Positions 1 through 56,594 of a DNA stretch of 56,594 nt are shown one piece after another. The notes below the pieces were generated by a model. That model searched no databases. It worked only from the letters and a program-made list of their open reading frames with translations, and was not told where the DNA came from. This DNA comes from a virus. The stretch lies in IMG/VR virus record IMGVR_UViG_3300025151_000041, positions 1-56,594 of that record; one strand, written 5' to 3'. The position numbers and the translations under genes are program-made. The number at the start of each line of letters is the position of its first letter. Positions within the stretch are counted from its first letter, which is position 1.

Positions 1-213
1 TTTGACGGTAAAAGAAGAGGAATCCCAGTATTATCTATAGTGGGAGCTTTGAATGAAGATTATGAAGGTGGAGATTTTATAATGTGGGAGACAGAAAAAA
101 TAGAATTACCTCAAGGATCTATAATGATCTTTCCGAGTAACTTTATGTACCCACACAAAGTTACACCAGTAACGCAGGGAACGAGATACAGTTATGTATC
201 GTGGACTTTTTAG
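1..213 (+). CDS. 2OG-Fe(II) oxygenase, C-terminal part (5' truncated)
   Basis: The last 70 codons of a gene that starts before the window. The visible part matches the C-terminal half of the double-stranded beta-helix of prolyl-4-hydroxylase/PKHD-type oxygenases: a VLSIVGALN strand, an EGGDF segment, then MYPHKV with His52 as probable distal iron ligand, and GTRYSYVSW with Arg62 placed to bind the carboxylate of 2-oxoglutarate. The proximal HxD iron ligands lie outside the window. Such enzymes hydroxylate protein side chains or small molecules using O2 and 2-oxoglutarate and are common in marine phages. The substrate cannot be told. The next gene begins 9 bases downstream, so it belongs to the virion operon. 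Family assignment is fairly firm, function inferred. Confidence 0.75.
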   Translation, partial: FDGKRRGIPVLSIVGALNEDYEGGDFIMWETEKIELPQGSIMIFPSNFMYPHKVTPVTQGTRYSYVSWTF

Positions 214-222
214 GAGATTGAA

Positions 223-588
223 GTGGCACATTTTGCAGAAATAGATTCAAATAATGTTGTGTTAAGGGTTATCGTTGTTGATAACTCAGACACGGCTATG
301 GCAGATGGAACGGAAACAGAAAGCATTGGTATAGCACATTGTCAGAAATTGTTTGGCGGTACGTGGGTGCAGACTTCGTATAATGCTACCCAAAGAAAAA
401 ACTTTGCTTCAAAAGGTTATACTTATGATTCAGGTCGTAATGCTTTTATTCCTCCAAAACCTTACAGCTCTTGGGTTTTAGATGAGTCTACTTGTCGTTG
501 GGTAGCTCCTGTAAATGCACCGAGTGATGCTTCAAAAGAAAACCCTTATACGTGGAATGAGGAAACAACAAGTTGGGTAAAGGTTTAA
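223..588 (+). CDS. Conserved marine-phage protein of unknown function
   Basis: A 121-residue protein starting at GTG, preceded by a GGAG ribosome site. It opens with MAHFAEIDSNNVVLRVIVV and contains FGGTWVQTSYN and a repeated W-rich C-terminus (YSSWVLDES, YTWNEETTSWVKV). I recognise this pattern as a protein frequent in marine phages, usually beside structural genes, with no established role. The small beta-rich, aromatic make-up and the position between the oxygenase and neck genes would suit a minor virion or fibre-associated protein, which is inference. No signal peptide or membrane segment is visible. Confidence 0.85.
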   Translation: MAHFAEIDSNNVVLRVIVVDNSDTAMADGTETESIGIAHCQKLFGGTWVQTSYNATQRKNFASKGYTYDSGRNAFIPPKPYSSWVLDESTCRWVAPVNAPSDASKENPYTWNEETTSWVKV

Positions 589-592
589 ATAA

Positions 593-1093
593 GTGATTGA
601 GATTGGTGTTGCATTAGCTGCTATCAAGTCTGCTCACGGAGCATTGATGTCTGCCGTAAAGGTAGGAAAAGATTTGTCGCAACTTGGCACAGCAATTTCT
701 AAGTATGCAAAAGGAGAAGCAGCCCTACAAGCCAAAGCAGAAGCCAAAAAATCATCTTTCTTTAGTAAATTGTCTGGCGTTGAGAACAGTGCCATTGACG
801 AGTTTATGCATAAAAGACAACAAGACGAAATGAGAGATCAGCTTAGAGAGACCTTTCAGTTATATGGCAAGAAGGGTGACTGGGAGATGCTCCAGAGCTT
901 TATTGCCAAAGAAAGAGCCAGACTAAAAGAACTGTATGTAAAAGAAGAAAAACGTAGGCAAATGTGGAAAGATATTGGGTTTGCTTTTGTTATTACGTGT
1001 TGTGTTGGTTTAATTCTTTCTATTATAGGATTTGTTGCTTTTCAAGCTCAAGCCTATCAACAACCGTTTTATATTATAGGGAGTATGTACTGA
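593..1093 (+). CDS. Hypothetical protein with C-terminal membrane anchor
   Basis: A 166-residue protein starting at GTG four bases after the previous stop. Residues about 1-120 are helical, rich in Lys, Ala and Glu, and likely partly coiled coil. Residues about 127-150 (IGFAFVITCCVGLILSII) form one clear transmembrane helix, followed by a short tail. The stop codon overlaps the ATG of the next gene, so the two are translationally coupled. Family not recognised. A small membrane-anchored protein in a virion operon could act in ejection or lysis, but nothing in the sequence decides this. Confidence 0.8.
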   Translation: MIEIGVALAAIKSAHGALMSAVKVGKDLSQLGTAISKYAKGEAALQAKAEAKKSSFFSKLSGVENSAIDEFMHKRQQDEMRDQLRETFQLYGKKGDWEMLQSFIAKERARLKELYVKEEKRRQMWKDIGFAFVITCCVGLILSIIGFVAFQAQAYQQPFYIIGSMY

Positions 1094-2970
1094 TGCCGTT
1101 GACTAAATTACAGTTCAAACCAGGAATCAATAGAGAAACCACTTCTTATACTAACGAAGGTGGGTGGTTTGATTGCGATAAAATAAGATTTAGATCAGGT
1201 GTGCCAGAAAAAATAGGTGGGTGGACAAAGAAAACCAGTAATACTTTTTTGGGTATATGTCGTGCTATGCACCATTTTGTTGCGTTAGATGGCACTCTAT
1301 TTACAGGTATGGGTACTAATTTAAAATATTACATAGAGGAGGGTGGTGCGTTTAATGATGTAACTCCTTTACGTTCCACTACTAGTGCTGGTGATGTCAC
1401 TTTTGCTGCTACCAATGGTTCTGCTGTTATTACAGCATCAGACACAGATCATGGAGCAGTAGAAAATGACTATGTAACATTCACTGGAGCGGCAACTTTA
1501 GGCGGCAACATCACAGCCGCAGTCTTAAATCAAGAGTATCAAATTACCGAAATAGTCAACGCTAACAGTTACAAATTTACGGCTACAGCTACCGCTAATT
1601 CTAGCGATACAGGTAATGGTGGTAGTTCTACTGTAGGCAAATATCAAATAAACACAGGGCTAGATACGTCTGTTGGCGGTTCTGGTTGGGGTGCAGGTAC
1701 TTGGGGTCGAGGTACATGGGGATCGGCAACAAGTTTGATTGCGGCTGGTACTACACTTAGGTTGTGGTCACACGATAACTTTGGTGAAGATTTAGTTATG
1801 AATGTTCGCAATGGTGGTATTTTTTACTGGGATAGGAGCGACAGTTCATCTAGTTTTGTTAGGGCAGTTGCATTGTCCGACGAAAGTTCTGATGCAAAAA
1901 CTCCTACGATAGCAACACAAATAATGGTGAGTGATAGAGATAGACACGTTATAGCATTTGGCTGTGACCCTGAAGATGCAATCGGTACACAAGACCCTTT
2001 ACTTATAAGGTTTAGCGACCAAGAAAACTTAACAACGTGGACAACTTCTAGTACAAATACGGCAGGTAGTTTAAGACTAGGCTCAGGCAGTGAAATTGTT
2101 TGTGCAGTAGAAACAAAACAATTTATCCTTGTTTTTACTGATGTCAGCCTTCACGCAATGAAATTTATTGGTCAACCTTTTACTTTTGGTATAGAGCAAG
2201 TAAGCGAAAACACAACAATTATATCTCCTAATGCTGCTAAATCTGTTGATGATTTGGTATTTTGGATGGGTATAGAAGATTTCTATGTGTTTGACGGTAA
2301 AGTGCAAAAACTTCCTTGCAGTGTAAAAAGTTATGTTTTTAATGATTTTAACTTGAGTCAAGCTCAAAAAGTATTTGCAGGGTTAAATTCCTCGCATAAT
2401 GAAATTTGGTGGTTTTACTGCACAGCAGACAGTGAAGATATAGACCGTTATGTAATTTACAATTACCTAGAACAATCTTGGTATTTCGGCTCGTTAGTAA
2501 GAACAGCATGGTTAGATAGAGGTATAGATAATTTCCCTACAGCTACCGATAGAAACAGTAACTTGTACTATCATGAATATGGCTTGGACGATGGATCAAC
2601 AGTTCCTAGTTCTGCTATTGAAGCTCATATCGAAAGTAGCCAGTTAGCTATTGGTGATGGACATCAGTATTTATTTTTATCACGTTTAATACCTGACATT
2701 ACTTTTGATGGTTCAACAAGCAATGACCCTACAGTTACGTTTACGTTAAAAACACGAAACTTTCCTGGAGGAGCATACCTACAAAGTGATGCTAATACAG
2801 TTGCACAATCAGCAAAAGAAACAAGCACAGTTGTAGAGCAATTTACCAGTGATGTAGATGTAAGATTAAGAGGTAGAAGTTTTGCACTTAGAGTTTCTAA
2901 TTCAGATATTGAAAACCAATGGCGTTTAGGTACGCCAAGAGTTGAATTAAGACCAGATGGAAGACGTTAG
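1093..2970 (+). CDS. Putative neck/tail protein (P22 gp10-like position)
   Basis: About 625 residues from ATG 1093. An in-frame ATG at 964 would lie inside the previous gene, so the start that overlaps its stop (TGATG) is preferred. The protein begins MPLTKLQFKPGINRETT and continues with GGWFDCDKIRFRSGVPEKIGGW, a start I associate with large marine podovirus tail/neck proteins. The rest is beta-rich, with an inserted Thr/Ser/Gly-rich stretch (residues about 100-190) and many Trp/Tyr strands consistent with a beta-propeller tail hub. The role, joining the portal and adaptor to the tail and stabilising packaged DNA, is inferred from style and position, not from a diagnostic motif. Confidence 0.65.
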   Translation: MPLTKLQFKPGINRETTSYTNEGGWFDCDKIRFRSGVPEKIGGWTKKTSNTFLGICRAMHHFVALDGTLFTGMGTNLKYYIEEGGAFNDVTPLRSTTSAGDVTFAATNGSAVITASDTDHGAVENDYVTFTGAATLGGNITAAVLNQEYQITEIVNANSYKFTATATANSSDTGNGGSSTVGKYQINTGLDTSVGGSGWGAGTWGRGTWGSATSLIAAGTTLRLWSHDNFGEDLVMNVRNGGIFYWDRSDSSSSFVRAVALSDESSDAKTPTIATQIMVSDRDRHVIAFGCDPEDAIGTQDPLLIRFSDQENLTTWTTSSTNTAGSLRLGSGSEIVCAVETKQFILVFTDVSLHAMKFIGQPFTFGIEQVSENTTIISPNAAKSVDDLVFWMGIEDFYVFDGKVQKLPCSVKSYVFNDFNLSQAQKVFAGLNSSHNEIWWFYCTADSEDIDRYVIYNYLEQSWYFGSLVRTAWLDRGIDNFPTATDRNSNLYYHEYGLDDGSTVPSSAIEAHIESSQLAIGDGHQYLFLSRLIPDITFDGSTSNDPTVTFTLKTRNFPGGAYLQSDANTVAQSAKETSTVVEQFTSDVDVRLRGRSFALRVSNSDIENQWRLGTPRVELRPDGRR

Positions 2971-2971
2971 C

Positions 2972-3091
2972 ATGAAAAATATGGTTGCGAGAAAGATTGT
3001 TCAAGCATATAGTGACAAAAGCGACAAACAGCGGATCGCAACCCTGCTTTTCATGGAACACAATAAAGTGAGAAATCTATGCAGGGAATAG
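2972..3091 (+). CDS. Small basic ORF, 39 residues
   Basis: A short reading frame starting 2 bases after the neck gene's stop and overlapping the next gene's start by 13 bases. It encodes a Lys/Arg-rich helical peptide (MKNMVARKIVQAYSDKSDKQ...). It fills an otherwise empty 108-base gap in an operon with almost no spacing, which supports it being real. Function unknown. Confidence 0.5.
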   Translation: MKNMVARKIVQAYSDKSDKQRIATLLFMEHNKVRNLCRE

Positions 3092-4374
3092 CCAGTTTAC
3101 CATACGAAGTTGTCGAACAACCAATGATTCCTTTTACAGGAATTGGTTCAATGCCAAAGCAAGCCGAGATGCTTGCGGAGTTTGGTCGTAACGGAGACAC
3201 CTATATTGTTCACGCAGCAGAGGGTGAAACTGTTATACCAATGGAAGTTTTAAACGAAAACCCACGTTTGAAAAGTATGCTTTGGCAACAAATGGCAGAA
3301 ATGGGTATAGAGCCAGAGCGTTACATAGTTGGTAATGAGTTAAACAGTATAAACCCTGTAACTGGACAACCTGAGTTTTTTCTTAAAAAGATATTTAAAG
3401 GTGTGAAATCAGTCGTAAAAGCTGCTCTACCCGTTATAGGATTTGCTATTGGTGGTGCAATAGCTGGTCCAGTAGGTGCTGGTGTAGGAGCAGGGTTAGG
3501 AGCAAAAGTATCAGGACAATCTTGGAGTGACGCTGCTGTTACAGGTGTTTTAGCTGGAGTTGGTGCAAGTGCAGGTGGTATGTTCCCAAAAACCGAACAA
3601 GTTTCACTGTTTGAAGCTCCAGGAAAAGTATTAACTGATTTTGAAACAGGTATTAGAAATTTAGGAAAAAGTGGAAGTGAAAGAACTCTTGGTGGGTTTT
3701 TTGGTGGGACTACTCCTGCTCCTGTAACACCAGAAGGTTATACTTTTACTGATACTTTTGGAAATGTAACTAATGTTCCTGTAGCAGATGGAGTAGCCCA
3801 AATAGGATCAAACGTTCCACCAGCAACAAGCGGTTTAGGTGGTTTAGGGAGCGATATAAGAGCTGTTTTAGATACTCCAGGAAAAAGACTTTTAGCAACG
3901 GCGGCTGTTCCTTTTGTAGTGAAAGCTGCAACAGAAAAACCTCCGCCACTCCAAGACCCTCCAGCGACAGGTGTAGACTATTTAAGAGAAAATCCAGAAA
4001 AATATGGGTTTGATATTGCACGTTTTACTTCACCTTTTGATAAAACCTATACCGAAGGCGGTAGCAAACTTGGAAAAGTTGGTGAAAAAACTTCAGGTAT
4101 TATGTCTATGCAACCAAATATAATTGGGTACGACCAATATGGTAATCCTGTTTATGGACAACAACCAAACCAAATGCAAGTTGTTGCAGCAGATAGTGGC
4201 GGTGAAATAGTTGGTCCAGGAACAGGTACAAGTGATAGTATACCAGCAATGTTAAGTGATGGTGAGTTTGTAATGACAGCCAAAGCAGTGAAAAATGCAG
4301 GTAATGGCAATCGTAGAGCTGGAGCACAAAAAATGTATGCTATGATGAAACGTCTAGAAAAAGGAGCAGCATAG
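3079..4374 (+). CDS. Putative internal virion protein, 431 residues
   Basis: Starts at ATG 3079. Residues about 110-170 are a Gly/Ala/Val-rich hydrophobic region (IGFAIGGAIAGPVGAGVGAGLG) that could insert in a membrane. The middle is Pro/Gly/Thr-rich. The C-terminus carries SIPAMLSDGEFVMTAKAV followed by a basic end, a tail I have seen on marine-phage virion proteins. It heads a run of four ever larger proteins (431, 377, 968, 1214 residues) with overlapping or nearly touching ends, the usual arrangement of ejection proteins carried in a podovirus head. The stop overlaps the next GTG. Exact role unknown. Confidence 0.7.
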   Translation: MQGIASLPYEVVEQPMIPFTGIGSMPKQAEMLAEFGRNGDTYIVHAAEGETVIPMEVLNENPRLKSMLWQQMAEMGIEPERYIVGNELNSINPVTGQPEFFLKKIFKGVKSVVKAALPVIGFAIGGAIAGPVGAGVGAGLGAKVSGQSWSDAAVTGVLAGVGASAGGMFPKTEQVSLFEAPGKVLTDFETGIRNLGKSGSERTLGGFFGGTTPAPVTPEGYTFTDTFGNVTNVPVADGVAQIGSNVPPATSGLGGLGSDIRAVLDTPGKRLLATAAVPFVVKAATEKPPPLQDPPATGVDYLRENPEKYGFDIARFTSPFDKTYTEGGSKLGKVGEKTSGIMSMQPNIIGYDQYGNPVYGQQPNQMQVVAADSGGEIVGPGTGTSDSIPAMLSDGEFVMTAKAVKNAGNGNRRAGAQKMYAMMKRLEKGAA

Positions 4375-5507
4375 TGTCAGAAGTTACACAACAAACCCAG
4401 ATTGTAAGAGAAGCTCCTGCAATAGAAGCCTATAAACTTGGTTTGTTAGAGCTTGCAAAAGAAAGAGCTAATATACCTGTAGATGTTGGTGATCCTAGGC
4501 TTGCAGTACAAGTAGCAGATTTATCACCGCAACAGCGTAGAGCAATGGAAATGTATGAAGCTGGTTTAGGTTCATACAGGCCGTATTTTGACGAAGCCTA
4601 TAGTACAATAGGTGAGGGTGTAGATACTACAAAAGCAGGACTTACTTTTGCAGACGAAGCCGCAGATTTAGCAAGGTTAGCTCCTGGAACTGCTGGGACA
4701 GCCGCCGCAGGAATTACAGGTATTGCACAGGGTTTAACAGGACAAACAGCTTACGACCCTAATCAAGCCCAAGCGTTTATGGATCCATATCAGCAACTTG
4801 TTACACGACAGGCAATAGCTGAACTTGATCGTGCAGCCGCTCCACAAAGGCAACAAATAGATGATGCTGCATTAGCTGCTGGAGCTTTTGGTGGTTCTCG
4901 TAGAACATTAGCCCAATCAGAGTTTGAAAGAAACTTAGCCGACATAAAATCTAAACGTATAGCAGAAGATTTAAGCAGAAATTATATGCAAGCATTGGCT
5001 GGTTCTATGCAAGCAGATGAAGCCGCAAAAGCTAGAGAGTTAGAAGCTGGTCGACTTGGTATTGGTGCGTATGGACAAGCTGGTCAGCTAGGGTTGGCAG
5101 GACAAGAACTTGGTTTACGAGGGTTGCAGGGTATTGGTAGCTTTTATGGACAAACAGGTGGTCAACTTGGCGAAATGGGAATAGCACAAGGAAGAATTGG
5201 TGAAGCACTCCCAGCACTCAGAGGTGAGGAGGCTCGACTACTCAGTACATTGGGTGGTGTAGCACAACAAACAGACCAAGCAAGATTAGATGCAGCAAGA
5301 GCAACTGCTATGCAACAGGCTTACGAGCCATTCCAACGTATTGGGTTTTTAAGTGATATTTACAAAGGAGCTCCTACCAGTCAATCAAGTTTCTTACGCA
5401 CAACTGCTCCTGGAACTTCTGCACTTAATCAAATTATTGGCTCTGGTGTTTCTGCATTGGGAGCATATAAAGGATATCAAAGTTTATTTGGAAAGGATGA
5501 CGCATAA
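4374..5507 (+). CDS. Putative structural/internal virion protein, 377 residues
   Basis: GTG start overlapping the upstream stop. Highly helical, rich in Ala, Gln, Gly and Leu. It begins with TQQTQIVREAPAIEAYKLGLLE and has a repetitive region around residues 225-300 of GQAGQLGLAGQELGL-type repeats. No enzyme motif is seen. The Ala/Gln-rich helical make-up and position resemble podovirus internal core proteins that form a tube for DNA ejection, which is inference. Its TAA overlaps the ATG of the next gene (TAATG). Confidence 0.7.
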   Translation: MSEVTQQTQIVREAPAIEAYKLGLLELAKERANIPVDVGDPRLAVQVADLSPQQRRAMEMYEAGLGSYRPYFDEAYSTIGEGVDTTKAGLTFADEAADLARLAPGTAGTAAAGITGIAQGLTGQTAYDPNQAQAFMDPYQQLVTRQAIAELDRAAAPQRQQIDDAALAAGAFGGSRRTLAQSEFERNLADIKSKRIAEDLSRNYMQALAGSMQADEAAKARELEAGRLGIGAYGQAGQLGLAGQELGLRGLQGIGSFYGQTGGQLGEMGIAQGRIGEALPALRGEEARLLSTLGGVAQQTDQARLDAARATAMQQAYEPFQRIGFLSDIYKGAPTSQSSFLRTTAPGTSALNQIIGSGVSALGAYKGYQSLFGKDDA

Positions 5508-8413
5508 TGAAGGTCGCCGCAAGAAAATTATTTAAGAAAACAATGCTTCCAAGTTATGCAAATGGCGGTATAGCTTCTGGTATGGATACGCCTCCACCAC
5601 CTATGGATACGCCTCCACCACCTATGGATATGCCACCCCCAGCTCCTGCAACCCCACCTATGGGTATAGATTCATTAATGAATACACCAGAGGCAGGAGC
5701 GACTATGAATATCATGAAAACTTTGGAAGATGTCGATAAGCAACTTGATATGGTAGGTGACAATCCAGCAGGTGTTATACAAGCCCTTACAGGGAAAAGT
5801 GTACCCGAAGCAAGAAATGATCTTGCAGGGATAGTGGGCTTACCAGATGCAGAACAAACACCAGATAGTGTACTTGCCCTTGTTCAACCCACATTGCTAA
5901 TGGCAGAGCAAGCGGCTGGAATGGAGCAAGGTGGTATACAAACACTCGGTATGGGTGAACCTCCGCCAATGGATATGGCAGGAGCACCCCCTGACCCTTT
6001 ATCACAGGCAGCGTTGGGTGATCCTTCTAACCCAATCGCTGCTCCAACGGTAGAAGTTCCAGCAGCAAGGTTCGGAGGATATGTACAGGGATTTGCCGCA
6101 GGTGGTATACAAAACATTATTGATAAATATACACCTTATCGTTTAGGAGATATGGCAAGAACATTAGCTCCTATTGGTCAAAATATTAGATATGGTTTAA
6201 GTCAAGCATTAGAAGTTAATCCATACACACAAGCAAAATTTAATTTAGAAAGAAATATTTCTTATCCTGGAAGAGTGTCACAACAAGAATTTCTTTTAAG
6301 ACCCGACAGTGGTATTGAAAGTTTGGGCGGAGCTCCTATAACAGATGAACAATTAAGTAGTTTGATAATTCCTAGAAGTGTGGAACCAGTAACAGGAGTG
6401 AAAGCTAACGTAACAGAACCTGATATGGAAGAGGCTACAGCAAGATTACAAGCAGAAGGTCTAACACCTGAAGATCTTAAAAGTCAAATTCAACAAGAAG
6501 AAAATATACCGCCACAAGTTAGTGGTGTACCCGTTGGGGAAGATGCAGATTTAGAAGAGTACAAGAAAACACAAGAAACAAGTTATCAAGACCTTTTAAA
6601 AAAAGAAATAGAAAAATTAGGTTTAACAAAAACTGCTGAAGAAATATCTGAAGAAAGATTAAAATACTTAGATGAGAAAGGTTTATTAACACCACTGATA
6701 ACACCTGATGAGGCTCAAGCAAAAGTTGATAGAATATTTGGTGATGTAAAGCAAGATACAATAACTGATTTTTGGCTCAGCCTTGCAAAAGCTGGAGGAG
6801 AAATAGCTAGTAGTCGAGGAACAACTTTGTTTGAAGCAATAGGTCAAGCTATGCCTGAGTTTTCTCAACAGTTAATGGTTTCTGCTCGTGAGCAAAGAAA
6901 ATTAATGCGAGAGAAAAATTTAGCCGCAGAAGATTTAGTAACAGCAGCCGAAAATGCAAGAAGACAACAACAACTGGCAGTAGCAACAGGAGCAATGGAT
7001 TTAGCAGGTCAACTTGAACTAAAAGCAAAAGAATATGAATACCAATTATATAAAGCGTTAATGCCAGATATGAAAATGAAAACTGGTATTTTATTTGGTT
7101 CAGAATTTAACAATGGGGTATCTGGTCCTGTAAACATAATGGTAGATGAAAACAACCCTACTGTTGCTTTTTATGGAGACAAAAGATTTACTCCAGGAAA
7201 GAATGCGTATATAGGCGATAACATTGATTCTGTTTACAAAACGGAAGTATTACCAACAGGAGCTCTCCGACACTTTGTTCAGTTCCCAGGAATAGAACCA
7301 TATAGTTTTATTACAACTTCTGGAGGAAAAAATACATTAATACAAACACCCGAAGCTATAATGGAAAATCCAGAAAACGCTGAAAGATATGGGTTTATGG
7401 AAGTGCTTGATTATACAAACCCTGATAATAATTCCGCAGAAAATAAAATGAAAGTACGGACTGATCTTGTAGCTAGGAGATTAGCTTTAACAGATCTTAG
7501 TTATAATAAAAATTTAGCAAAAGGAATGGAACGAGCTGAAAAAGCATCTGTAGATACCCAAGATATAATTTCTTTATTAGAAAATAACTTAGACAAAGGT
7601 GTTGGTCTTAGAGCAAAAATAGCTAGATTTGGTAATAACATAGCAGGACTTTTTGACGAAGAAAGTGCTCTTTATGGTGCGTTAAATTCTGAGCAACAAG
7701 CCGTTGCAAATGCAATGATTAAGTTAAGAATAAGAAGTCAAATTCAACCACAACTTTTAAGCGATAGAAATAGTTTTCAAGAAATTAGAATGGTGCAACA
7801 AAATATTTTACCAGACGTTGAAGGTACGTTTGTAAACCCACAAACTTTCCTTGCCCAATCAAAAGATCTTGCTATGAGAGCTTCAAATGAATATGCTAGA
7901 ATAGCAAATATTTTATCGGATACAGGGACAGGAACTCAATTAGCAAATATTGCTCAGCAAACAGAAGTTATTCCAAATATGAGTTCAAAAAATTCAGCCT
8001 TAGATATAGCTAATCCTAGACATAGAGCATTTTTATACAGATCTTTAAGAAAAAGAAAACTTGCTCAAAACAGAGGAGAAAAATTAGATATAGGTTCTAT
8101 TGGTTCTAAACTTGATAACGCTTATGTATTTGTTCCAGAAGAATTTGTGAGTGCTGGTGATGTGGATCAAGGACAATTTGCAAAGTTCACAAAACAATTT
8201 AATGTTCCAAAAGAAAGAGCAATGCACTTCGGTGGTAATGATCTAAGGTACTCCCCTGATAGAAAAGGTTACTATTTCAAAATAGATCAACTTGGAAATG
8301 AATTTTATAAAACTGGTATTGCTGAAAAATTAGGGATAAGTGCTTCGGTAATAGCAGACCCAAGCAGAAAAAAACAAGTTCAAGTTTTACCAAGAGATTT
8401 AAGAGGTCAGTGA
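5507..8413 (+). CDS. Large putative internal virion protein, Pro-rich N-terminus
   Basis: 968 residues. The first 60 residues contain a repeated proline block (MDTPPPPMDTPPPPMDMPPP), followed by another Pro/Met-rich part near 150-175. The middle (about 280-480) is charged and helical, and residues 500-960 look globular. The small motif RFGGYVQGFAAGGIQ near residue 190 resembles FAxGG linkers common in marine-phage virion proteins. No lytic or protease motif is recognised. Length and position suit an ejection protein comparable in place, not in sequence, to T7 gp15. Confidence 0.7.
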   Translation: MKVAARKLFKKTMLPSYANGGIASGMDTPPPPMDTPPPPMDMPPPAPATPPMGIDSLMNTPEAGATMNIMKTLEDVDKQLDMVGDNPAGVIQALTGKSVPEARNDLAGIVGLPDAEQTPDSVLALVQPTLLMAEQAAGMEQGGIQTLGMGEPPPMDMAGAPPDPLSQAALGDPSNPIAAPTVEVPAARFGGYVQGFAAGGIQNIIDKYTPYRLGDMARTLAPIGQNIRYGLSQALEVNPYTQAKFNLERNISYPGRVSQQEFLLRPDSGIESLGGAPITDEQLSSLIIPRSVEPVTGVKANVTEPDMEEATARLQAEGLTPEDLKSQIQQEENIPPQVSGVPVGEDADLEEYKKTQETSYQDLLKKEIEKLGLTKTAEEISEERLKYLDEKGLLTPLITPDEAQAKVDRIFGDVKQDTITDFWLSLAKAGGEIASSRGTTLFEAIGQAMPEFSQQLMVSAREQRKLMREKNLAAEDLVTAAENARRQQQLAVATGAMDLAGQLELKAKEYEYQLYKALMPDMKMKTGILFGSEFNNGVSGPVNIMVDENNPTVAFYGDKRFTPGKNAYIGDNIDSVYKTEVLPTGALRHFVQFPGIEPYSFITTSGGKNTLIQTPEAIMENPENAERYGFMEVLDYTNPDNNSAENKMKVRTDLVARRLALTDLSYNKNLAKGMERAEKASVDTQDIISLLENNLDKGVGLRAKIARFGNNIAGLFDEESALYGALNSEQQAVANAMIKLRIRSQIQPQLLSDRNSFQEIRMVQQNILPDVEGTFVNPQTFLAQSKDLAMRASNEYARIANILSDTGTGTQLANIAQQTEVIPNMSSKNSALDIANPRHRAFLYRSLRKRKLAQNRGEKLDIGSIGSKLDNAYVFVPEEFVSAGDVDQGQFAKFTKQFNVPKERAMHFGGNDLRYSPDRKGYYFKIDQLGNEFYKTGIAEKLGISASVIADPSRKKQVQVLPRDLRGQ

Positions 8414-8416
8414 TAA

Positions 8417-11400
8417 ATGGCAAGAGAACAAAAAACAAGAAAAGTTGATGTTGAGTTTGGTGCTTTTATTCCTGATGACCCTTTTGCAAATGACCCTGTT
8501 ATTGGTGACGAAGCTCTTGGATTAGGAAAAGAAGGAATCACTGGTACGGCTGATGTTGCTATAGAAAGGGCTGGTGGTCAAGCAGAGTTTGGCGAAGGTG
8601 CTTTAGCAGGATTTGCGGAAACTGTTGTAGATGTTGGCACTGGTTTTATTACGGGTGCGATAGATGCACTTGCATATATTCCTGATGCTGCACTAAATAA
8701 AATTACAGAAAAGTTAGCAGAAGAAAACATAATAAAAGGTGAAGATGTTGGTTTTTGGGCAACAAAAGATAGATTAAGTCGTTTGCTTACCTCTGGTAAT
8801 TATGAACAACGACGTAAAGTTGGTAATGTTATTCTTGGAATGGGTGAATTTGTAGGTCAATCTGGTGCTTTAGGTCAGATAGCTGAGACAGCAGGTCAAT
8901 TTGCTACTTTTGCTATACCTCAAACAGCCGCCGTAAGATTAATAGGTAATGCTCTATACGGTGGTACACAAGCATCTAAAGCAGCTTTAAGAACCAGCAC
9001 ACTCAAAGCTATAAAAGAAGCAAAGCAAAGTGCTTTGAATAAAGCAACAACAGCAGCAGAAAAAAGAAAAATTACCAAAAAATTTGCTGACAAACAAACT
9101 AACTTCAATGAGGAGTTAAAAAAGTTTAAATGGGATAAAGATAAAAAAGTTTATGTAGGACCAGAAGGCAAAATTATAAAAGATAAAACACTTGCAAAAG
9201 CAGAAGTAACAGGAAAGGTTGCCGAAGAATTAGGAGAAAAAGCTGCTTTAGGTAGATTAAAAAGTTATGGTGCAAGAGAAGTACAAAGAGCTGCAAAAGA
9301 TCCTAGTAAATATTTAAGAAGAGAAGCTAAAGTAGGTGCTGGAGTTGGAGCTGCTTACGAGGGGTTAGAACAAATTAGTCCAGGACTTGGTGACACATTG
9401 ATCATAGGTGCAGGAGCTGCGATAGGTGGTAAATTTCTTTTTGATGGTATAAAAGACATAGCCAAAAGAACACCTTCTGGAAGAATTATTAATTGGGCAG
9501 ATGATGCTCTTACACCAGCAGTGGGAGATGACCCTGTTACAATAGGCTCAAGGATAAAATCAGGTTATACTAATGTAAGAGATAGAATAATAAAACCAAA
9601 AGAAGAAGACCTAAAAGAAGCAAGAGGCACTGTTCAAAAATTTATTTCACAAGAAGTATCAGAAGCAGAAGCTAGAAGAAATTTAGAAACTTATAAAAAA
9701 ATTGATGAAAAATTAGCAGAACTTGGTATTGAACCATTGGAACTCACAATAGCGGAAAAAAGTTTATCTCCTAGGTTACTTGATGCTCAGGCTTCTAGAA
9801 CACGAACTTATACAGGACAAGAAGCTACAGAACAATTTGCTAGGTTTGCAAGAAACCAAGAAAAAATAGCAAGGGTAGAAAAAGAATTAGGTTTAGAATC
9901 TGGAACAAATGTTTTTGCTTTTTCTGATAAAGATGCAAGGGGAAAACTAGACATTTTAGTGAAAAATTTACAAGGTGAAGTTGATAAAGTTTCGATTACC
10001 AGTTTAAAAGAATTAGATGAAATAAAAAATATAATGGAGGGAAAACAAATTTCTCCAAAAATATTAGAAGAAGCAGGAGAACAATTAAGGGGTATACTTC
10101 TAACAGCAAAACAAAACACAGAAAAAAGATTATTAGATGATTATAATTTTAATCCCAACAAAGAACCTAGCTTAAAAGCAAGTGAAATAAAAAAAGCTCA
10201 AGAAAATTTTCTTAGATATGTTTATAAAAAAGATAAAGATGCATCAATTAGTGATTTGATAAGCAAATATACACGAGAAGATGATTTTATAAAAAAATCA
10301 GAAGATTTAAAAAGATTTGTAAAGGCAGCTCCACGAAACATAACATTACCAGAGTGGATTACCATGCGACAACAATTCAAAAGAGCGTTAAATCGAGCTT
10401 TTGAAATGAAAGCAACAAAAAATGAATTAGATGAATTAAAAAAAGTTTTAGAAATATTTGATGAAACAGCTAAACGATTTGGTACAGATAAAAAAGCCGT
10501 ATCAGCACAAAGATATCAACAATTTTTAAAACAATGGGATGATGAAATTACAACAGTGTACAATGACGCTGCTGTTCAAAAAGTTTTAAAACAAAGACCT
10601 GTTTCAAGAGAAGATAAAATTTTGTACAAAACACCTGAAGAAAAAGCTGGTGAAGTTTTTTTACAAAATGCAGACACAGCAAAAGAATTTAACAGATTTG
10701 TTGACAATGCTGTAGGTGAAGAAAAAATTGAGTTATTAAGTTTAATGAAAGATGTTGTTTTAGGTAAGACTTTAGGAAAAAATATTTGGAATGCAAACAC
10801 AGGTAAAATTGATGTAAACAAATTAAGAGCGTTCATAAACAATAATGAAAATATGCTCAAAACAATAAAAATTGGAGATGAAGCAGGAGAATCTACAGGA
10901 TTTCAATTACTAAGTGATCAAGCAAAATTTTACGACGACCTTGTTGCAAGACAACAAAAAGTTCAACAAATGGCTAGTAAAATAAATCAAGACATTTTGG
11001 TAAACCAAGTTGCAAAATTGGATCCAAAAACATTTGATGTACAAACAGGTATTTTAGGTGCAAGGGGTGTGGACGCATCAGCAGATGCTATTATAGATAG
11101 TGCTATAAATTCAGCTATAGTAACGGGAGAAACAGGTAAACCTAATTTTAAACTTGTAAGAGCTTTACTGAAAAAAGTAAAAGAGTTAGATCCAAAAGGT
11201 GATAATGGTATAAAAGAAGAATTTAACAAGATTGTTTTAAATAAAGTTGCTGGGAAAAAAGGTTTTGCAAACCCCGTTGAATTTGATGGAATTATAAATC
11301 GTAACAGACCAGTTTTAAAAGAAGTGTTAGGAGAAAAACACTTAGAAGATATAATAGTTTTAAATGGAATTCATGCACGATTACAACAGGCGGCAACTGC

Positions 11401-12061
11401 TCTACCAAAAGGTAGACAAGCAACAAGTGCTGACGACTTCATAAAAGAGTTAGCAAGGTTAACAGGTGTTACACCACAAGGTTTTTCTGCACGTTCTATT
11501 GCTGTTATAGAAAATCGTTCAGGTTTAAGAACATCAGGAGTATGGTTAATAGGACAAGCAATAAGAGCAAGGCAACAAAGGGCAATAGACCAAGCATTGG
11601 AAAAAGCTCTGTTTGATAAAGATTTTGCTGCTACAATGACAAAAGAAATGCCAGAAAATGTTCCTATAGGAGCTATTGATGAGCCAACTGCTTCTGATTG
11701 GCGTACAAAAGCATTCTTTGCAGGAATATACGACCCTTCAATAGTTACAGATAAAAAGTATAGAAGAGAAGTAGCCCGTACACCTTATGTTGGTCAACCT
11801 GATACAGATGAGCCAGAAGGTTTTGCTAACCCACCAAGAACACAAAAAGTTGAAATTCCTAAAGGAATGCTACCAAGCAATGCTTTGTTGGATGTAACTC
11901 CAGGAGCAACCTCAACTTACAATATTGGAATAGCTCAACAACCTGTAAATCCACCAAGAGGAAACGTGCAAGTAAATAAATACGAAGCATTATTTCCTAA
12001 CGACCCCCTTGGAAAAGCACTTGCTGAATCAAGAAACAAGGGTATAGGGAGCTTACGTTAA
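8417..12061 (+). CDS. Very large putative internal virion protein, 1214 residues
   Basis: The longest gene here, starting 3 bases after the previous stop. Early segments are amphipathic and Gly/Ala-rich (GALAGFAETVVDVGTGFITGAID at about 62-82, and 130-190), with a Gly-rich hydrophobic patch near 330. Residues about 380-900 are very Lys/Glu-rich with long predicted coiled coil. I found no transglycosylase or peptidase signature. It occupies the place of the last, largest ejection protein of podoviruses (compare T7 gp16). Its 3' end overlaps the convergent minus-strand helicase gene by 4 bases, marking the end of the virion operon. Confidence 0.7.
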   Translation: MAREQKTRKVDVEFGAFIPDDPFANDPVIGDEALGLGKEGITGTADVAIERAGGQAEFGEGALAGFAETVVDVGTGFITGAIDALAYIPDAALNKITEKLAEENIIKGEDVGFWATKDRLSRLLTSGNYEQRRKVGNVILGMGEFVGQSGALGQIAETAGQFATFAIPQTAAVRLIGNALYGGTQASKAALRTSTLKAIKEAKQSALNKATTAAEKRKITKKFADKQTNFNEELKKFKWDKDKKVYVGPEGKIIKDKTLAKAEVTGKVAEELGEKAALGRLKSYGAREVQRAAKDPSKYLRREAKVGAGVGAAYEGLEQISPGLGDTLIIGAGAAIGGKFLFDGIKDIAKRTPSGRIINWADDALTPAVGDDPVTIGSRIKSGYTNVRDRIIKPKEEDLKEARGTVQKFISQEVSEAEARRNLETYKKIDEKLAELGIEPLELTIAEKSLSPRLLDAQASRTRTYTGQEATEQFARFARNQEKIARVEKELGLESGTNVFAFSDKDARGKLDILVKNLQGEVDKVSITSLKELDEIKNIMEGKQISPKILEEAGEQLRGILLTAKQNTEKRLLDDYNFNPNKEPSLKASEIKKAQENFLRYVYKKDKDASISDLISKYTREDDFIKKSEDLKRFVKAAPRNITLPEWITMRQQFKRALNRAFEMKATKNELDELKKVLEIFDETAKRFGTDKKAVSAQRYQQFLKQWDDEITTVYNDAAVQKVLKQRPVSREDKILYKTPEEKAGEVFLQNADTAKEFNRFVDNAVGEEKIELLSLMKDVVLGKTLGKNIWNANTGKIDVNKLRAFINNNENMLKTIKIGDEAGESTGFQLLSDQAKFYDDLVARQQKVQQMASKINQDILVNQVAKLDPKTFDVQTGILGARGVDASADAIIDSAINSAIVTGETGKPNFKLVRALLKKVKELDPKGDNGIKEEFNKIVLNKVAGKKGFANPVEFDGIINRNRPVLKEVLGEKHLEDIIVLNGIHARLQQAATALPKGRQATSADDFIKELARLTGVTPQGFSARSIAVIENRSGLRTSGVWLIGQAIRARQQRAIDQALEKALFDKDFAATMTKEMPENVPIGAIDEPTASDWRTKAFFAGIYDPSIVTDKKYRREVARTPYVGQPDTDEPEGFANPPRTQKVEIPKGMLPSNALLDVTPGATSTYNIGIAQQPVNPPRGNVQVNKYEALFPNDPLGKALAESRNKGIGSLR

Positions 12062-13494
12062 ATAATCCACTGTTTGTAATCTTCGGCTAGTACGTTGCTG
12101 GCTATGTTGATTTTATTGCGTAGGGCTTTGAGTATTTTTTCATCTACTGTTTTTTCTGTTACTATATCTACATACGTTACTTTGTTGGTTTGCCCTATAC
12201 GGTGAGCTCTATCTTCACTTTGCAAGCGTACTTCTAAATCGTAGCCATTACTGTAGTATATCACTGTTTTAGCTTCGGTAAGAGTAAGCCCATACCCACC
12301 TGTTCTTGGTTGCCCTATAAAAAACCTGAGTGGGTTATCAGGGTCTTGGAACTTTTCAACAATGTTCTGGCGTTCTTCGGCTGATGTTTGTCCATAGAAC
12401 AAAGCACACGTTTTTTCTCCGTACTTTTTACTTAACTCTTTGTTTATACTTAACAAATCATGTGTAAAGTTAGCCCAAATAATAACCTTGCTTTCTGTTT
12501 CTTCGATTGCCGACAACAATTCTGGCATTTTGTTAGTGGGTACTTGCTTTACCGTACCGTCGTCCATATTTGCAAATCCACTACATACTTGTTGTAGGCG
12601 TAGTATTTGTGTAAGAACAGTATTTGCACTTACCATACTGCCTTCGATAATAGCCAAAGCAGAACTTTTGAGTGTTGCATAGGCAACTTCTTGTTCTTTC
12701 GTTAGCTCTACTGTTCTGCGTGTGTACACTTTGTCGGGCAAGTCTAAACAATCTTCTTTGCGTACTCGGAAACTAAATGGTTCTATGATTGCATTGAGTT
12801 CGTTTAGGTTTTGATACCCAACAATTTGATTAAATGTATGTGTGCCGACGTTCCTACGCAAAACTTTTGCATACCTATTCTGAAACGCCCAATAACTAGA
12901 TTGTCGTAGGCTTTCTTCTTTTAAAAACTCGCACTGCGTAAACAAATCAAGTGGTGATTTTGTTATTGGTGAACCTGTAAGTATCCTTCTAAAAACTGCC
13001 TCTTTACCTAGCTTTATAAGGTTTTTTGTACGAGCAGCAGATTTAGTTTTGATTGTTGTGCTTTCATCTATTGCCAACAAACATTCTTTTGAATACACAA
13101 ATTTTTGTGCAAATTCATAGCCTCGTTTTGTGCTTAACGCTTCTACGTTCATCAAAAATATTTTTAAATCTTCGTTGTCTGCAAACAGGGTTGCCAGTTC
13201 TGTTTCTTTTTTCTTTGTTTTTTCTGGTGACCACGCAACGACCGTGTAGTCAACATGATCTGGTATATGGGTTGGTATTTCTTTTTTCAACCAGTTTCTA
13301 TACACACTTTTTGGTGCAACTATCATTGCTGTGCATATTTCACCTTTGTCGTAAAGTATTGACATTGTATCTATCAATACTTTTGATTTACCAGTACCCA
13401 TATCCATAAACAAAGCAAAGTATTCTTTATTCCAGGACTTTTTGAGAGCGTCGAGTTGATGCTCATATGGTTGTAGTTTAAATTTATATCTCAC
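12058..13494 (-). CDS. SNF2-type superfamily 2 helicase/ATPase
   Basis: 478 residues on the minus strand. It has the two RecA-like domains of an SF2 translocase: LQPYEHQLDAL (Q-motif-like, 7-17), Walker A MDMGTGKSK (30-38), Ia IVAPKSVYRNW (58-68), Walker B/DExx as IDEST (142-146), motif III LTGSP (172-176), motif V region GGYGLTLTEA (399-408) and motif VI RAHRIGQ (429-435) with the arginine finger. The DEST box and HRIGQ are typical of SNF2 relatives. At 478 residues it is a minimal core without chromatin-type inserts. Related proteins occur in podovirus replication modules, probably moving on DNA. It is the only clear minus-strand gene and converges on the 1214-residue gene. Its promoter must lie in 13495-13749. 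Confidence 0.9.
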   Translation of the reverse strand: MRYKFKLQPYEHQLDALKKSWNKEYFALFMDMGTGKSKVLIDTMSILYDKGEICTAMIVAPKSVYRNWLKKEIPTHIPDHVDYTVVAWSPEKTKKKETELATLFADNEDLKIFLMNVEALSTKRGYEFAQKFVYSKECLLAIDESTTIKTKSAARTKNLIKLGKEAVFRRILTGSPITKSPLDLFTQCEFLKEESLRQSSYWAFQNRYAKVLRRNVGTHTFNQIVGYQNLNELNAIIEPFSFRVRKEDCLDLPDKVYTRRTVELTKEQEVAYATLKSSALAIIEGSMVSANTVLTQILRLQQVCSGFANMDDGTVKQVPTNKMPELLSAIEETESKVIIWANFTHDLLSINKELSKKYGEKTCALFYGQTSAEERQNIVEKFQDPDNPLRFFIGQPRTGGYGLTLTEAKTVIYYSNGYDLEVRLQSEDRAHRIGQTNKVTYVDIVTEKTVDEKILKALRNKINIASNVLAEDYKQWII

Positions 13495-13749
13495 GTTGCC
13501 CTCTTTCTGATAGGGTTTGTATTGCTTAAACTTAACAAATATTGTAATATAAAACTATACTTTTTTTATCTTTTCTTAACTTTACTATATAGATGTTATA
13601 GTGGAGGTTTTAAGGTGAAAAAGTTTTACAGTTTTATAATATACAATATACAATATATTTTCCGCTGATGGGGACTCAAAAGTTAGTAAAAAAATAAAAG
13701 CTGATTTCCCCACTAGCACATCTATATAGAAAACTAGAAAGGTAGTCGT
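13495..13749. promoter_or_regulatory. Intergenic control region between divergent helicase and early genes
   Basis: 255 bases without a gene, very AT-rich, between the minus-strand helicase and the plus-strand replication module. It must hold promoters for both directions. Sequences close to TATAAT/TATAGT occur on both strands (TTATAAT at about 13634-13640 plus; TATAGT within the left arm). It contains inverted-repeat element A, listed separately. Confidence 0.7.
13585..13729. repeat. Inverted-repeat element A (first of a pair)
   Basis: Left arm ctatatagatgttatagtg (13585-13603) and right arm cactagcacatctatatag (13711-13729) are inverted copies with 17 of 19 positions matching. They enclose an AT-rich core with atatacaatata repeats and the word ttttccgctgat (13658-13669), followed by a second gctgat at 13700. 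The same architecture recurs at 36196-36355. It could be an origin, an operator pair or promoters facing each other. Nothing in the sequence decides. Confidence 0.7.
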
Positions 13750-13968
13750 ATGGAAGAACCAAAATGTAATATTTGTAAGGATTTAAAGTACGTTTGTATG
13801 CTAGATGTAAATGATGCTCCACGAGCCTCTACGGTATGTCGGTGTTACAAGTGCAATGTACCAAGAGAAGATGCTGAAACTGGAAAAACAGCAGATTCTA
13901 TTGTTTTTCGAGGGAACAAAAAACAGGTGTACGAAAAGTTCTATGAACTAACAACAGACAAAAATTAA
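13750..13968 (+). CDS. Small Cys-rich protein, possible zinc binder
   Basis: 72 residues with CNIC near the N-terminus (7-10) and CRCYKC at about 37-42, a spacing able to hold one zinc ion. The C-terminal half is charged. First gene after control element A, preceded by GAAAGG. Family not recognised. As the leading early gene it could be a regulator, but this is a guess. Confidence 0.75.
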   Translation: MEEPKCNICKDLKYVCMLDVNDAPRASTVCRCYKCNVPREDAETGKTADSIVFRGNKKQVYEKFYELTTDKN

Positions 13969-14027
13969 CTTTGCTTATGCTTTTTAGTATGGCATTGTAT
14001 ATAACTTATTAGCATGGGGAGAAAGCC

Positions 14028-14357
14028 ATGACGGTTTTTATAATTCAAGAAATGCGAGGTCGTGATGTTTCAGATGCCTCTGAGTTTGGCGACCTTGAAA
14101 TATTATTACCAGCCAAGGAACAGGCAAGTTTTAGTACTCAGCCTACGATAAGGCGTATGGTAAGAAGTTTGTCGAAGTTTTCCGACGACGATTATTTATT
14201 ATTAGCAGGTGATCCTGCTGGGATTGCTATTGCAGGTGCTCTCGCCGCACAGAATAACAGAGGTTATTTTAAAATGCTAAAGTGGGATAGGCTCGATCAA
14301 AAGTATTATCCACTCGAAGTAAATTTAAATCAAAAGTTAGGAGGTAAAAGTGAGTAG
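14028..14357 (+). CDS. Hypothetical protein, 109 residues
   Basis: Preceded by GGGGAGAAAGCC. The first residues MTVFIIQEMRGRDVSDASEFGD and the motif LLLAGDPAGIAIAGALAA (about 63-80) followed by MLKWDRLDQKYYPLEV resemble a small protein that sits at the start of replication modules in marine podoviruses. No function is known to me. Its end overlaps the next gene by 8 bases, so translation is probably coupled. Confidence 0.8.
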   Translation: MTVFIIQEMRGRDVSDASEFGDLEILLPAKEQASFSTQPTIRRMVRSLSKFSDDDYLLLAGDPAGIAIAGALAAQNNRGYFKMLKWDRLDQKYYPLEVNLNQKLGGKSE

Positions 14358-14901
14358 TTTTGAAAATGTTGCCGAAGAACTTTCAACTGTTACAGAGCAA
14401 GGCATAAGCAGAGTTAGTAAACTTGCTAATATACAGTTAACATTAGAGCAACGCATAAAAGATTTAGAAGATGAGCTAAAGCGAATAAAGCGTGAACACC
14501 GTGAAATAGCTGAAGACCAACTTCCTGCGGCTATGTTAGAACATAACATTCGTGAGTTCACATTAGAAGACAATAGTAAAATTGCCGTAAAAACATTTTA
14601 CAGTGCAACCATACCTAAAGATAAACAAGACGAGTGTTTTGATTGGTTAAACAAAAACGGCTTTGGTGACTTAATTAAAAACCAAGTTACAGTGAATTTT
14701 GTAAGAGGTCAAGAACGTGATGCTAACGACCTGTTACATGATTTAGAGGGTCGAGGAATGTCGCCCTCTAATAAAAAGTGGGTAGAGCCAATGACGCTAA
14801 AAGCGTTCTACCGTACCGAGTCAGAAAAAGGTAATCTTTTGCCTGACGATAAATTTAGTCTTTTTATTGGCGAAAAGGCTACCATAACCAAAAAGAGGTG
14901 A
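14350..14901 (+). CDS. Hypothetical replication-module protein with coiled coil
   Basis: 183 residues from a GTG that overlaps the previous gene. The alternative, a later ATG, would remove the conserved-looking N-terminus. Residues about 25-65 form a coiled coil (TLEQRIKDLEDELKRIKREHREI). The C-terminal half is compact and ends in Lys/Arg. It lies 3 bases before the putative ssDNA-binding gene and probably works with it. Role unknown. Confidence 0.8.
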   Translation: MSSFENVAEELSTVTEQGISRVSKLANIQLTLEQRIKDLEDELKRIKREHREIAEDQLPAAMLEHNIREFTLEDNSKIAVKTFYSATIPKDKQDECFDWLNKNGFGDLIKNQVTVNFVRGQERDANDLLHDLEGRGMSPSNKKWVEPMTLKAFYRTESEKGNLLPDDKFSLFIGEKATITKKR

Positions 14902-14904
14902 TGT

Positions 14905-15708
14905 ATGGCTACCAAAGATGTAACCAAAGTCTCTGAGACTCAAAATCAGATCGCCCTTGCTACTTCTTTTGAAGATTTTCAAGGTGCAGGGTTTAGTGAA
15001 ACCCAAACTGACGATTACCAAATACCTTTTCTTCGTATACTTGCTCAGTTAAGTCCGCAGGTAAACAAAAGAGAAGGTGCATACGTAGAAGGTGCAGAAG
15101 CAGGTATGCTTTATAATACTGTGCTAAATAAAGTGTATGATGGTGAAAAAGGTTTGGAGTGTATACCTTGTCACTATAACCGACGTTTTGTTGAATGGGT
15201 TGCCCGTGAAAACGGTGGTGGGTATGTTGCAAGTTATGATCCAACAGACCCGATTGTAAAAACAACCACCAAAAATGATCGTGGGCAGGATATTTTGCCT
15301 AATGGTAACACATTGACAAATACAGCTCAGTTCTTTGTTATGTTGCTCGACCCAGACGAAGGGTATACAAAAGCAATCATTACAATGAGCAGTACTCAGT
15401 TAAAGAAAGCAAGGCGTTGGAATACGCAAATGCAATCTTTAAAAGAGCGTGGCAAAAATGGTTTGTTTATTTTGCCTATGATGTCTCACATTTGGAAACT
15501 AACCACTGTTCCCGAAAGTAACGATAAAGGCTCTTGGTTTGGTTGGAATCACAGTATGGTTCGTAGGCTTGATTTATCCAACGAAGACGACCAATCGCTT
15601 TTTGAAGAAGGAGTTTCTTTCAGTAAAAGTGTGTTAGCAGGTGAGGTAGAAGGTAAAGATGATGGTGGCGAAAGCACTGTTGTTGAAGATGATACTTCTG
15701 TAATGTAG
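14905..15708 (+). CDS. Putative single-stranded DNA-binding protein
   Basis: 267 residues. The N-terminal part has YQIPFLRILAQLSPQVNKREGAY. The centre is beta-rich with many aromatic and basic residues (CHYNRRFVEWVARENGGGY), and the C-terminus is strongly acidic (about 245-267: GEVEGKDDGGESTVVEDDTSVM). A beta core plus acidic tail, placed just before the primase and helicase genes, is the usual look of phage SSB proteins such as T7 gp2.5. I cannot show an OB fold from sequence alone, so this is an inference. A hairpin follows the stop. Confidence 0.5.
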   Translation: MATKDVTKVSETQNQIALATSFEDFQGAGFSETQTDDYQIPFLRILAQLSPQVNKREGAYVEGAEAGMLYNTVLNKVYDGEKGLECIPCHYNRRFVEWVARENGGGYVASYDPTDPIVKTTTKNDRGQDILPNGNTLTNTAQFFVMLLDPDEGYTKAIITMSSTQLKKARRWNTQMQSLKERGKNGLFILPMMSHIWKLTTVPESNDKGSWFGWNHSMVRRLDLSNEDDQSLFEEGVSFSKSVLAGEVEGKDDGGESTVVEDDTSVM

Positions 15709-15713
15709 GTGTT

Positions 15714-15745
15714 TGGGGTAGGGGAAACTCTACCCCATTTCTTTA
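15714..15745 (+). terminator. Hairpin between SSB-like and primase genes
   Basis: Perfect 8-bp stem tggggtag (15714-15721) / ctacccca (15730-15737), 8-base loop, then TTTCTTT. Looks like a weak intrinsic terminator or mRNA-stabilising stem. Confidence 0.65.
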
Positions 15746-15755
15746 GGGGGGCTTT

Positions 15756-17300
15756 ATGGAAAGTTTAGCCAAAGAATTTTTTGACCTTTTCGAAGGTAGC
15801 GATATTGCTCATGGTACTTTTCAAGTAAATGGTGCGGATAGAGCAGACGGTAAAAAACAAGGACAAGCAAAAGTTTTAAGAGAGCCACCAACGGTAGAGC
15901 TCTGGCAACAACATCTAGAGGGTAAAATAGGATTAGGTATTATCCCTATAAACAGTGAAAATAACTGTAAGTGGGGTGCGATAGATGTTGACAGTTACAC
16001 AGTTAACCACAAAGATTTAATTTTAAAGCTAAAGAAAAATAAAATCCCAGCAGTGGTAGGCAGGAGTAAATCGGGCGGAGCTCACATTTGGGTGTTTGTA
16101 AGTGAGTTTATACCTGCAAGCGAGATGCAAAGCAGTATGGCTGACCTTGCATCTTCGTTAGGGTATGCAGACAGTGAAATATTCCCGAAGCAAACTGCAA
16201 TCCTGGTAAATAGAGGAGACACAGGAAACTTTTTAAATATGCCTTATCAAAGTGGTGAGCGTACAGTTCGCTATGCTTTTGATAACGAGGGTGAAACACT
16301 ATCAACAAGTGAGTTTATTGAGTTTGCTAAGTTGTGTCAGATTACACCAAGTAAGTTTTATAAACTTGATTTCCAGTTTCTAAAAAGTAAAAAGGTAAAA
16401 TTAGAAGAAGGACCACCGTGTTTAGAACATTTATGTAATCAAGGTTTTGCAGAGGGCAGTAGAAACAACGCACTGTTTAACTTGGGTGTTTATGCAAGAA
16501 TGTACAACAGTGATGGTTGGGAAATTCTTGTACAGAAATACAACACAGATTTTTTGTCGCCTCCACTTAGCCATTCCGAAGTAGGGGCAGTGATAAAGCA
16601 GTTAAACAAAAAAGATTATTTTTATAAATGTGAAGACCAACCAATAAAACCATTCTGTAATAAAGAAGTATGTAAACTTCGTAAATATGGTGTTGGCAGT
16701 GGAGGTCTTTCAAGCGAGCTAAGTAGTCTTACAAAGATAGATGGCGACCCACCAATATGGATATTAAACGTAGATGAGCTCCGTGTTGAACTTTCAACAC
16801 AGGGGTTAATTAGTCAACAGCAATTTCAAAAAGATTGTGTGTCACAAATAAATAAATTCCCTGTTACGGTAAACCAAAGAGCGTGGCAAACAAGAATACA
16901 AACATTGTTAGATAACCTTACCATTGTTGAAGTACCACCAGATGCTACGTTGTCGGGTGAGTTTGAAGATTTGTTGAATAGTTTTTGTACAGAAAGAGCA
17001 AAGGGCGTAGAAAAAGAAGACATATTACAAGGTATATCTGTTTGGTATCAAGATCGTGTTTATTTTCAGGTAAAAGATTTGAAGAAACATTTATCCGCCA
17101 ACGACTTTACTCACTATACTTCTAACAAAATAACTTTAAAATTACAGGATATCGAAGCTGAAAAAACATTTTGGAGAGTAAAAGGGAAAGGGGTTCATGT
17201 GTGGAGTTTACCGACAAATTTCTTTAACGACGAAGAAATCGTAGAAGAAGATATACCGTTTGATTTACCACCGCTAAGTGGGGATAAGGAAATTCTTTAG
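15756..17300 (+). CDS. Archaeo-eukaryotic-type primase (AEP superfamily)
   Basis: 514 residues. Residues 73-79 WGAIDVD give the catalytic DxD of AEP motif I, and 102-112 GRSKSGGAHIW give motif II with its His. IFPKQTAIL and GNFLNMPYQ follow in the places expected of a primase of the TOTE/primpol-like group. A C-terminal part (about 220-514) includes a Cys-containing region (CEDQPIKPFCNKEVCKLRKYG) that could bind zinc. It would make primers for replication, and no DnaG/T7-type primase is seen. The downstream UvrD-like helicase overlaps its stop (TAGTG), so the two are coupled and probably act together. SD is AGGGGGG. Confidence 0.8.
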   Translation: MESLAKEFFDLFEGSDIAHGTFQVNGADRADGKKQGQAKVLREPPTVELWQQHLEGKIGLGIIPINSENNCKWGAIDVDSYTVNHKDLILKLKKNKIPAVVGRSKSGGAHIWVFVSEFIPASEMQSSMADLASSLGYADSEIFPKQTAILVNRGDTGNFLNMPYQSGERTVRYAFDNEGETLSTSEFIEFAKLCQITPSKFYKLDFQFLKSKKVKLEEGPPCLEHLCNQGFAEGSRNNALFNLGVYARMYNSDGWEILVQKYNTDFLSPPLSHSEVGAVIKQLNKKDYFYKCEDQPIKPFCNKEVCKLRKYGVGSGGLSSELSSLTKIDGDPPIWILNVDELRVELSTQGLISQQQFQKDCVSQINKFPVTVNQRAWQTRIQTLLDNLTIVEVPPDATLSGEFEDLLNSFCTERAKGVEKEDILQGISVWYQDRVYFQVKDLKKHLSANDFTHYTSNKITLKLQDIEAEKTFWRVKGKGVHVWSLPTNFFNDEEIVEEDIPFDLPPLSGDKEIL

Positions 17301-18814
17301 TGAACATTTTACTTGGACCACCAGGAACAGGTAAAACGGAAACAAGTATACGCACAGTAGAAAAGTTTTTGTCGCAAGGTGTTCCCCCCGATAGAATTGG
17401 TTATTTTGCTTTCACACGCAGGGCAAACATAGAAGCCAAGCATAGGGCAATGGAGCGTTTTAATCTAAGTTCAGAAGATCTACCGTACTTTCGCACACTA
17501 CATTCCTTAGCATACTCTTCTATGGGTATCACTCGAAGCCAAATTATGACTCGTAAGCACTACGAAACAGTCAGCGAATGGCTAAAGATAGGAAGTTTTT
17601 TTGCTAGAGAAAGTGATCATGGACCATTTAAAGATATAGGCTACGGTGATAAGTATTTAGAGTTAATAAATATATCTCGTATTACTCGCACTCCGTTGAG
17701 ACAAATTTATAACGCAAGCAGAGTAAGATACAAAGCTGACTGGCGTGTTTTAGAATATGTAGATAGAGGTTTAAAACACTACAAAGAAACATACGGTCTT
17801 CATGATTACGCCGATATGTTGATACATTTTGTAAAGGCTGACCTAGCTCCACGTTTAGAGGTTGTTATCATAGACGAGGCACAAGACTTATCAGCAATAC
17901 AGTGGGAAATGGTAAAACTTCTAGCTCAAAAAGCAAATCATGTTTATATCGCAGGTGATGATGATCAAGCCATTTACCGTTGGGCAGGGGCAGATATAGA
18001 AAAGTTTCTTGGTTTGCAGGGTGATATACAGGTGCTTTCTCAAAGTTATCGTATCCCAGCTAAACATCACACTATGAGTCAAAAACTTATACAAAGAGTT
18101 ATTCACCGACACCCGAAACAATTTAGCCCAAGAGATGAAGAAGGCTATGTTCAATGGCATAGGCATAGCGAAGCGGTAAACATGGATGAAGGTAATTGGC
18201 TCTTGCTTTCTCGCACCACACGGGGAGCAAACCAATTAGAGGAAGAGGTAAGGCAAAGAGGAATACTGTATCGTTATGATGCAAGCCGAAGTTCAGACAG
18301 TAAAGTTTTACAGGCAGTTGTTTTGTGGGAAAAATTACGAGATGGTAAGCGATTGCATTTGGATGAGGTAAAACGTGTGTATGAACAAATGATTTTACAT
18401 AAGCAAGTTGGTTATGGATTTAAAAGTATGGTAGGTGTAGATGATGATTCATTTTTTAGTTTAGAAGATTTACAAAAAGATCATGGGTTACTAACCTCTG
18501 CTCCTTGGGATTTAGCACTTGGTAAAATATCAGAACGAGATAAACGGTACATAAGTTCTTGTTTGCGTAAGGGTGAGGTTTTAACAGCAGATCCACGCAT
18601 TACAATTTCTACGATACATAGAGCAAAGGGAGCTCAAGCAGACAATGTGTTGTTATTGACAGATACAACAGGGCGTTCTAACAGTCAGTGGCGGTATTCA
18701 GAAACAGAAAAAGAAGATGAAGCAAGAGTATTTTATGTAGGATTAACACGTTCCAAACATTCTTTACATCTTGTTCACCCTATGTTTTCGGGAGGTTATA
18801 ATGTTCCTAGGTGA
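17300..18814 (+). CDS. UvrD/Rep-like superfamily 1 helicase
   Basis: 504 residues from a GTG overlapping the primase stop. Motifs: Walker A GPPGTGKT (6-13), motif Ia AFTRRANIEA (37-46), a DEAQ Walker B (192-195), motif III GDDDQAIYRWAGAD (219-232), motif IV-like SQSYRIP (247-253), motif V TIHRAKGAQADNV near 435-450 and motif VI VGLTRSK (480-486). All SF1A landmarks are present, so it should be an active 3'-5' DNA helicase, here probably the replicative or recombination helicase paired with the primase. It is shorter than cellular UvrD (about 720), lacking much of the 2B insert. Confidence 0.9.
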   Translation: MNILLGPPGTGKTETSIRTVEKFLSQGVPPDRIGYFAFTRRANIEAKHRAMERFNLSSEDLPYFRTLHSLAYSSMGITRSQIMTRKHYETVSEWLKIGSFFARESDHGPFKDIGYGDKYLELINISRITRTPLRQIYNASRVRYKADWRVLEYVDRGLKHYKETYGLHDYADMLIHFVKADLAPRLEVVIIDEAQDLSAIQWEMVKLLAQKANHVYIAGDDDQAIYRWAGADIEKFLGLQGDIQVLSQSYRIPAKHHTMSQKLIQRVIHRHPKQFSPRDEEGYVQWHRHSEAVNMDEGNWLLLSRTTRGANQLEEEVRQRGILYRYDASRSSDSKVLQAVVLWEKLRDGKRLHLDEVKRVYEQMILHKQVGYGFKSMVGVDDDSFFSLEDLQKDHGLLTSAPWDLALGKISERDKRYISSCLRKGEVLTADPRITISTIHRAKGAQADNVLLLTDTTGRSNSQWRYSETEKEDEARVFYVGLTRSKHSLHLVHPMFSGGYNVPR

Positions 18815-18840
18815 GCAAATACATAAACTCTTTTTTAAAA

Positions 18841-18853
18841 CTTGTTGTATAAT
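18841..18853 (+). promoter_or_regulatory. -10-like promoter element before the 101-residue gene
   Basis: CTTGTTGTATAAT with TATAAT at 18848-18853. No good -35 is visible, so it may rely on the extended TTG region. The same CTTGTTATAAT pattern recurs before several small genes (35024, 35333). Confidence 0.5.
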
Positions 18854-18881
18854 ATAAATGTGTATTTAAAAGGAGTAGTTT

Positions 18882-19187
18882 ATGCACAAAATACGTTACT
18901 TTACAAAAGATGCATTGGTGTCTGCCGCTAAACAAGCAGAAACTAATGATGTTAACCGCCAAATTGATGTAAAGCGTTTAGAAAAAATAGTTGAGTCGGG
19001 TGTGTTATACCCAATCACATTTGCCCTCGTTCACAATGACGTAGAAATGCGTTGTCGTGTGGTTTTAAATGAGCAAGGCGAAAGTGCTTTTTTAGACATA
19101 CCTATTGAAGTTTGGCAAAATTTACCTTTACAGGAAGTGTGGGAGCCTCAACCTCTTGAAGTTGAGTCAGCACCGCCTGTAAGCTAA
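18882..19187 (+). CDS. Hypothetical protein, 101 residues
   Basis: Start is fixed by AAAGGAG seven bases upstream. Sequence MHKIRYFTKDALVSAAKQAE... followed by a beta-rich middle (ITFALVHNDVEMRCRVVLNE) and a Pro/Glu tail. Not recognised. It has its own promoter-like element and stands 23 bases before the DUF932 gene, with which it may be co-transcribed. Confidence 0.8.
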   Translation: MHKIRYFTKDALVSAAKQAETNDVNRQIDVKRLEKIVESGVLYPITFALVHNDVEMRCRVVLNEQGESAFLDIPIEVWQNLPLQEVWEPQPLEVESAPPVS

Positions 19188-19210
19188 CCGCTATAGAAGG
19201 AGAAAGTTTT

Positions 19211-20233
19211 ATGGCACACGCAGTAGAAACTATGGCTTATGCAGGACAAGTCCCTTGGCATGGGCTAGGAAAAAAAGTTAGTACCGATATGACCCCCGAC
19301 CAAATGGCAGATGAAGCAGGGTTAAATTGGACAGTTACAAAACGCAGAGCTTACACCGCAACGGAAAATGCTCCAAACATTTTTAAACCTGACCTCGATT
19401 CACTAGTTATGGTTCCTGACCATTACTTTTTGATGCGAGACGATAACAATAGTGTTTTATCACATTGCGGTGAAAACTATGTACCGTTTCAAAACAAAGA
19501 GGTTATGTCGTTCTTTAAAAAGTTTACTGAAGCTGGTGATATGCAAATGGAAACAGCAGGTAGTTTAAAGGAAGGCAGAGAAATTTGGGGTTTGGCTAAG
19601 TTGCGAGATGGTTTTACTCTTCCAGGAGGCGACGAAATAGAAGGTTACTTACTATTAAATAATAGCCACAAAGCAGGAAAAGCCTTGAGCATTATGTTTA
19701 CTCCTATAAGAGTTGTATGCAACAACACACTTACTCTTGCGTTGAACCAATCAGGGCAGAAATTTAGAGTGTTGCACTTACAAATGTTCGACGAAGAAAT
19801 TATGAACGCCGCAGAGGAAGCACTTGGTTTGAGCGACAAACAAATGAAAACCTTTACTGAGCAAGCTAATTTCTTGAGCAGTAAAAAAGCAACAGACATA
19901 CAGGTTACTAATTATGTTGCTGAGTTGTTTCAACCTAACATACTGTTGGAACGTGGCAAAGCAACGCACCAAGATAACTTACCGCCGTTGCGTGATGAAC
20001 TAAAGCACTCAGCTAATAGTGTTCTTGAAGCAATCGAAACAAGTCCTGGAGCTGGATTACAGTCGGCAAGAGGTACATGGTGGGGAGCATTAAACGGTGT
20101 GACATACGTTGTTGATCACCAAGGAAGAGGTAACTCTCGTGACAATACATTGCACTCCGCTTGGTTTGGCTCTGGTGCTAGTCGTAAGACAAAGGCATTG
20201 CAAAAAGCAGTTGAATACGCAAGAGCTGCTTGA
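19211..20233 (+). CDS. DUF932 domain protein
   Basis: 340 residues matching the phage/plasmid-like DUF932 family by its opening MAHAVETMAYAGQVPWHGLGKKV (WHGLG is typical), FLMRDDNNSVLSHCGENYVPFQNKEV, LLLNNSHKAGKALSIMFTPIRVVCNNTLTLA and the end WGALNGVTYVVDHQGRG. Members are common on phages and plasmids. The biochemical role is not established to my knowledge; roles near recombination or DNA processing have been suggested from neighbourhoods. Length is normal for the family. SD is AGAAGGAG. A strong terminator follows at once. Confidence 0.85.
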   Translation: MAHAVETMAYAGQVPWHGLGKKVSTDMTPDQMADEAGLNWTVTKRRAYTATENAPNIFKPDLDSLVMVPDHYFLMRDDNNSVLSHCGENYVPFQNKEVMSFFKKFTEAGDMQMETAGSLKEGREIWGLAKLRDGFTLPGGDEIEGYLLLNNSHKAGKALSIMFTPIRVVCNNTLTLALNQSGQKFRVLHLQMFDEEIMNAAEEALGLSDKQMKTFTEQANFLSSKKATDIQVTNYVAELFQPNILLERGKATHQDNLPPLRDELKHSANSVLEAIETSPGAGLQSARGTWWGALNGVTYVVDHQGRGNSRDNTLHSAWFGSGASRKTKALQKAVEYARAA

Positions 20234-20236
20234 ATA

Positions 20237-20267
20237 ATGTGGGGAGTTTCGACTCCCCACAATCTTT
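20237..20267 (+). terminator. Intrinsic terminator with UUCG tetraloop
   Basis: Perfect 10-bp stem tgtggggagt (20237-20246) / actccccaca (20251-20260) capped by ttcg, then atctttt. Ends the primase-helicase-DUF932 transcription unit. Confidence 0.9.
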
Positions 20268-20309
20268 TATATAGATAAAATAAAAGTATGTTTTGAGCCA
20301 CAAATGTTT

Positions 20310-20315
20310 TATAAT
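20310..20315 (+). promoter_or_regulatory. -10-like element before the hypermodification operon
   Basis: TATAAT inside tgttttataataaaa, followed by the leader ttatagaaaggaatc and ATG. The context tgttttATAATAaaa is shared with the promoter at 31502. It lies just after the terminator at 20237, so a new transcription unit starts here. Confidence 0.55.
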
Positions 20316-20345
20316 AAAAAAACTAAATGGTTATAGAAAGGAATC

Positions 20346-20708
20346 ATGGTTATGGCAGTAGTACAGATACATTGGTACACTCGTATCAAACCACTTGTAG
20401 ATAAACCTCCAATTCGTGAGGGAACAATTCGTTATAGAAATATGTTTGTTGTCATTCGTAGCCAAACAGTACGAGAGGCTTTGCACAGGCTCAAACAATT
20501 AGAGCCAAAAGGCAGTATGAAAGACATACACTTAGCCGTAAAAAAAGAAGCGGTAGAACTTATGTATCCTGAGGACATGGCAGAAGAGCAATACGCAAGT
20601 ATTGATGAATCTATACGCATGAGTTTAGAAGGGTTGGAAAGTGTAGAGTCTAGAACACAAAAGCTAACAACGTATATGAAGGAGTTTAATGATGACAAAC
20701 CTTCCTGA
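20346..20708 (+). CDS. Hypothetical protein, 120 residues
   Basis: First gene of the hypermodification operon. Start ATG 20346 is six bases after AAAGG; ATG 20352 is possible. The N-terminal half is beta-strand rich with basic residues, the C-terminal half helical and acidic (DMAEEQYASIDESIRM). Overlaps the next gene by 17 bases. Not recognised. Confidence 0.75.
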   Translation: MVMAVVQIHWYTRIKPLVDKPPIREGTIRYRNMFVVIRSQTVREALHRLKQLEPKGSMKDIHLAVKKEAVELMYPEDMAEEQYASIDESIRMSLEGLESVESRTQKLTTYMKEFNDDKPS

Positions 20709-21624
20709 CGCTACATTGAAAAAATACCAAGAATTTTACTATTGGATAAACGAAAGACACGCAATATATCAAAAGCGTAAGGAAAATCTTCCTCCTCCTT
20801 GGACAGATGACCCCATACTACAAGAATATAAATTTACAAACCCTTTTCGTGAAAACGATAGAGACACAATATGGATGAGACAAAATTGGACTAAGCCACA
20901 CCATAACAGACCACACGGAGAAATTATATTCAACTGTTGTTTGTTCCGTATGGTTGGCACACCAGAATTTGCCGAACATCACGGGTGGGTTCATGACATG
21001 AATGGCACTTGGGACTCAGAAAAAACAAAAGAAATTATAGAGCTTCGATTATCTCAACGTCAAAAAACTTTTACAGGAGCTTACATAATTCCAAACAGGG
21101 GTTTGACTTTACCAAAATCGCAAGTTGTTGTGGATCTTTTTCTTAAACCAATATGGGAAAATCGAGAAGTGATAGCAAATGTCGCCAAGTGTTCGCAGTC
21201 TTTACAACACACACATGAACACTTTGCCAATTACAATGGTTGGGGTGGTGGCGGATTTATGGCGTATGAAGTTGTAACAGATTTAAACAACACACCTGTT
21301 CTTAAAGATGCACAAGACCGTTACAGGTGGGCGAACGCAGGACCAGGAGCAAGGAGAGGTTTAAATAGGTTACATGGCAGACCACTCAAAAAACGATACC
21401 CTATGAGTCAGCTTAACGACGAGATGAACCATTTGTTAAGTTGGGCAGAGGCTTTTGCAGGTGATCATGTTCCTAAAAACGAAATTGATATGCGTGTTAT
21501 AGAGCATAGTTTGTGTGAATGGGATAAATACCAACGAGTATTGTTAAACGAGGGTAGACCTAGATCAAAGTACAATCCTGACTTAGTATCTAATCACAAT
21601 TTTGTAGCAGGACCGATTGACTAA
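20692..21624 (+). CDS. Putative DNA base hypermodification protein (HMUDK_hel-like)
   Basis: 310 residues. ATG 20692 is preferred over the adjoining ATG 20689 because AGGAG is then 7 bases away. Key stretch: FYYWINERHAIYQKR, then WTDDPILQEYKF and NPFRENDRDTIWMRQNW. To my recognition this is the signature of the helical family called '5-hmdU DNA kinase helical domain / putative DNA base hypermodification protein', related to the alpha-glutamyl/putrescinyl thymine pyrophosphorylases predicted by Iyer, Aravind and colleagues. These act on hydroxymethylated pyrimidines in phage DNA after replication. No P-loop kinase is fused here. The next gene, a glycosyltransferase, overlaps by one base. Substrate and product are unknown. 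Family call moderately firm. Confidence 0.7.
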   Translation: MTNLPDATLKKYQEFYYWINERHAIYQKRKENLPPPWTDDPILQEYKFTNPFRENDRDTIWMRQNWTKPHHNRPHGEIIFNCCLFRMVGTPEFAEHHGWVHDMNGTWDSEKTKEIIELRLSQRQKTFTGAYIIPNRGLTLPKSQVVVDLFLKPIWENREVIANVAKCSQSLQHTHEHFANYNGWGGGGFMAYEVVTDLNNTPVLKDAQDRYRWANAGPGARRGLNRLHGRPLKKRYPMSQLNDEMNHLLSWAEAFAGDHVPKNEIDMRVIEHSLCEWDKYQRVLLNEGRPRSKYNPDLVSNHNFVAGPID

Positions 21625-22940
21625 TGAAATTTTTAATGACTATACACTATATTCAAGATTATGGTGGGATAATGAACCACGCCGAATATCTTGCAAAAGG
21701 TTTAAAAGCACTTGGGCATGAAGTTGATTTTGTTTCGTTGCTTCCGCAATTTTCGACAACACAAAGCAATCGACCACGAAAAGATATGGAAGAGTATCGT
21801 ACTGTTGGCACAGGATACCCCTACCACCAGAAACGAGGATGGATGGGTGTACCAAGAGTAGGCTATCGAGATATGTACACAAGAAAAAAGTGGCTAGAAA
21901 AATGCAGTAAGTATGATGCCGTGTTGTGGCACTTGCCTGTTCCTGCTCTAACAGCTCCAAACAAAAATGTTCAAGAGTGGGTAGAGCTTTACGATCATGG
22001 GAGCAAAAACATAGCAATAATACATGATGGTAATTTAAGAGAACGCAACTGTCATTTGCTTCATGTTTCGGATAAGTTTCATGCTATGGTTTGTGTTCAT
22101 GAATCCGCTATGGGTTCAGCAGATGTAATCGACATACCCCGAAAGCTGATTGTAAACCCTTTCGATTTTGACTTGGAGCAACTTGAAAACGACATATACG
22201 GTAACTCTAACTTTGAACAAAGAAGCGGTTTTTGTGCAGTACAGGTATTCAAAGGCTGGAAACGTGTTGATACTTTAATAAGAGCAATACCCCACATGAA
22301 AAACCAAGAACAGAAAACACTTGGTGGTTTGGGTATAGAGTTTCGTTACATGACAAGCAAGGATAAATGCAAGCCGAAGTATTTTGAAAAAGGAGAACGT
22401 ATTTGGGATATTGCTTTGCGTCATGGCATGAAACATTTAGGAGCTGTTCCGAATGACAATGTGTATAAGTTACTTCAAACAGCAAAGGTACAAATAGACC
22501 CTAGCTTTAGTGACAAGTATCGTAAGTTTGGTTCTCATTTTAACCGCACAACTATAGAAGCTATAATTAATGGTACTGTTCCTATGGCAACTGATTGGGG
22601 TATGCAAGACAGTAAGATATTCACTCCTGGAGAAAACTTCATTGAAATACCTAAAAGTAGTTCACCACAACAATTTGCTGAAATTGTTGACGGTGCGTTA
22701 AATGATCACGTTTTCTGGCAACGAGTGAGAGAAACTAATTTACAGATTATCGAGCAATTTCACATGGTAAACGTAGCAAGTGAGTATGTAAAACTTGTCA
22801 CTGACCCTGTTAATTCCTTACCAAAAGGAACACCAGATTTAACAACTCAATTAAACTGTGTGGAAACTTTAAAATATTTCAATGTAGAGCCAAAAGAGGT
22901 AGGAGTATTGCAAGCAGAGAAACAGGCAACACTTTTTTAG
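21624..22940 (+). CDS. GT-B fold glycosyltransferase (GT4-like)
   Basis: 438 residues. The N-terminal domain begins KFLMTIHYIQDYGGIMNHAEYLAKGLKALGHEVDFVS, the classic acceptor-side Rossmann strand with a Gly-Gly loop of GT-B enzymes. The C-terminal domain has VQVFKGWKRVDTLIRAI, VPNDNVYKLLQTAKVQIDPSFSD and NRTTIEAIINGTVPMATDWGMQD, where the Glu of TIEAI is in the usual sugar-nucleotide-binding place. It overlaps the hypermodification gene by one base, so a DNA base is a plausible acceptor, though a capsid or cell-surface target is possible. Fold assignment firm; acceptor is inference. Confidence 0.8.
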   Translation: MKFLMTIHYIQDYGGIMNHAEYLAKGLKALGHEVDFVSLLPQFSTTQSNRPRKDMEEYRTVGTGYPYHQKRGWMGVPRVGYRDMYTRKKWLEKCSKYDAVLWHLPVPALTAPNKNVQEWVELYDHGSKNIAIIHDGNLRERNCHLLHVSDKFHAMVCVHESAMGSADVIDIPRKLIVNPFDFDLEQLENDIYGNSNFEQRSGFCAVQVFKGWKRVDTLIRAIPHMKNQEQKTLGGLGIEFRYMTSKDKCKPKYFEKGERIWDIALRHGMKHLGAVPNDNVYKLLQTAKVQIDPSFSDKYRKFGSHFNRTTIEAIINGTVPMATDWGMQDSKIFTPGENFIEIPKSSSPQQFAEIVDGALNDHVFWQRVRETNLQIIEQFHMVNVASEYVKLVTDPVNSLPKGTPDLTTQLNCVETLKYFNVEPKEVGVLQAEKQATLF

Positions 22941-23052
22941 CTAATATAAGCAACGTAGATAAGCAGAACTAAGTGCTTGTAGGGTAGGGTAGCTAAAACA
23001 ATAAAAGATCACTGTATAAGGCTTAAAACGGCAAAGAAAGGCAAATTAACAA
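22941..23052 (+). other. Intergenic gap, no gene seen
   Basis: 112 bases with a short gtagggtagggtagc repeat and a GAAAGG ribosome site before the next ATG. No clear terminator or promoter beyond a weak TATAAG (23016). Confidence 0.5.
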
Positions 23053-24102
23053 ATGACTACACAATTAAATGGTAAATTAGGCACACATAGGGGTGTGACG
23101 GCGTTTTCTTTCAAAGACATAAACGAAGCTCTGTATGTTTTAAAAGAGGAAGTGTTAGAAAATGGTGACAGAGTAGAAACTCGAAATGGAACAGCTTACG
23201 AAATTCCATCACCTGTTGCCGTAACATTTAACAGACCAACAAGGCGAGTTTTGTTCTACAGACAGAGAGATGCCAACCCTGTTTTCCATTTTTTAGAAAG
23301 TATATGGATGTTAGCAGGTCGTAACGATCTTGCATGGATACAAAATTATAACAAAAGAATGGCAGAGTATAGCGACGACGGTGAAATTTTCAATGGTGCG
23401 TATGGATATAGGTGGCGAAACCACTTCGACAAAGACCAAATAGAAATAGCTTGCCAAAGATTAATAGAATACGAAAACGATAGAAGAGCAGTGGTAACAA
23501 TGTGGGATCCTACCTTCGACCTTACAGATTCTAACAAAGGTAAAGATCACCCCTGCAACACTCACATATACTTTTCGGTAAGAAAAAACAGGCTCGATAT
23601 GACAGTATGCAACCGAAGTAACGATTTAATCTGGGGTATGTGCGGAGCAAACGCAGTACATATGAGTATGCTACAGGAATATATGGCTTCTGTTATCGAC
23701 GCAGGGATTGGTATTTACACACAATTTACCAATAACCTTCATGCTTACTTTGATACGCTAGAAAAACTTGTCGATATGCAACCTGACTATGATGCTTACA
23801 AGACAAGAGGATTAGTGCCATACCCATTAGTTGATGAGCCGTCAACCTTTTTAAAAGAAGCAGAAAAGTTTTGCTCTGAAATAATCGCAATGGAAAAGAT
23901 GACCGAAAAGAAATTAAATTACGTCTACGACAATACAGTTTTCGAAGAAGTAGGTTTACCAATGCACAATATGTATATGGCGTGGAAAGATAAAAATTAT
24001 GACGAAGCCTATTTGTGTGCTATGGACATAAAAGCCGCAGATTGGAGACTTGCTTGTAAAGAATGGCTCGAAAGGAGAAAACCGAATGGCAAACGTATAT
24101 AG
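23053..24102 (+). CDS. Thymidylate synthase / pyrimidine hydroxymethylase family enzyme
   Basis: 349 residues of the ThyA fold: FHFLESIWMLAGRND (78-92), YGYRWR (117-122), DHPCNTHIYF with catalytic Cys168, CNRSNDLIWG (186-195) for dUMP phosphate and base binding, GANAVHMSMLQEYMA (198-212) and NLHAY (228-232). The residue after Cys is Asn, not the His of ordinary ThyA, and the usual C-terminal folate-closing end is not seen. These changes and the neighbours favour a dUMP or dCMP hydroxymethylase feeding base hypermodification over plain dTMP synthesis, but the reaction cannot be fixed by eye. Overlaps the next gene by 17 bases. Confidence 0.8.
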   Translation: MTTQLNGKLGTHRGVTAFSFKDINEALYVLKEEVLENGDRVETRNGTAYEIPSPVAVTFNRPTRRVLFYRQRDANPVFHFLESIWMLAGRNDLAWIQNYNKRMAEYSDDGEIFNGAYGYRWRNHFDKDQIEIACQRLIEYENDRRAVVTMWDPTFDLTDSNKGKDHPCNTHIYFSVRKNRLDMTVCNRSNDLIWGMCGANAVHMSMLQEYMASVIDAGIGIYTQFTNNLHAYFDTLEKLVDMQPDYDAYKTRGLVPYPLVDEPSTFLKEAEKFCSEIIAMEKMTEKKLNYVYDNTVFEEVGLPMHNMYMAWKDKNYDEAYLCAMDIKAADWRLACKEWLERRKPNGKRI

Positions 24103-24415
24103 TCCTACAATAGAAAAAGTTATGGAGCTATGCAACCAAGACTCACTTGCTTTGCACGAAGCTGAAAAATCGTATGCAGATAGTTGGAAAAAGCGTGGTG
24201 GCGTTGGTGCAATGATGATGCTTGCTCGAAAGTGGGATCGTATCGAAAACCAAGTTCAAAATGATAATTATGATATTTTTACTGCTATATCGAATGATGC
24301 AAGCAGTGATGGTATTATGGATGACATTCGTGACTTACGCAGGTATCTTCTTTTGGTCGAAGCAGAAATGGTAATGAGAGGTACGGTGAATGCCGAAAGA
24401 AGAAGAGAAACTTGA
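24086..24415 (+). CDS. Small helical protein, Nmad1/MazG-like character
   Basis: 109 residues. ATG 24086 is chosen because AAAGGAG lies 9 bases upstream; an in-frame ATG at 24050 would lie deep in the TS gene. All helical: EKSYADSWKKRGGVGAMMMLARKWDRIEN and DDIRDLRRYLLLVEAEM resemble DUF1599/'nucleotide modification associated domain 1' and, more loosely, MazG-type pyrophosphohydrolases (acidic helices). Such proteins sit beside modified-base pathways, which fits here. Tentative. Confidence 0.6.
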   Translation: MANVYSPTIEKVMELCNQDSLALHEAEKSYADSWKKRGGVGAMMMLARKWDRIENQVQNDNYDIFTAISNDASSDGIMDDIRDLRRYLLLVEAEMVMRGTVNAERRRET

Positions 24416-24542
24416 TGAAAAAGTCCTAGCTGTCTGTGCCTGTGGGAAAGAAGAAAAATACCTTACATACCGAAACCTAAAAAACAGATGGCCTCATTGT
24501 TCCTGTAAAATGTCTATGAAAGTTTTAACCAATGCAACTTAA
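24390..24542 (+). CDS. Small protein with two Cys-x-Cys pairs
   Basis: A 50-residue frame overlapping the previous gene by 26 bases and the polymerase start by 11. It has CAC at 16-18 and CSC at 37-39, a spacing fit for a single zinc ribbon. It fills the only gap in a tightly packed operon, which supports it. Function unknown. Confidence 0.6.
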   Translation: MPKEEEKLDEKVLAVCACGKEEKYLTYRNLKNRWPHCSCKMSMKVLTNAT

Positions 24543-26409
24543 AATGTTTATGCCACAGAGCGAATGGGTCTGCCCCGATAGTTTTCCAGACTTGAGCCGA
24601 TATAAAGAAGTTTGTATTGACCTCGAAACATATGATCCAGGATTACTGCAAAAAGGTTCTGGGTGGGCAACAAATCATGGTCATATTATTGGTATCGCTG
24701 TCGCAGTTGAAGGCAACCAATGGTATTTTCCTATCCGACATGAAAACGGCGGTAATTTAGACACCAAGCGAACTTTTGCATGGTTACGAGATGTTGTAAG
24801 CGTAGACCGTGATTATGTGTTTCATAATGCAAGTTATGATGTTGGGTGGTTGCTCTGTGAAAATATCGAGGTAAAGGGCAGGATTGTTGACACAATGGTA
24901 GTTAGTGCCTTACTTGATGAAAACCGATTTAGCTATAGTTTGAACGCATTGGCAAAAGATTACCTTAACGAACGTAAACAAGAAACCGAGTTACGAGAAG
25001 CCGCCGCAGAGTTTGGAGTAAACCCAAAAAGCGAGATGTATAAACTACCAGCTCAGTATGTAGGGTTGTATGCAGAGCAAGATGCCGCTATCACTTTACG
25101 ATTGTGGCAAAGATTCAAAGGCTTAATTATCGAGGAAAATGTTGAAGATATTTTTAAACTAGAGTTAGATGTTTTACAGTCCACAATTTTAATGCGGAAA
25201 AAAGGTGTAAGAGTTGATTTAGAAAAAGCCGAACTGCTAAAGGCAGATTTGCAGGAAAAAGAAAACACGATACTCCACACCATAAAAAAGCAATACTCTG
25301 TAGATGTTGATCTATGGGCGGCTGTGAGCATAGCCAAAGCCTTTGATTCTGCTGGTTTGAAGTATAACTATACAGAAAAAACAGAAGCACCGAGTTTTAC
25401 TAAAAGTTTTCTTACTAATCATGAGCATGAGTTACCACGTATGATTGTAAAGGCTAGGGAATATAACAAAGCTAGAACAACTTTTATCGACACAATACTC
25501 CGCCACCAACATAAGGGTAGAATTCATGCCGAAGCACACAGTTTAAGAAGTGACATAGGCGGTACAATCACAGGGCGGTTTAGTTACAGCAATCCTAACT
25601 TACAGCAAATTCCAGCCCGACACGCTGAGTTAGGACCAATGATACGCAGTTTGTTTTTACCCGAAGAAAACCAAGTGTGGGGAGCATTTGATTACAGTAG
25701 CCAAGAACCACGCATTGTTGTTCACTATGCGAAATTGTTAGAATTTAAAGGTGCAATAGATTTTGCCGAGCAGTATGCCAAAGATGCACGGACTGACTTT
25801 CACCAGATGGCGGCGGACATTGTGGGTGTTCCTCGTAAACAAGCGAAAGATATCAACTTAGGATTGTTTTATGGTATGGGGACAAGAAAACTTGCTAACC
25901 AACTAGATTTAGAGGTTGATGATGCCAAAGAACTATTTGCCGAGTATCACGACAAAGTACCTTTTGTAAGACAATTAGCCGATTACACAATGAACAGAGC
26001 CAACCATAAGGGTGTTATAAGAACATTGTTGGGGAGAAAATGCAGGTTTGACAAATGGGAACCAACCAAGTATGGGAGTTTTAAACCGCAAACATACAAA
26101 GATGCATATGCCGAGCATGGACCAAGTATAAAAAGAGCTTTTACCTACAAAGCCCTCAACAAACTTGTACAGGGGTCAGCCGCTGACCAAACGAAGGCTT
26201 CTATGGTTGCACTCCAAAAAAATGGTATACTCCCTATGATACAGGTGCATGATGAACTTGATATTTCTGTCGAAAGCGAAGAACAAGCTCGACAAATTAC
26301 AGAAATTATGGAAACCTGTGTGGATTTAGAAGTTCCCTCTGTTGTTGATGCCGAGTTTGGTAAGAGTTGGGGGGAGGCAAAGAAACCTTTAGCTGAGGTT
26401 AAGTTTTGA
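24532..26409 (+). CDS. polA: DNA polymerase I family (family A) replicative polymerase
   Basis: 625 residues, with 3'-5' exonuclease plus polymerase and no 5' nuclease. Exo I CIDLET (28-33), Exo II FHNASYDVGWL (97-107), Exo III YAEQDAAITLRL (180-191). Polymerase: TGRFSYSNPNLQQIP (347-361), motif A FDYSSQEPR (386-394), motif B RKQAKDINLGLFYG (435-448), motif C QVHDE (571-575). All catalytic Asp/Glu are present. The residue matching E. coli Phe762 is Leu443, a change studied in marine phages. It copies the phage genome. The preceding 50-codon ORF overlaps its start. Confidence 0.95.
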   Translation: MQLKMFMPQSEWVCPDSFPDLSRYKEVCIDLETYDPGLLQKGSGWATNHGHIIGIAVAVEGNQWYFPIRHENGGNLDTKRTFAWLRDVVSVDRDYVFHNASYDVGWLLCENIEVKGRIVDTMVVSALLDENRFSYSLNALAKDYLNERKQETELREAAAEFGVNPKSEMYKLPAQYVGLYAEQDAAITLRLWQRFKGLIIEENVEDIFKLELDVLQSTILMRKKGVRVDLEKAELLKADLQEKENTILHTIKKQYSVDVDLWAAVSIAKAFDSAGLKYNYTEKTEAPSFTKSFLTNHEHELPRMIVKAREYNKARTTFIDTILRHQHKGRIHAEAHSLRSDIGGTITGRFSYSNPNLQQIPARHAELGPMIRSLFLPEENQVWGAFDYSSQEPRIVVHYAKLLEFKGAIDFAEQYAKDARTDFHQMAADIVGVPRKQAKDINLGLFYGMGTRKLANQLDLEVDDAKELFAEYHDKVPFVRQLADYTMNRANHKGVIRTLLGRKCRFDKWEPTKYGSFKPQTYKDAYAEHGPSIKRAFTYKALNKLVQGSAADQTKASMVALQKNGILPMIQVHDELDISVESEEQARQITEIMETCVDLEVPSVVDAEFGKSWGEAKKPLAEVKF

Positions 26410-26410
26410 T

Positions 26411-26659
26411 ATGTTGCAAGAGTTTGAGCAAATTATAATAAATTTAGAAAAAGCCCGTATGGGAATGCAGAAACACGCCGTAAAGGTAAATCCTGGTCAC
26501 ACCGATACACAGTCAAGCCAAAAAAATTCGGAGGTAACTAAGGTGATAAGCATGATAAAAAGTGTAGAAGGTTTGGTAAAAGAGTTTGAAATGAAAGTTA
26601 AAAGAGGAATTTATTATGGAACCAAAACGACAACTGATGAAGAAACCAACAGTCGTTGA
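26411..26659 (+). CDS. Hypothetical protein, 82 residues
   Basis: Starts one base after the polymerase stop. Charged, helical at both ends (EFEQIIINLEKAR; MIKSVEGLVKEFEMKV) with a polar linker. Overlaps the next gene by 44 bases. Not recognised. Confidence 0.65.
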   Translation: MLQEFEQIIINLEKARMGMQKHAVKVNPGHTDTQSSQKNSEVTKVISMIKSVEGLVKEFEMKVKRGIYYGTKTTTDEETNSR

Positions 26660-26837
26660 TTCATTGTCAGAAGCAGTTTATCATTTAGAGCAAGCTGAAT
26701 CACAACTTAGACAAGAAGTGTTAAGTCAGCAACAAGACAAAAGGCACTTGTTAACTATCCATACACTTGTGAATGAAACGATTGATTTTTACCGTGATGT
26801 TTTAACGTATGAGGGGCGACATGAAGGAAAACTTTGA
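26616..26837 (+). CDS. Hypothetical coiled-coil protein, 73 residues
   Basis: Preceded by AGAGGAATTT. Helical, Gln/Glu-rich (SEAVYHLEQAESQLRQEVLSQQQDK). Overlaps the lysin start by 17 bases. Not recognised; could be a small regulator of lysis or replication, with no evidence for either. Confidence 0.65.
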   Translation: MEPKRQLMKKPTVVDSLSEAVYHLEQAESQLRQEVLSQQQDKRHLLTIHTLVNETIDFYRDVLTYEGRHEGKL

Positions 26838-27360
26838 ATCTTGTTTAGAAAAAATTTTAAAACACGAAGGTGGGTTTGTTAATCACCCAGAAGATCCTGG
26901 AGGAATGACAAACATGGGTATCACTAAAAAAGTGTACGAAAAGTTCTTAGGTAAAGAGGTAAGCGAACAAGAAATGCGTGACATACCAAAAGAACACGTT
27001 GCTGAAATTTACCGTAAGAATTATTGGGATAGAGTAAAGGCAGATGATTTGCCCTCTGGTTTAGATTTATGTGTGTTTGACTGGGCGGTAAACAGTGGGA
27101 CAAAGAGAGCTGTTTGTGCATTACAGGAATCAATCGGTGCAGAAGTTGATGGTGTTATGGGACCAATGACTCTTGGTAAAGTAAAAGTTTATGACAACTT
27201 GGAACTTTTAAAGGTAATGAAAGAAAAAAGAGAAAATTTCTACCGTTCTCTTACTCACTTGTTTAAAACATTTGGAACAGGTTGGCTCAGAAGAAACAAT
27301 GAGACATACGAAACAAGTAAAGATTACGCTAAGTCGAGATCACAAGAAGGTTTCTTTTAA
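26821..27360 (+). CDS. Endolysin, GH108 N-acetylmuramidase
   Basis: 179 residues from ATG 26821 (GAGGGG lies 5-10 bases upstream); an ATG at 26809 is less likely. LKHEGGFVNHPEDPGGMTNMGIT (13-35) is the GH108 signature with catalytic Glu16 in HEGG. AEIYRKNYWDRVKADDLPSGLDLCVFDWAVNSG is the family's middle, and the C-terminal half (ALQESIGAEVDGVMGPMTL) is the PG-binding part. It cuts peptidoglycan glycan strands to release virions. No signal peptide, so it needs a holin. Unusually it lies with the replication genes and far from the holin candidates at 44.7-45.7 kb. Confidence 0.9.
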   Translation: MKENFESCLEKILKHEGGFVNHPEDPGGMTNMGITKKVYEKFLGKEVSEQEMRDIPKEHVAEIYRKNYWDRVKADDLPSGLDLCVFDWAVNSGTKRAVCALQESIGAEVDGVMGPMTLGKVKVYDNLELLKVMKEKRENFYRSLTHLFKTFGTGWLRRNNETYETSKDYAKSRSQEGFF

Positions 27361-27380
27361 TCTAAATGACCAAAATATGT

Positions 27381-27408
27381 TTGGTTAGAATTACATTACA
27401 TATATAAT
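27381..27408 (+). promoter_or_regulatory. Probable sigma70-type promoter
   Basis: TTGGTT (27381-27386), 16-base spacer, TATAAT (27403-27408), then the leader gcaaccgtagaaaggg before ATG 27444. A weak hairpin (accaaa/tttggt) just upstream may end the lysin transcript. Confidence 0.55.
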
Positions 27409-27443
27409 ATAATTATTGTAGCAACCGTAGAAAGGGTAAGCAC

Positions 27444-27668
27444 ATGAAATTATATATGGCAATTATACATGAGGACAGTGGGTGGACTCAACACTTTCAC
27501 GATAAAGAGCAACATGAAGAAGCCAAGGAACAAGCAAAGTTGTGGGAAGAACAAGGTTACTCAACTGCGAATGATAAATACACATATCTAGGCGACCCCC
27601 AAACGCCAGAAGAAACTCTAGAAATTATTAACAAACACATCTGGAAAGGAGAGCGTAATGACTACTAA
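27444..27668 (+). CDS. Hypothetical protein, 74 residues
   Basis: First gene of a run of small acidic proteins. Preceded by the GTAGAAAGGG leader. Acidic and His/Trp-containing (IIHEDSGWTQHFHDKEQHEEAKEQAK). Overlaps the next gene by 11 bases. Not recognised. Confidence 0.75.
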   Translation: MKLYMAIIHEDSGWTQHFHDKEQHEEAKEQAKLWEEQGYSTANDKYTYLGDPQTPEETLEIINKHIWKGERNDY

Positions 27669-27912
27669 AGTAATTAAATTGCGAGAAGACCTTTTCGTGC
27701 CTTGGATGACTGAGGATTTTGAAGCGGAAGACTTAGTTGGAGTAGGGGATGTGCCACTCAGAGATCATTGTTTCTCTATAGCAGGATTAATTCCAATACA
27801 ACACATTGAGAATTGGGAAGAAGTTAAGGATGATTTATCTCATCTAGATGATGGGGGTTATCTATCGCCTGATAACCGTTTTATTTCTAAATACAAAGTC
27901 GTGTGGGTGTAA
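27658..27912 (+). CDS. Hypothetical acidic protein, 84 residues
   Basis: Start ATG 27658 follows AAAGGAGAGCG. Acidic, Trp-containing (VPWMTEDFEAEDLVGVGD), ending KYKVVWV. Part of a run of five short acidic genes with 7-11 base overlaps or short gaps. Not recognised. Confidence 0.7.
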   Translation: MTTKVIKLREDLFVPWMTEDFEAEDLVGVGDVPLRDHCFSIAGLIPIQHIENWEEVKDDLSHLDDGGYLSPDNRFISKYKVVWV

Positions 27913-27922
27913 GGAGACGATA

Positions 27923-28162
27923 ATGAAAATTAAAGTTAACGAAATTAGAACAAGAGTTTTTGAAATACCAGAAGGCGGACACGAAGAGGACAAGCTTATG
28001 TCTGATTATTTAGATGAGGACAATCTTGCCTCAGATTGTGAGATAGCTGAGTTTTTCAAAGAAAAAGGCACTGTGTTGTCGGATACATCTGAGTATGCGG
28101 AGAATCCTATTTCGTTTGATGTAGAAGGTTTTTATTATGAGGAGACAGACGATGAGCAGTAA
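27923..28162 (+). CDS. Hypothetical acidic protein, 79 residues
   Basis: ATG 27923 is chosen for AAGGAG eight bases upstream; the frame is open further back into the previous gene. Very acidic (YLDEDNLASDCEIAEFF; EETDDEQ at the end). Small acidic phage proteins can mimic DNA, but no specific evidence exists here. Confidence 0.7.
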   Translation: MKIKVNEIRTRVFEIPEGGHEEDKLMSDYLDEDNLASDCEIAEFFKEKGTVLSDTSEYAENPISFDVEGFYYEETDDEQ

Positions 28163-28442
28163 AGAAATAGAAAAAAGATGGTTGAAAAAGATTAAGCCTA
28201 TTTTAGTCGGGGCTAAAATAACTCATGTGCAGTACATGGAAAAAGAAGAGTATTGGAGCAACAGACCACTTGAAATTTATCTGGATAATGGTTCGGTTTT
28301 GTTCGCCATGAAAGATGATGAAGGCAATGATGCAGGAGCGTATTCTTTTGCATATACCGACAAAATTAAACCAGAGACAGATAAGGCAATCAGAGAATTA
28401 GGTGGTGTTATTCCTGTTATTGGAGGAACGAACGATGAGTAA
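28152..28442 (+). CDS. Hypothetical protein, 96 residues
   Basis: ATG 28152, following GAGGAGACAGACG. N-terminal Lys-rich helix (KEIEKRWLKKIKPI), then a beta-rich part (LEIYLDNGSVLFAMKDDEGNDAGAYSFAY). Overlaps both neighbours slightly. Not recognised. Confidence 0.7.
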   Translation: MSSKEIEKRWLKKIKPILVGAKITHVQYMEKEEYWSNRPLEIYLDNGSVLFAMKDDEGNDAGAYSFAYTDKIKPETDKAIRELGGVIPVIGGTNDE

Positions 28443-28617
28443 AGATATAACTGAAGACATAGATGACATTTGCCAATCTCAGTATGGACATACTAATTGG
28501 GCATTTGCTGATATGCTAACCGATAAAGAATTGGAAGAAATTAAAAATAAAAAGCTAGGTGATGTAATGCCAAGCATTGTTTTTTATTATGAGGAAAGAG
28601 AGGAAAACGATGAGTGA
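28435..28617 (+). CDS. Hypothetical protein, 60 residues
   Basis: ATG 28435 preceded by GGAGGAACG. Acidic (DITEDIDDICQSQYGH; YYEEREENDE). Overlaps the previous gene by 8 bases and the next by 8 with the same GATGAG junction, which suggests coupled translation. Not recognised. Confidence 0.7.
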   Translation: MSKDITEDIDDICQSQYGHTNWAFADMLTDKELEEIKNKKLGDVMPSIVFYYEEREENDE

Positions 28618-28807
28618 AACAGAAAAAGAATTTAAGTTTGAGCTTAGTGAAGTTGTAACTACCGAAGTTACTGTCACAGCATCTTCTTACGAAAAAGCAA
28701 AAGAACAAATGCTTGCAGGTAACTGGGATTGCGAAGAAGTAATAGACGTAGAAGGTGCTGACTGGGTATGTACGGATAACCCCATGCCCGACTCAGATAA
28801 AGATTAA
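28610..28807 (+). CDS. Hypothetical acidic protein, 65 residues
   Basis: ATG 28610 preceded by GAGAGGAAA. The pattern FELSEVVTTEVTVTASSYEKAKEQMLAGNWD, a beta hairpin then a helix ending in acidic residues, resembles small phage domains that repeat 'strand-strand-EAKEQ helix'. Last gene of the short acidic run. Function unknown. Confidence 0.7.
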   Translation: MSETEKEFKFELSEVVTTEVTVTASSYEKAKEQMLAGNWDCEEVIDVEGADWVCTDNPMPDSDKD

Positions 28808-28813
28808 AAAGTT

Positions 28814-28842
28814 TTTTGTAAGAAATTTTTATATGTTATAAT
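28814..28842 (+). promoter_or_regulatory. Probable sigma70-type promoter
   Basis: TTTTGT (28814-28819), 17-base spacer, TATAAT (28837-28842). The stretch shares ttttgtaagaaa and TATAAT with the promoter at 31479-31507, so it is a repeated promoter type in this phage. Followed by leader accgcagaaaggg. Confidence 0.65.
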
Positions 28843-28877
28843 ATAAAAAAGTAACATACCGCAGAAAGGGTACAGTT

Positions 28878-29384
28878 GTGAATATATTTTACTTAGACCC
28901 CGACATACAAAAATGTGTTGAGCTTCATTGCGACAAGCACGTTGTAAAGATGCCGTTAGAAACAACGCAAATGCTCTGCACTGTGCATCACCGATACGGG
29001 GGTGACGCACCATACAAACCTGTTCATGCCAAACATCCTTGTACGTTATGGGCAGGAAACTTCTATCTTAACTACAGGTGGCTCTGGGATTTCGGTATTG
29101 CCCTGTGCCAAGAATACACATATCGCTACGACAAAATTCATGCGTGTGAGGCTGTTCTCAACAAAATCAAATACCCACCAAAAGATATACCCGATAGCAC
29201 TGATCATAGCTTGTATACACACAATGAGTTGAGTGCTCCGCCACAATGTATGCCAGAAGAATACAAAGACCCACAGGATACAGTCAACGCATACAGGCAA
29301 TACTATCAGCACACAAAAGCAGATTTTTGCAGGTGGACTAAACGACCAACACCTAGTTTCATGAAAAAGTTTTTACGGGAGTGA
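28878..29384 (+). CDS. Conserved phage protein, possible DNA repair family
   Basis: 168 residues from GTG, after GCAGAAAGGG. The sequence MNIFYLDPDIQKCVELHCDKHVVKMPLETTQMLCTVHH, then HAKHPCTLWAGNFYLNYRWLWDFGIALCQEYTYRY and MPEEYKDPQDTVNAYRQYY matches a protein I recall as widespread in T4-like and marine phages, sometimes loosely annotated as a pyrimidine-dimer glycosylase relative. The many conserved His, Cys, Asp and Trp suggest an enzyme. Exact role unproven. Confidence 0.7.
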   Translation: MNIFYLDPDIQKCVELHCDKHVVKMPLETTQMLCTVHHRYGGDAPYKPVHAKHPCTLWAGNFYLNYRWLWDFGIALCQEYTYRYDKIHACEAVLNKIKYPPKDIPDSTDHSLYTHNELSAPPQCMPEEYKDPQDTVNAYRQYYQHTKADFCRWTKRPTPSFMKKFLRE

Positions 29385-29389
29385 AGTAT

Positions 29390-29809
29390 ATGCAATTAAG
29401 TGTAGAAAAATCATACCTTGCAACTGTTCAATGTTTTGGCTTGATCACCAAAAGGCGTGTTCTCTTGCATGGACACGAGAGCGATTTAGAAAAGTGGATT
29501 GATGGAGGTTTAGAACAATGGCGAGAAAGACAAGAAAAAGTACATCAAAAGTTTGAAGCAGAATATCAATACGATGACACACATCTAGGTGACATGACAA
29601 TAGAAGCCGTACACAATGCCCTCATTGGACATGATATGGGATTCAAAGGAGGGGTTAATGATTACAAATATAGGATAATTAGGGTTTTAACTATTGATGA
29701 AATAGACCCTCTTGGTCTAGCAACTAAAACAGTATGGGAGGCAACAGATGACTATCCGTTCGACAACGAAGAAAGTGCGTACATCAAGAAATTTTCTCCG
29801 AGATGGTAA
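29390..29809 (+). CDS. Hypothetical protein, 139 residues
   Basis: ATG 29390 is chosen (GGGAGTGAAG upstream); a GTG at 29381 is in frame. Starts MQLSVEKSYLATVQCFGLITKRRVLLHGHESDLEKWIDGG, beta then helix, and ends with Asp-rich TDDYPFDNEES. Not recognised. Confidence 0.7.
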   Translation: MQLSVEKSYLATVQCFGLITKRRVLLHGHESDLEKWIDGGLEQWRERQEKVHQKFEAEYQYDDTHLGDMTIEAVHNALIGHDMGFKGGVNDYKYRIIRVLTIDEIDPLGLATKTVWEATDDYPFDNEESAYIKKFSPRW

Positions 29810-29810
29810 A

Positions 29811-29957
29811 ATGTTTGGGATGATAACGGGAAACTTTGAACGTGATGTAACAAACAAGAGGCTGTCACACGATGACCTTTTTATAATGCAGAAATATTTA
29901 GAAGAAGTTATGTGGGAAGAGTTACACAGAGATAAAATAGAACAAAACTGGAGGTAA
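29811..29957 (+). CDS. Small hypothetical protein, 48 residues
   Basis: ATG 29811, one base after the previous stop. An in-frame ATG at 29748 would overlap the upstream gene by 62 bases. Helical, charged (LFIMQKYLEEVMWEELHRD). No strong ribosome site; it may depend on coupling. Confidence 0.5.
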   Translation: MFGMITGNFERDVTNKRLSHDDLFIMQKYLEEVMWEELHRDKIEQNWR

Positions 29958-29961
29958 AGTT

Positions 29962-30180
29962 ATGAACATGGAAGAAGCGTGTGGTATTGTAGGGTACAAC
30001 GCATCACAGTATGCTATAAGAAACATGACCAAAGCATTAAAGATGTTTCGGTTTGGTAACACTGAGGAAGAAGAGGCTCGATTACAGGCTGGTCTCTTTG
30101 TTCTCAGAAGATGGAAAAAGTACCAACAAGCCTGTAATGAATATAGAGATAACAGATATGGAAAACGAAGATTTTCTTAA
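29962..30180 (+). CDS. Small basic hypothetical protein, 72 residues
   Basis: Good ribosome site GGAGGTAAAG. Helical and basic at the end (RDNRYGKRRFS). Overlaps the next gene by 23 bases. Not recognised. Confidence 0.65.
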   Translation: MNMEEACGIVGYNASQYAIRNMTKALKMFRFGNTEEEEARLQAGLFVLRRWKKYQQACNEYRDNRYGKRRFS

Positions 30181-30445
30181 TAAATTAAAAGATCAATTTC
30201 CACAAATTGAAGAGGAAGGACTTTTACTTGCTGATGGTCTCGAAGAAGCCTTTATGGGTTTGGGTTGGCAGTTCAGAAAATTAGTTGCAGTCTACGACAT
30301 AGAAAAAGTTTTAATGAAATTTGAAAGAGATGGTATGACAGCAGAACAAGCGGTTGAGTATTTTGAATACAACGTGCAAGGAGCATACGTTGGAGAAGAT
30401 ACGCCCATTTTTCTAAGAAAATTCATAAGAGAAACAAAACATTAA
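30158..30445 (+). CDS. Conserved phage protein, 95 residues
   Basis: ATG 30158 chosen; ATG 30137 is also in frame. The line FPQIEEEGLLLADGLEEAFMGLGWQF...LVAVYDIEKVLMKF, then AVEYFEYNVQGAYVGEDTPIFL, is a pattern I recognise from many phages, always unannotated. Compact alpha/beta, acidic. Function unknown. Confidence 0.7.
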   Translation: MENEDFLNKLKDQFPQIEEEGLLLADGLEEAFMGLGWQFRKLVAVYDIEKVLMKFERDGMTAEQAVEYFEYNVQGAYVGEDTPIFLRKFIRETKH

Positions 30446-30465
30446 TCTTACAGAGCAATTACTTG

Positions 30466-30493
30466 TTGTTTCTGTTTGGTTGTACAGTATTAT
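30466..30493 (+). promoter_or_regulatory. Possible promoter
   Basis: TTGTTT (30466-30471), 16-base spacer, TATTAT (30488-30493), then gtagaaaggaaatgct before ATG 30529. Confidence 0.45.
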
Positions 30494-30528
30494 ATATATG
30501 TAAGGCAATTTTGTAGAAAGGAAATGCT

Positions 30529-30930
30529 ATGCCAGATTTACGCAGTGAAGAACTAAAAAGTGAACTTGCCCAATTTTGGGGTACAGAAAACTACTACGCT
30601 CATGTATTACCCATGTGCAATGAAAAACTTACATTGACAGATGGTGTTAAGTATTGGGCAGAAAAAGTCGGTGGCTATTGGTTTTTAGATATCGTGCTTA
30701 CCGAGATTATACCCTACATCAATGACCCCGAAAACAACGAGGGGGATTACCCTATTCAAAACTTTGCGTGTGTTGAGCTTGACGTTATCGACGACGAAGC
30801 TGACATTCGTTTTGGTGATGGTAGCGGTGAAACTCGTGTGTGGAAACACATTGACTTTACCGATTGTCCAGCAGGTACTTGGTCGTTTTGGATCGAAGGT
30901 GGGGTTATGCTTCTCCCTTCGGAACACTAA
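30529..30930 (+). CDS. DUF6876-like protein
   Basis: 133 residues. LAQFWGTENYYAHVLP, LTDGVKYWAEKVGGYWFLDIV and FACVELDVIDDEADIRFGDG...FTDCPAGTWSFWIEGGVMLLPSEH match the pattern of DUF6876, a family common on phages and plasmids with no known function. Complete length. Next gene 3 bases downstream. Confidence 0.7.
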   Translation: MPDLRSEELKSELAQFWGTENYYAHVLPMCNEKLTLTDGVKYWAEKVGGYWFLDIVLTEIIPYINDPENNEGDYPIQNFACVELDVIDDEADIRFGDGSGETRVWKHIDFTDCPAGTWSFWIEGGVMLLPSEH

Positions 30931-30933
30931 CCT

Positions 30934-31212
30934 ATGGCAATCGAGCTAGACATAACACTTTTGCAGAACCTAACGTACCTTGTGTTCATAGATTTTACAA
31001 AAGCTGATTATGATACCTTTGGCGGTGTGAGGAGCAACAATCCTCGCATTGCTAAAGATCGTGACAAAACCATTTACATAATAGATGGGAGTCGTTTGAT
31101 GTTGGTGTACGAAGACGGTAGGGAGGAGCATTATGCTCTACATAATGATGTGGTTATTGATACTACTGGTTTTCTACAACCTGTTAGGAAAAAAGTAAGG
31201 GAGGCAGTGTAA
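30934..31212 (+). CDS. Hypothetical protein, 92 residues
   Basis: Beta-rich and charged (LTYLVFIDFTKADYD; KTIYIIDGSRLMLVYEDGREEHYAL). Probably co-transcribed with the DUF6876 gene; its stop overlaps the start of a membrane peptide gene. Not recognised. Confidence 0.7.
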   Translation: MAIELDITLLQNLTYLVFIDFTKADYDTFGGVRSNNPRIAKDRDKTIYIIDGSRLMLVYEDGREEHYALHNDVVIDTTGFLQPVRKKVREAV

Positions 31213-31310
31213 TGACGTTGATGAAATTTATTTTAGAAACATTAACTTTTGTTCTATTCATAGGCTCTGTTTATGCTTTTTTCATAGTGAGCTATCTATA
31301 CTTTGGATAG
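31212..31310 (+). CDS. Membrane peptide, 32 residues
   Basis: ATG overlaps the previous stop (TAATG). Almost wholly one transmembrane helix (FILETLTFVLFIGSVYAFFIV). Tiny membrane peptides of this sort are common phage early genes. Could also be chance, but coupling supports it. Confidence 0.5.
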   Translation: MTLMKFILETLTFVLFIGSVYAFFIVSYLYFG

Positions 31311-31316
31311 CAAGCT

Positions 31317-31466
31317 ATGGAAATCTTAACATGGGTTAACACTTTGATATCGTTGAGCTTTTGTCTTTCGCCAAGTATTCTTTTGTACAAAGTAGATTTG
31401 CATGGATTGACGCTTGCTTGGATTTTCTGCACCATGAGTATTTTTGCTTCCATGTTGTGGCTATAG
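31317..31466 (+). CDS. Small membrane protein, 49 residues, two helices
   Basis: Six bases after the previous stop. Two hydrophobic segments (about 4-22 and 31-49) separated by YKVDLHG. No strong ribosome site. With the 32-residue peptide upstream it forms a membrane pair of unknown role, possibly acting on the host envelope. Confidence 0.5.
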   Translation: MEILTWVNTLISLSFCLSPSILLYKVDLHGLTLAWIFCTMSIFASMLWL

Positions 31467-31478
31467 ATTAAAAAGTGT

Positions 31479-31507
31479 TTTGTAAGAAAAATTTAGTGTT
31501 TTATAAT
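31479..31507 (+). promoter_or_regulatory. Probable sigma70-type promoter
   Basis: TTTGTA (31479-31484), 17-base spacer, TATAAT (31502-31507). Shares the ttttgtaagaaa block with the promoter at 28814. Confidence 0.65.
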
Positions 31508-31649
31508 AAAATAAAGTTAAGCAGTAGAACGTGTTAACAAGGATATGCTGACGTTCTTGGCACAAAGGTTTTACAGGTGTTCTACTGTTTTGGTTAATCT
31601 GTAGAACCAAGTCAGCACCACTTTTACACAACCAAAGAAAGGGTTTGTT
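31508..31649 (+). ncRNA. Long structured 5' leader or small RNA (candidate)
   Basis: 142 bases between a good promoter and the next ATG, with no ORF. cagtagaac (31522-31530) pairs perfectly with gttctactg (31579-31587), and gtagaacc recurs at 31611. A far longer leader than the 20-40 bases of other genes here. Could be a regulatory 5' UTR or a separate RNA. Confidence 0.4.
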
Positions 31650-31898
31650 ATGGCAGATGTTCATTGTAGGTTTTGTGGAGAGCCTACCGAAATAGAATTT
31701 TTCCACGAAGCCGAAGATATTAATGGTCGGCTGATGAGTTTCAAAGAAGCAAGTGCAAAGTTTGTCAAGTATGGGTGTGGTTTTCAAGAAGAAGAAAAAT
31801 GCACATATTCAATGGTTGACAAGAACAGGGCAATAGAGGCAGAGGCTTTACAAGCACTCTCCGAACACCCTGACGATTGGTTTGGGCTACAATGGTAA
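31650..31898 (+). CDS. Small zinc-finger-like protein, 82 residues
   Basis: Leader aaccaaagaaaggg before ATG. CRFCGE near the start (6-11), then GCGFQEEEKC (42-51). Four Cys in a CxxC...C...C pattern may bind zinc. Acidic C-terminus. Not recognised beyond this. Confidence 0.7.
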   Translation: MADVHCRFCGEPTEIEFFHEAEDINGRLMSFKEASAKFVKYGCGFQEEEKCTYSMVDKNRAIEAEALQALSEHPDDWFGLQW

Positions 31899-31911
31899 GA
31901 AAGGTAAGCAA

Positions 31912-32478
31912 ATGACAAAGTTATTTCCAGAAAGCGAAGACGAAGAAGACAATGCCGTGTGTACAGACATTGCAAGTCGAGACGAGTTAGGTCGAAAGGT
32001 AAATCGAGACGAGTTAGGTCGAGAAGAGTCTATTTCACCAACTCCAGAAGCAGAAGAACTTGCTAATTCTATGTTTGATTTCCAAAGTACATTAACCACT
32101 TTTGTTGACTCGACAGTGGCTCAAGAAGAACACCTTACTAGCAGGTTAGACAAGCAACTTGAAATGATAAAAGCTCTGCAGGAAAAAGTCGACGATCTTA
32201 CGTCACGGCACAAAGATATTCATGACAGTATTCAAGGTGATTGGTTGAAACAACAAGTCGAAGATTCTATAAAAGACGATTGGTTGCAGGAAGAAGTTGA
32301 ACGCTTAGTATGGCGAACCTGCGAAGAAGCCAAAGAAGACATAAAAGATGAAACACGAGACTTCGTTGCCGAAGAAACAAGAAACGATTACAAAGATAAA
32401 TTTGATGAAATGTTTGGAAACATGAGCGAGGAGCTTCGTAAAATTGACGAAAACCTTGCAAAGATATTGAAAAAATGA
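31912..32478 (+). CDS. Coiled-coil acidic protein with internal repeat
   Basis: 188 residues. ATG 31912 is set by AGAAAGGTAAG upstream. An N-terminal direct repeat RDELGRKVNRDELGRE (about 21-36) is encoded by near-identical DNA (agacgagttaggtcga twice). The rest is a long acidic coiled coil (EEHLTSRLDKQLEMIKALQEKVDDL). Followed by a strong terminator. Function unknown; a structural or scaffold-type role is possible. Confidence 0.75.
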   Translation: MTKLFPESEDEEDNAVCTDIASRDELGRKVNRDELGREESISPTPEAEELANSMFDFQSTLTTFVDSTVAQEEHLTSRLDKQLEMIKALQEKVDDLTSRHKDIHDSIQGDWLKQQVEDSIKDDWLQEEVERLVWRTCEEAKEDIKDETRDFVAEETRNDYKDKFDEMFGNMSEELRKIDENLAKILKK

Positions 32479-32549
32479 TTTAATAGTTTAAATGGTTTCC
32501 TACACCAAGCTGACCATATCCGTCCCCTTGTGAATGGTCGCACACTTAG

Positions 32550-32598
32550 GGCTAGATGTTCGCACCCCTTCTCTCCATAGAACATCTAGCCTTTTTTT
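32550..32598 (+). terminator. Strong intrinsic terminator
   Basis: 12-bp perfect stem ggctagatgttc (32550-32561) / gaacatctagcc (32580-32591), 18-base loop, then seven T. A smaller hairpin (gaccat/atggtc, 32512-32539) precedes it. Confidence 0.9.
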
Positions 32599-32862
32599 CT
32601 TGGTAAAGTTTTAAAAAAGCAAAGATTTACATGATTTTTTGCAAGGTAGGTAAGTACCCAAAAACACGAAAGACTTACTGTACGGTGATCTATAAGCACT
32701 CTTTTTTAGGCAGAAAACCGCCAATAAAGGCTTTTTACCCCAGATTACTTTTTTGTCTGCTAGAACACAAAAGGTTTGTGTTTGAACAATCCTGTTGTAT
32801 ACTGCTAGGGCAAGTGAGCAAAAGCTCATAAAAAACGCCAAACTCTTAGAAAGGGGGTTATC
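32599..32862 (+). promoter_or_regulatory. Gene-poor leader with promoter for the 153-residue gene
   Basis: 264 bases with no convincing gene; a 66-codon plus-strand frame here lacks a ribosome site and has a poor composition. A promoter is seen: TTGTGT (32776-32781), 16-base spacer, TATACT (32798-32803). The start is preceded by AGAAAGGGGG. Confidence 0.6.
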
Positions 32863-33324
32863 ATGGCAACACCTAAGAAAAAGGTAGTTGAGAAAAAACA
32901 AGACAAACTTGTTTCTTTGAAAACTGCTACTCCAACAAAGGCTATCCCAGTCGAGTTGGAAAGGGGTAAAGACGAACTTACTCCAGCACACGTTCTTACT
33001 TGGATCAATGAAAATGCAGGTGGGGACAAAAACAACGTCGAAGTTGTTCCAGTCGACACCGTTGACCAACAAGCCGAAAAGCCTGTTCCATTTGGCTACG
33101 GCGGAAAAGCTAACGGTCCACGGGCTACGTTCCAAAATTGGCACATTCGTGGTGTAGACGGCGACCGTCGTCTTGGCAAAATTTTGGAAAGTTGTCGTAA
33201 AGTAGATAAATCGCACAGCCAGACCGAAATGATCTGCACTATGGCATTACTGAACGGTGGCTATGGTCGAAATTCTAACACATGGGGTGTTCCCTTTATC
33301 AAGTTAAGGGCTATCCAACCCTAA
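32863..33324 (+). CDS. Hypothetical protein, 153 residues
   Basis: Lys-rich start (ATPKKKVVEKKQDKL), then a globular part: HVLTWINENAGGDKNNVEVV, NGPRATFQNWHIRGVDGDRRLGKILESC and a Gly-rich end (LLNGGYGRNSNTWGVPFIKL). A strong AGAAAGGGGG ribosome site and its own promoter and terminator suggest high, independent expression. Basic N-terminus would suit nucleic-acid binding. Not recognised. Confidence 0.75.
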   Translation: MATPKKKVVEKKQDKLVSLKTATPTKAIPVELERGKDELTPAHVLTWINENAGGDKNNVEVVPVDTVDQQAEKPVPFGYGGKANGPRATFQNWHIRGVDGDRRLGKILESCRKVDKSHSQTEMICTMALLNGGYGRNSNTWGVPFIKLRAIQP

Positions 33325-33335
33325 TATCCGCACAG

Positions 33336-33368
33336 GGCTAAGTGTTCCACAAGAGCACTTAGCCTTTT
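33336..33368 (+). terminator. Intrinsic terminator of the cassette type
   Basis: Stem ggctaagtgttc (33336-33347) / gagcacttagcc (33353-33364, one G-U), loop 5, then TTTTG. Related in sequence to the stems at 32550 and 34978. Confidence 0.85.
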
Positions 33369-33393
33369 GTTTCTTGCGTTTTTTGTGGCACTT

Positions 33394-33422
33394 TATAGTG
33401 TTAACAACAACCATAGAAAGGG
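33394..33422 (+). promoter_or_regulatory. -10 element and repeated leader
   Basis: TATAGT (33394-33399) followed by a 23-base leader (33400-33422, ending catagaaaggg) that is identical to 35349-35371. No clear -35. Confidence 0.55.
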
Positions 33423-33428
33423 TATATT

Positions 33429-33878
33429 ATGGAACCAGATTTAATTATAAATCGTACTTTACAATCCAGCTTGTTTAAGGATCCAAGTTTAAAGCATCAT
33501 GGCTTTATGTTTTTCGACAGTATTCTCGATAACAAAAATTTCTTGCAAGCCTTAAAAACAAGAAATTATAATGATCGGCAAATTACACATTTAGATCTTT
33601 TATACCAATCATTTTGCCGATATCCAAATCGTACAACGTGGGCTTTGGTTACTTCTTTTTCCGACGAAGCCAACGTATTTGTTTCCGATTACTGTAACAA
33701 ACATCTAACACACCAAGAAAAATTTAACCTGTTAGACGAAAATACAAATCTCGGCTACACACGTTGGATCGACAAAACAACAGGTGAAAAATACCACTGC
33801 GTCCAAGTCGTCGACGATCTCGACACCGACGAAAGTGCAGAACCAGCAAGCGAAATCTGGTTTTTCGGTGGCGTTTAA
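33429..33878 (+). CDS. Hypothetical protein, 149 residues
   Basis: Single-gene cassette with its own leader and terminator. Soluble, mixed alpha/beta (HHGFMFFDSILDNKNFLQAL; WALVTSFSDEANVFVSDYC), Asp/Glu-rich near the end (VVDDLDTDESAEPAS). DNA at the 3' end is packed with tcgacgat-type words. Not recognised. Confidence 0.75.
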   Translation: MEPDLIINRTLQSSLFKDPSLKHHGFMFFDSILDNKNFLQALKTRNYNDRQITHLDLLYQSFCRYPNRTTWALVTSFSDEANVFVSDYCNKHLTHQEKFNLLDENTNLGYTRWIDKTTGEKYHCVQVVDDLDTDESAEPASEIWFFGGV

Positions 33879-33888
33879 AATCTAGCAA

Positions 33889-33921
33889 CTAGGCACGTTC
33901 TACGGGGCGTGTCTAGTTTTT
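33889..33921 (+). terminator. Intrinsic terminator
   Basis: 9-bp stem ctaggcacg (33889-33897) / cgtgtctag (33908-33916), one G-U pair, then TTTTTAATT. Confidence 0.8.
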
Positions 33922-33947
33922 AATTATTTATTGTGAAAGGCAAAGTT

Positions 33948-34385
33948 ATGGAAAACAATTTACAATGGTTTTTAGAAAACTGTAAAAAACAATGTACTAG
34001 GGAAATGCTTTACAAAGATCCTTTAAACTTAGGTTCTGGAAGAAAATACCACGAATCTACTACAGTGGAAATTAAACATTACGACCCCGAAGTAGATACG
34101 ATACCCGAAAAATTCTTAGAAACTCCAGAAGATTGGTACTTCATTTATGATCACATAGAGTTATTAAAAATGTCAAGACCATGGATTAAACATAGCGAAA
34201 ATCCAGAATTTATTTATTCTGACCATATCGACAAAGTGGAAATTTACGTTACAAGACATTTCGGTACTATGAAAACCAGAGATAAACTTAAAGAGATGGT
34301 GCTAAAGGTAAATCACACTGTGTACGGGGAAGGTGGTTATCGTAGCACGGATTATTATCAATTAACTTTAAATGAAGTTAAATAA
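33948..34385 (+). CDS. Hypothetical protein, 145 residues
   Basis: ATG 33948 follows GAAAGGCAAAG; a GTG at 33933 is in frame but lies in the ribosome site. Polar and acidic, Tyr/Trp-rich (TPEDWYFIYDHIELLKMSRPWIKHSENPEFIY). Cassette gene of unknown family. Confidence 0.75.
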   Translation: MENNLQWFLENCKKQCTREMLYKDPLNLGSGRKYHESTTVEIKHYDPEVDTIPEKFLETPEDWYFIYDHIELLKMSRPWIKHSENPEFIYSDHIDKVEIYVTRHFGTMKTRDKLKEMVLKVNHTVYGEGGYRSTDYYQLTLNEVK

Positions 34386-34469
34386 CTCTTTGTGACCATT
34401 TGCCGTTTTGGTGGAACGTAGGTTTATGGTACTTTGTAATGTTAACAATTAGCCAAGAAAGGGCAAATT

Positions 34470-34961
34470 ATGAACATGATTGATGATATCGAAATTTCGA
34501 AAAACTTAAATTCCTGGGAAGAGATTAGCTGGGAATTTTTAAACCAAAACGTCTACGATAGTACCGAGTACGACGAAGACGGCAATAACCCATTAGCCAA
34601 AGAAATAGTTGCCAAGTTGCAAGAAATTTTAAGCGGTGATTTAAGCGGTACAGTTCACGACAAAGACAACGATTTTTTGGATAAAATATACCTGTACGAT
34701 CCCGAGATTGGTGGCGAAACACCCGAAGATTTAATTTTGTTTTGCACAAAACAAGACGAGTTTGTTGGGTCCACCGGAAGCCTTAAATGGGTAACAGTGT
34801 GGGAAAAGGACTACGCCGACACAAAAAACCAAACCTATCATTATATAAAAGTTTTAAATGATTACCCCGAAACCCTAGATTACCTTTACATGGAAATTGG
34901 GTTAAGCGGTAGTCCTAACAGTAGCATTACGCCATTCTTTGTAAAAGCAAGAATGTCGTAA
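34470..34961 (+). CDS. Hypothetical acidic protein, 163 residues
   Basis: Leader gttaacaattagccaagaaaggg before ATG is the usual cassette form. Very acidic N-terminal half (VYDSTEYDEDGNNPLAKEIV; VHDKDNDFLDKIYLYDPEIGG). Ends with a beta-rich stretch (LYMEIGLSGSPNSSITPFF). Terminator 16 bases after the stop. Not recognised. Confidence 0.75.
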   Translation: MNMIDDIEISKNLNSWEEISWEFLNQNVYDSTEYDEDGNNPLAKEIVAKLQEILSGDLSGTVHDKDNDFLDKIYLYDPEIGGETPEDLILFCTKQDEFVGSTGSLKWVTVWEKDYADTKNQTYHYIKVLNDYPETLDYLYMEIGLSGSPNSSITPFFVKARMS

Positions 34962-34977
34962 CCCAATAACCAAGAAA

Positions 34978-35013
34978 GCAAAGTGTTCTGCGTGAACACT
35001 TTGCCCTTTGTTC
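34978..35013 (+). terminator. Intrinsic terminator of the cassette type
   Basis: Perfect 11-bp stem gcaaagtgttc (34978-34988) / gaacactttgc (34994-35004), 5-base loop, then CCTTTGTTCTT, which overlaps the next promoter. Confidence 0.85.
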
Positions 35014-35034
35014 TTGCACAACACTTGTTATAAT
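35007..35034 (+). promoter_or_regulatory. Probable promoter overlapping terminator tail
   Basis: TTTGTT (35007-35012), 16-base spacer, TATAAT (35029-35034), then the leader aataaccatagaaaggggg. The T-tract of the preceding terminator supplies the -35-like part. Confidence 0.6.
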
Positions 35035-35070
35035 TGCTTATCGACAATAACCATAGAAAGGGGGGTTAAA

Positions 35071-35277
35071 ATGGAACCCAAAGTTTTGTTTACTAAAAAA
35101 ATCTTTTTTAACGGTAAGTGGGAAACCGTTAATGTTTATCCAACTGCCGTTGCCCGTGGATTTGGGGCATTGGATCGCAAAGGCACTCGTGGACTAAACA
35201 AAAGACCCACTAGCCTACACGTCACCGACCTTCACGGATTAAAAACCGTTCCTGTTAAATACCCAGAAACCGCATAA
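35071..35277 (+). CDS. Small basic protein, 68 residues
   Basis: ATG 35071 after AGAAAGGGGGG; the frame is open upstream but only through the leader. Basic, beta-rich (VLFTKKIFFNGKWETVNVYPTA; KGTRGLNKRPTSLHVTDLHG). Own promoter and terminator and a strong ribosome site suggest abundant product. Not recognised. Confidence 0.75.
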   Translation: MEPKVLFTKKIFFNGKWETVNVYPTAVARGFGALDRKGTRGLNKRPTSLHVTDLHGLKTVPVKYPETA

Positions 35278-35283
35278 CCAAGA

Positions 35284-35322
35284 AGGGCAAAGTATTCCAC
35301 AAGAGTACTTTGCCCTTTTTTC
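35284..35322 (+). terminator. Intrinsic terminator of the cassette type
   Basis: 11-bp stem agggcaaagta (35284-35294) / tactttgccct (35306-35316), then TTTTTTC. Same family as the stem at 34978. Confidence 0.9.
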
Positions 35323-35337
35323 TTTGGTCTTACTTGT

Positions 35338-35371
35338 TATAATTACCTGTTAACAACAACCATAGAAAGGG
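35338..35371 (+). promoter_or_regulatory. -10 element and repeated leader
   Basis: TATAAT (35338-35343) in acttgttataatt, then the 23-base leader identical to 33400-33422. Confidence 0.6.
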
Positions 35372-35381
35372 TTTACTAACC

Positions 35382-35846
35382 ATGAAAAAATACGATCTCG
35401 AAAAATGGCAAGGGTATTCTCAACTTGCCACCGTTCCAACCGAAAAGGTGCTTTTTGGTCTTATCGACACAGTTGTCGAAGAAGCAAATGCTAAATGGTC
35501 ATTTAAATGTTTTTTGGAAGTCGATTACGAAGCACAACAAAAAAGAATGCCAGGATCTTATACAGTACCAAAACCACTCTGGTACAATATCGAAGAACAC
35601 GGCGTTCAGCCACAACTTATCGAAGAAATTAAACAGGTTGTCGACAATCCTAAAAAATTGTGCGGTCAACCTATTGTTCTCAATATGCCTCTTGATTTTA
35701 TGGGTTTGGATAAAAGCACCGACGCTGTTCTGCGTGGTATAGAAAAAACCGAAATCAAGTTTTACCACCATCCACAGGGGTTGCTAATCGAAATTTCTTA
35801 CGACGATTACGGTCCTCAAGATTACATTTTATGTCATACAAAATAA
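35382..35846 (+). CDS. Hypothetical protein, 154 residues
   Basis: Cassette gene with the repeated leader. Soluble alpha/beta (KWQGYSQLATVPTEKVLFGLIDTVVEEANAKW; VVDNPKKLCGQPIVLNMPLDFMGL). Not recognised. No terminator follows; the next gene starts 19 bases on with another ccatagaaagggg ribosome site. Confidence 0.75.
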   Translation: MKKYDLEKWQGYSQLATVPTEKVLFGLIDTVVEEANAKWSFKCFLEVDYEAQQKRMPGSYTVPKPLWYNIEEHGVQPQLIEEIKQVVDNPKKLCGQPIVLNMPLDFMGLDKSTDAVLRGIEKTEIKFYHHPQGLLIEISYDDYGPQDYILCHTK

Positions 35847-35865
35847 CCATAGAAAGGGGTTTATC

Positions 35866-36186
35866 ATGGGTTATACAAACTATTGGAAACAACACACAAA
35901 TATTCCAGACGAAGTTTGGGATTCAATACGAAAAGAAATCGAATGGCTAATAGAATATATTGGTGACGGTTGTATCGAAGTGTTGGAAAATAGCTCGGAA
36001 ACTATTGCCTTTAACGGCAGAAAACAAAACGCACACGAAAATTTTGTTCTCAAGAAAACAAAAACCAAGGACGGTTTTAACTTCTGCAAAACCAACAGAA
36101 AACCTTACGATCTCGCAGTATGGCATATTCTAACGTATACAAGCCATTTGTTAGGAACAAATTTCGAAATTAGCAGGGACGAATGA
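35866..36186 (+). CDS. Conserved phage protein with FCKTNRKPYD motif
   Basis: 106 residues. Starts MGYTNYWKQHTNIPDEVWDSI and ends with FNFCKTNRKPYDLAVWHIL, a signature I recognise from a widespread phage and bacterial family that remains unannotated. The conserved C-K-T-N-R-K-P-Y-D string suggests a functional site. Last gene before control element B. Confidence 0.75.
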   Translation: MGYTNYWKQHTNIPDEVWDSIRKEIEWLIEYIGDGCIEVLENSSETIAFNGRKQNAHENFVLKKTKTKDGFNFCKTNRKPYDLAVWHILTYTSHLLGTNFEISRDE

Positions 36187-36195
36187 CCAAGTTTT

Positions 36196-36355
36196 CTATA
36201 TAGATGTTATAGTGGAGATATTGATGTAAAAGTTTTTCACAAGTACAGAATATACAATATATCTTATATAGTCAAAAGTAACATTTTCCGCTGATATGGG
36301 GTCAAGATATATTTATTTTTTTGATGATCATTTCTTCACTAGCACATCTATAAAG
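36196..36355. repeat. Inverted-repeat element B (second of a pair)
   Basis: Left arm ctatatagatgttatagtg (36196-36214) is identical to the left arm of element A, and the right arm cactagcacatctataaag (36337-36355) differs from A's by one base (t to a). The core has atatacaatat and ttttccgctgat (36284-36295), as in A. It fills most of the 208-base gap before the terminase small subunit. Genes on both sides are on the plus strand, so a simple divergent-promoter explanation does not fit this copy. Confidence 0.75.
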
Positions 36356-36394
36356 AAAAGTATAAACTAAGCTAAGAAAAACTAGGAGGACAGA

Positions 36395-36976
36395 ATGGCA
36401 ACTGTAAAAATGACTCACAAACCCAAACTTGAGGTTGTAGCAAATCCCAAAACCGAGAAGGGAATTTCCCCAAAGCAAGAACGTTTTGCTCAAATTTACT
36501 GTAGCGAAGAACTCACGCAAACGGAAGCGGCAATCAAAGCAGGGTATCCAAAACAATCGGCTCACGTTTTGGCAAGTCAGCTACTCAATGGAAAACGATA
36601 CCCAAAGGTTGTAGAACGTATCCGTGAAATCAAACAAGAACTTGCTCGCAAGTATGAAGTCACATTCGAAAGCCATGTGAAACAACTTGCTTCGCTCCGA
36701 GACAGTGCCGTACAGAATGGCAACTTCTCAGCCGCCGTATCTGCCGAAAAGTATAGAGGTCAAGCGGCTGGATTGTATATCGACAGGAAAGAAATACTGC
36801 ATGGCAAGATTGATCAAATGTCGAAGGAAGAGGTTATGGAAAAAATTAAACAATTACAGCAAGAGTTTCCTGGACTGCAAGCAGTGGCAGAGGGAAACGT
36901 AATCGAAGTGGAGGCAGAGCAAATCACCGATGAAAGTGGAAAGCAAGCTATGGAAACAACTAAAACAAAACACTGA
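36395..36976 (+). CDS. terS: Terminase small subunit
   Basis: 193 residues, preceded by AGGAGG. The stretch ISPKQERFAQIYCSEELTQTEAAIKAGYPKQSAHVLASQLL (24-64) is the helix-turn-helix core of the Terminase_2 family, followed by helical oligomerisation segments (VVERIREIKQELARKYEV) and an acidic C-terminus. It recognises phage DNA for packaging and passes it to the large subunit. Unusually it is 2.3 kb from terL, separated by a nuclease and cassette genes. The next gene overlaps its 3' end by 47 bases. Confidence 0.9.
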   Translation: MATVKMTHKPKLEVVANPKTEKGISPKQERFAQIYCSEELTQTEAAIKAGYPKQSAHVLASQLLNGKRYPKVVERIREIKQELARKYEVTFESHVKQLASLRDSAVQNGNFSAAVSAEKYRGQAAGLYIDRKEILHGKIDQMSKEEVMEKIKQLQQEFPGLQAVAEGNVIEVEAEQITDESGKQAMETTKTKH

Positions 36977-37385
36977 GCGTGAGGTATTTTGGACACGTAT
37001 TGAGTCATGGTCGCTTCCTGGAGTACCAGATCTTCACGGCATTGTAGATGGTAAAGCATTTTGGTTAGAATTGAAGGTTCACAAACTAAAAAAGATTAAT
37101 AGCTTGCTATTGAGTCCACATCAAAAACTGTGGCAAATCCGCTACACAATGTCTGGCGGTAAAGTTTGGAACTTAGTTGACCACCCTTCCTCCTCCACCC
37201 TCTATTTATTTTTGCCTTCGGAATCATTGGTAAAGGATCAAAAAGTAAGAGTAGAGAAGAAAAGACCGTCATCAAAAGTTTATCATAAAATTGGTAAAGA
37301 TGCAGAGTTAAATAATCCTGTTTGGCAGTCCCCCTCCCCGTATGATTGGAAAGGTTTGATCAATCATATTCTGTCCTCCTTTTAG
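36930..37385 (+). CDS. PD-(D/E)XK nuclease (VRR-NUC-like)
   Basis: 151 residues. The motif PGVPDLHG (30-37) with Asp34 and FWLELKV (44-50) with Glu47 and Lys49 is the D...ExK active site of small phage/VRR-NUC nucleases. The first residues lie inside terS in another frame. C-terminal half is basic. Such enzymes cut branched DNA or trim ends before packaging; next to terS a packaging or resolvase role is plausible. Family firm, substrate inferred. Confidence 0.8.
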   Translation: MKVESKLWKQLKQNTEREVFWTRIESWSLPGVPDLHGIVDGKAFWLELKVHKLKKINSLLLSPHQKLWQIRYTMSGGKVWNLVDHPSSSTLYLFLPSESLVKDQKVRVEKKRPSSKVYHKIGKDAELNNPVWQSPSPYDWKGLINHILSSF

Positions 37386-37428
37386 AATTGACGTGGTAAG
37401 GTAAGAAAAGGAAAGACGGACAATGGTT

Positions 37429-37486
37429 TCTGGTCTGTTCTAATCCAGTCAGTAGAAAAGAAAAAAATAGATTAGATTAGACCAGA
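37429..37486 (+). repeat. Large imperfect hairpin and attag repeats
   Basis: tctggtctgttctaatc (37429-37445) pairs with gattagattagaccaga (37470-37486), 15 of 17 positions. The right side continues gtagattagactagacc, giving tandem gattaga-like units, then cccttt. Between the nuclease gene and the next cassette; perhaps a terminator or processing site. Confidence 0.6.
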
Positions 37487-37606
37487 GTAGATTAGACTAG
37501 ACCCTTTCATACTTACTTGCTCTACGTGACCATAAAACTGTTGTTTAGGACTTATAGTTTGGTAGTTTGTATTTGCTTAATATTAACACAACGAAAGGCA
37601 ACGGTC

Positions 37607-37981
37607 ATGAGCAACGATCATATCGAAAACGACATACTTATAAAAGGCGACCCCAACATAGTTTCTAAGTACCAGCAAATCCTCGAAAACGAATTTGGGT
37701 TGTTTGGGTCAATAGTAGTAAACGAAGGTCCAGGGTGGGCTAGTGTGGGTTGCATTTTCGACGACGATTACAGGCAATACAACGATCTAAAAACATTTGC
37801 TAAAAATTTATTGCAACAGTTAAACAAGTCTAGGGCAAGCCAACGAATATTCGACAGGCACGATCCTGCAAAACTCGAATACCATTGGTATTATATTTTT
37901 GGTAGCGAGATCGACAAACAGTTAAACGGTATAAGTGGTCATTACAGCATGGTTCGAAACTTTTTCGATAATAGGTGTTAG
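37607..37981 (+). CDS. Hypothetical protein, 124 residues
   Basis: ATG 37607 follows ACGAAAGGCAACGG; an in-frame ATG at 37517 lies in the structured noncoding part. Soluble alpha/beta (NDILIKGDPNIVSKYQQILENEFGLFGSIVV; GCIFDDDYRQYNDL). Of about 20 GA dinucleotides nearly all are in CGA, so it shares part of the bias seen next door. Not recognised. Confidence 0.75.
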   Translation: MSNDHIENDILIKGDPNIVSKYQQILENEFGLFGSIVVNEGPGWASVGCIFDDDYRQYNDLKTFAKNLLQQLNKSRASQRIFDRHDPAKLEYHWYYIFGSEIDKQLNGISGHYSMVRNFFDNRC

Positions 37982-37984
37982 GTC

Positions 37985-38056
37985 ATGGTTGTAGTAGTCA
38001 CAATGTTATTAACACTTTGGATCACTGTTCTTATTCTTGAGTTCTGGGATTGGTAA
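37985..38056 (+). CDS. Tiny membrane peptide, 23 residues (candidate)
   Basis: Begins 3 bases after the previous stop. MVVVVTMLLTLWITVLILEFWDW is one hydrophobic helix. Weak ribosome site; may be coupled. Low confidence. Confidence 0.35.
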   Translation: MVVVVTMLLTLWITVLILEFWDW

Positions 38057-38112
38057 AGATGTAGAAGGTAAAGTTTGAGTGGGGAAAAAGATGTAAGGAG
38101 TAAAGCAGGAAG

Positions 38113-38170
38113 GTAAGATCCTAGAACAAGATTTGGTTAGTGTTCTTGTTCTTGGGTCTTACTCCCTTTA
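38113..38170 (+). terminator. Long hairpin terminator
   Basis: 18-bp stem gtaagatcctagaacaag (38113-38130) / cttgttcttgggtcttac (38145-38162), one mismatch and one G-U, then TCCCTTTAT. Separates the upstream cassette from the composition island. Confidence 0.8.
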
Positions 38171-38356
38171 TCTATTCATTGCATCTAGCGTTTTTGCCTA
38201 CTGTGGTATTTTTACCACAAAATAGGGTTAAATTAAAAAAAGTTAAAAAAGGTTAAAAAAAGGGTTGCAATAGTGTTTTATTGGTGTAGGGTAGTACCTG
38301 TAGCTAGCAATTAACACATAGCTACATAACATTAACCAAATAAGGGTTTAACAATT

Positions 38357-39022
38357 ATGTTAAATAAAAAGCAAGTACCAAGTGCTAGTACTATAAAAAA
38401 AGCACTACCTAAGTTGGCTTTCGAAAGTTTGCCGATACCTGCTAATAGCGAAATGGTTAGCAATTTTTTAAATGCTAACCCTAACAGTGTGTTAACTGTT
38501 AACGTCGATAAGCTTAACCCTAACGCCGAAACTTTAAGTAGTATAGCTTTGGCTAGTGGTGTTAAGTTATACACCGATAAGGTTAAATATACTGTTAGCG
38601 TTAATGCTTACCACGTTGGTATGTACTTACAACAGTACGGCGTACACCCAACAAGTAAAACGCCAATTAGCGGTTTAAAAAAAGGTGTATTGCAGTTAAA
38701 TTTTGGTGCAAGTACTACACCAACTAACAAGCTAGCCGAAATTTATACAAGGGTTAAGCCTAGTGTTTATGCACCTTGTAACGGCGTACCATTTACGGCA
38801 ACGGCTTGTAGTGGTAACGGCAAGTATGCCCATTGCACCTTGTTACCATTGCTTAATGGTTGCAAGTTAAATAATAACAATGGTTACGACGCTAGGGGTA
38901 AACAAGCTAGTAACCCTAACGGTGTACTTGTTACTTTACATAGTAACGCTAACGCCATACAAACGGCTACAGTGCCACAAATAAAGTTTTATAAAAACTT
39001 TATTAAAATATTAAAAGGTTAA
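38357..39022 (+). CDS. Orphan protein, 221 residues, from composition island
   Basis: ATG 38357 after aaccaaataaggg, a GA-free form of the usual aaccatagaaaggg leader. The protein is Asn/Thr/Ser/Leu/Lys/Gly-rich with only 4 Glu, 3 Asp and 2 Arg. All Ser use AGT/AGC, Arg uses AGG, no ATC Ile. Residues 80-110 (KYTVSVNAYHVGMYLQQYGVHP) and 125-180 with four Cys (APCNGVPFTATACSGNGKYAHCTLLPLLNGC) look globular and possibly metal-binding. It is basic overall. Not recognised. It has its own terminator. Codon choice follows from the dinucleotide constraint. Confidence 0.75.
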   Translation: MLNKKQVPSASTIKKALPKLAFESLPIPANSEMVSNFLNANPNSVLTVNVDKLNPNAETLSSIALASGVKLYTDKVKYTVSVNAYHVGMYLQQYGVHPTSKTPISGLKKGVLQLNFGASTTPTNKLAEIYTRVKPSVYAPCNGVPFTATACSGNGKYAHCTLLPLLNGCKLNNNNGYDARGKQASNPNGVLVTLHSNANAIQTATVPQIKFYKNFIKILKG

Positions 39023-39028
39023 ACCTTA

Positions 39029-39054
39029 TGCCCCTAGGCTAACGCCTAGGGGCA
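39029..39054 (+). terminator. Perfect hairpin after the orphan gene
   Basis: 11-bp stem tgcccctaggc (39029-39039) / gcctaggggca (39044-39054), loop taac; a TTTTTT run follows 11 bases later. Confidence 0.8.
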
Positions 39055-39259
39055 ATTTAACGGCGGTTTTTTGGCATGGTAATTGCAATAAAAAAGCAAA
39101 ACCCCCCCAAAACGTGAGGGCGAGTAAGCATAGGCTTACGAGCATATTCCAGCTCTAAAATTATGTGTCCAGAAAATACCGTAGTCCGTCGTACCCCTTT
39201 TTTGCATAATGGACTTTAGGTTCATTGCCCTTTGAAAAATTCTATAATATAAGAATTAT
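39055..39259 (+). promoter_or_regulatory. Structured leader before terminase large subunit
   Basis: 205 bases without a gene. It contains a run of seven C (39102-39108), hairpins gtaagc-atag-gcttac (39124-39139) and gagc...gctc (39140-39155), a cccctttttt tract (39196-39205) that could end a short RNA, and TATAAT at 39243-39248 just before ATG 39260. A late promoter, a small RNA or a packaging site are all possible. Confidence 0.5.
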
Positions 39260-40720
39260 ATGAACTTGGACATTGCCCCCGAAGAAGCGTTGAAAACGTA
39301 TGCGAAGTTGCTGGGTAGAGCGACGGAGTTAACGGAGAGTGAAAAAGCGAGAAAGAACTTTATTGACTTTGTGCGGAGTGTTTGGCCTGAGTTTATAGGA
39401 GGCAAGCACCATAGTGTAATGGCGGATAAGTTTAACCGAGTGGCGAAGGGTGAGTTAAAGCGGTTGATTGTGAATATGCCGCCGAGACATACAAAATCTG
39501 AATTTGCGAGTTTTTTATTGCCAGCGTGGTTGATGGGTAGAAACCCGAAGTTAAAGATAATGCAGACGACCCACACAGCGGAGCTTGCTTTTAGATTTGG
39601 ACGTAAGGTTCGTAACTTAATGAACACGGAAGATTATGCGAAGGTATTTGAAAAAGTGAAGTTGCGAGCGGACAGCCAAGCGGCAGGTCGGTGGGAAACC
39701 AGTGATGGTGGAGAGTATTTTGCGGCAGGAGTGGGTGGTGCGGTAACGGGACGTGGAGCGGACTTGTTGATAATCGACGACCCACATTCCGAGCAGGATG
39801 CGTTGAACCCGAACAGTTTTGAACACGCCTATGAGTGGTATACCTCTGGACCTCGCCAAAGGCTCCAACCAGGAGGTTCGATAGTTGTCGTGATGACAAG
39901 GTGGGCGGAAAACGATTTAACGGGCAAAGTGCTAAAGCAGATGGCTCGTGATCCGTTGGCGGATAAGTGGGAGGTTGTGGAGTTTCCTGCGTTGTTGCCG
40001 AGTGATACTCCAACGTGGCCAGAGTTTTGGAAACAAGAAGATTTATTGGCGGTAAAGGGTAGCCTAAGTGTAGGAAAGTGGGAGGCACAGTGGCAGCAGA
40101 ACCCGACCAGTGAAACGTCGGCTATTTTAAAACGTGACTGGTGGCAAAAGTGGGAGAAGAAAGATTTACCGAAATTAACGTATGTGATGCAGAGTTATGA
40201 TACGGCGTTCAGTAAAAAAGAGCATTCCGACTATAGTGCGATAACAACGTGGGGAGTTTTTTATCCCCCAGATGGAGGAAAAGCGTGTATAATTCTAGCA
40301 GATGCGAGACGTGGTCGGTGGGATTTTCCTGATTTACGTCGGATAGCGTTAGAGGAATACAAGTATTGGGAGCCAGAAACCGTGTTGATAGAGGCGAAGG
40401 CAAGTGGAATGCCGTTAACACAAGAGTTGCGGAATATGGGAATCCCTGTTACAAATTATAGCCCAAGTAGAGGAAATGATAAATTGAGCCGTGTGAATAG
40501 TGTTGCACCAATTCTAGAAAGCGGTATGGTATATGCTCCCGACACAACGTGGTCGGAAGAGGTGATTGAGGAATGTGCGGCTTTTCCTGCTGGGGAAAAT
40601 GACGATTATGTAGATACGGTAACACAGGCGTTAAGAAGATTTAGAGAAGGCGGTTTTATAGTTCACCCCGAAGACTACGAACCAGAGGACAGCCAACCTC
40701 TAGCAAGGGTATATTACTAA
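39260..40720 (+). CDS. terL: Terminase large subunit
   Basis: 486 residues. ATPase: Walker A variant PPRHTKSE (about 74-81), Walker B LLIIDDPH (168-175), motif III VVMTRW. Nuclease: YDTAF (about 314), VLIEAKASG, and DDYVDTVTQALRRF near the C-terminus supply the acidic metal ligands of the RNase H-like fold. It cuts and pumps DNA into the capsid through the portal. Length is normal. Codon use (many GCG, ACG, TTG) differs from AT-ending neighbours. ATG 39260 has no strong SD; a TATAAT lies 12 bases upstream. Confidence 0.95.
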   Translation: MNLDIAPEEALKTYAKLLGRATELTESEKARKNFIDFVRSVWPEFIGGKHHSVMADKFNRVAKGELKRLIVNMPPRHTKSEFASFLLPAWLMGRNPKLKIMQTTHTAELAFRFGRKVRNLMNTEDYAKVFEKVKLRADSQAAGRWETSDGGEYFAAGVGGAVTGRGADLLIIDDPHSEQDALNPNSFEHAYEWYTSGPRQRLQPGGSIVVVMTRWAENDLTGKVLKQMARDPLADKWEVVEFPALLPSDTPTWPEFWKQEDLLAVKGSLSVGKWEAQWQQNPTSETSAILKRDWWQKWEKKDLPKLTYVMQSYDTAFSKKEHSDYSAITTWGVFYPPDGGKACIILADARRGRWDFPDLRRIALEEYKYWEPETVLIEAKASGMPLTQELRNMGIPVTNYSPSRGNDKLSRVNSVAPILESGMVYAPDTTWSEEVIEECAAFPAGENDDYVDTVTQALRRFREGGFIVHPEDYEPEDSQPLARVYY

Positions 40721-40733
40721 AGGAGAATTAACA

Positions 40734-43202
40734 GTGGCTAAAGAACCTTCTGTTTTCAATAATGTTGAAAAGTCGTTGGTACGACCTCCAGCCGCCGCCA
40801 ACAGTTTAGAAGAAGCCGAACTGTTAGAAAAAGAAAACGATTTACTGGCAACGGGTGAGCAACAATTAGAAATCGAAATTGAGGAAGATGACGAGGGTGG
40901 TGCGGTTATCAACTTTGGCAGCGAAACGGAAGTTATTGCTACGGAGTTTGATGGCAACTTGGCGGAGGTGCTTTCCGACCGTGAGCTGAGCGATATTAGC
41001 AGTTATGTAACCCAGAGCCACCAAGATGACAAAAGTTCTAGAGAAGATTGGGAAGATACCTACAGCAAAGGACTTGACCTTTTAGGTTTGCGGTACGAAA
41101 TCCGTACTGAACCGTTTCAGGGAGCGACGGGAGTTATTCACCCAATACTTAACGAAGCTGTAACACAGTTTCAATCGGCGGCTTATAAAGAACTTTTGCC
41201 GAGCAATGGTCCTGTAAAGACAAAAATCATAGGCAAAGTAAATCAAGAAATAGAAAACAAAGCCGACAGAGTAAAAGAATTTTTAAATTATCAGATTATG
41301 TACGAAATGGAAGAGTACGAGCCTGAGTTTGACCAGATGTTGTACTATTTGGGTAACGCTGGCAGTGCTTTTAAGAAAGTTTACTTTGACCAACAGTTAA
41401 ATCGCCCTGTAAGTAAGTTTGTTCCAGCCGAAGATTTGGTTGTACCGTACACAGCGACCGACTTACGCTCTGCAGATCGTGTTACGCATGAAATAAGCAT
41501 GAGTATGAACGAGGCTCGGAAGCAACAGGTAAGTGGATTTTTCCGTGATATCGAGTTAATGCCAGAACAAGAGGGCAGCGAGGACTCAGTACAGGAAAAA
41601 ATGGACAAATTAGAGGGTGTAAAGCCTTCGTACAACGATAAAGACCGTGAACTAACGCTTTTGGAGTGCCATTGCTACCTCGATTTAGAGGATTTTCCTG
41701 ATGTTGGGGAAGATGGCGAGCCAACAGGCGTAAAACTCCCTTATATTGTGACTGTTTGTCGTGATAATGCGGAAGTTTTGGCGGTTCGTCGGAATTATAT
41801 GCAAGATGACCCTAAAAAAACTAAAATTGAGTACTTTGCCCACTATAAATTTACTCCAGGATTAGGGTTTTATGGCTTTGGGCTGATACATCTACTGGGA
41901 AATTTAAGTCGAACAGCGACAAGTACCCTTCGCCAGATGATAGATGCAGGAACATTAAGTAATTTACCAGCAGGGTTTAAAGCAAGAGGGCTGCGAATAG
42001 CAGACGATGAAAACCCTGTCCAGCCAGGAGAGTTTAGGGACGTAGATGTTCCAGGAGGAGATTTAAAAGGAGCTTTGCTGCCACTGCCTTATAAAGAACC
42101 TTCTGGAACTTTATTCCAATTAATGGGTTTTGTTATAGCCAGTGCTGAAAAATTTGTAGGAACACAAGATCTTGGCTTTGAAGGCAACCAAAGTGGAGAT
42201 ATGCCCGTTGGTACAACGGTAGCGTTGCTAGAACGTGGAAGCAAGGTAATCAGTGCGGTGCATAAACGCCTTCATGCGGCTATGCGTATAGAACTCAAAC
42301 TCCTTGCAAAATTATTTTCGGAACTTGCACCCGAAGAAGCCAAATACCCGTATGCTGTAGATGGACAACAAGCAGGACCTCAAGGACAAGTAGGACCAAA
42401 TATTTTTGCTCAGGACTTTAGTGCAGAAATCGACGTATTACCAGTTAGCGATCCTAACATCTTTAGTATGTCGCAACGTATTATGTTAGCACAGGAACAG
42501 CTCAAGTTGGCAATGGCTATGCCAGAGATGCACAATATGTACGAGAGTTTCCGTCGGTTGTACAGTGCGTTGGGTGTCGACAACATAGACGAATTGTTAA
42601 AAAGACCGCCAGATCCTGTGCCTGTAAGTCCAGCCGTAGAAAATGGAAAAGCACCGTTAGTTGTTACGGGTGGGGCTGAACCTCCGAAGGCGTTTCCTGA
42701 ACAAGATCATGATGCTCATATTGCAGCTCACTTGGCATTTTTACAGACAAAAGTGGTAAAAGAATCAACAGCTATATATGCTGTTATTTTGGAGCATATC
42801 TACCAGCACATAGGTTTTAAAGCTGAAATGATGGTTGCCTCAGAAATGCAACAACAGGGTATGCAACCAAACCCACAGCAAAAACCAATGATAGATGCAG
42901 CCATAGCACAGAAAATTGCACAGCTTACAGCCGAGTTTAATGAAATGGAAAAAGAAATGAGTGGTGGCGAACAACAAGATCCGCTTGTTGCGTTAAAACA
43001 ACGTGAACTCGACATAAAAGCTGGAGACCTTGCCCGTAAGCAACAAGATGACCAACGTGGGTTTGAGCTTGATAATAAAAAATTAACTCAAGCAGCTAAT
43101 CTACAAAGGGAAAGAATAGAGTCACAGGAAGACATAGCACAGCTAAGAGCTAATGTTGCAATGGATAAAACGTACAATGCACCAAGAGGAGCAGGACAAT
43201 GA
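40734..43202 (+). CDS. Portal protein
   Basis: 822 residues from GTG after AAAGGAG. SSREDWEDTYSKGLDLLGLRYEIRTEPFQGATGVIHPILNEAVTQFQSAAYKEL near residues 100-155 is typical of large podovirus (P22/SU10-type) portals. Later LGFEGNQSGDMPVGTTVALLERGSKVISAVHKRLHAAM matches the region lining the channel. The C-terminus is a long Gln-rich coiled coil (LARKQQDDQRGFELDNKK), the place of the P22 barrel. Dodecameric ring for DNA passage. Overlaps the next gene by 4 bases. Confidence 0.85.
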   Translation: MAKEPSVFNNVEKSLVRPPAAANSLEEAELLEKENDLLATGEQQLEIEIEEDDEGGAVINFGSETEVIATEFDGNLAEVLSDRELSDISSYVTQSHQDDKSSREDWEDTYSKGLDLLGLRYEIRTEPFQGATGVIHPILNEAVTQFQSAAYKELLPSNGPVKTKIIGKVNQEIENKADRVKEFLNYQIMYEMEEYEPEFDQMLYYLGNAGSAFKKVYFDQQLNRPVSKFVPAEDLVVPYTATDLRSADRVTHEISMSMNEARKQQVSGFFRDIELMPEQEGSEDSVQEKMDKLEGVKPSYNDKDRELTLLECHCYLDLEDFPDVGEDGEPTGVKLPYIVTVCRDNAEVLAVRRNYMQDDPKKTKIEYFAHYKFTPGLGFYGFGLIHLLGNLSRTATSTLRQMIDAGTLSNLPAGFKARGLRIADDENPVQPGEFRDVDVPGGDLKGALLPLPYKEPSGTLFQLMGFVIASAEKFVGTQDLGFEGNQSGDMPVGTTVALLERGSKVISAVHKRLHAAMRIELKLLAKLFSELAPEEAKYPYAVDGQQAGPQGQVGPNIFAQDFSAEIDVLPVSDPNIFSMSQRIMLAQEQLKLAMAMPEMHNMYESFRRLYSALGVDNIDELLKRPPDPVPVSPAVENGKAPLVVTGGAEPPKAFPEQDHDAHIAAHLAFLQTKVVKESTAIYAVILEHIYQHIGFKAEMMVASEMQQQGMQPNPQQKPMIDAAIAQKIAQLTAEFNEMEKEMSGGEQQDPLVALKQRELDIKAGDLARKQQDDQRGFELDNKKLTQAANLQRERIESQEDIAQLRANVAMDKTYNAPRGAGQ

Positions 43203-43837
43203 GTGAATTTGGTAGCGACATAGTTTATGGACCAGATGGCGAAGTTCTTTACAACCCATCAAATCCAGGAGGTATAAACCGTACAGGAAAAAGAATGTAC
43301 AACATAGCGGATTTTGTAACTCAGTTTGATGTTTTGCCAGAAGGCTTAACACCAAATCAACCACCTGCGTTACCAGAAAGAGGCAGTCCGCCTCCTCCTC
43401 CGCCTACACCTGCACCTCCAACTGCACCTCCAACTACAGGTGGTGGTCAACCTCCTCCGCCTACACCTGCATCTCCAGGAACAGCTTACTTAGATTCAAT
43501 AAACAAAAGATATATGACCGATTTTAATAATTATTTGGCTGGTGGTAGAGATGAGGCTTCATGGATTTCTAGCCCTTTATATCAAAGTTACGAAAGTGAA
43601 ATAATCGGTGGCATAGATAGGCTTGGGTTAGAAGACTACGATAGAGCAACAAAAGATTTTGCATTTCACAGCAATAGAGCAGGACAAACAGGTAATCCTT
43701 ATGCAGCCAGTAGTGCTAGAATTGCCAATGCTTTGCAAAATAAATTAAATTTTTTTAACGCTACAATAACACCAGAGTATTTTATGGCGGAAGGTGGTTT
43801 AGTAAATTACAATAAAGGTATTAAAAGTTTAACTTAG
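43199..43837 (+). CDS. Hypothetical protein with proline-rich linker, 212 residues
   Basis: Overlaps the portal stop. Residues about 60-95 are a Pro/Thr linker (SPPPPPPTPAPPTAPP) joining a short N-terminal part to a helical C-terminal half (YLDSINKRYMTDFNNYLAGG; ARIANALQNKLNFF). Likely a minor virion protein. Not recognised. Confidence 0.7.
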   Translation: MSEFGSDIVYGPDGEVLYNPSNPGGINRTGKRMYNIADFVTQFDVLPEGLTPNQPPALPERGSPPPPPPTPAPPTAPPTTGGGQPPPPTPASPGTAYLDSINKRYMTDFNNYLAGGRDEASWISSPLYQSYESEIIGGIDRLGLEDYDRATKDFAFHSNRAGQTGNPYAASSARIANALQNKLNFFNATITPEYFMAEGGLVNYNKGIKSLT

Positions 43838-43847
43838 GAGAAAACTT

Positions 43848-44024
43848 ATGGGTAAAGGTAAAGACAACGTACAAACTTCTATGGAAGTTTTTCAAGCTGA
43901 TGGTTCTCACATGGTTGATTATGCCAAAACAGAACAAGTTGAAGTGCCAAAAGCTATGAAAGGTTTTAAAAAAGCTAGGGGTCAAGGTGACGCAATCGGT
44001 GGTGTAAAATTCACTGTACGTTAA
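43848..44024 (+). CDS. Small basic protein, 58 residues
   Basis: GGAG ribosome site. MGKGKDNVQTSMEVFQADGSHMVDY..., then KAMKGFKKARGQGDAIGG. Small, basic, Gly-rich; fits a short virion-operon peptide. Function unknown. Confidence 0.65.
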   Translation: MGKGKDNVQTSMEVFQADGSHMVDYAKTEQVEVPKAMKGFKKARGQGDAIGGVKFTVR

Positions 44025-44036
44025 AAGGATTCTAGA

Positions 44037-44408
44037 GTGTTAATCACAAGTGCTCCCCAGTACATACAGGGGTTGACAAATGCAAAAGTAGATTTAACAG
44101 GAACAAGTGTTACGACGCTGTACACCTCTCCCAGCACAGTGTCGTTTTCTGTTGTAAACTCAATACTAGTATCAGAAGATTCAGGCAATGCCGATACAAT
44201 CACTGTTACGTTGACAAGTGGATCTGATGTTTTTAGTTTGTTTAAAACGAAAGCTGTTGATGCAAATGGAACGCTAGAATTATTGAGTAGGGATTTAGTT
44301 GTGCAATCTGGTGAAATTTTAAAAGTGACAGCTGCAACGGGTAATAGGCTACACGTTGTTGCAAGCATACAAGAATTCTTGTTGTCACGAGCAGGGGCGG
44401 TGAGTTGA
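44037..44408 (+). CDS. Hypothetical beta-rich protein, 123 residues
   Basis: GTG start after AAAAGGATTC. Thr/Ser/Val-rich strands (VDLTGTSVTTLYTSPSTVSFSVVNSILV; VSEDSGNADTITVTLTSG) suggest an immunoglobulin-like or jelly-roll virion protein. Stop overlaps the TTG start of the next gene. Confidence 0.7.
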   Translation: MLITSAPQYIQGLTNAKVDLTGTSVTTLYTSPSTVSFSVVNSILVSEDSGNADTITVTLTSGSDVFSLFKTKAVDANGTLELLSRDLVVQSGEILKVTAATGNRLHVVASIQEFLLSRAGAVS

Positions 44409-44557
44409 TTAGTTATGATAAGTATTTATATGACGTAGTAAAAGAAAAAATTAAAAAACAGGAAAAGTTGTTAAAAGAACAAGAGCTATTGTTACAAAAA
44501 CAAGAAAAGTTAATAAAATCGCAGTTAGATAAAGTTATTTTTTTAAAACGCAAATGA
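44405..44557 (+). CDS. Small coiled-coil protein, 50 residues, TTG start
   Basis: The frame has no ATG or GTG, so it likely starts at TTG 44405 overlapping the previous stop (TTGA). VKEKIKKQEKLLKEQELLLQKQEKLIKSQ is a strongly heptad coiled coil. Close packing supports it. Confidence 0.55.
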   Translation: MISYDKYLYDVVKEKIKKQEKLLKEQELLLQKQEKLIKSQLDKVIFLKRK

Positions 44558-44564
44558 GGACAAT

Positions 44565-44720
44565 ATGAGCTGGTTAGAAAGTATAAAAACATTTTTCTTT
44601 GGTGAGCCTACAGGTGAAAGAGCAAGAGATAGTAAAGGTCGTTACATACCAGATGATGAATCTACACCAAATATAAATGAAGCATATAAAGATGGTCGGA
44701 CTCCTATAAAAAAGGTTTAA
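44565..44720 (+). CDS. Small hypothetical protein, 51 residues
   Basis: GAGGACA ribosome site, ATG 44565. MSWLESIKTFFFGEPTGERARDSKGRYIPDDE..., with a short hydrophobic N-terminal helix and polar tail. The SKGRYIPDDE part resembles small marine-phage peptides. Function unknown. Confidence 0.6.
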   Translation: MSWLESIKTFFFGEPTGERARDSKGRYIPDDESTPNINEAYKDGRTPIKKV

Positions 44721-44721
44721 T

Positions 44722-44928
44722 GTGTCAGAGGGTTTACCAGATAAAGCAGGATATCAAAAAAACAGACGGTATATGTGCTGGGCTTTGTTGATTGCTATGC
44801 TCGCAACAACAATAGCAACATTATTACACCCAGAACGTATGGCAGAAGCAGAAAGTATTATTATGACTCAGTATTTAGCTATGTCTGGTGTTGTTGGTGC
44901 ATACTTTGGTTTTACCAGTAGGAAATAG
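44722..44928 (+). CDS. Small membrane protein, holin candidate
   Basis: 68 residues from GTG one base after the previous stop. Two hydrophobic segments (about 17-35 CWALLIAMLATTIATLL and 48-64 YLAMSGVVGAYFGF) with basic ends. Size and topology fit a class II holin, and a second holin-like gene lies 360 bases on. Assignment is inference. Confidence 0.6.
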   Translation: MSEGLPDKAGYQKNRRYMCWALLIAMLATTIATLLHPERMAEAESIIMTQYLAMSGVVGAYFGFTSRK

Positions 44929-44930
44929 TT

Positions 44931-45287
44931 ATGTATGAGTATAAATGCAAATTAATTCGTGTTGTAGATGCTGACACAGTTATATGCAATGTGGACTTAG
45001 GGTTTAGCGTTGTTCTTGCTAACCAAAGAATTAGGTTCTACGGAATAGATACACCAGAGAGTAGAACACGCAACAAAGAAGAAAAGAAGTTAGGCTTGAA
45101 CGCAAAAGCCAGAACTAAAGAATTAATACCGAAGCAATTTATTATGAAAACACACAAAGATGCCAAAGGTAAATTTGGTCGTATTCTTGGAGAGCCATTA
45201 ATAGATGGTGTTAGTATATGCGATATACTAATAAAAGAAGGACACGCCAGACCTTACTTTGGTGGAACAAAAGAGGAGTGGGTATGA
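44931..45287 (+). CDS. Thermonuclease-family (SNase-like) nuclease
   Basis: 118 residues. RVVDADT (10-16), QRIRFYGIDTPES (32-44) and GRILGE (83-88) supply the catalytic set of staphylococcal nuclease: Asp15, Arg35, Asp40, Glu43, Arg84. Short but complete core, without signal peptide. It could degrade host DNA or RNA, or act in packaging. It lies between the two holin candidates and overlaps the second by 4 bases. Confidence 0.85.
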   Translation: MYEYKCKLIRVVDADTVICNVDLGFSVVLANQRIRFYGIDTPESRTRNKEEKKLGLNAKARTKELIPKQFIMKTHKDAKGKFGRILGEPLIDGVSICDILIKEGHARPYFGGTKEEWV

Positions 45288-45658
45288 TATTTAGCGGAAT
45301 TGTAAGTGCTGTAGGTGGTATAGCCACAGCATGGATGGAAAACAAAGTTGAGCAAACTAAAGCTAAAGGTGCTTTAAATGTCGCAATAGAGCAACGCAAA
45401 ACTAAAATGGCAACAGGTGAAATAGACTGGGATCAAACAATGGCAGAAGCCAGCAAAGATTCTTGGAAAGATGAGTGGCTGGTTCTTTTATTTTCTGTTC
45501 CGCTTATTTTAGCTTTTTGTGGTGATTGGGGCAGAGCTATTGTTGAATCTGGTTTTGCCGCTTTAGAAACTGCTCCAGAATGGTATCGGTATACGTTAGG
45601 TGTGATTGTTGCCGCTAGTTTTGGATTTCGTGGGGCAGCTAAATTTTTTAAAAAATAG
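45284..45658 (+). CDS. Putative holin (3-TM, GTA-holin-like)
   Basis: 124 residues from ATG 45284. An N-terminal hydrophobic part (FSGIVSAVGGIATAW), then SWKDEWLVLLFSVPLILAFCGDWGRAIVESGFAALETAPEWYRYTLGVIVAASFGFRG with two more segments. This pattern matches the 'holin of 3 TMs' family (HOL_3TM) known from gene transfer agents. It would make the membrane lesions that let the GH108 lysin out. Confidence 0.75.
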   Translation: MIFSGIVSAVGGIATAWMENKVEQTKAKGALNVAIEQRKTKMATGEIDWDQTMAEASKDSWKDEWLVLLFSVPLILAFCGDWGRAIVESGFAALETAPEWYRYTLGVIVAASFGFRGAAKFFKK

Positions 45659-45666
45659 GAGGATTT

Positions 45667-45897
45667 ATGTCCGATAGAGAAAAAGAAATTAGAAAAAAGA
45701 CAATTTTAGAAGAATATGTTTTGGATAAAACAGATTTAGATGAAAAAGTATTAAAAACAATAGACGATGTAGAAATCTTCTTAGAAGAAAGAAAAAGTAA
45801 CGTACAGTTTGTTTGGAATAAATTCCGTAAAACAGCTTATGTATTTCTTTCTATAGGTTTTATTGTAGGTGTTTTATTTGGTTGGGCGTTTCTTTAA
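45667..45897 (+). CDS. Small protein with C-terminal membrane helix, 76 residues
   Basis: AGGAGG ribosome site. Charged helical domain, then one transmembrane helix at about 56-75 (AYVFLSIGFIVGVLFGWAFL). Next to holin candidates, so possibly an anti-holin or lysis regulator. Stop overlaps the next ATG (TAATG). Confidence 0.65.
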   Translation: MSDREKEIRKKTILEEYVLDKTDLDEKVLKTIDDVEIFLEERKSNVQFVWNKFRKTAYVFLSIGFIVGVLFGWAFL

Positions 45898-46091
45898 TGT
45901 CAGACCTTTACATTTATGAAAAAATGTTGAAGACTATACGAGATCGTAGAAAATCAATTGAAGAAACTATAACATATGGTGCTGTAGCTGATTTTTCTAC
46001 TTTTCAAGATCTTCGAGCAAAACTTGGAGAGCTTGCTTTTTTAGAACAGGAGTTAAAATCCCTGCATAACAAGGTAACTGAAAATGACTAA
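45897..46091 (+). CDS. Small helical protein, 64 residues
   Basis: ATG 45897 overlaps the previous stop. Two helices (YIYEKMLKTIRDRRKSIEETI; LRAKLGELAFLEQELKSLHNKV). Overlaps the GroES-like gene by 8 bases. Similar short helical proteins occur in marine-phage capsid modules. Role unknown. Confidence 0.65.
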   Translation: MSDLYIYEKMLKTIRDRRKSIEETITYGAVADFSTFQDLRAKLGELAFLEQELKSLHNKVTEND

Positions 46092-46548
46092 AACTTTACT
46101 TGTACCCGATCACATAGCGGAAAAGAGACAAAAAGAAAAAGAGGGTGTTTTATCCTCTGCTTATGTAAAAGAAGAAGAAAGGTTTTTCGACCCTTCTAAA
46201 CTACCACAAAAATCAATAGACAGATTGCCACAACCTACAGGCTGGAGAATTTTATTACTCCCCTATCGTGGACAAGTTAAAACAGAAGGTGGTGTACACA
46301 TACCAGACCAAGTTCAAGAAAGAGAAACTCTTGCAACGGTGTGTGGCTACATACTTCGTGTTGGACCAGATGCCTATAATGACACCGACAAGTTTCCTAA
46401 TGGAGCTTGGTGTAAAGAAGGTGACTGGGTTATTTTCGGGCGTTACGCTGGAAGTCGATTTAAGATAGAAGGCGGTGAAGTTCGAATTTTAAATGATGAT
46501 GAAATCATTGCTACTATAAATGATCCAAGTGATATCTTGCATATTTAA
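46084..46548 (+). CDS. GroES-like co-chaperonin
   Basis: 154 residues. After an N-terminal extension (1-50), PTGWRILLLPYRGQVKTEGGVHIPDQVQERETLATVCGYILRVGPDAYND...WCKEGDWVIFGRYAGSRFKIEGGEVRILNDDEIIATI follows the Cpn10 fold: starting strand, mobile-loop-like GGVHIP, a VGP turn, GDWVIFG and a final NDDEI strand. Located just before scaffold and capsid genes, like phage-coded GroES of other viruses (compare T4 gp31 in role). It probably works with host GroEL to fold the capsid protein. Confidence 0.8.
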   Translation: MTKTLLVPDHIAEKRQKEKEGVLSSAYVKEEERFFDPSKLPQKSIDRLPQPTGWRILLLPYRGQVKTEGGVHIPDQVQERETLATVCGYILRVGPDAYNDTDKFPNGAWCKEGDWVIFGRYAGSRFKIEGGEVRILNDDEIIATINDPSDILHI

Positions 46549-46565
46549 TCATGGAAAGGAATACC

Positions 46566-47498
46566 ATGCCAGAAGAAAAAGAAGAAAAGGTTGTTGATCT
46601 TGACGAAGGTCAAGAGCAGCCAGTAGAGGTTGTTGTTGAAGAAAAAGAAACGGAACAAGAGCCACCACCAGAGCCACCTCTTGCAGCTACAGAAGAACCT
46701 GAGCAAGAAGATGAAATGGCTGATTACAGCGAAAGTGTCCAAAAACGCATAAAAAAATTGACACATAAAATGCGAGAGGCGGAACGCAGAGAAAAAGCTG
46801 CTACAGACTACGCCCAAGCTATGAAAATACAGGTTGATCAATTGTCAACAAAAATTGGTCAAACAGATAATAGTTATCTAGGAGAGTTAGAAAATCGTTT
46901 GATACACGAAGAAAACTCTTTAAAAGTACAGTTAAAGGAAGCTATTGAGTCTGGTGATGTTGACAAACAGATGGAACTAAATAAGCAAATGGCAACTCAT
47001 GCTATAGATGCTGAAAAGTTCCGACAGGCAAAAGAGTTTAATAAACAACAAAGTGAAGGTAGACAGACTGCACAAACTGCACAAACTGCACAGACGGCAC
47101 AGACTGCACAAACTGCACAGCCAGCACAACAACCGCCAGATCCAAAAGCGGAAAAGTGGGCAGAAAAAAATGAGTGGTTTGGTGATGATGAGCCAATGAC
47201 TCTAACCGCCTTTAGTATTCATAATTCTTTAGTTCAAGAAGGCTATAATCCAACAACAGATGATTATTACTCTGAGTTGGATACTCGGATTCGCAAAGAA
47301 TTTCCTCATAAATTTAATGGAGAGGCTGCAAAAGCTAAAAGACCTAATGCAGTTTCAGCCCCAAATAGAGGAAAAAGTGGTTCTAGAGGTAAAAATTCGA
47401 TAACTTTATCAAAAAGTCAGGTTGCAATCGCAAAGAAACTTGGTGTATCATTAGAAGATTATGCAAAACAAGTTGCAAGATTGCAACAACAAACGTGA
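46566..47498 (+). CDS. Putative scaffolding protein
   Basis: 310 residues. ATG 46566 is favoured over ATG 46551 because GGAAAGG lies just upstream. Very acidic Pro/Glu N-terminus (1-50), a coiled-coil middle (about 60-165), a QTA repeat (see repeat), and a basic Gly/Ser C-terminus (APNRGKSGSRGKNSITLSKSQVAIAKKL) that may contact the capsid. Charge pattern and position just before capsid genes are typical of podovirus scaffolds. Confidence 0.7.
   Translation: MPEEKEEKVVDLDEGQEQPVEVVVEEKETEQEPPPEPPLAATEEPEQEDEMADYSESVQKRIKKLTHKMREAERREKAATDYAQAMKIQVDQLSTKIGQTDNSYLGELENRLIHEENSLKVQLKEAIESGDVDKQMELNKQMATHAIDAEKFRQAKEFNKQQSEGRQTAQTAQTAQTAQTAQTAQPAQQPPDPKAEKWAEKNEWFGDDEPMTLTAFSIHNSLVQEGYNPTTDDYYSELDTRIRKEFPHKFNGEAAKAKRPNAVSAPNRGKSGSRGKNSITLSKSQVAIAKKLGVSLEDYAKQVARLQQQT
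47064..47126 (+). repeat. 9-bp tandem repeat in scaffold gene
   Basis: Seven units of cagactgca-type sequence coding Gln-Thr-Ala, last one Gln-Pro-Ala. Likely to vary in copy number by slippage without breaking the frame. Confidence 0.9.
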
Positions 47499-47510
47499 GG
47501 TAGGCATTAA

Positions 47511-47966
47511 ATGACAAACAAAACCCCACGCTCTGCGACGACAAGATCAAAAACTTCTCGCCGTAAGACATGGTCTCGTCCATCTAGCTTGGACGCTCCT
47601 CCAGCCCCAGAAGGCTTTACTCATCGTTGGATTCGTGAATCAATCATGAACTACGACGATAAGAAAAATATATCTGCTCGGTTACGAGAAGGCTTTGAGC
47701 TTGTTCGATCCGACGAATATCCTGATTTTGAAGCTCCTACCGTACAGGACGGGAAATACGCTGGTGTTATCGGCGTTGGGGGCTTGTTGTTGGCAAGGAT
47801 TCCAAATGAGACACGTGCAGAGCGAAATGATTACTTTGCTCAGAAAACAGATGACCAGAACACGGCTGTAGAACAGAATCTAATGCGAGAACAACATCCT
47901 AGTATGCCTATTCATCAGGATAGGCAGTCTCGTGTAACTTTTGGCGGTGATCGGAAACCCGATTAA
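47511..47966 (+). CDS. Conserved marine-phage capsid-module protein, 151 residues
   Basis: Basic Ser/Thr/Arg-rich start (NKTPRSATTRSKTSRRKTW), then PAPEGFTHRWIRESIMNYDDKKNISARLREGFELVRSDEYPDFEAP, a sequence I recognise from capsid modules of marine phages. Role not established. Codon use is richer in GC than neighbours. Confidence 0.75.
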   Translation: MTNKTPRSATTRSKTSRRKTWSRPSSLDAPPAPEGFTHRWIRESIMNYDDKKNISARLREGFELVRSDEYPDFEAPTVQDGKYAGVIGVGGLLLARIPNETRAERNDYFAQKTDDQNTAVEQNLMREQHPSMPIHQDRQSRVTFGGDRKPD

Positions 47967-47996
47967 TCCGTCAGCAAACCGTGAGAGGTATTAAAA

Positions 47997-48614
47997 ATGG
48001 CAAATATAGATGCCGCTTTTGGACTTCGTCCATATAGAATACTCGGTTCTGCAGCAAACACGAATGGGATAGCTACTTATAAGATTCAGACCTCTGGAAC
48101 AGCAGGTACTTCTAGTGTTATTTATGAAGGTACTCCTGTTATTCCTCTCGCAAATGGTTTGATCGACATAGTAGGAGCCGCCGCAGGTGGCACTGTTCCG
48201 TTGATTGGTGCATTTATCGGGTGTAAGTATACAGACACGAATGGAAATGTCATCTTTGCAAACAAATGGCCTGGAACTTCGTCTGTAAAATCAAGCACAG
48301 CAGCAGAGTGTTTTATTGCGAACAATCCTGATCAATTGTTTTTGATCAATTGTGACGCCGCAGTAACTCAAGCTGCCGTTCATGCAAACGCTAATTTTGC
48401 TTCGGGTACAAGTGGTGATTCTACTACAGGTATTTCCTCTGCAGAACTTGCCGTAAGTACAGTCGCTACTACAAATACATTGAATTTGAGGATTATGGGT
48501 TTTGAAGACTCACCTTCAAATGCTGATGTGACTGCTGCGGGAATGTTGGCGATTGTGAAGCTCACTAACCACTTTTATGCCTATTCTCAGAATGGCACAA
48601 TAGCTGGTATATAG
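47997..48614 (+). CDS. Putative capsid decoration/stabilisation protein, 205 residues
   Basis: Begins ANIDAAFGLRPYRILGSAANTNGIATYKI, an opening I associate with head decoration-type proteins placed directly before marine-phage capsid genes. Beta-rich, Ala/Thr/Ser-rich, no charge clusters. Function inferred from position. Confidence 0.65.
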   Translation: MANIDAAFGLRPYRILGSAANTNGIATYKIQTSGTAGTSSVIYEGTPVIPLANGLIDIVGAAAGGTVPLIGAFIGCKYTDTNGNVIFANKWPGTSSVKSSTAAECFIANNPDQLFLINCDAAVTQAAVHANANFASGTSGDSTTGISSAELAVSTVATTNTLNLRIMGFEDSPSNADVTAAGMLAIVKLTNHFYAYSQNGTIAGI

Positions 48615-48628
48615 GGAGGATATAGAAT

Positions 48629-49537
48629 ATGCCGATAACCCGTGGACAACTCCTTAAAGAACTAGAACCAGGACTCAATGCCTTATTTGGACTTGAGTAT
48701 GATCGTTATGATAACGAACACGCAGAAATTTTTGAACAAGAAAGTTCCGACAGAGCTTTTGAGGAAGAAGTAATGCTATCTGGTTTTGGTCAAGCTCCTG
48801 TGAAAGGTGAAGGTGCAGCCGTTACTTATGACACTGCAAATGAAGCCTACACTGCTCGCTACACACACGAAACTATTGCTCTAGCATTTTCGATTACTGA
48901 GGAAGCTGTAGAGGATAACCTCTATGACCGCCTAAGTTCTCGTTACACAAGAGCTTTAGCTCGTTCAATGGCGAACACAAAACAGGTCAAAGCAGCTAAC
49001 ATTCTGAACAATGCGTTTGATAGTTCATTTACTTTTGGTGATGGAAAAGAGCTTTGTGCTACAGACCATCCAACTACAGGTGGTGGAACTCTTCGTAACG
49101 AATTGTCAACTTCAGCTGACTTGAACGAAACTTCACTCGAACAGTCTTTGATAGATATTGCAGCTTTCATAGATGAGCGTGGTTTGAAAATTGCTCTGCA
49201 AGGTCGTAAGTTAATTATTCCATCAGCTTTACAGTTTGTGGCAGAAAGACTTATGGCTTCAAACCTACGTCCAGGAACTGCTGATAATGATATCAATGCT
49301 ACTCGTAGTATGGGAATGTTACCTGATGGTTATGTAATTAACCATTTCTTAACAGATACAGATGCATTCTTTATCAAAACAGATGCACCAAATGGCTTTA
49401 AACATTTTGTTCGTGCTCCTATCCGTACTTCTATGGAAGGTGATTTCGAAACTGGAAATGTTCGCTACAAAGCTCGTGAGCGTTACAGCTTTGGTGTTTC
49501 AGATCCTCGTTGTGTTTTTGGTTCTCCAGGAGCATAA
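48629..49537 (+). CDS. Major capsid protein (Mu gpT-like)
   Basis: 302 residues, strong GGGAGGATAT site. ITRGQLLKELEPGLNALFGLEYDRYDNEHAEIFE and EEVMLSGFGQAPVKGEGAAVTYDTANEAYTARYTHETIALAFSITEEAVEDNLYD, then ALARSMANTKQVKAANILNNAFD, match the Mu-like gpT capsid family of HK97 fold. The end RAPIRTSMEGDFETGNVRYKARERYSFGVSDPR is the usual P-domain-like tail. Likely the most abundant protein; a terminator follows. Confidence 0.85.
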   Translation: MPITRGQLLKELEPGLNALFGLEYDRYDNEHAEIFEQESSDRAFEEEVMLSGFGQAPVKGEGAAVTYDTANEAYTARYTHETIALAFSITEEAVEDNLYDRLSSRYTRALARSMANTKQVKAANILNNAFDSSFTFGDGKELCATDHPTTGGGTLRNELSTSADLNETSLEQSLIDIAAFIDERGLKIALQGRKLIIPSALQFVAERLMASNLRPGTADNDINATRSMGMLPDGYVINHFLTDTDAFFIKTDAPNGFKHFVRAPIRTSMEGDFETGNVRYKARERYSFGVSDPRCVFGSPGA

Positions 49538-49565
49538 CAACTCGAATTTAAAAATTCGAAATTTT

Positions 49566-49598
49566 AGAAAGGAGACCTTGCGTCTCCTTTCTTTTTTG
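49566..49598 (+). terminator. Intrinsic terminator after capsid gene
   Basis: Perfect 10-bp stem agaaaggaga (49566-49575) / tctcctttct (49583-49592), 7-base loop, then a T run. Typical after a high-level capsid gene. Confidence 0.9.
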
Positions 49599-49662
49599 TG
49601 TACTGTTTAGTTTCCTGACAACTGCATGGTGCGGTTGACATTTGCCACGACAGGAGATTAAC

Positions 49663-50400
49663 ATGGCAGTACATTTTACAGGACCAATTTTGTTCGCAGG
49701 AAAAGATTCACCTCGCAAATGGTTCGAAAACCTACCTATAGATAAAAACCCAGATTATGTTGTCACATTTGATGATTATACTGGTGTTGCTCTGGACTCA
49801 ACGAACGACTGGACAGTCGTTAAAGATAGTGGAGCGTCAGCAGCAATAGCAGCAGACGTTGAGAGTGGAGTTCTTTTACTTAGCAGTACCGCTACTACTG
49901 ATAATGACGGTGCATCTGTGCAAGGTAATGAAATATTTAAAGTTGCTACAGGTTCAAGCGGTAGAGATATCTGGTTTGAAACTAAGTGTAAAGTTTCTGA
50001 CGCTGATCAAATGGACTTTTGCATTGGTATGACAGTGAATTTTGCAACAAATCCAGAGGCAATGTTAGCAGCAGCCGACAGAATTGTTTTTGAGTCTGAC
50101 GATGGAGCAGCAACTTTACAAGTTATTACAGAAAAAGACGGTACAGAAACAGCAACGGCTTTATCTTCTACTTATGATCTTGCTGATGACACTTTTGTTA
50201 CTTTAGGCTTTAAAGTTTCTGGCAAAAACAGAGACAGTGCAAAGGTTGAATTTTTTGTTGACAGAGTGTTAGTTGCTACACATACGACTAATATTCCTGA
50301 TGATGAAAATTTAACAGTTGGAGCTATGGAACTTTCTGGTGATACTACTGGAACTAAAACAGCTTCTGTTGATTATTTATTTGCGGCTCAAGATAGATAG
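49663..50400 (+). CDS. Putative capsid-associated beta-sandwich protein, 245 residues
   Basis: ATG 49663 after AGGAG; an ATG at 49642 is in frame but lacks a site. Mostly beta strands with acidic turns; ATTDNDGASVQGNEIFKVATGSSGRDIWFETKCKVSDADQMDFCIGM resembles concanavalin/laminin-G-like sandwiches used as head decorations. Function inferred. Confidence 0.7.
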   Translation: MAVHFTGPILFAGKDSPRKWFENLPIDKNPDYVVTFDDYTGVALDSTNDWTVVKDSGASAAIAADVESGVLLLSSTATTDNDGASVQGNEIFKVATGSSGRDIWFETKCKVSDADQMDFCIGMTVNFATNPEAMLAAADRIVFESDDGAATLQVITEKDGTETATALSSTYDLADDTFVTLGFKVSGKNRDSAKVEFFVDRVLVATHTTNIPDDENLTVGAMELSGDTTGTKTASVDYLFAAQDR

Positions 50401-50409
50401 GAGCAATAA

Positions 50410-50547
50410 ATGGTAACAGCAAAAAAGACTGTAACAAAGAAAACAGCTTCAAAGACTACTGTTAAAAAAAGCTCAAAGAAGGAACTTCCTCCCGTAGGAA
50501 GTTCCGAGCATAAAGCAATGGTTCTGCGAGGAGAAATCAAAGAATAG
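50410..50547 (+). CDS. Small Lys/Thr-rich protein, 45 residues
   Basis: MVTAKKTVTKKTASKTTVKKSS... is a low-complexity basic start like histone H1 tails; the end HKAMVLRGEIKE is helical. May bind DNA or act as a linker. Begins 9 bases after the previous stop. Confidence 0.6.
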   Translation: MVTAKKTVTKKTASKTTVKKSSKKELPPVGSSEHKAMVLRGEIKE

Positions 50548-50559
50548 GAAGGAGGGTGT

Positions 50560-51168
50560 ATGTCGGGATCAGATGTACAATCCACATTTATTGAGGCAGC
50601 AGCTTCTGATGATAATGGAATATCAACGGCGGCTACTTTGTCTGGAGCAGGTAATCTCACCATTAACGGTGCATTAGCAGATGGAGGTTCGGTTACTTTT
50701 GACCAGCCTCGTAATGTGATTATTACGTCTGCTGGTGACGATAGTGGTGACACATTCACTGTAACAGGAACGGATGAAACAGGTGCAGCTCAAACAGAAG
50801 CTATAACAGGAGCAGATACAGGAGTTGCAACAGGCTCTAAATATTTTGCTACTGTTACGCAAATTGCGGCTTCTGGTGCAAGTGCAGGTAATGTCGAAGC
50901 AGGTTCTGGTACAGCTATTGCTGCTCCTATATTTAAAGGTAGCTTAAGACTTCGTAATTTTTATGTAGTGAACACAGGCACAGCAGGTACAATTTCGTTT
51001 AACGAAGGCTCTGCAACAGGAACAAATATTATGAAGTTTAACACTGTAGCAAGTGCCAATACTAATGCTTACCCTGATATTGGAGGCGAAGGTTTGAGGT
51101 TTAATGGGGGAGGTTATGTTGTGTATACCCAAACTCATTTATCTTCTTTAACTGTATTTTATAACTAG
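50560..51168 (+). CDS. Putative virion beta-rich protein, 202 residues
   Basis: AAGGAGGG ribosome site. Gly/Ala/Thr-rich strands: SGAGNLTINGALADGGSVTFDQPRNVIITSAGDDSGDTFTVTGTDETG, then LRLRNFYVVNTGTAGTISFNEGSATGT. Looks like a repetitive virion surface or decoration protein. Family not recognised. Confidence 0.7.
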   Translation: MSGSDVQSTFIEAAASDDNGISTAATLSGAGNLTINGALADGGSVTFDQPRNVIITSAGDDSGDTFTVTGTDETGAAQTEAITGADTGVATGSKYFATVTQIAASGASAGNVEAGSGTAIAAPIFKGSLRLRNFYVVNTGTAGTISFNEGSATGTNIMKFNTVASANTNAYPDIGGEGLRFNGGGYVVYTQTHLSSLTVFYN

Positions 51169-51175
51169 GTGGGTC

Positions 51176-51334
51176 ATGAAAACCGAAGAAGTATTGAAAC
51201 TTTTAGAAAAACATGAACACCAGTGTAATGTTCGATACGACAGGATTGAAAAAGCACTCGACAGATTTGACACAAAACTCTGGGGCATTTTTATTATCAT
51301 AATTGTAGCTTCGGGGTTAGAGCAGCTATTGTGA
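51176..51334 (+). CDS. Small protein with C-terminal membrane helix, 52 residues
   Basis: EEVLKLLEKHEHQCNVRYDRIEKALDRFDTKLW, then one hydrophobic helix (GIFIIIIVASGL). Short coiled coil plus anchor resembles XhlA-like lysis accessory peptides, tentatively. It starts 8 bases after the previous stop. Confidence 0.6.
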   Translation: MKTEEVLKLLEKHEHQCNVRYDRIEKALDRFDTKLWGIFIIIIVASGLEQLL

Positions 51335-51340
51335 GGTTTT

Positions 51341-51616
51341 ATGGCAAGCAGAAAACCGCCAAAAGGTAAAGCAAAAGTTAAAATTGTAAAAGGTAAATCT
51401 GGGCGTACAAGAAGAGTGGCGTATGGTCAAGCTGGTCAAGCAAAAGGTGGAGGTCCTAGAGTAAAACCAGGAACCTCCAAAGGTGATAGCTATTGTGCAA
51501 GATCTTTAGGTATCAAAAAACGGTTATCAAAGAAAAAACGAAATGATCCCAATACTCCTAATAACTTATCACGCAAGCGTTGGAAATGTCGTGGTGCAAA
51601 AAGCATGAGGGCTTAA
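51341..51616 (+). CDS. Small basic marine-phage protein (DUF6321-like)
   Basis: 91 residues, very Lys/Arg-rich. GDSYCARSLGIKKRLSKKKRNDPNTPNNLSRKRWKCRGAKSMRA is a signature I recall from many marine phages (DUF6321). Two Cys may bind metal. Function unknown; the charge suits DNA or RNA contact in the capsid. Confidence 0.75.
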   Translation: MASRKPPKGKAKVKIVKGKSGRTRRVAYGQAGQAKGGGPRVKPGTSKGDSYCARSLGIKKRLSKKKRNDPNTPNNLSRKRWKCRGAKSMRA

Positions 51617-51617
51617 A

Positions 51618-51839
51618 ATGGCTAAAAAAGGTTTATACTATAATATTAATCAAAAACGTAAACGGATAGCAGCAGGTTCAGGTGAAAAAATGCGAAAACC
51701 AGGAGATAAAGGAGCTCCTACAAAACAAGATTTTATTGATTCTGCTAAAACAGCAAAATTATCTGGTGGTGGTTATGTTACCACTAAAGGTTGCGGAGTT
51801 ATAGATTCAAATAGGAAAAAGAAAACTATGATAACGTAA
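51618..51839 (+). CDS. Small basic marine-phage protein, 73 residues
   Basis: MAKKGLYYNINQKRKRIAAGSGEKMRKPGDKGAPTKQDFIDSAKTAK is a near-universal motif of marine-phage virion operons. Basic, with a Gly-rich end. Role unknown. Its TAA overlaps the next ATG. Confidence 0.8.
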   Translation: MAKKGLYYNINQKRKRIAAGSGEKMRKPGDKGAPTKQDFIDSAKTAKLSGGGYVTTKGCGVIDSNRKKKTMIT

Positions 51840-52510
51840 TGTCTTATTTAGTAAGTAACATACCGTATTTTAAATGTTGGGTTAGGAAAGAATTTACACA
51901 CAATCATGAACAGTATCAAGGAGAATACTTACATTGTTTAGTTATAGCTGTGAATACAGTACCCGATAGATGTTTGAGTTTTCAAGTTGTGTTTACAGGG
52001 TGTGAAAGTGATATAGAAGAAACTGAAAATTTACATGGTGGAGCTATGTGGGCAAGATTACCAATTACTGCTTTAATTGCAGATACCCCGTTAAAGGAAT
52101 GGCCTGAAAGAATGCCCGTACACCTTGCTCAACCTTGGGATTGCAGTTCGCACTATCATTCTGTAGTAAAATTTGATAGAGTAAGTTCTAGTCCGTGGTT
52201 ATGTAAGATTGATGGTGAGTTTCATACTGGTCGGTATTTGTTCACTGTTGATTATACGGGTAACGAAATTGCAGATGACCCAGCCCAACACAAACAAAGT
52301 CATGTGTTGGAGTTGACAAATGCAGGTAAGTACACAGGGAATATTGTTGCATTACCAAACAATCGTGTAAGAGCAACAAGCCCTGCCCTCTGGGAGACAG
52401 GAACAGGTGCTCCCGATTTTAAACCAAGTCAGTGGATACATACAGCGGAATGTGATGATAGTTATATGGATCCCGACGTAACTTTTGATAATCTTTATTC
52501 GGAGGATTAA
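51839..52510 (+). CDS. Hypothetical protein, 223 residues
   Basis: Overlaps the previous stop. Globular, Trp/Cys/His-rich (VSNIPYFKCWVRKEFTHNHEQYQGEYLHCLVIAVNTVPDRCLSFQVVFTGCESD; GAMWARLPITAL; WDCSSHYHSVVKFDRVSSSPWLCKIDGEFHTGRYLFTVDY). The start resembles conserved marine-phage proteins that bind to tail or head sites, but no function is known to me. Confidence 0.7.
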   Translation: MSYLVSNIPYFKCWVRKEFTHNHEQYQGEYLHCLVIAVNTVPDRCLSFQVVFTGCESDIEETENLHGGAMWARLPITALIADTPLKEWPERMPVHLAQPWDCSSHYHSVVKFDRVSSSPWLCKIDGEFHTGRYLFTVDYTGNEIADDPAQHKQSHVLELTNAGKYTGNIVALPNNRVRATSPALWETGTGAPDFKPSQWIHTAECDDSYMDPDVTFDNLYSED

Positions 52511-52511
52511 A

Positions 52512-52637
52512 ATGAAAAGAAAGAAAATGATGGGTGGTGGAGCAGCCATGAAAAAGAAAAAAGGTTACGCTAAAGGCGGAGCTGTTATGAAAAAGAAAAA
52601 AGGCTACGCCAGAGGTGGAGCTGTTAGGAGAAAATAA
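52512..52637 (+). CDS. Small Lys/Gly repeat protein, 41 residues
   Basis: Two copies of MKKKKGYA[K/R]GGAV (13-25 and 26-38) after MKRKKMMGGGAA. Basic, low complexity, encoded by near-identical DNA repeats. GGAGGATTAAA ribosome site. Ends directly before the next ATG. Seen in marine-phage operons; role unknown. Confidence 0.65.
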   Translation: MKRKKMMGGGAAMKKKKGYAKGGAVMKKKKGYARGGAVRRK

Positions 52638-53543
52638 ATGGCAACCTCTGGTTCCAAAGATTTTCAGCCTGATGTTGCTGATTATATAGAAGAGGCTTTT
52701 GAGCGGTGCGGTTTTGAGGTGCGTACAGGTTACGATCTAAAAACAGCCAAGCGTTCTTTAAACTTGCTTTTTGCTGATTGGGCAAATCGTGGCTTGAATC
52801 GTTGGACAATTTCCCAGGATACACTTACGTTGGCAGACGGTATTGCTGATTATCCTCTAGGTACATTGACTATGACTGTAGGGGCTACTGCTTCATTTTC
52901 TGTGTCGGAAACTATTACAGGTGGCACAAGTGGAGCAACTGCATCTATCACAAGTAAACCTTCTGGTACAAGTTTGGCTATTACTGTACCATCTGGCACG
53001 TTCAGTTCTGGTGAAACTATAACTGGTGGCACAAGTGGAGCTACAACAACTGTGAGTAGTGCTGTATCATTTGAAAATATACAAGCAAGTATAGATATTC
53101 TTTCGGCGGTAGTTCGTACCGACGGGGGAACTTCTACACAATCTGATATGAGTATTTCTCGTGTTAGTCGAGACCAATACATAAACATACCAAGTAAACG
53201 CACAGAAGCAAGACCCACGCAGTTTTATGTTGATAGAACTATTACCCCTGTAATAAAACTCTGGCCTACTCCAAACAACAATACATACGAACTTGTGTTT
53301 GATAGGTTAATGAGAATGGACGACATAGACACCTATACAAATAATCCCGAAGTACCATTTAGATTTTATCCTTGTTTAACAGCAGGATTGGCATATTATA
53401 TTTCAATGAAAAGAGCTCCAGATCGTATACAAGTTTTAAAAGCAGTTTACGAAGAAGAGTTTGAAAGAGCAGCCGCAGAAGATAGAGATAGAGCAAGTTT
53501 GAGTTTAACCCCTAGTAGAGATTATTATTCGTTTATATCATGA
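52638..53543 (+). CDS. Putative head-tail adaptor (gp4/gp11-like)
   Basis: 301 residues. The helical start (DFQPDVADYIEEAFERCGFEVRTGYDLKTAKRSLNLLFADWANRGLNRW) and end (RFYPCLTAGLAYYISMKRAPDRIQVLKAVYEEEFERAAAEDRDRASL) match podovirus neck adaptor proteins. In between lies a beta insert with two copies of ETITGGTSGAT (about 91-101 and 126-136), probably an added decorative domain. Overlaps the next gene by 4. Confidence 0.7.
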   Translation: MATSGSKDFQPDVADYIEEAFERCGFEVRTGYDLKTAKRSLNLLFADWANRGLNRWTISQDTLTLADGIADYPLGTLTMTVGATASFSVSETITGGTSGATASITSKPSGTSLAITVPSGTFSSGETITGGTSGATTTVSSAVSFENIQASIDILSAVVRTDGGTSTQSDMSISRVSRDQYINIPSKRTEARPTQFYVDRTITPVIKLWPTPNNNTYELVFDRLMRMDDIDTYTNNPEVPFRFYPCLTAGLAYYISMKRAPDRIQVLKAVYEEEFERAAAEDRDRASLSLTPSRDYYSFIS

Positions 53544-53845
53544 CAAAATATTCATCAGGAAAATATGCAAAATTTATATCCGACCGTAGTGGTATGGAGT
53601 TTCCGTATACTGAAAGAGTTAGGGAATGGGACGGTACAGTTGTGCATATTTCTGAGTATGAAAGAAAACACCCACAATTAGAACCACCCCCTCCACCATA
53701 CGAACCTCAATCTTTATACCAGCCAAGACCTGATAGAGAAGAACCTTTGCAAGTTCCTGTAGGGCAAGATTCTTTTCCTTTGTTTGAAAATTCTTCAACA
53801 CAGTGCGTAGGGCAAGTTGGTGTTGTAGGAGTAACCACATCATGA
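53540..53845 (+). CDS. Conserved marine-phage protein, 101 residues
   Basis: KFISDRSGMEFPYTERVREWDGTVVHISEYERKHPQLEPPPPPYEP is a pattern I know from virion operons of marine phages, always between adaptor genes. Compact N-terminal domain, Pro-rich linker. Likely a minor neck or tail protein. Overlaps both neighbours by 4 bases. Confidence 0.75.
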   Translation: MTKYSSGKYAKFISDRSGMEFPYTERVREWDGTVVHISEYERKHPQLEPPPPPYEPQSLYQPRPDREEPLQVPVGQDSFPLFENSSTQCVGQVGVVGVTTS

Positions 53846-54486
53846 GTTTTACATTTACAACTTTAAAATCAGCTATACAAGATTACACAGACAATGGTGA
53901 AACTACTTTTGTAAACAATCTTTCAGTTTTTATAACATCAGCCGAAGAACGTATTTTAAAAAATGTGCAGTTATCTTTGTTCCGCAAAAACGCATCAGGG
54001 TCGACAACAAATGCAAACAAGTATCTTGCTTTACCTTCTGATTTTTTAACTCCGTTTTCACTGAGTATATTGAGTTCTTCAGAACACGTTTTTCTTGATT
54101 TAAAAGATGTAAACTTTGTGCAGTCGTTTAACCCAAATCCTGCAACAACAGGTACACCACGTTACTACGCTATTTTTGACAACGACAATCTTATCTTAGG
54201 ACCAACACCTGATGCTGCTTATACAGCAGAACTTCATTATTTTTATAGACCTACAAGTATAACCACAAGTGGTGATGGTACATCTTGGCTTGGCACAAAT
54301 GCTCCTAATACATTACTCTATGGTAGTTTAGTAGAAGCCTACACGTTTATGAAAGGTGAACCAGATATACAACAGTTGTACGCACAAAGATTTGAAGAAG
54401 CAGTGTTAGCCCTGAAAAACTTTGGCGAGGCTAAAGAAGTTACTGACCAATACAGGTCAGGAATGATTGTGAGGCAAAAACAATGA
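53842..54486 (+). CDS. Putative SU10-type adaptor protein
   Basis: 214 residues from ATG 53842 (GGAGTAACC site). SFTFTTLKSAIQDYTDNGETTFVNNLSVFITSAEERILKNVQL, then NKYLALPSDFLTPFSLSI and LLYGSLVEAYTFMKGEPDIQQLYAQRFEEAVLALKNFGEA match the adaptor described for phage SU10-like podoviruses, which links the portal to tail fibres. Overlaps the next gene by 4. Confidence 0.75.
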   Translation: MSFTFTTLKSAIQDYTDNGETTFVNNLSVFITSAEERILKNVQLSLFRKNASGSTTNANKYLALPSDFLTPFSLSILSSSEHVFLDLKDVNFVQSFNPNPATTGTPRYYAIFDNDNLILGPTPDAAYTAELHYFYRPTSITTSGDGTSWLGTNAPNTLLYGSLVEAYTFMKGEPDIQQLYAQRFEEAVLALKNFGEAKEVTDQYRSGMIVRQKQ

Positions 54487-54779
54487 TGGAAGGTATATCA
54501 GCAAACGGGGCAACCAATTTTAATGTAAATGTTCTTACAACACAAAATAGAGGTATGACACCAGAAGAAATTGCAAAAATATGTGCGGATAAAATTGTTT
54601 CGGTGTCTCAAGATTCTCACCCTGTTATACGAGATCAAGCTATAGAATTTAAAGAAACAATAACAAAATTACTTACGTTTTATATGAAACAGGCTATAAA
54701 AAGTGATAGGACAACAATATATAATGAGCTGGTGAAAAATGGTCATAACGAACTAGCTGAGTTCATAAGGAGATTATAA
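54483..54779 (+). CDS. Conserved marine-phage helical protein, 98 residues
   Basis: GMTPEEIAKICADKIVSVSQDSHPVIRDQAIEFKETITKLLTFYMKQAI is a helical motif common in marine-phage tail operons. ATG 54486 is an alternative start. Role unknown, maybe assembly. Stop overlaps the next ATG. Confidence 0.75.
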   Translation: MMEGISANGATNFNVNVLTTQNRGMTPEEIAKICADKIVSVSQDSHPVIRDQAIEFKETITKLLTFYMKQAIKSDRTTIYNELVKNGHNELAEFIRRL

Positions 54780-55222
54780 TGGCTTTTAGTGGAAATTTTA
54801 TGTGTACGACTTTTAAAAAAGAACTTTTGTACGGAGTTCATGATTTTAAAGGTGACACTATGAAAATAGCATTGTATACAAACAGTGCTTCTTTTAATGC
54901 TTCAACTACAGCTTTTACAACATCAAACGAAGTAAGCGGAACAAATTATACCTCTGGTGGTAACACTCTTACAAAAGTAGATCCTACTGTTTCGGGTACA
55001 ACTGCTTTAACAGATTTTAGTGATACAACGTGGAGTTCTTCAACAATCACAGCTAGGGGGGCTTTAATTTATAACAGTACTCCTAACACAACTTCTTTAT
55101 CAGTTAGCAACCCAACGATTATTGTTTTAGATTTTGGTAGTGATAAAAGCTCAAGTAGTGGTGATTTTACGATTGTGTTCCCAGCAGCAGATGCAAGTAA
55201 CGCTATTATAAGGATTGCATAA
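54779..55222 (+). CDS. Conserved marine-phage virion protein, 147 residues
   Basis: MAFSGNFMCTTFKKELLYGVHDFKGDTMKIALYTNSASFNASTTAF, then EVSGTNYTSGGNTLT, TARGALIYNST and ASNAIIRIA, a sequence found in very many marine phages beside tail fibre genes. Beta-rich. Function unknown, probably part of the fibre or tail surface. Overlaps neighbours by one base each side. Confidence 0.85.
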   Translation: MAFSGNFMCTTFKKELLYGVHDFKGDTMKIALYTNSASFNASTTAFTTSNEVSGTNYTSGGNTLTKVDPTVSGTTALTDFSDTTWSSSTITARGALIYNSTPNTTSLSVSNPTIIVLDFGSDKSSSSGDFTIVFPAADASNAIIRIA

Positions 55223-55563
55223 TGACAGATGTAGTAGTTCCATTTGGAGGTTGGGGAAGAAGCACTTGGGGTAGTGGCACATGGGATAATGATAATTTTA
55301 CAACAAAAGCAACAGGGAATGTAGGTTCAGTTACAATTTCTCTTGCCTCAGATGTATCGGTTACGGGATTAGCTGGTACAGGGAGTGTAGGTTCAGTTAC
55401 GATAAACACTGAATCAAGTGTATCAGTTACAGGATTAGCAGCAACAGGAGCAGTTGGATCTGCAAGTACAAATGCTTGGGCAGAGGTTGTTCCCGACCAA
55501 TCTCCAAGTTGGTCGGCAGTTTCACCAAGCCAAACACCTTCTTGGGAAGACATAGCAGCATAA
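55222..55563 (+). CDS. Hypothetical fibre-associated protein, 113 residues
   Basis: GGWGRSTWGSGTWDN is followed by repeated VGSV[T/S]-type strands (NVGSVTISLASDVSVTGLAGTGSVGSVTINTESSVSVTGLA) and a W-rich end. Repeats suggest a beta-solenoid or fibre part. The GRSTWGSGTW motif also appears in the 1093-2970 gene (WGRGTWGSAT), linking the two. Next gene 10 bases on. Confidence 0.75.
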   Translation: MTDVVVPFGGWGRSTWGSGTWDNDNFTTKATGNVGSVTISLASDVSVTGLAGTGSVGSVTINTESSVSVTGLAATGAVGSASTNAWAEVVPDQSPSWSAVSPSQTPSWEDIAA

Positions 55564-55573
55564 GGATAAGACA

Positions 55574-56594
55574 ATGGCAAGTACATATACAACGAACACT
55601 GGAATAGAAAAACCAGCCACAGGTGACCGATCAGGTACTTGGGGAACTATGACAAATACCAATATGGACTTGATTGACCAAGCCCTTGATGGATTTATTT
55701 CTATCACTGCGGCAGCAACGGGGTCTACAGGTTCTCCGAATACCCTTCCGATTACAGATGGGTCAGTATCAAATGGACGAAACCGAATCATTAAAATTGT
55801 TGATGGTGGTGATTTAGGCGGTACAGTTTACTATCAAATAACGCCAAATGATGCAGAAAGATATTTATGGATTGAAAACGGATTATCAGGTTCACGCTCA
55901 ATCCTTCTTTTTCAAGGCACATACAATGCATCTAATGACATAGAAATACCAGCAGGTAAAACAAAACTTGTTCGCTCAGATGGAGCAGGTAGTGGGGCAG
56001 TAGTTGTTGAGTTAGCTCCTAACCTTGCAGTAACAGGCTCTTACCAAGTTGATAATATCCTTTTAGATGGCAACACAATTAGTTCAACAGATACTAACGG
56101 TAACATCAACATTACCCCTAATGGTAATGGTGATGTGAATCTTGGTGCTGACACTATAATGATTGGTGATGATGATACTGATGTTACGCTGACAACACAA
56201 GGTACAGGAGACCTTACTCTTAGTACAAACAGTGGCTCAAACTCAGGTACGATTGTTATAGCTGACGCAGCTAATAATGACATAACTTTAACACCGAACG
56301 GTACAGGAAATGTTAATGTTGTTGCAGATACGTTAGTTGTTGGTGATTCTAACGCAACAGCAACCGTTACTTCAAACGGTACAGGAGATTTAGTTCTTTC
56401 AACGAATGGAGGAACAGACAGTGGAACAATTACGATTACAGATGCTGCGAACAATGACATCTCTATTGCTCCGAATGGCACGGGTAATGTCAATCTACAA
56501 GCTGACAGTGTTGTGGCTGGTGATTCAAATGCTGATTTTACTCTTACTACTAATGGCACTGGGGATTTAATCCTTAACACAAACTCAGGCACAA
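55574..56594 (+). CDS. Putative tail fibre protein (3' truncated)
   Basis: The first 340 residues. The N-terminal 40 (ASTYTTNTGIEKPATGDRSGTWGTMTNTNMDLIDQALDG) are a widespread marine-phage fibre start, likely the tail attachment. Residues about 110-180 are linker, and from about 182 a 59-residue repeat begins (NGTGNVN...NNDITLTP). Such fibres bind the host surface. The end is outside the window. Confidence 0.8.
   Translation, partial: MASTYTTNTGIEKPATGDRSGTWGTMTNTNMDLIDQALDGFISITAAATGSTGSPNTLPITDGSVSNGRNRIIKIVDGGDLGGTVYYQITPNDAERYLWIENGLSGSRSILLFQGTYNASNDIEIPAGKTKLVRSDGAGSGAVVVELAPNLAVTGSYQVDNILLDGNTISSTDTNGNINITPNGNGDVNLGADTIMIGDDDTDVTLTTQGTGDLTLSTNSGSNSGTIVIADAANNDITLTPNGTGNVNVVADTLVVGDSNATATVTSNGTGDLVLSTNGGTDSGTITITDAANNDISIAPNGTGNVNLQADSVVAGDSNADFTLTTNGTGDLILNTNSGT
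56117..56594 (+). repeat. 177-bp (59-codon) tandem repeats in tail fibre
   Basis: Copies start at 56117, 56294 and 56471, exactly 177 bases apart (Pro-Asn-Gly-[T/N]-Gly-[D/N]-Val-Asn... to ...NNDI[T/S][L/I][T/A]). The DNA differs by many synonymous changes, so the repeats are old and kept for the protein. The third copy runs past the window end. Confidence 0.9.

What the first reader, a model, noticed from the sequence alone, without database searches (positions are those of the whole stretch)
38186..39114. 929-bp island with no GA or TC except in CGA/TCG
Reading this stretch base by base I find eight GA, every one preceded by C, and two TC, every one followed by G. AGA, GGA, TGA, TCA, TCT and TCC are all absent on both strands, although dozens would be expected in any AT-rich DNA. 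The void covers the leader, the gene, the ribosome site (AAGGG without AGG-A) and the terminator, and ends abruptly on both sides. The encoded protein bends to fit: Ser only AGY, Arg only AGG, few Asp/Glu. Coding selection alone cannot explain a rule that also covers noncoding DNA. Options: evasion of a nuclease or modification enzyme whose target contains GA/TC, a strong mutational process at TC/GA, or import from a replicon with that rule.
Basis: seen in the sequence. Interest (0 to 1): 0.88.

Follow-up and report, generated by a model that had tools for sequence, protein, structure and literature searches.

The report
Phage gene purged of TC/GA
One stand-alone gene of a marine phage, from promoter to terminator, has lost every TC and GA (except TCG/CGA), probably so that it escapes the phage's own chemical marking of its DNA and can still be read when the rest of the genome is hard to read.

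Summary
The longest such run elsewhere in the window is 62 bp, and 20,000 synonymous recodings of the ORF never fell below 19 sites. Related marine phages carry 41 distinct islands of this kind, always just upstream of terL. Nearly all exclude GA/TC outright; only this phage and its closest relative spare CGA/TCG. Islands run from promoter region to just past the terminator. Most relatives encode the island protein twice; the second copy, elsewhere in the genome, uses GA/TC freely.

Every near-complete contig with an island carries a 5-hydroxymethyluracil DNA kinase (HMUDK). Published work shows such kinases act at TC/TG dinucleotides and that the phosphorylated template largely shuts off E. 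coli RNA polymerase. In six relatives only sense GA (template TC) is missing, and no converse case was found, pointing to transcription.

Best explanation: a transcription unit kept invisible to the phage's own thymine hypermodification, probably so host polymerase can read it from modified DNA. The modification itself, timing and protein function are untested. Some HMUDK phages lack the rule. This window's island protein is an ORFan.

The parts
38185..39114 (+). Island: no AGA/GGA/TGA/TCA/TCT/TCC on either strand; covers leader, ORF and terminator
38265..38292 (+). Candidate sigma70-like promoter TTGCAA-N16-TAGGGT (inferred by eye; score not outstanding in the genome)
   Evidence: read from sequence; genome-wide scan does not single it out
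38357..39022 (+). Island ORF, 221 aa (P0001), ORFan: no hit in viral contigs, phage records, PHROGs or Pfam; no detectable homology to the paralog family once it is left out of the HMM
39030..39072 (+). Terminator-like hairpin GCCCCTAGGC-taac-GCCTAGGGGC followed at a short distance by a T6 run, inside the island
   Evidence: read from sequence; other islands end 5-93 bp past such hairpins
37607..37981 (+). Neighbouring gene (P0002) obeying the rule on one strand: 19/21 sense GA are CGA, sense TC unrestricted; homolog found only in L002
32863..33324 (+). Member of the protein family that fills the islands of related phages ('A copy'), here outside the island with ordinary GA/TC use
   Evidence: E about 1e-38 with window sequences left out of the HMM
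20689..21624 (+). 5-hmdU DNA kinase (HMUDK_hel, PF18723), proposed writer of the mark that the island avoids
21624..22940 (+). Glycosyltransferase next to HMUDK
23053..24102 (+). Thymidylate synthase family protein (proposed dUMP hydroxymethylase)
20346..20708 (+). Small gene of the modification cluster, beside HMUDK in most relatives
39260..40720 (+). Terminase large subunit; the island slot lies immediately upstream in relatives
33429..33878 (+). Small gene with partial CGA preference of sense GA (14/25, p 1e-6)
35382..35846 (+). Small gene with partial CGA preference of sense GA (15/26, p 3e-7)

Best explanation
The island is one transcription unit, from promoter region to terminator, that selection has purged of the dinucleotide at which the phage's own thymine hypermodification is placed. 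These phages carry a 5-hydroxymethyluracil DNA kinase with a thymidylate-synthase homolog and usually a glycosyltransferase. I infer that the kinase marks T in the sequence TC (only TCA/TCC/TCT in this phage). A unit without TC on either strand stays unmarked, while the rest of the genome would carry a mark about every 11 bp. Marked template T hinders bacterial RNA polymerase, so this unit alone can be read normally from fully modified DNA, most likely the incoming virion genome, as a first-on gene. Shown here: the void, its fit to the transcription unit, recurrence at one slot in dozens of phages, a rule-free paralog in the same genomes of most relatives, association with the kinase, and template-strand-only versions. 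Published elsewhere: kinase preference for TC/TG, and loss of transcription after phosphorylation. Inferred: the exact mark in this phage, timing, and what the protein does.
For: (1) The target is a dsDNA motif: the exclusion and its exception are reverse complements (TCH/DGA avoided, TCG/CGA spared). (2) 41 distinct islands of at least 300 bp in related contigs, in the slot before terL; fully scanned genomes have no second one. (3) Islands start 74-208 bp before the start codon (485 in L015, which has two ORFs) and end 5-93 bp past the terminator hairpin where one was found. (4) Paralogs outside the slot in the same genomes have normal GA/TC (about 100-150 per kb against 0-20). (5) HMUDK is present in all near-complete contigs with an island or the paralog family; the family was not found in kinase-less terL relatives. 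(6) In L136, L154, L160, L326, L327 and L330 sense GA is 0-2 where 31-44 are expected (p<1e-14) while sense TC is near expectation, so only template-strand TC is avoided; no converse case. (7) Gene 37607-37981 follows the same context rule on the template strand only. (8) Losses of GA/TC between sister islands are of many substitution types, 12:1. (9) PMC6449724 and PMC7653180: 5hmdU kinases act at TG/TC; PMC6457204: phosphorylation cut E. coli RNAP transcription to 10% of the 5hmU template. (10) The kinase of this phage is the most diverged of those compared (at most 62% identical), in line with its unusual TCG tolerance.
Against: No modification data exist for these uncultivated phages. HMUDK is not sufficient: several relatives with kinases 93-95% identical to that of a rule-following phage carry the homologous gene without the rule (G025-G027; also G029), G054/G055 have the kinase and a single family copy and no island in the stretch read, and Yuavirus, Ab19 and Kuttervirus isolates with the kinase show no island in the stretches scanned. 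Avoidance on the non-template strand in strict islands is not directly explained by template reading. The glycosyltransferase suggests that the phosphate is not the final mark, and the effect of the final mark on polymerase is unknown. Island promoters are good but not the best in the genome in most phages. Kinase and islands share one clade, so their association is partly phylogenetic. The window's island protein cannot be linked to the paralog family.
Confidence: 0.6

Rival explanations
1. Cleavage-proof antidefence gene: a host modification-dependent (Type IV) nuclease cuts at modified TC; the island has no such sites, stays intact after cutting and expresses an inhibitor.
For: Both-strand avoidance in strict islands, fast-evolving cargo, unrelated cargo in two phages, cassette-like replacement of the gene between close relatives.
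Against: A duplex cutter should be blind to strand, yet six units avoid only template-strand TC. No known inhibitor fold.
Confidence: 0.13
2. The avoided mark or lesion at TC/GA is written by some other enzyme (an unrecognised methyltransferase, nickase or host enzyme), with HMUDK only a lineage companion; the unit still has to be free of it.
For: HMUDK relatives without the rule exist; other HMUDK phages lack islands.
Against: Published TC/TG preference of this enzyme family; kinase and protein family are absent together in the relatives that lack islands.
Confidence: 0.15
3. RNA-level avoidance: transcripts of the unit avoid GA and UC because of an RNase or an RNA-binding protein.
For: The void coincides with the transcript; sense GA alone is avoided in six units.
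Against: Needs two RNA motifs that happen to be reverse complements with reverse-complementary exceptions (CGA and TCG) in this phage; the void also covers promoter regions.
Confidence: 0.06
4. The void serves a DNA site (packaging start, origin) that must stay unmodified, and the gene is incidental.
For: The slot lies beside terL, with a conserved hairpin block at its edge.
Against: That block is outside the void and contains GA/TC; the void fits the transcription unit and can be confined to one strand.
Confidence: 0.04
5. A mutational process (for example TC deamination) or import of foreign DNA produced the void.
For: Sharp edges; the dinucleotide context resembles known deaminase preferences (general knowledge).
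Against: Many substitution types contribute; maintained in deeply diverged copies at GC 0.28-0.55; protein composition is bent rather than destroyed.
Confidence: 0.02

Closest known systems
5hmdU DNA kinase (HMUDK, aG/PT-PPlase) thymidine hypermodification of phages M6, ViI, phiW-14 (PMC6449724, PMC7653180)
   Same: Kinase and thymidylate synthase family gene present; the avoided TC is one of the two dinucleotides at which these kinases act
   Different: No modification-free gene is described there, and none was found in the HMUDK isolates scanned here (PaSt-2, Ab19, SeTs-2)
HTVC023P-type pelagiphages (PMC9599517) and phage DSL-LC04
   Same: Closest isolated terL relatives (59-62%); some clades reported to carry thymidylate synthase plus HMUDK
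   Different: Three relatives checked in part (DSL-LC04, 023Pt_psg01, HTVC027P) show no GA/TC-free stretch
Restriction-site avoidance in phage genomes (general knowledge)
   Same: Selection removes target motifs of an enzyme
   Different: Classical avoidance concerns short palindromes, genome-wide and incomplete; here a dinucleotide is removed completely from one unit only
Transcription OFF switch by 5-HMUDK in vitro (PMC6457204)
   Same: Same enzyme class; marked template loses transcription by bacterial RNA polymerase
   Different: Synthetic template, no gene evolved to escape it

Membership tests
HMUDK-type thymidine hypermodified phages | 5-hmdU DNA kinase gene | tested here: met
   PF18723 E 8e-50 at 20689-21624
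HMUDK-type thymidine hypermodified phages | Thymidylate synthase / dUMP hydroxymethylase homolog | tested here: met
   PF00303 E 4e-20, phrog_5131 E 5e-103; hydroxymethylase activity itself not shown
HMUDK-type thymidine hypermodified phages | Hypermodified T in virion DNA at TC/TG | not testable with these tools
   Uncultivated virus; no modification data
A/B protein family of the island slot | Homology of the window island ORF to the family | tested here: not met
   No hit with HMMs built without window and L002; earlier E 1e-18 was circular
A/B protein family of the island slot | Family member elsewhere in the same genome with normal GA/TC | tested here: met
   32863-33324, E about 1e-38
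Classical phage restriction-site avoidance | Genome-wide depletion of a short palindromic site | tested here: not met
   GA/TC is normal outside the unit
Anti-Type IV restriction gene | Known inhibitor fold or shown inhibition | tested here: inconclusive
   No fold match for the A copy; inhibition not testable

The most novel reading that the evidence does not exclude
The phage uses its own sequence-specific DNA hypermodification as a transcriptional off mark over the whole virion genome and keeps one modification-proof pioneer unit, whose product opens the rest of the marked genome to the host polymerase: an epigenetic partition written into dinucleotide content.
Probability: 0.35. Interest if true: 0.95.

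Novelty: categorically new. Interest (0 to 1): 0.9.

Why it matters
It would be, as far as I could find, the first gene known to have rewritten itself, protein included, to escape its own genome's base modification. It would give a readable genomic signature of a modification enzyme's sequence specificity (TC in most relatives, TCH in this phage) in uncultivated viruses, and make testable how phages with heavily modified DNA start transcription. It also marks one gene per phage as the likely first-needed product.

Tried and rejected
Homology of the window island protein to the family: at first apparently strong, rejected as circular when the sequence was left out of the HMM; its placement in the tree should be ignored. 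Structure of P0001 alone: pLDDT 41, uninformative. Fold of the A copy (pLDDT 84): no Foldseek match in PDB or BFVD with E<=0.001; VIA second look best Z 5.1, not meaningful. Idea that kinase presence or absence explains which gene copies follow the rule: rejected, rule-less copies occur with the kinase. Search for a second island in rule-less kinase phages: none. Search for islands in other HMUDK isolates: none. Idea that the island promoter is always the best sigma70 site: not supported generally. Deaminase-type mutation: rejected. Family in cellular genomes: none found. Rfam 36-40 kb: none. Literature for a modification-free phage gene: none found in the held library.

Full report
OBSERVATION. 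In 38185-39114 there are 8 GA, all in CGA, and 2 TC, both in TCG; AGA, GGA, TGA, TCA, TCT and TCC are absent. The run without them is 931 bp long; the next longest in the 56,594-bp window is 62 bp. No other 929-bp segment has fewer than 53 such sites; 20,000 synonymous recodings of the 221-codon ORF gave at least 19. One search shows no second motif void of that kind in the island. It spans a leader, an ORF (38357-39022) and a hairpin with a T run (39030-39072).

GENOME. The window is a whole virus record from IMG/VR. It has terminase, portal, SU10-type adaptors, primase, PolA, and a thymine modification cluster: HMUDK (PF18723, E 8e-50), glycosyltransferase, thymidylate synthase family protein. 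The island lies directly upstream of terL.

RELATIVES. terL, the protein family, HMUDK and the portal protein were used to fetch relatives. 41 distinct DGA/TCH-free runs of at least 300 bp (up to 1,085) were found at the same slot, at GC 0.28-0.55. Shorter runs reach 289 bp; those looked at were partly relaxed copies of the same gene. Only the window and L002 (terL 96% identical) keep more than two CGA/TCG. Genomes scanned in full have exactly one island (in G036 the two contig ends carry two variants of it). Isolates with HMUDK outside this clade (Yuavirus PaSt-2, Ab19, Kuttervirus SeTs-2; most of each genome scanned) have none, nor do the scanned parts of the nearest isolates.

THE GENE IN THE SLOT. 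In most relatives the island encodes a 140-200 aa protein of an undescribed family. A second member, the A copy, lies elsewhere in the same genome, usually 0.6-2 kb upstream, and uses GA/TC and Asp/Glu freely. Most A copies form one clade. B copies range from zero GA/TC to no rule at all, and phages with nearly identical A copies can have strict or rule-less B copies, so the cassette is probably exchanged. The window has an A copy at 32863-33324, but its island ORF, and that of L002, show no homology to the family or to each other when left out of the model. I first believed otherwise; that was a circular result. So the slot and the rule are shared, the cargo is not always. The chain between the core family and the more divergent island proteins rests on E-values of 1e-5 to 1e-6.

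WHAT THE RULE ACTS ON. First, it is a duplex-DNA rule: excluded and spared motifs are reverse complements. Second, it follows the transcription unit: islands begin 74-208 bp upstream of the start codon (485 in L015, which holds two ORFs) and end 5-93 bp after the terminator hairpin where one was found. Third, six relatives avoid GA only on the sense strand through the unit (L136, L154, L160, L326, L327, L330: 0-2 found, 31-44 expected), with sense TC near expectation; no unit avoids sense TC alone. GA is the costly one to lose, because all Asp and Glu codons contain it, so this asymmetry is not explained by coding. In less strict units the remaining GA are mostly Asp/Glu codons. Fourth, the window gene 37607-37981 has 19 of 21 sense GA as CGA with near-normal sense TC, and all 17 GAN codons follow a codon ending in C: the same context rule, template strand only. 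Weaker CGA preference is seen in 33429-33878, 35382-35846 and 34470-34961. Fifth, between L178 and L183 (91% identical) 12 GA/TC were lost by many kinds of substitution and 1 gained, which speaks for selection and against one mutational process.

WHY TC. HMUDK is present in every near-complete contig with an island or the family, and the family was not found in kinase-less terL relatives. Two papers report that restriction-resistant sites of M6, ViI and phiW-14 DNA contain TG/TC and that the kinase itself acts there (PMC6449724, PMC7653180). A third shows that kinase treatment of a 5hmU template reduces E. coli RNA polymerase transcription to 10% of the untreated 5hmU template (PMC6457204). 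A unit free of TC on both strands, or on the template strand, would remain readable. The kinase of this phage is the outlier of the set, as expected if its specificity has shifted to TCH; this is a correlation from one case.

WEAK POINTS. The mark itself is not shown. HMUDK does not suffice for the rule: G025-G027 and G029 have the kinase and a B copy without it, and G054/G055 have the kinase with a single copy. The final mark may be a sugar or amine rather than phosphate. Non-template avoidance in strict units needs an extra reason, such as promoter opening or contacts of the polymerase with duplex DNA. Timing and protein function are guesses; the fold has no match.

VERDICT. A real, strong and, as far as the held literature shows, undescribed phenomenon: a transcription unit purged of the modification dinucleotide. 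Mechanism most likely: it stays unmarked and transcribable in hypermodified DNA (0.6).

Noticed in passing
window 33429-33878, 34470-34961, 35382-35846: Small genes in apparently separate units (several followed by hairpin terminators) whose sense GA prefers CGA context, a partial form of the template-strand rule.
   Followed up: partly
window 39113-39225; L008:9833-10000, L129:11360-11500 and others: Conserved block between island and terL: a hairpin with variable stem (e.g. GTGTATATGC...GCGTATACAC, CTTGGTTAT...ATAACCAAG), CCCCCCTTTT, and TAGGTTCATTGCCC about 40 bp before terL; possible packaging site or late promoter.
   Followed up: partly
L006 from 7344, L018 from 203, L014 from about 9015, L004 from 3245: A tiny ORF for a hydrophobic peptide of about 20 aa (e.g. 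MWLLIFAIIVLGFYALIKK) lies just upstream of or partly inside the island in many phages.
   Followed up: no
L016:1-1170 and L015:269-1353: Islands with two ORFs under the same rule, free of GA/TC throughout.
   Followed up: no
L129:10530-10790: In a phage whose island gene does not follow the rule, the leader upstream of it is free of sense GA for about 264 bp.
   Followed up: partly
window 19211-20233: DUF932 gene next to the HMUDK cluster, found beside the kinase in all relatives checked.
   Followed up: no
window 12058-13494: A large minus-strand gene, a SNF2-type helicase, set against an otherwise mostly plus-strand genome.
   Followed up: no
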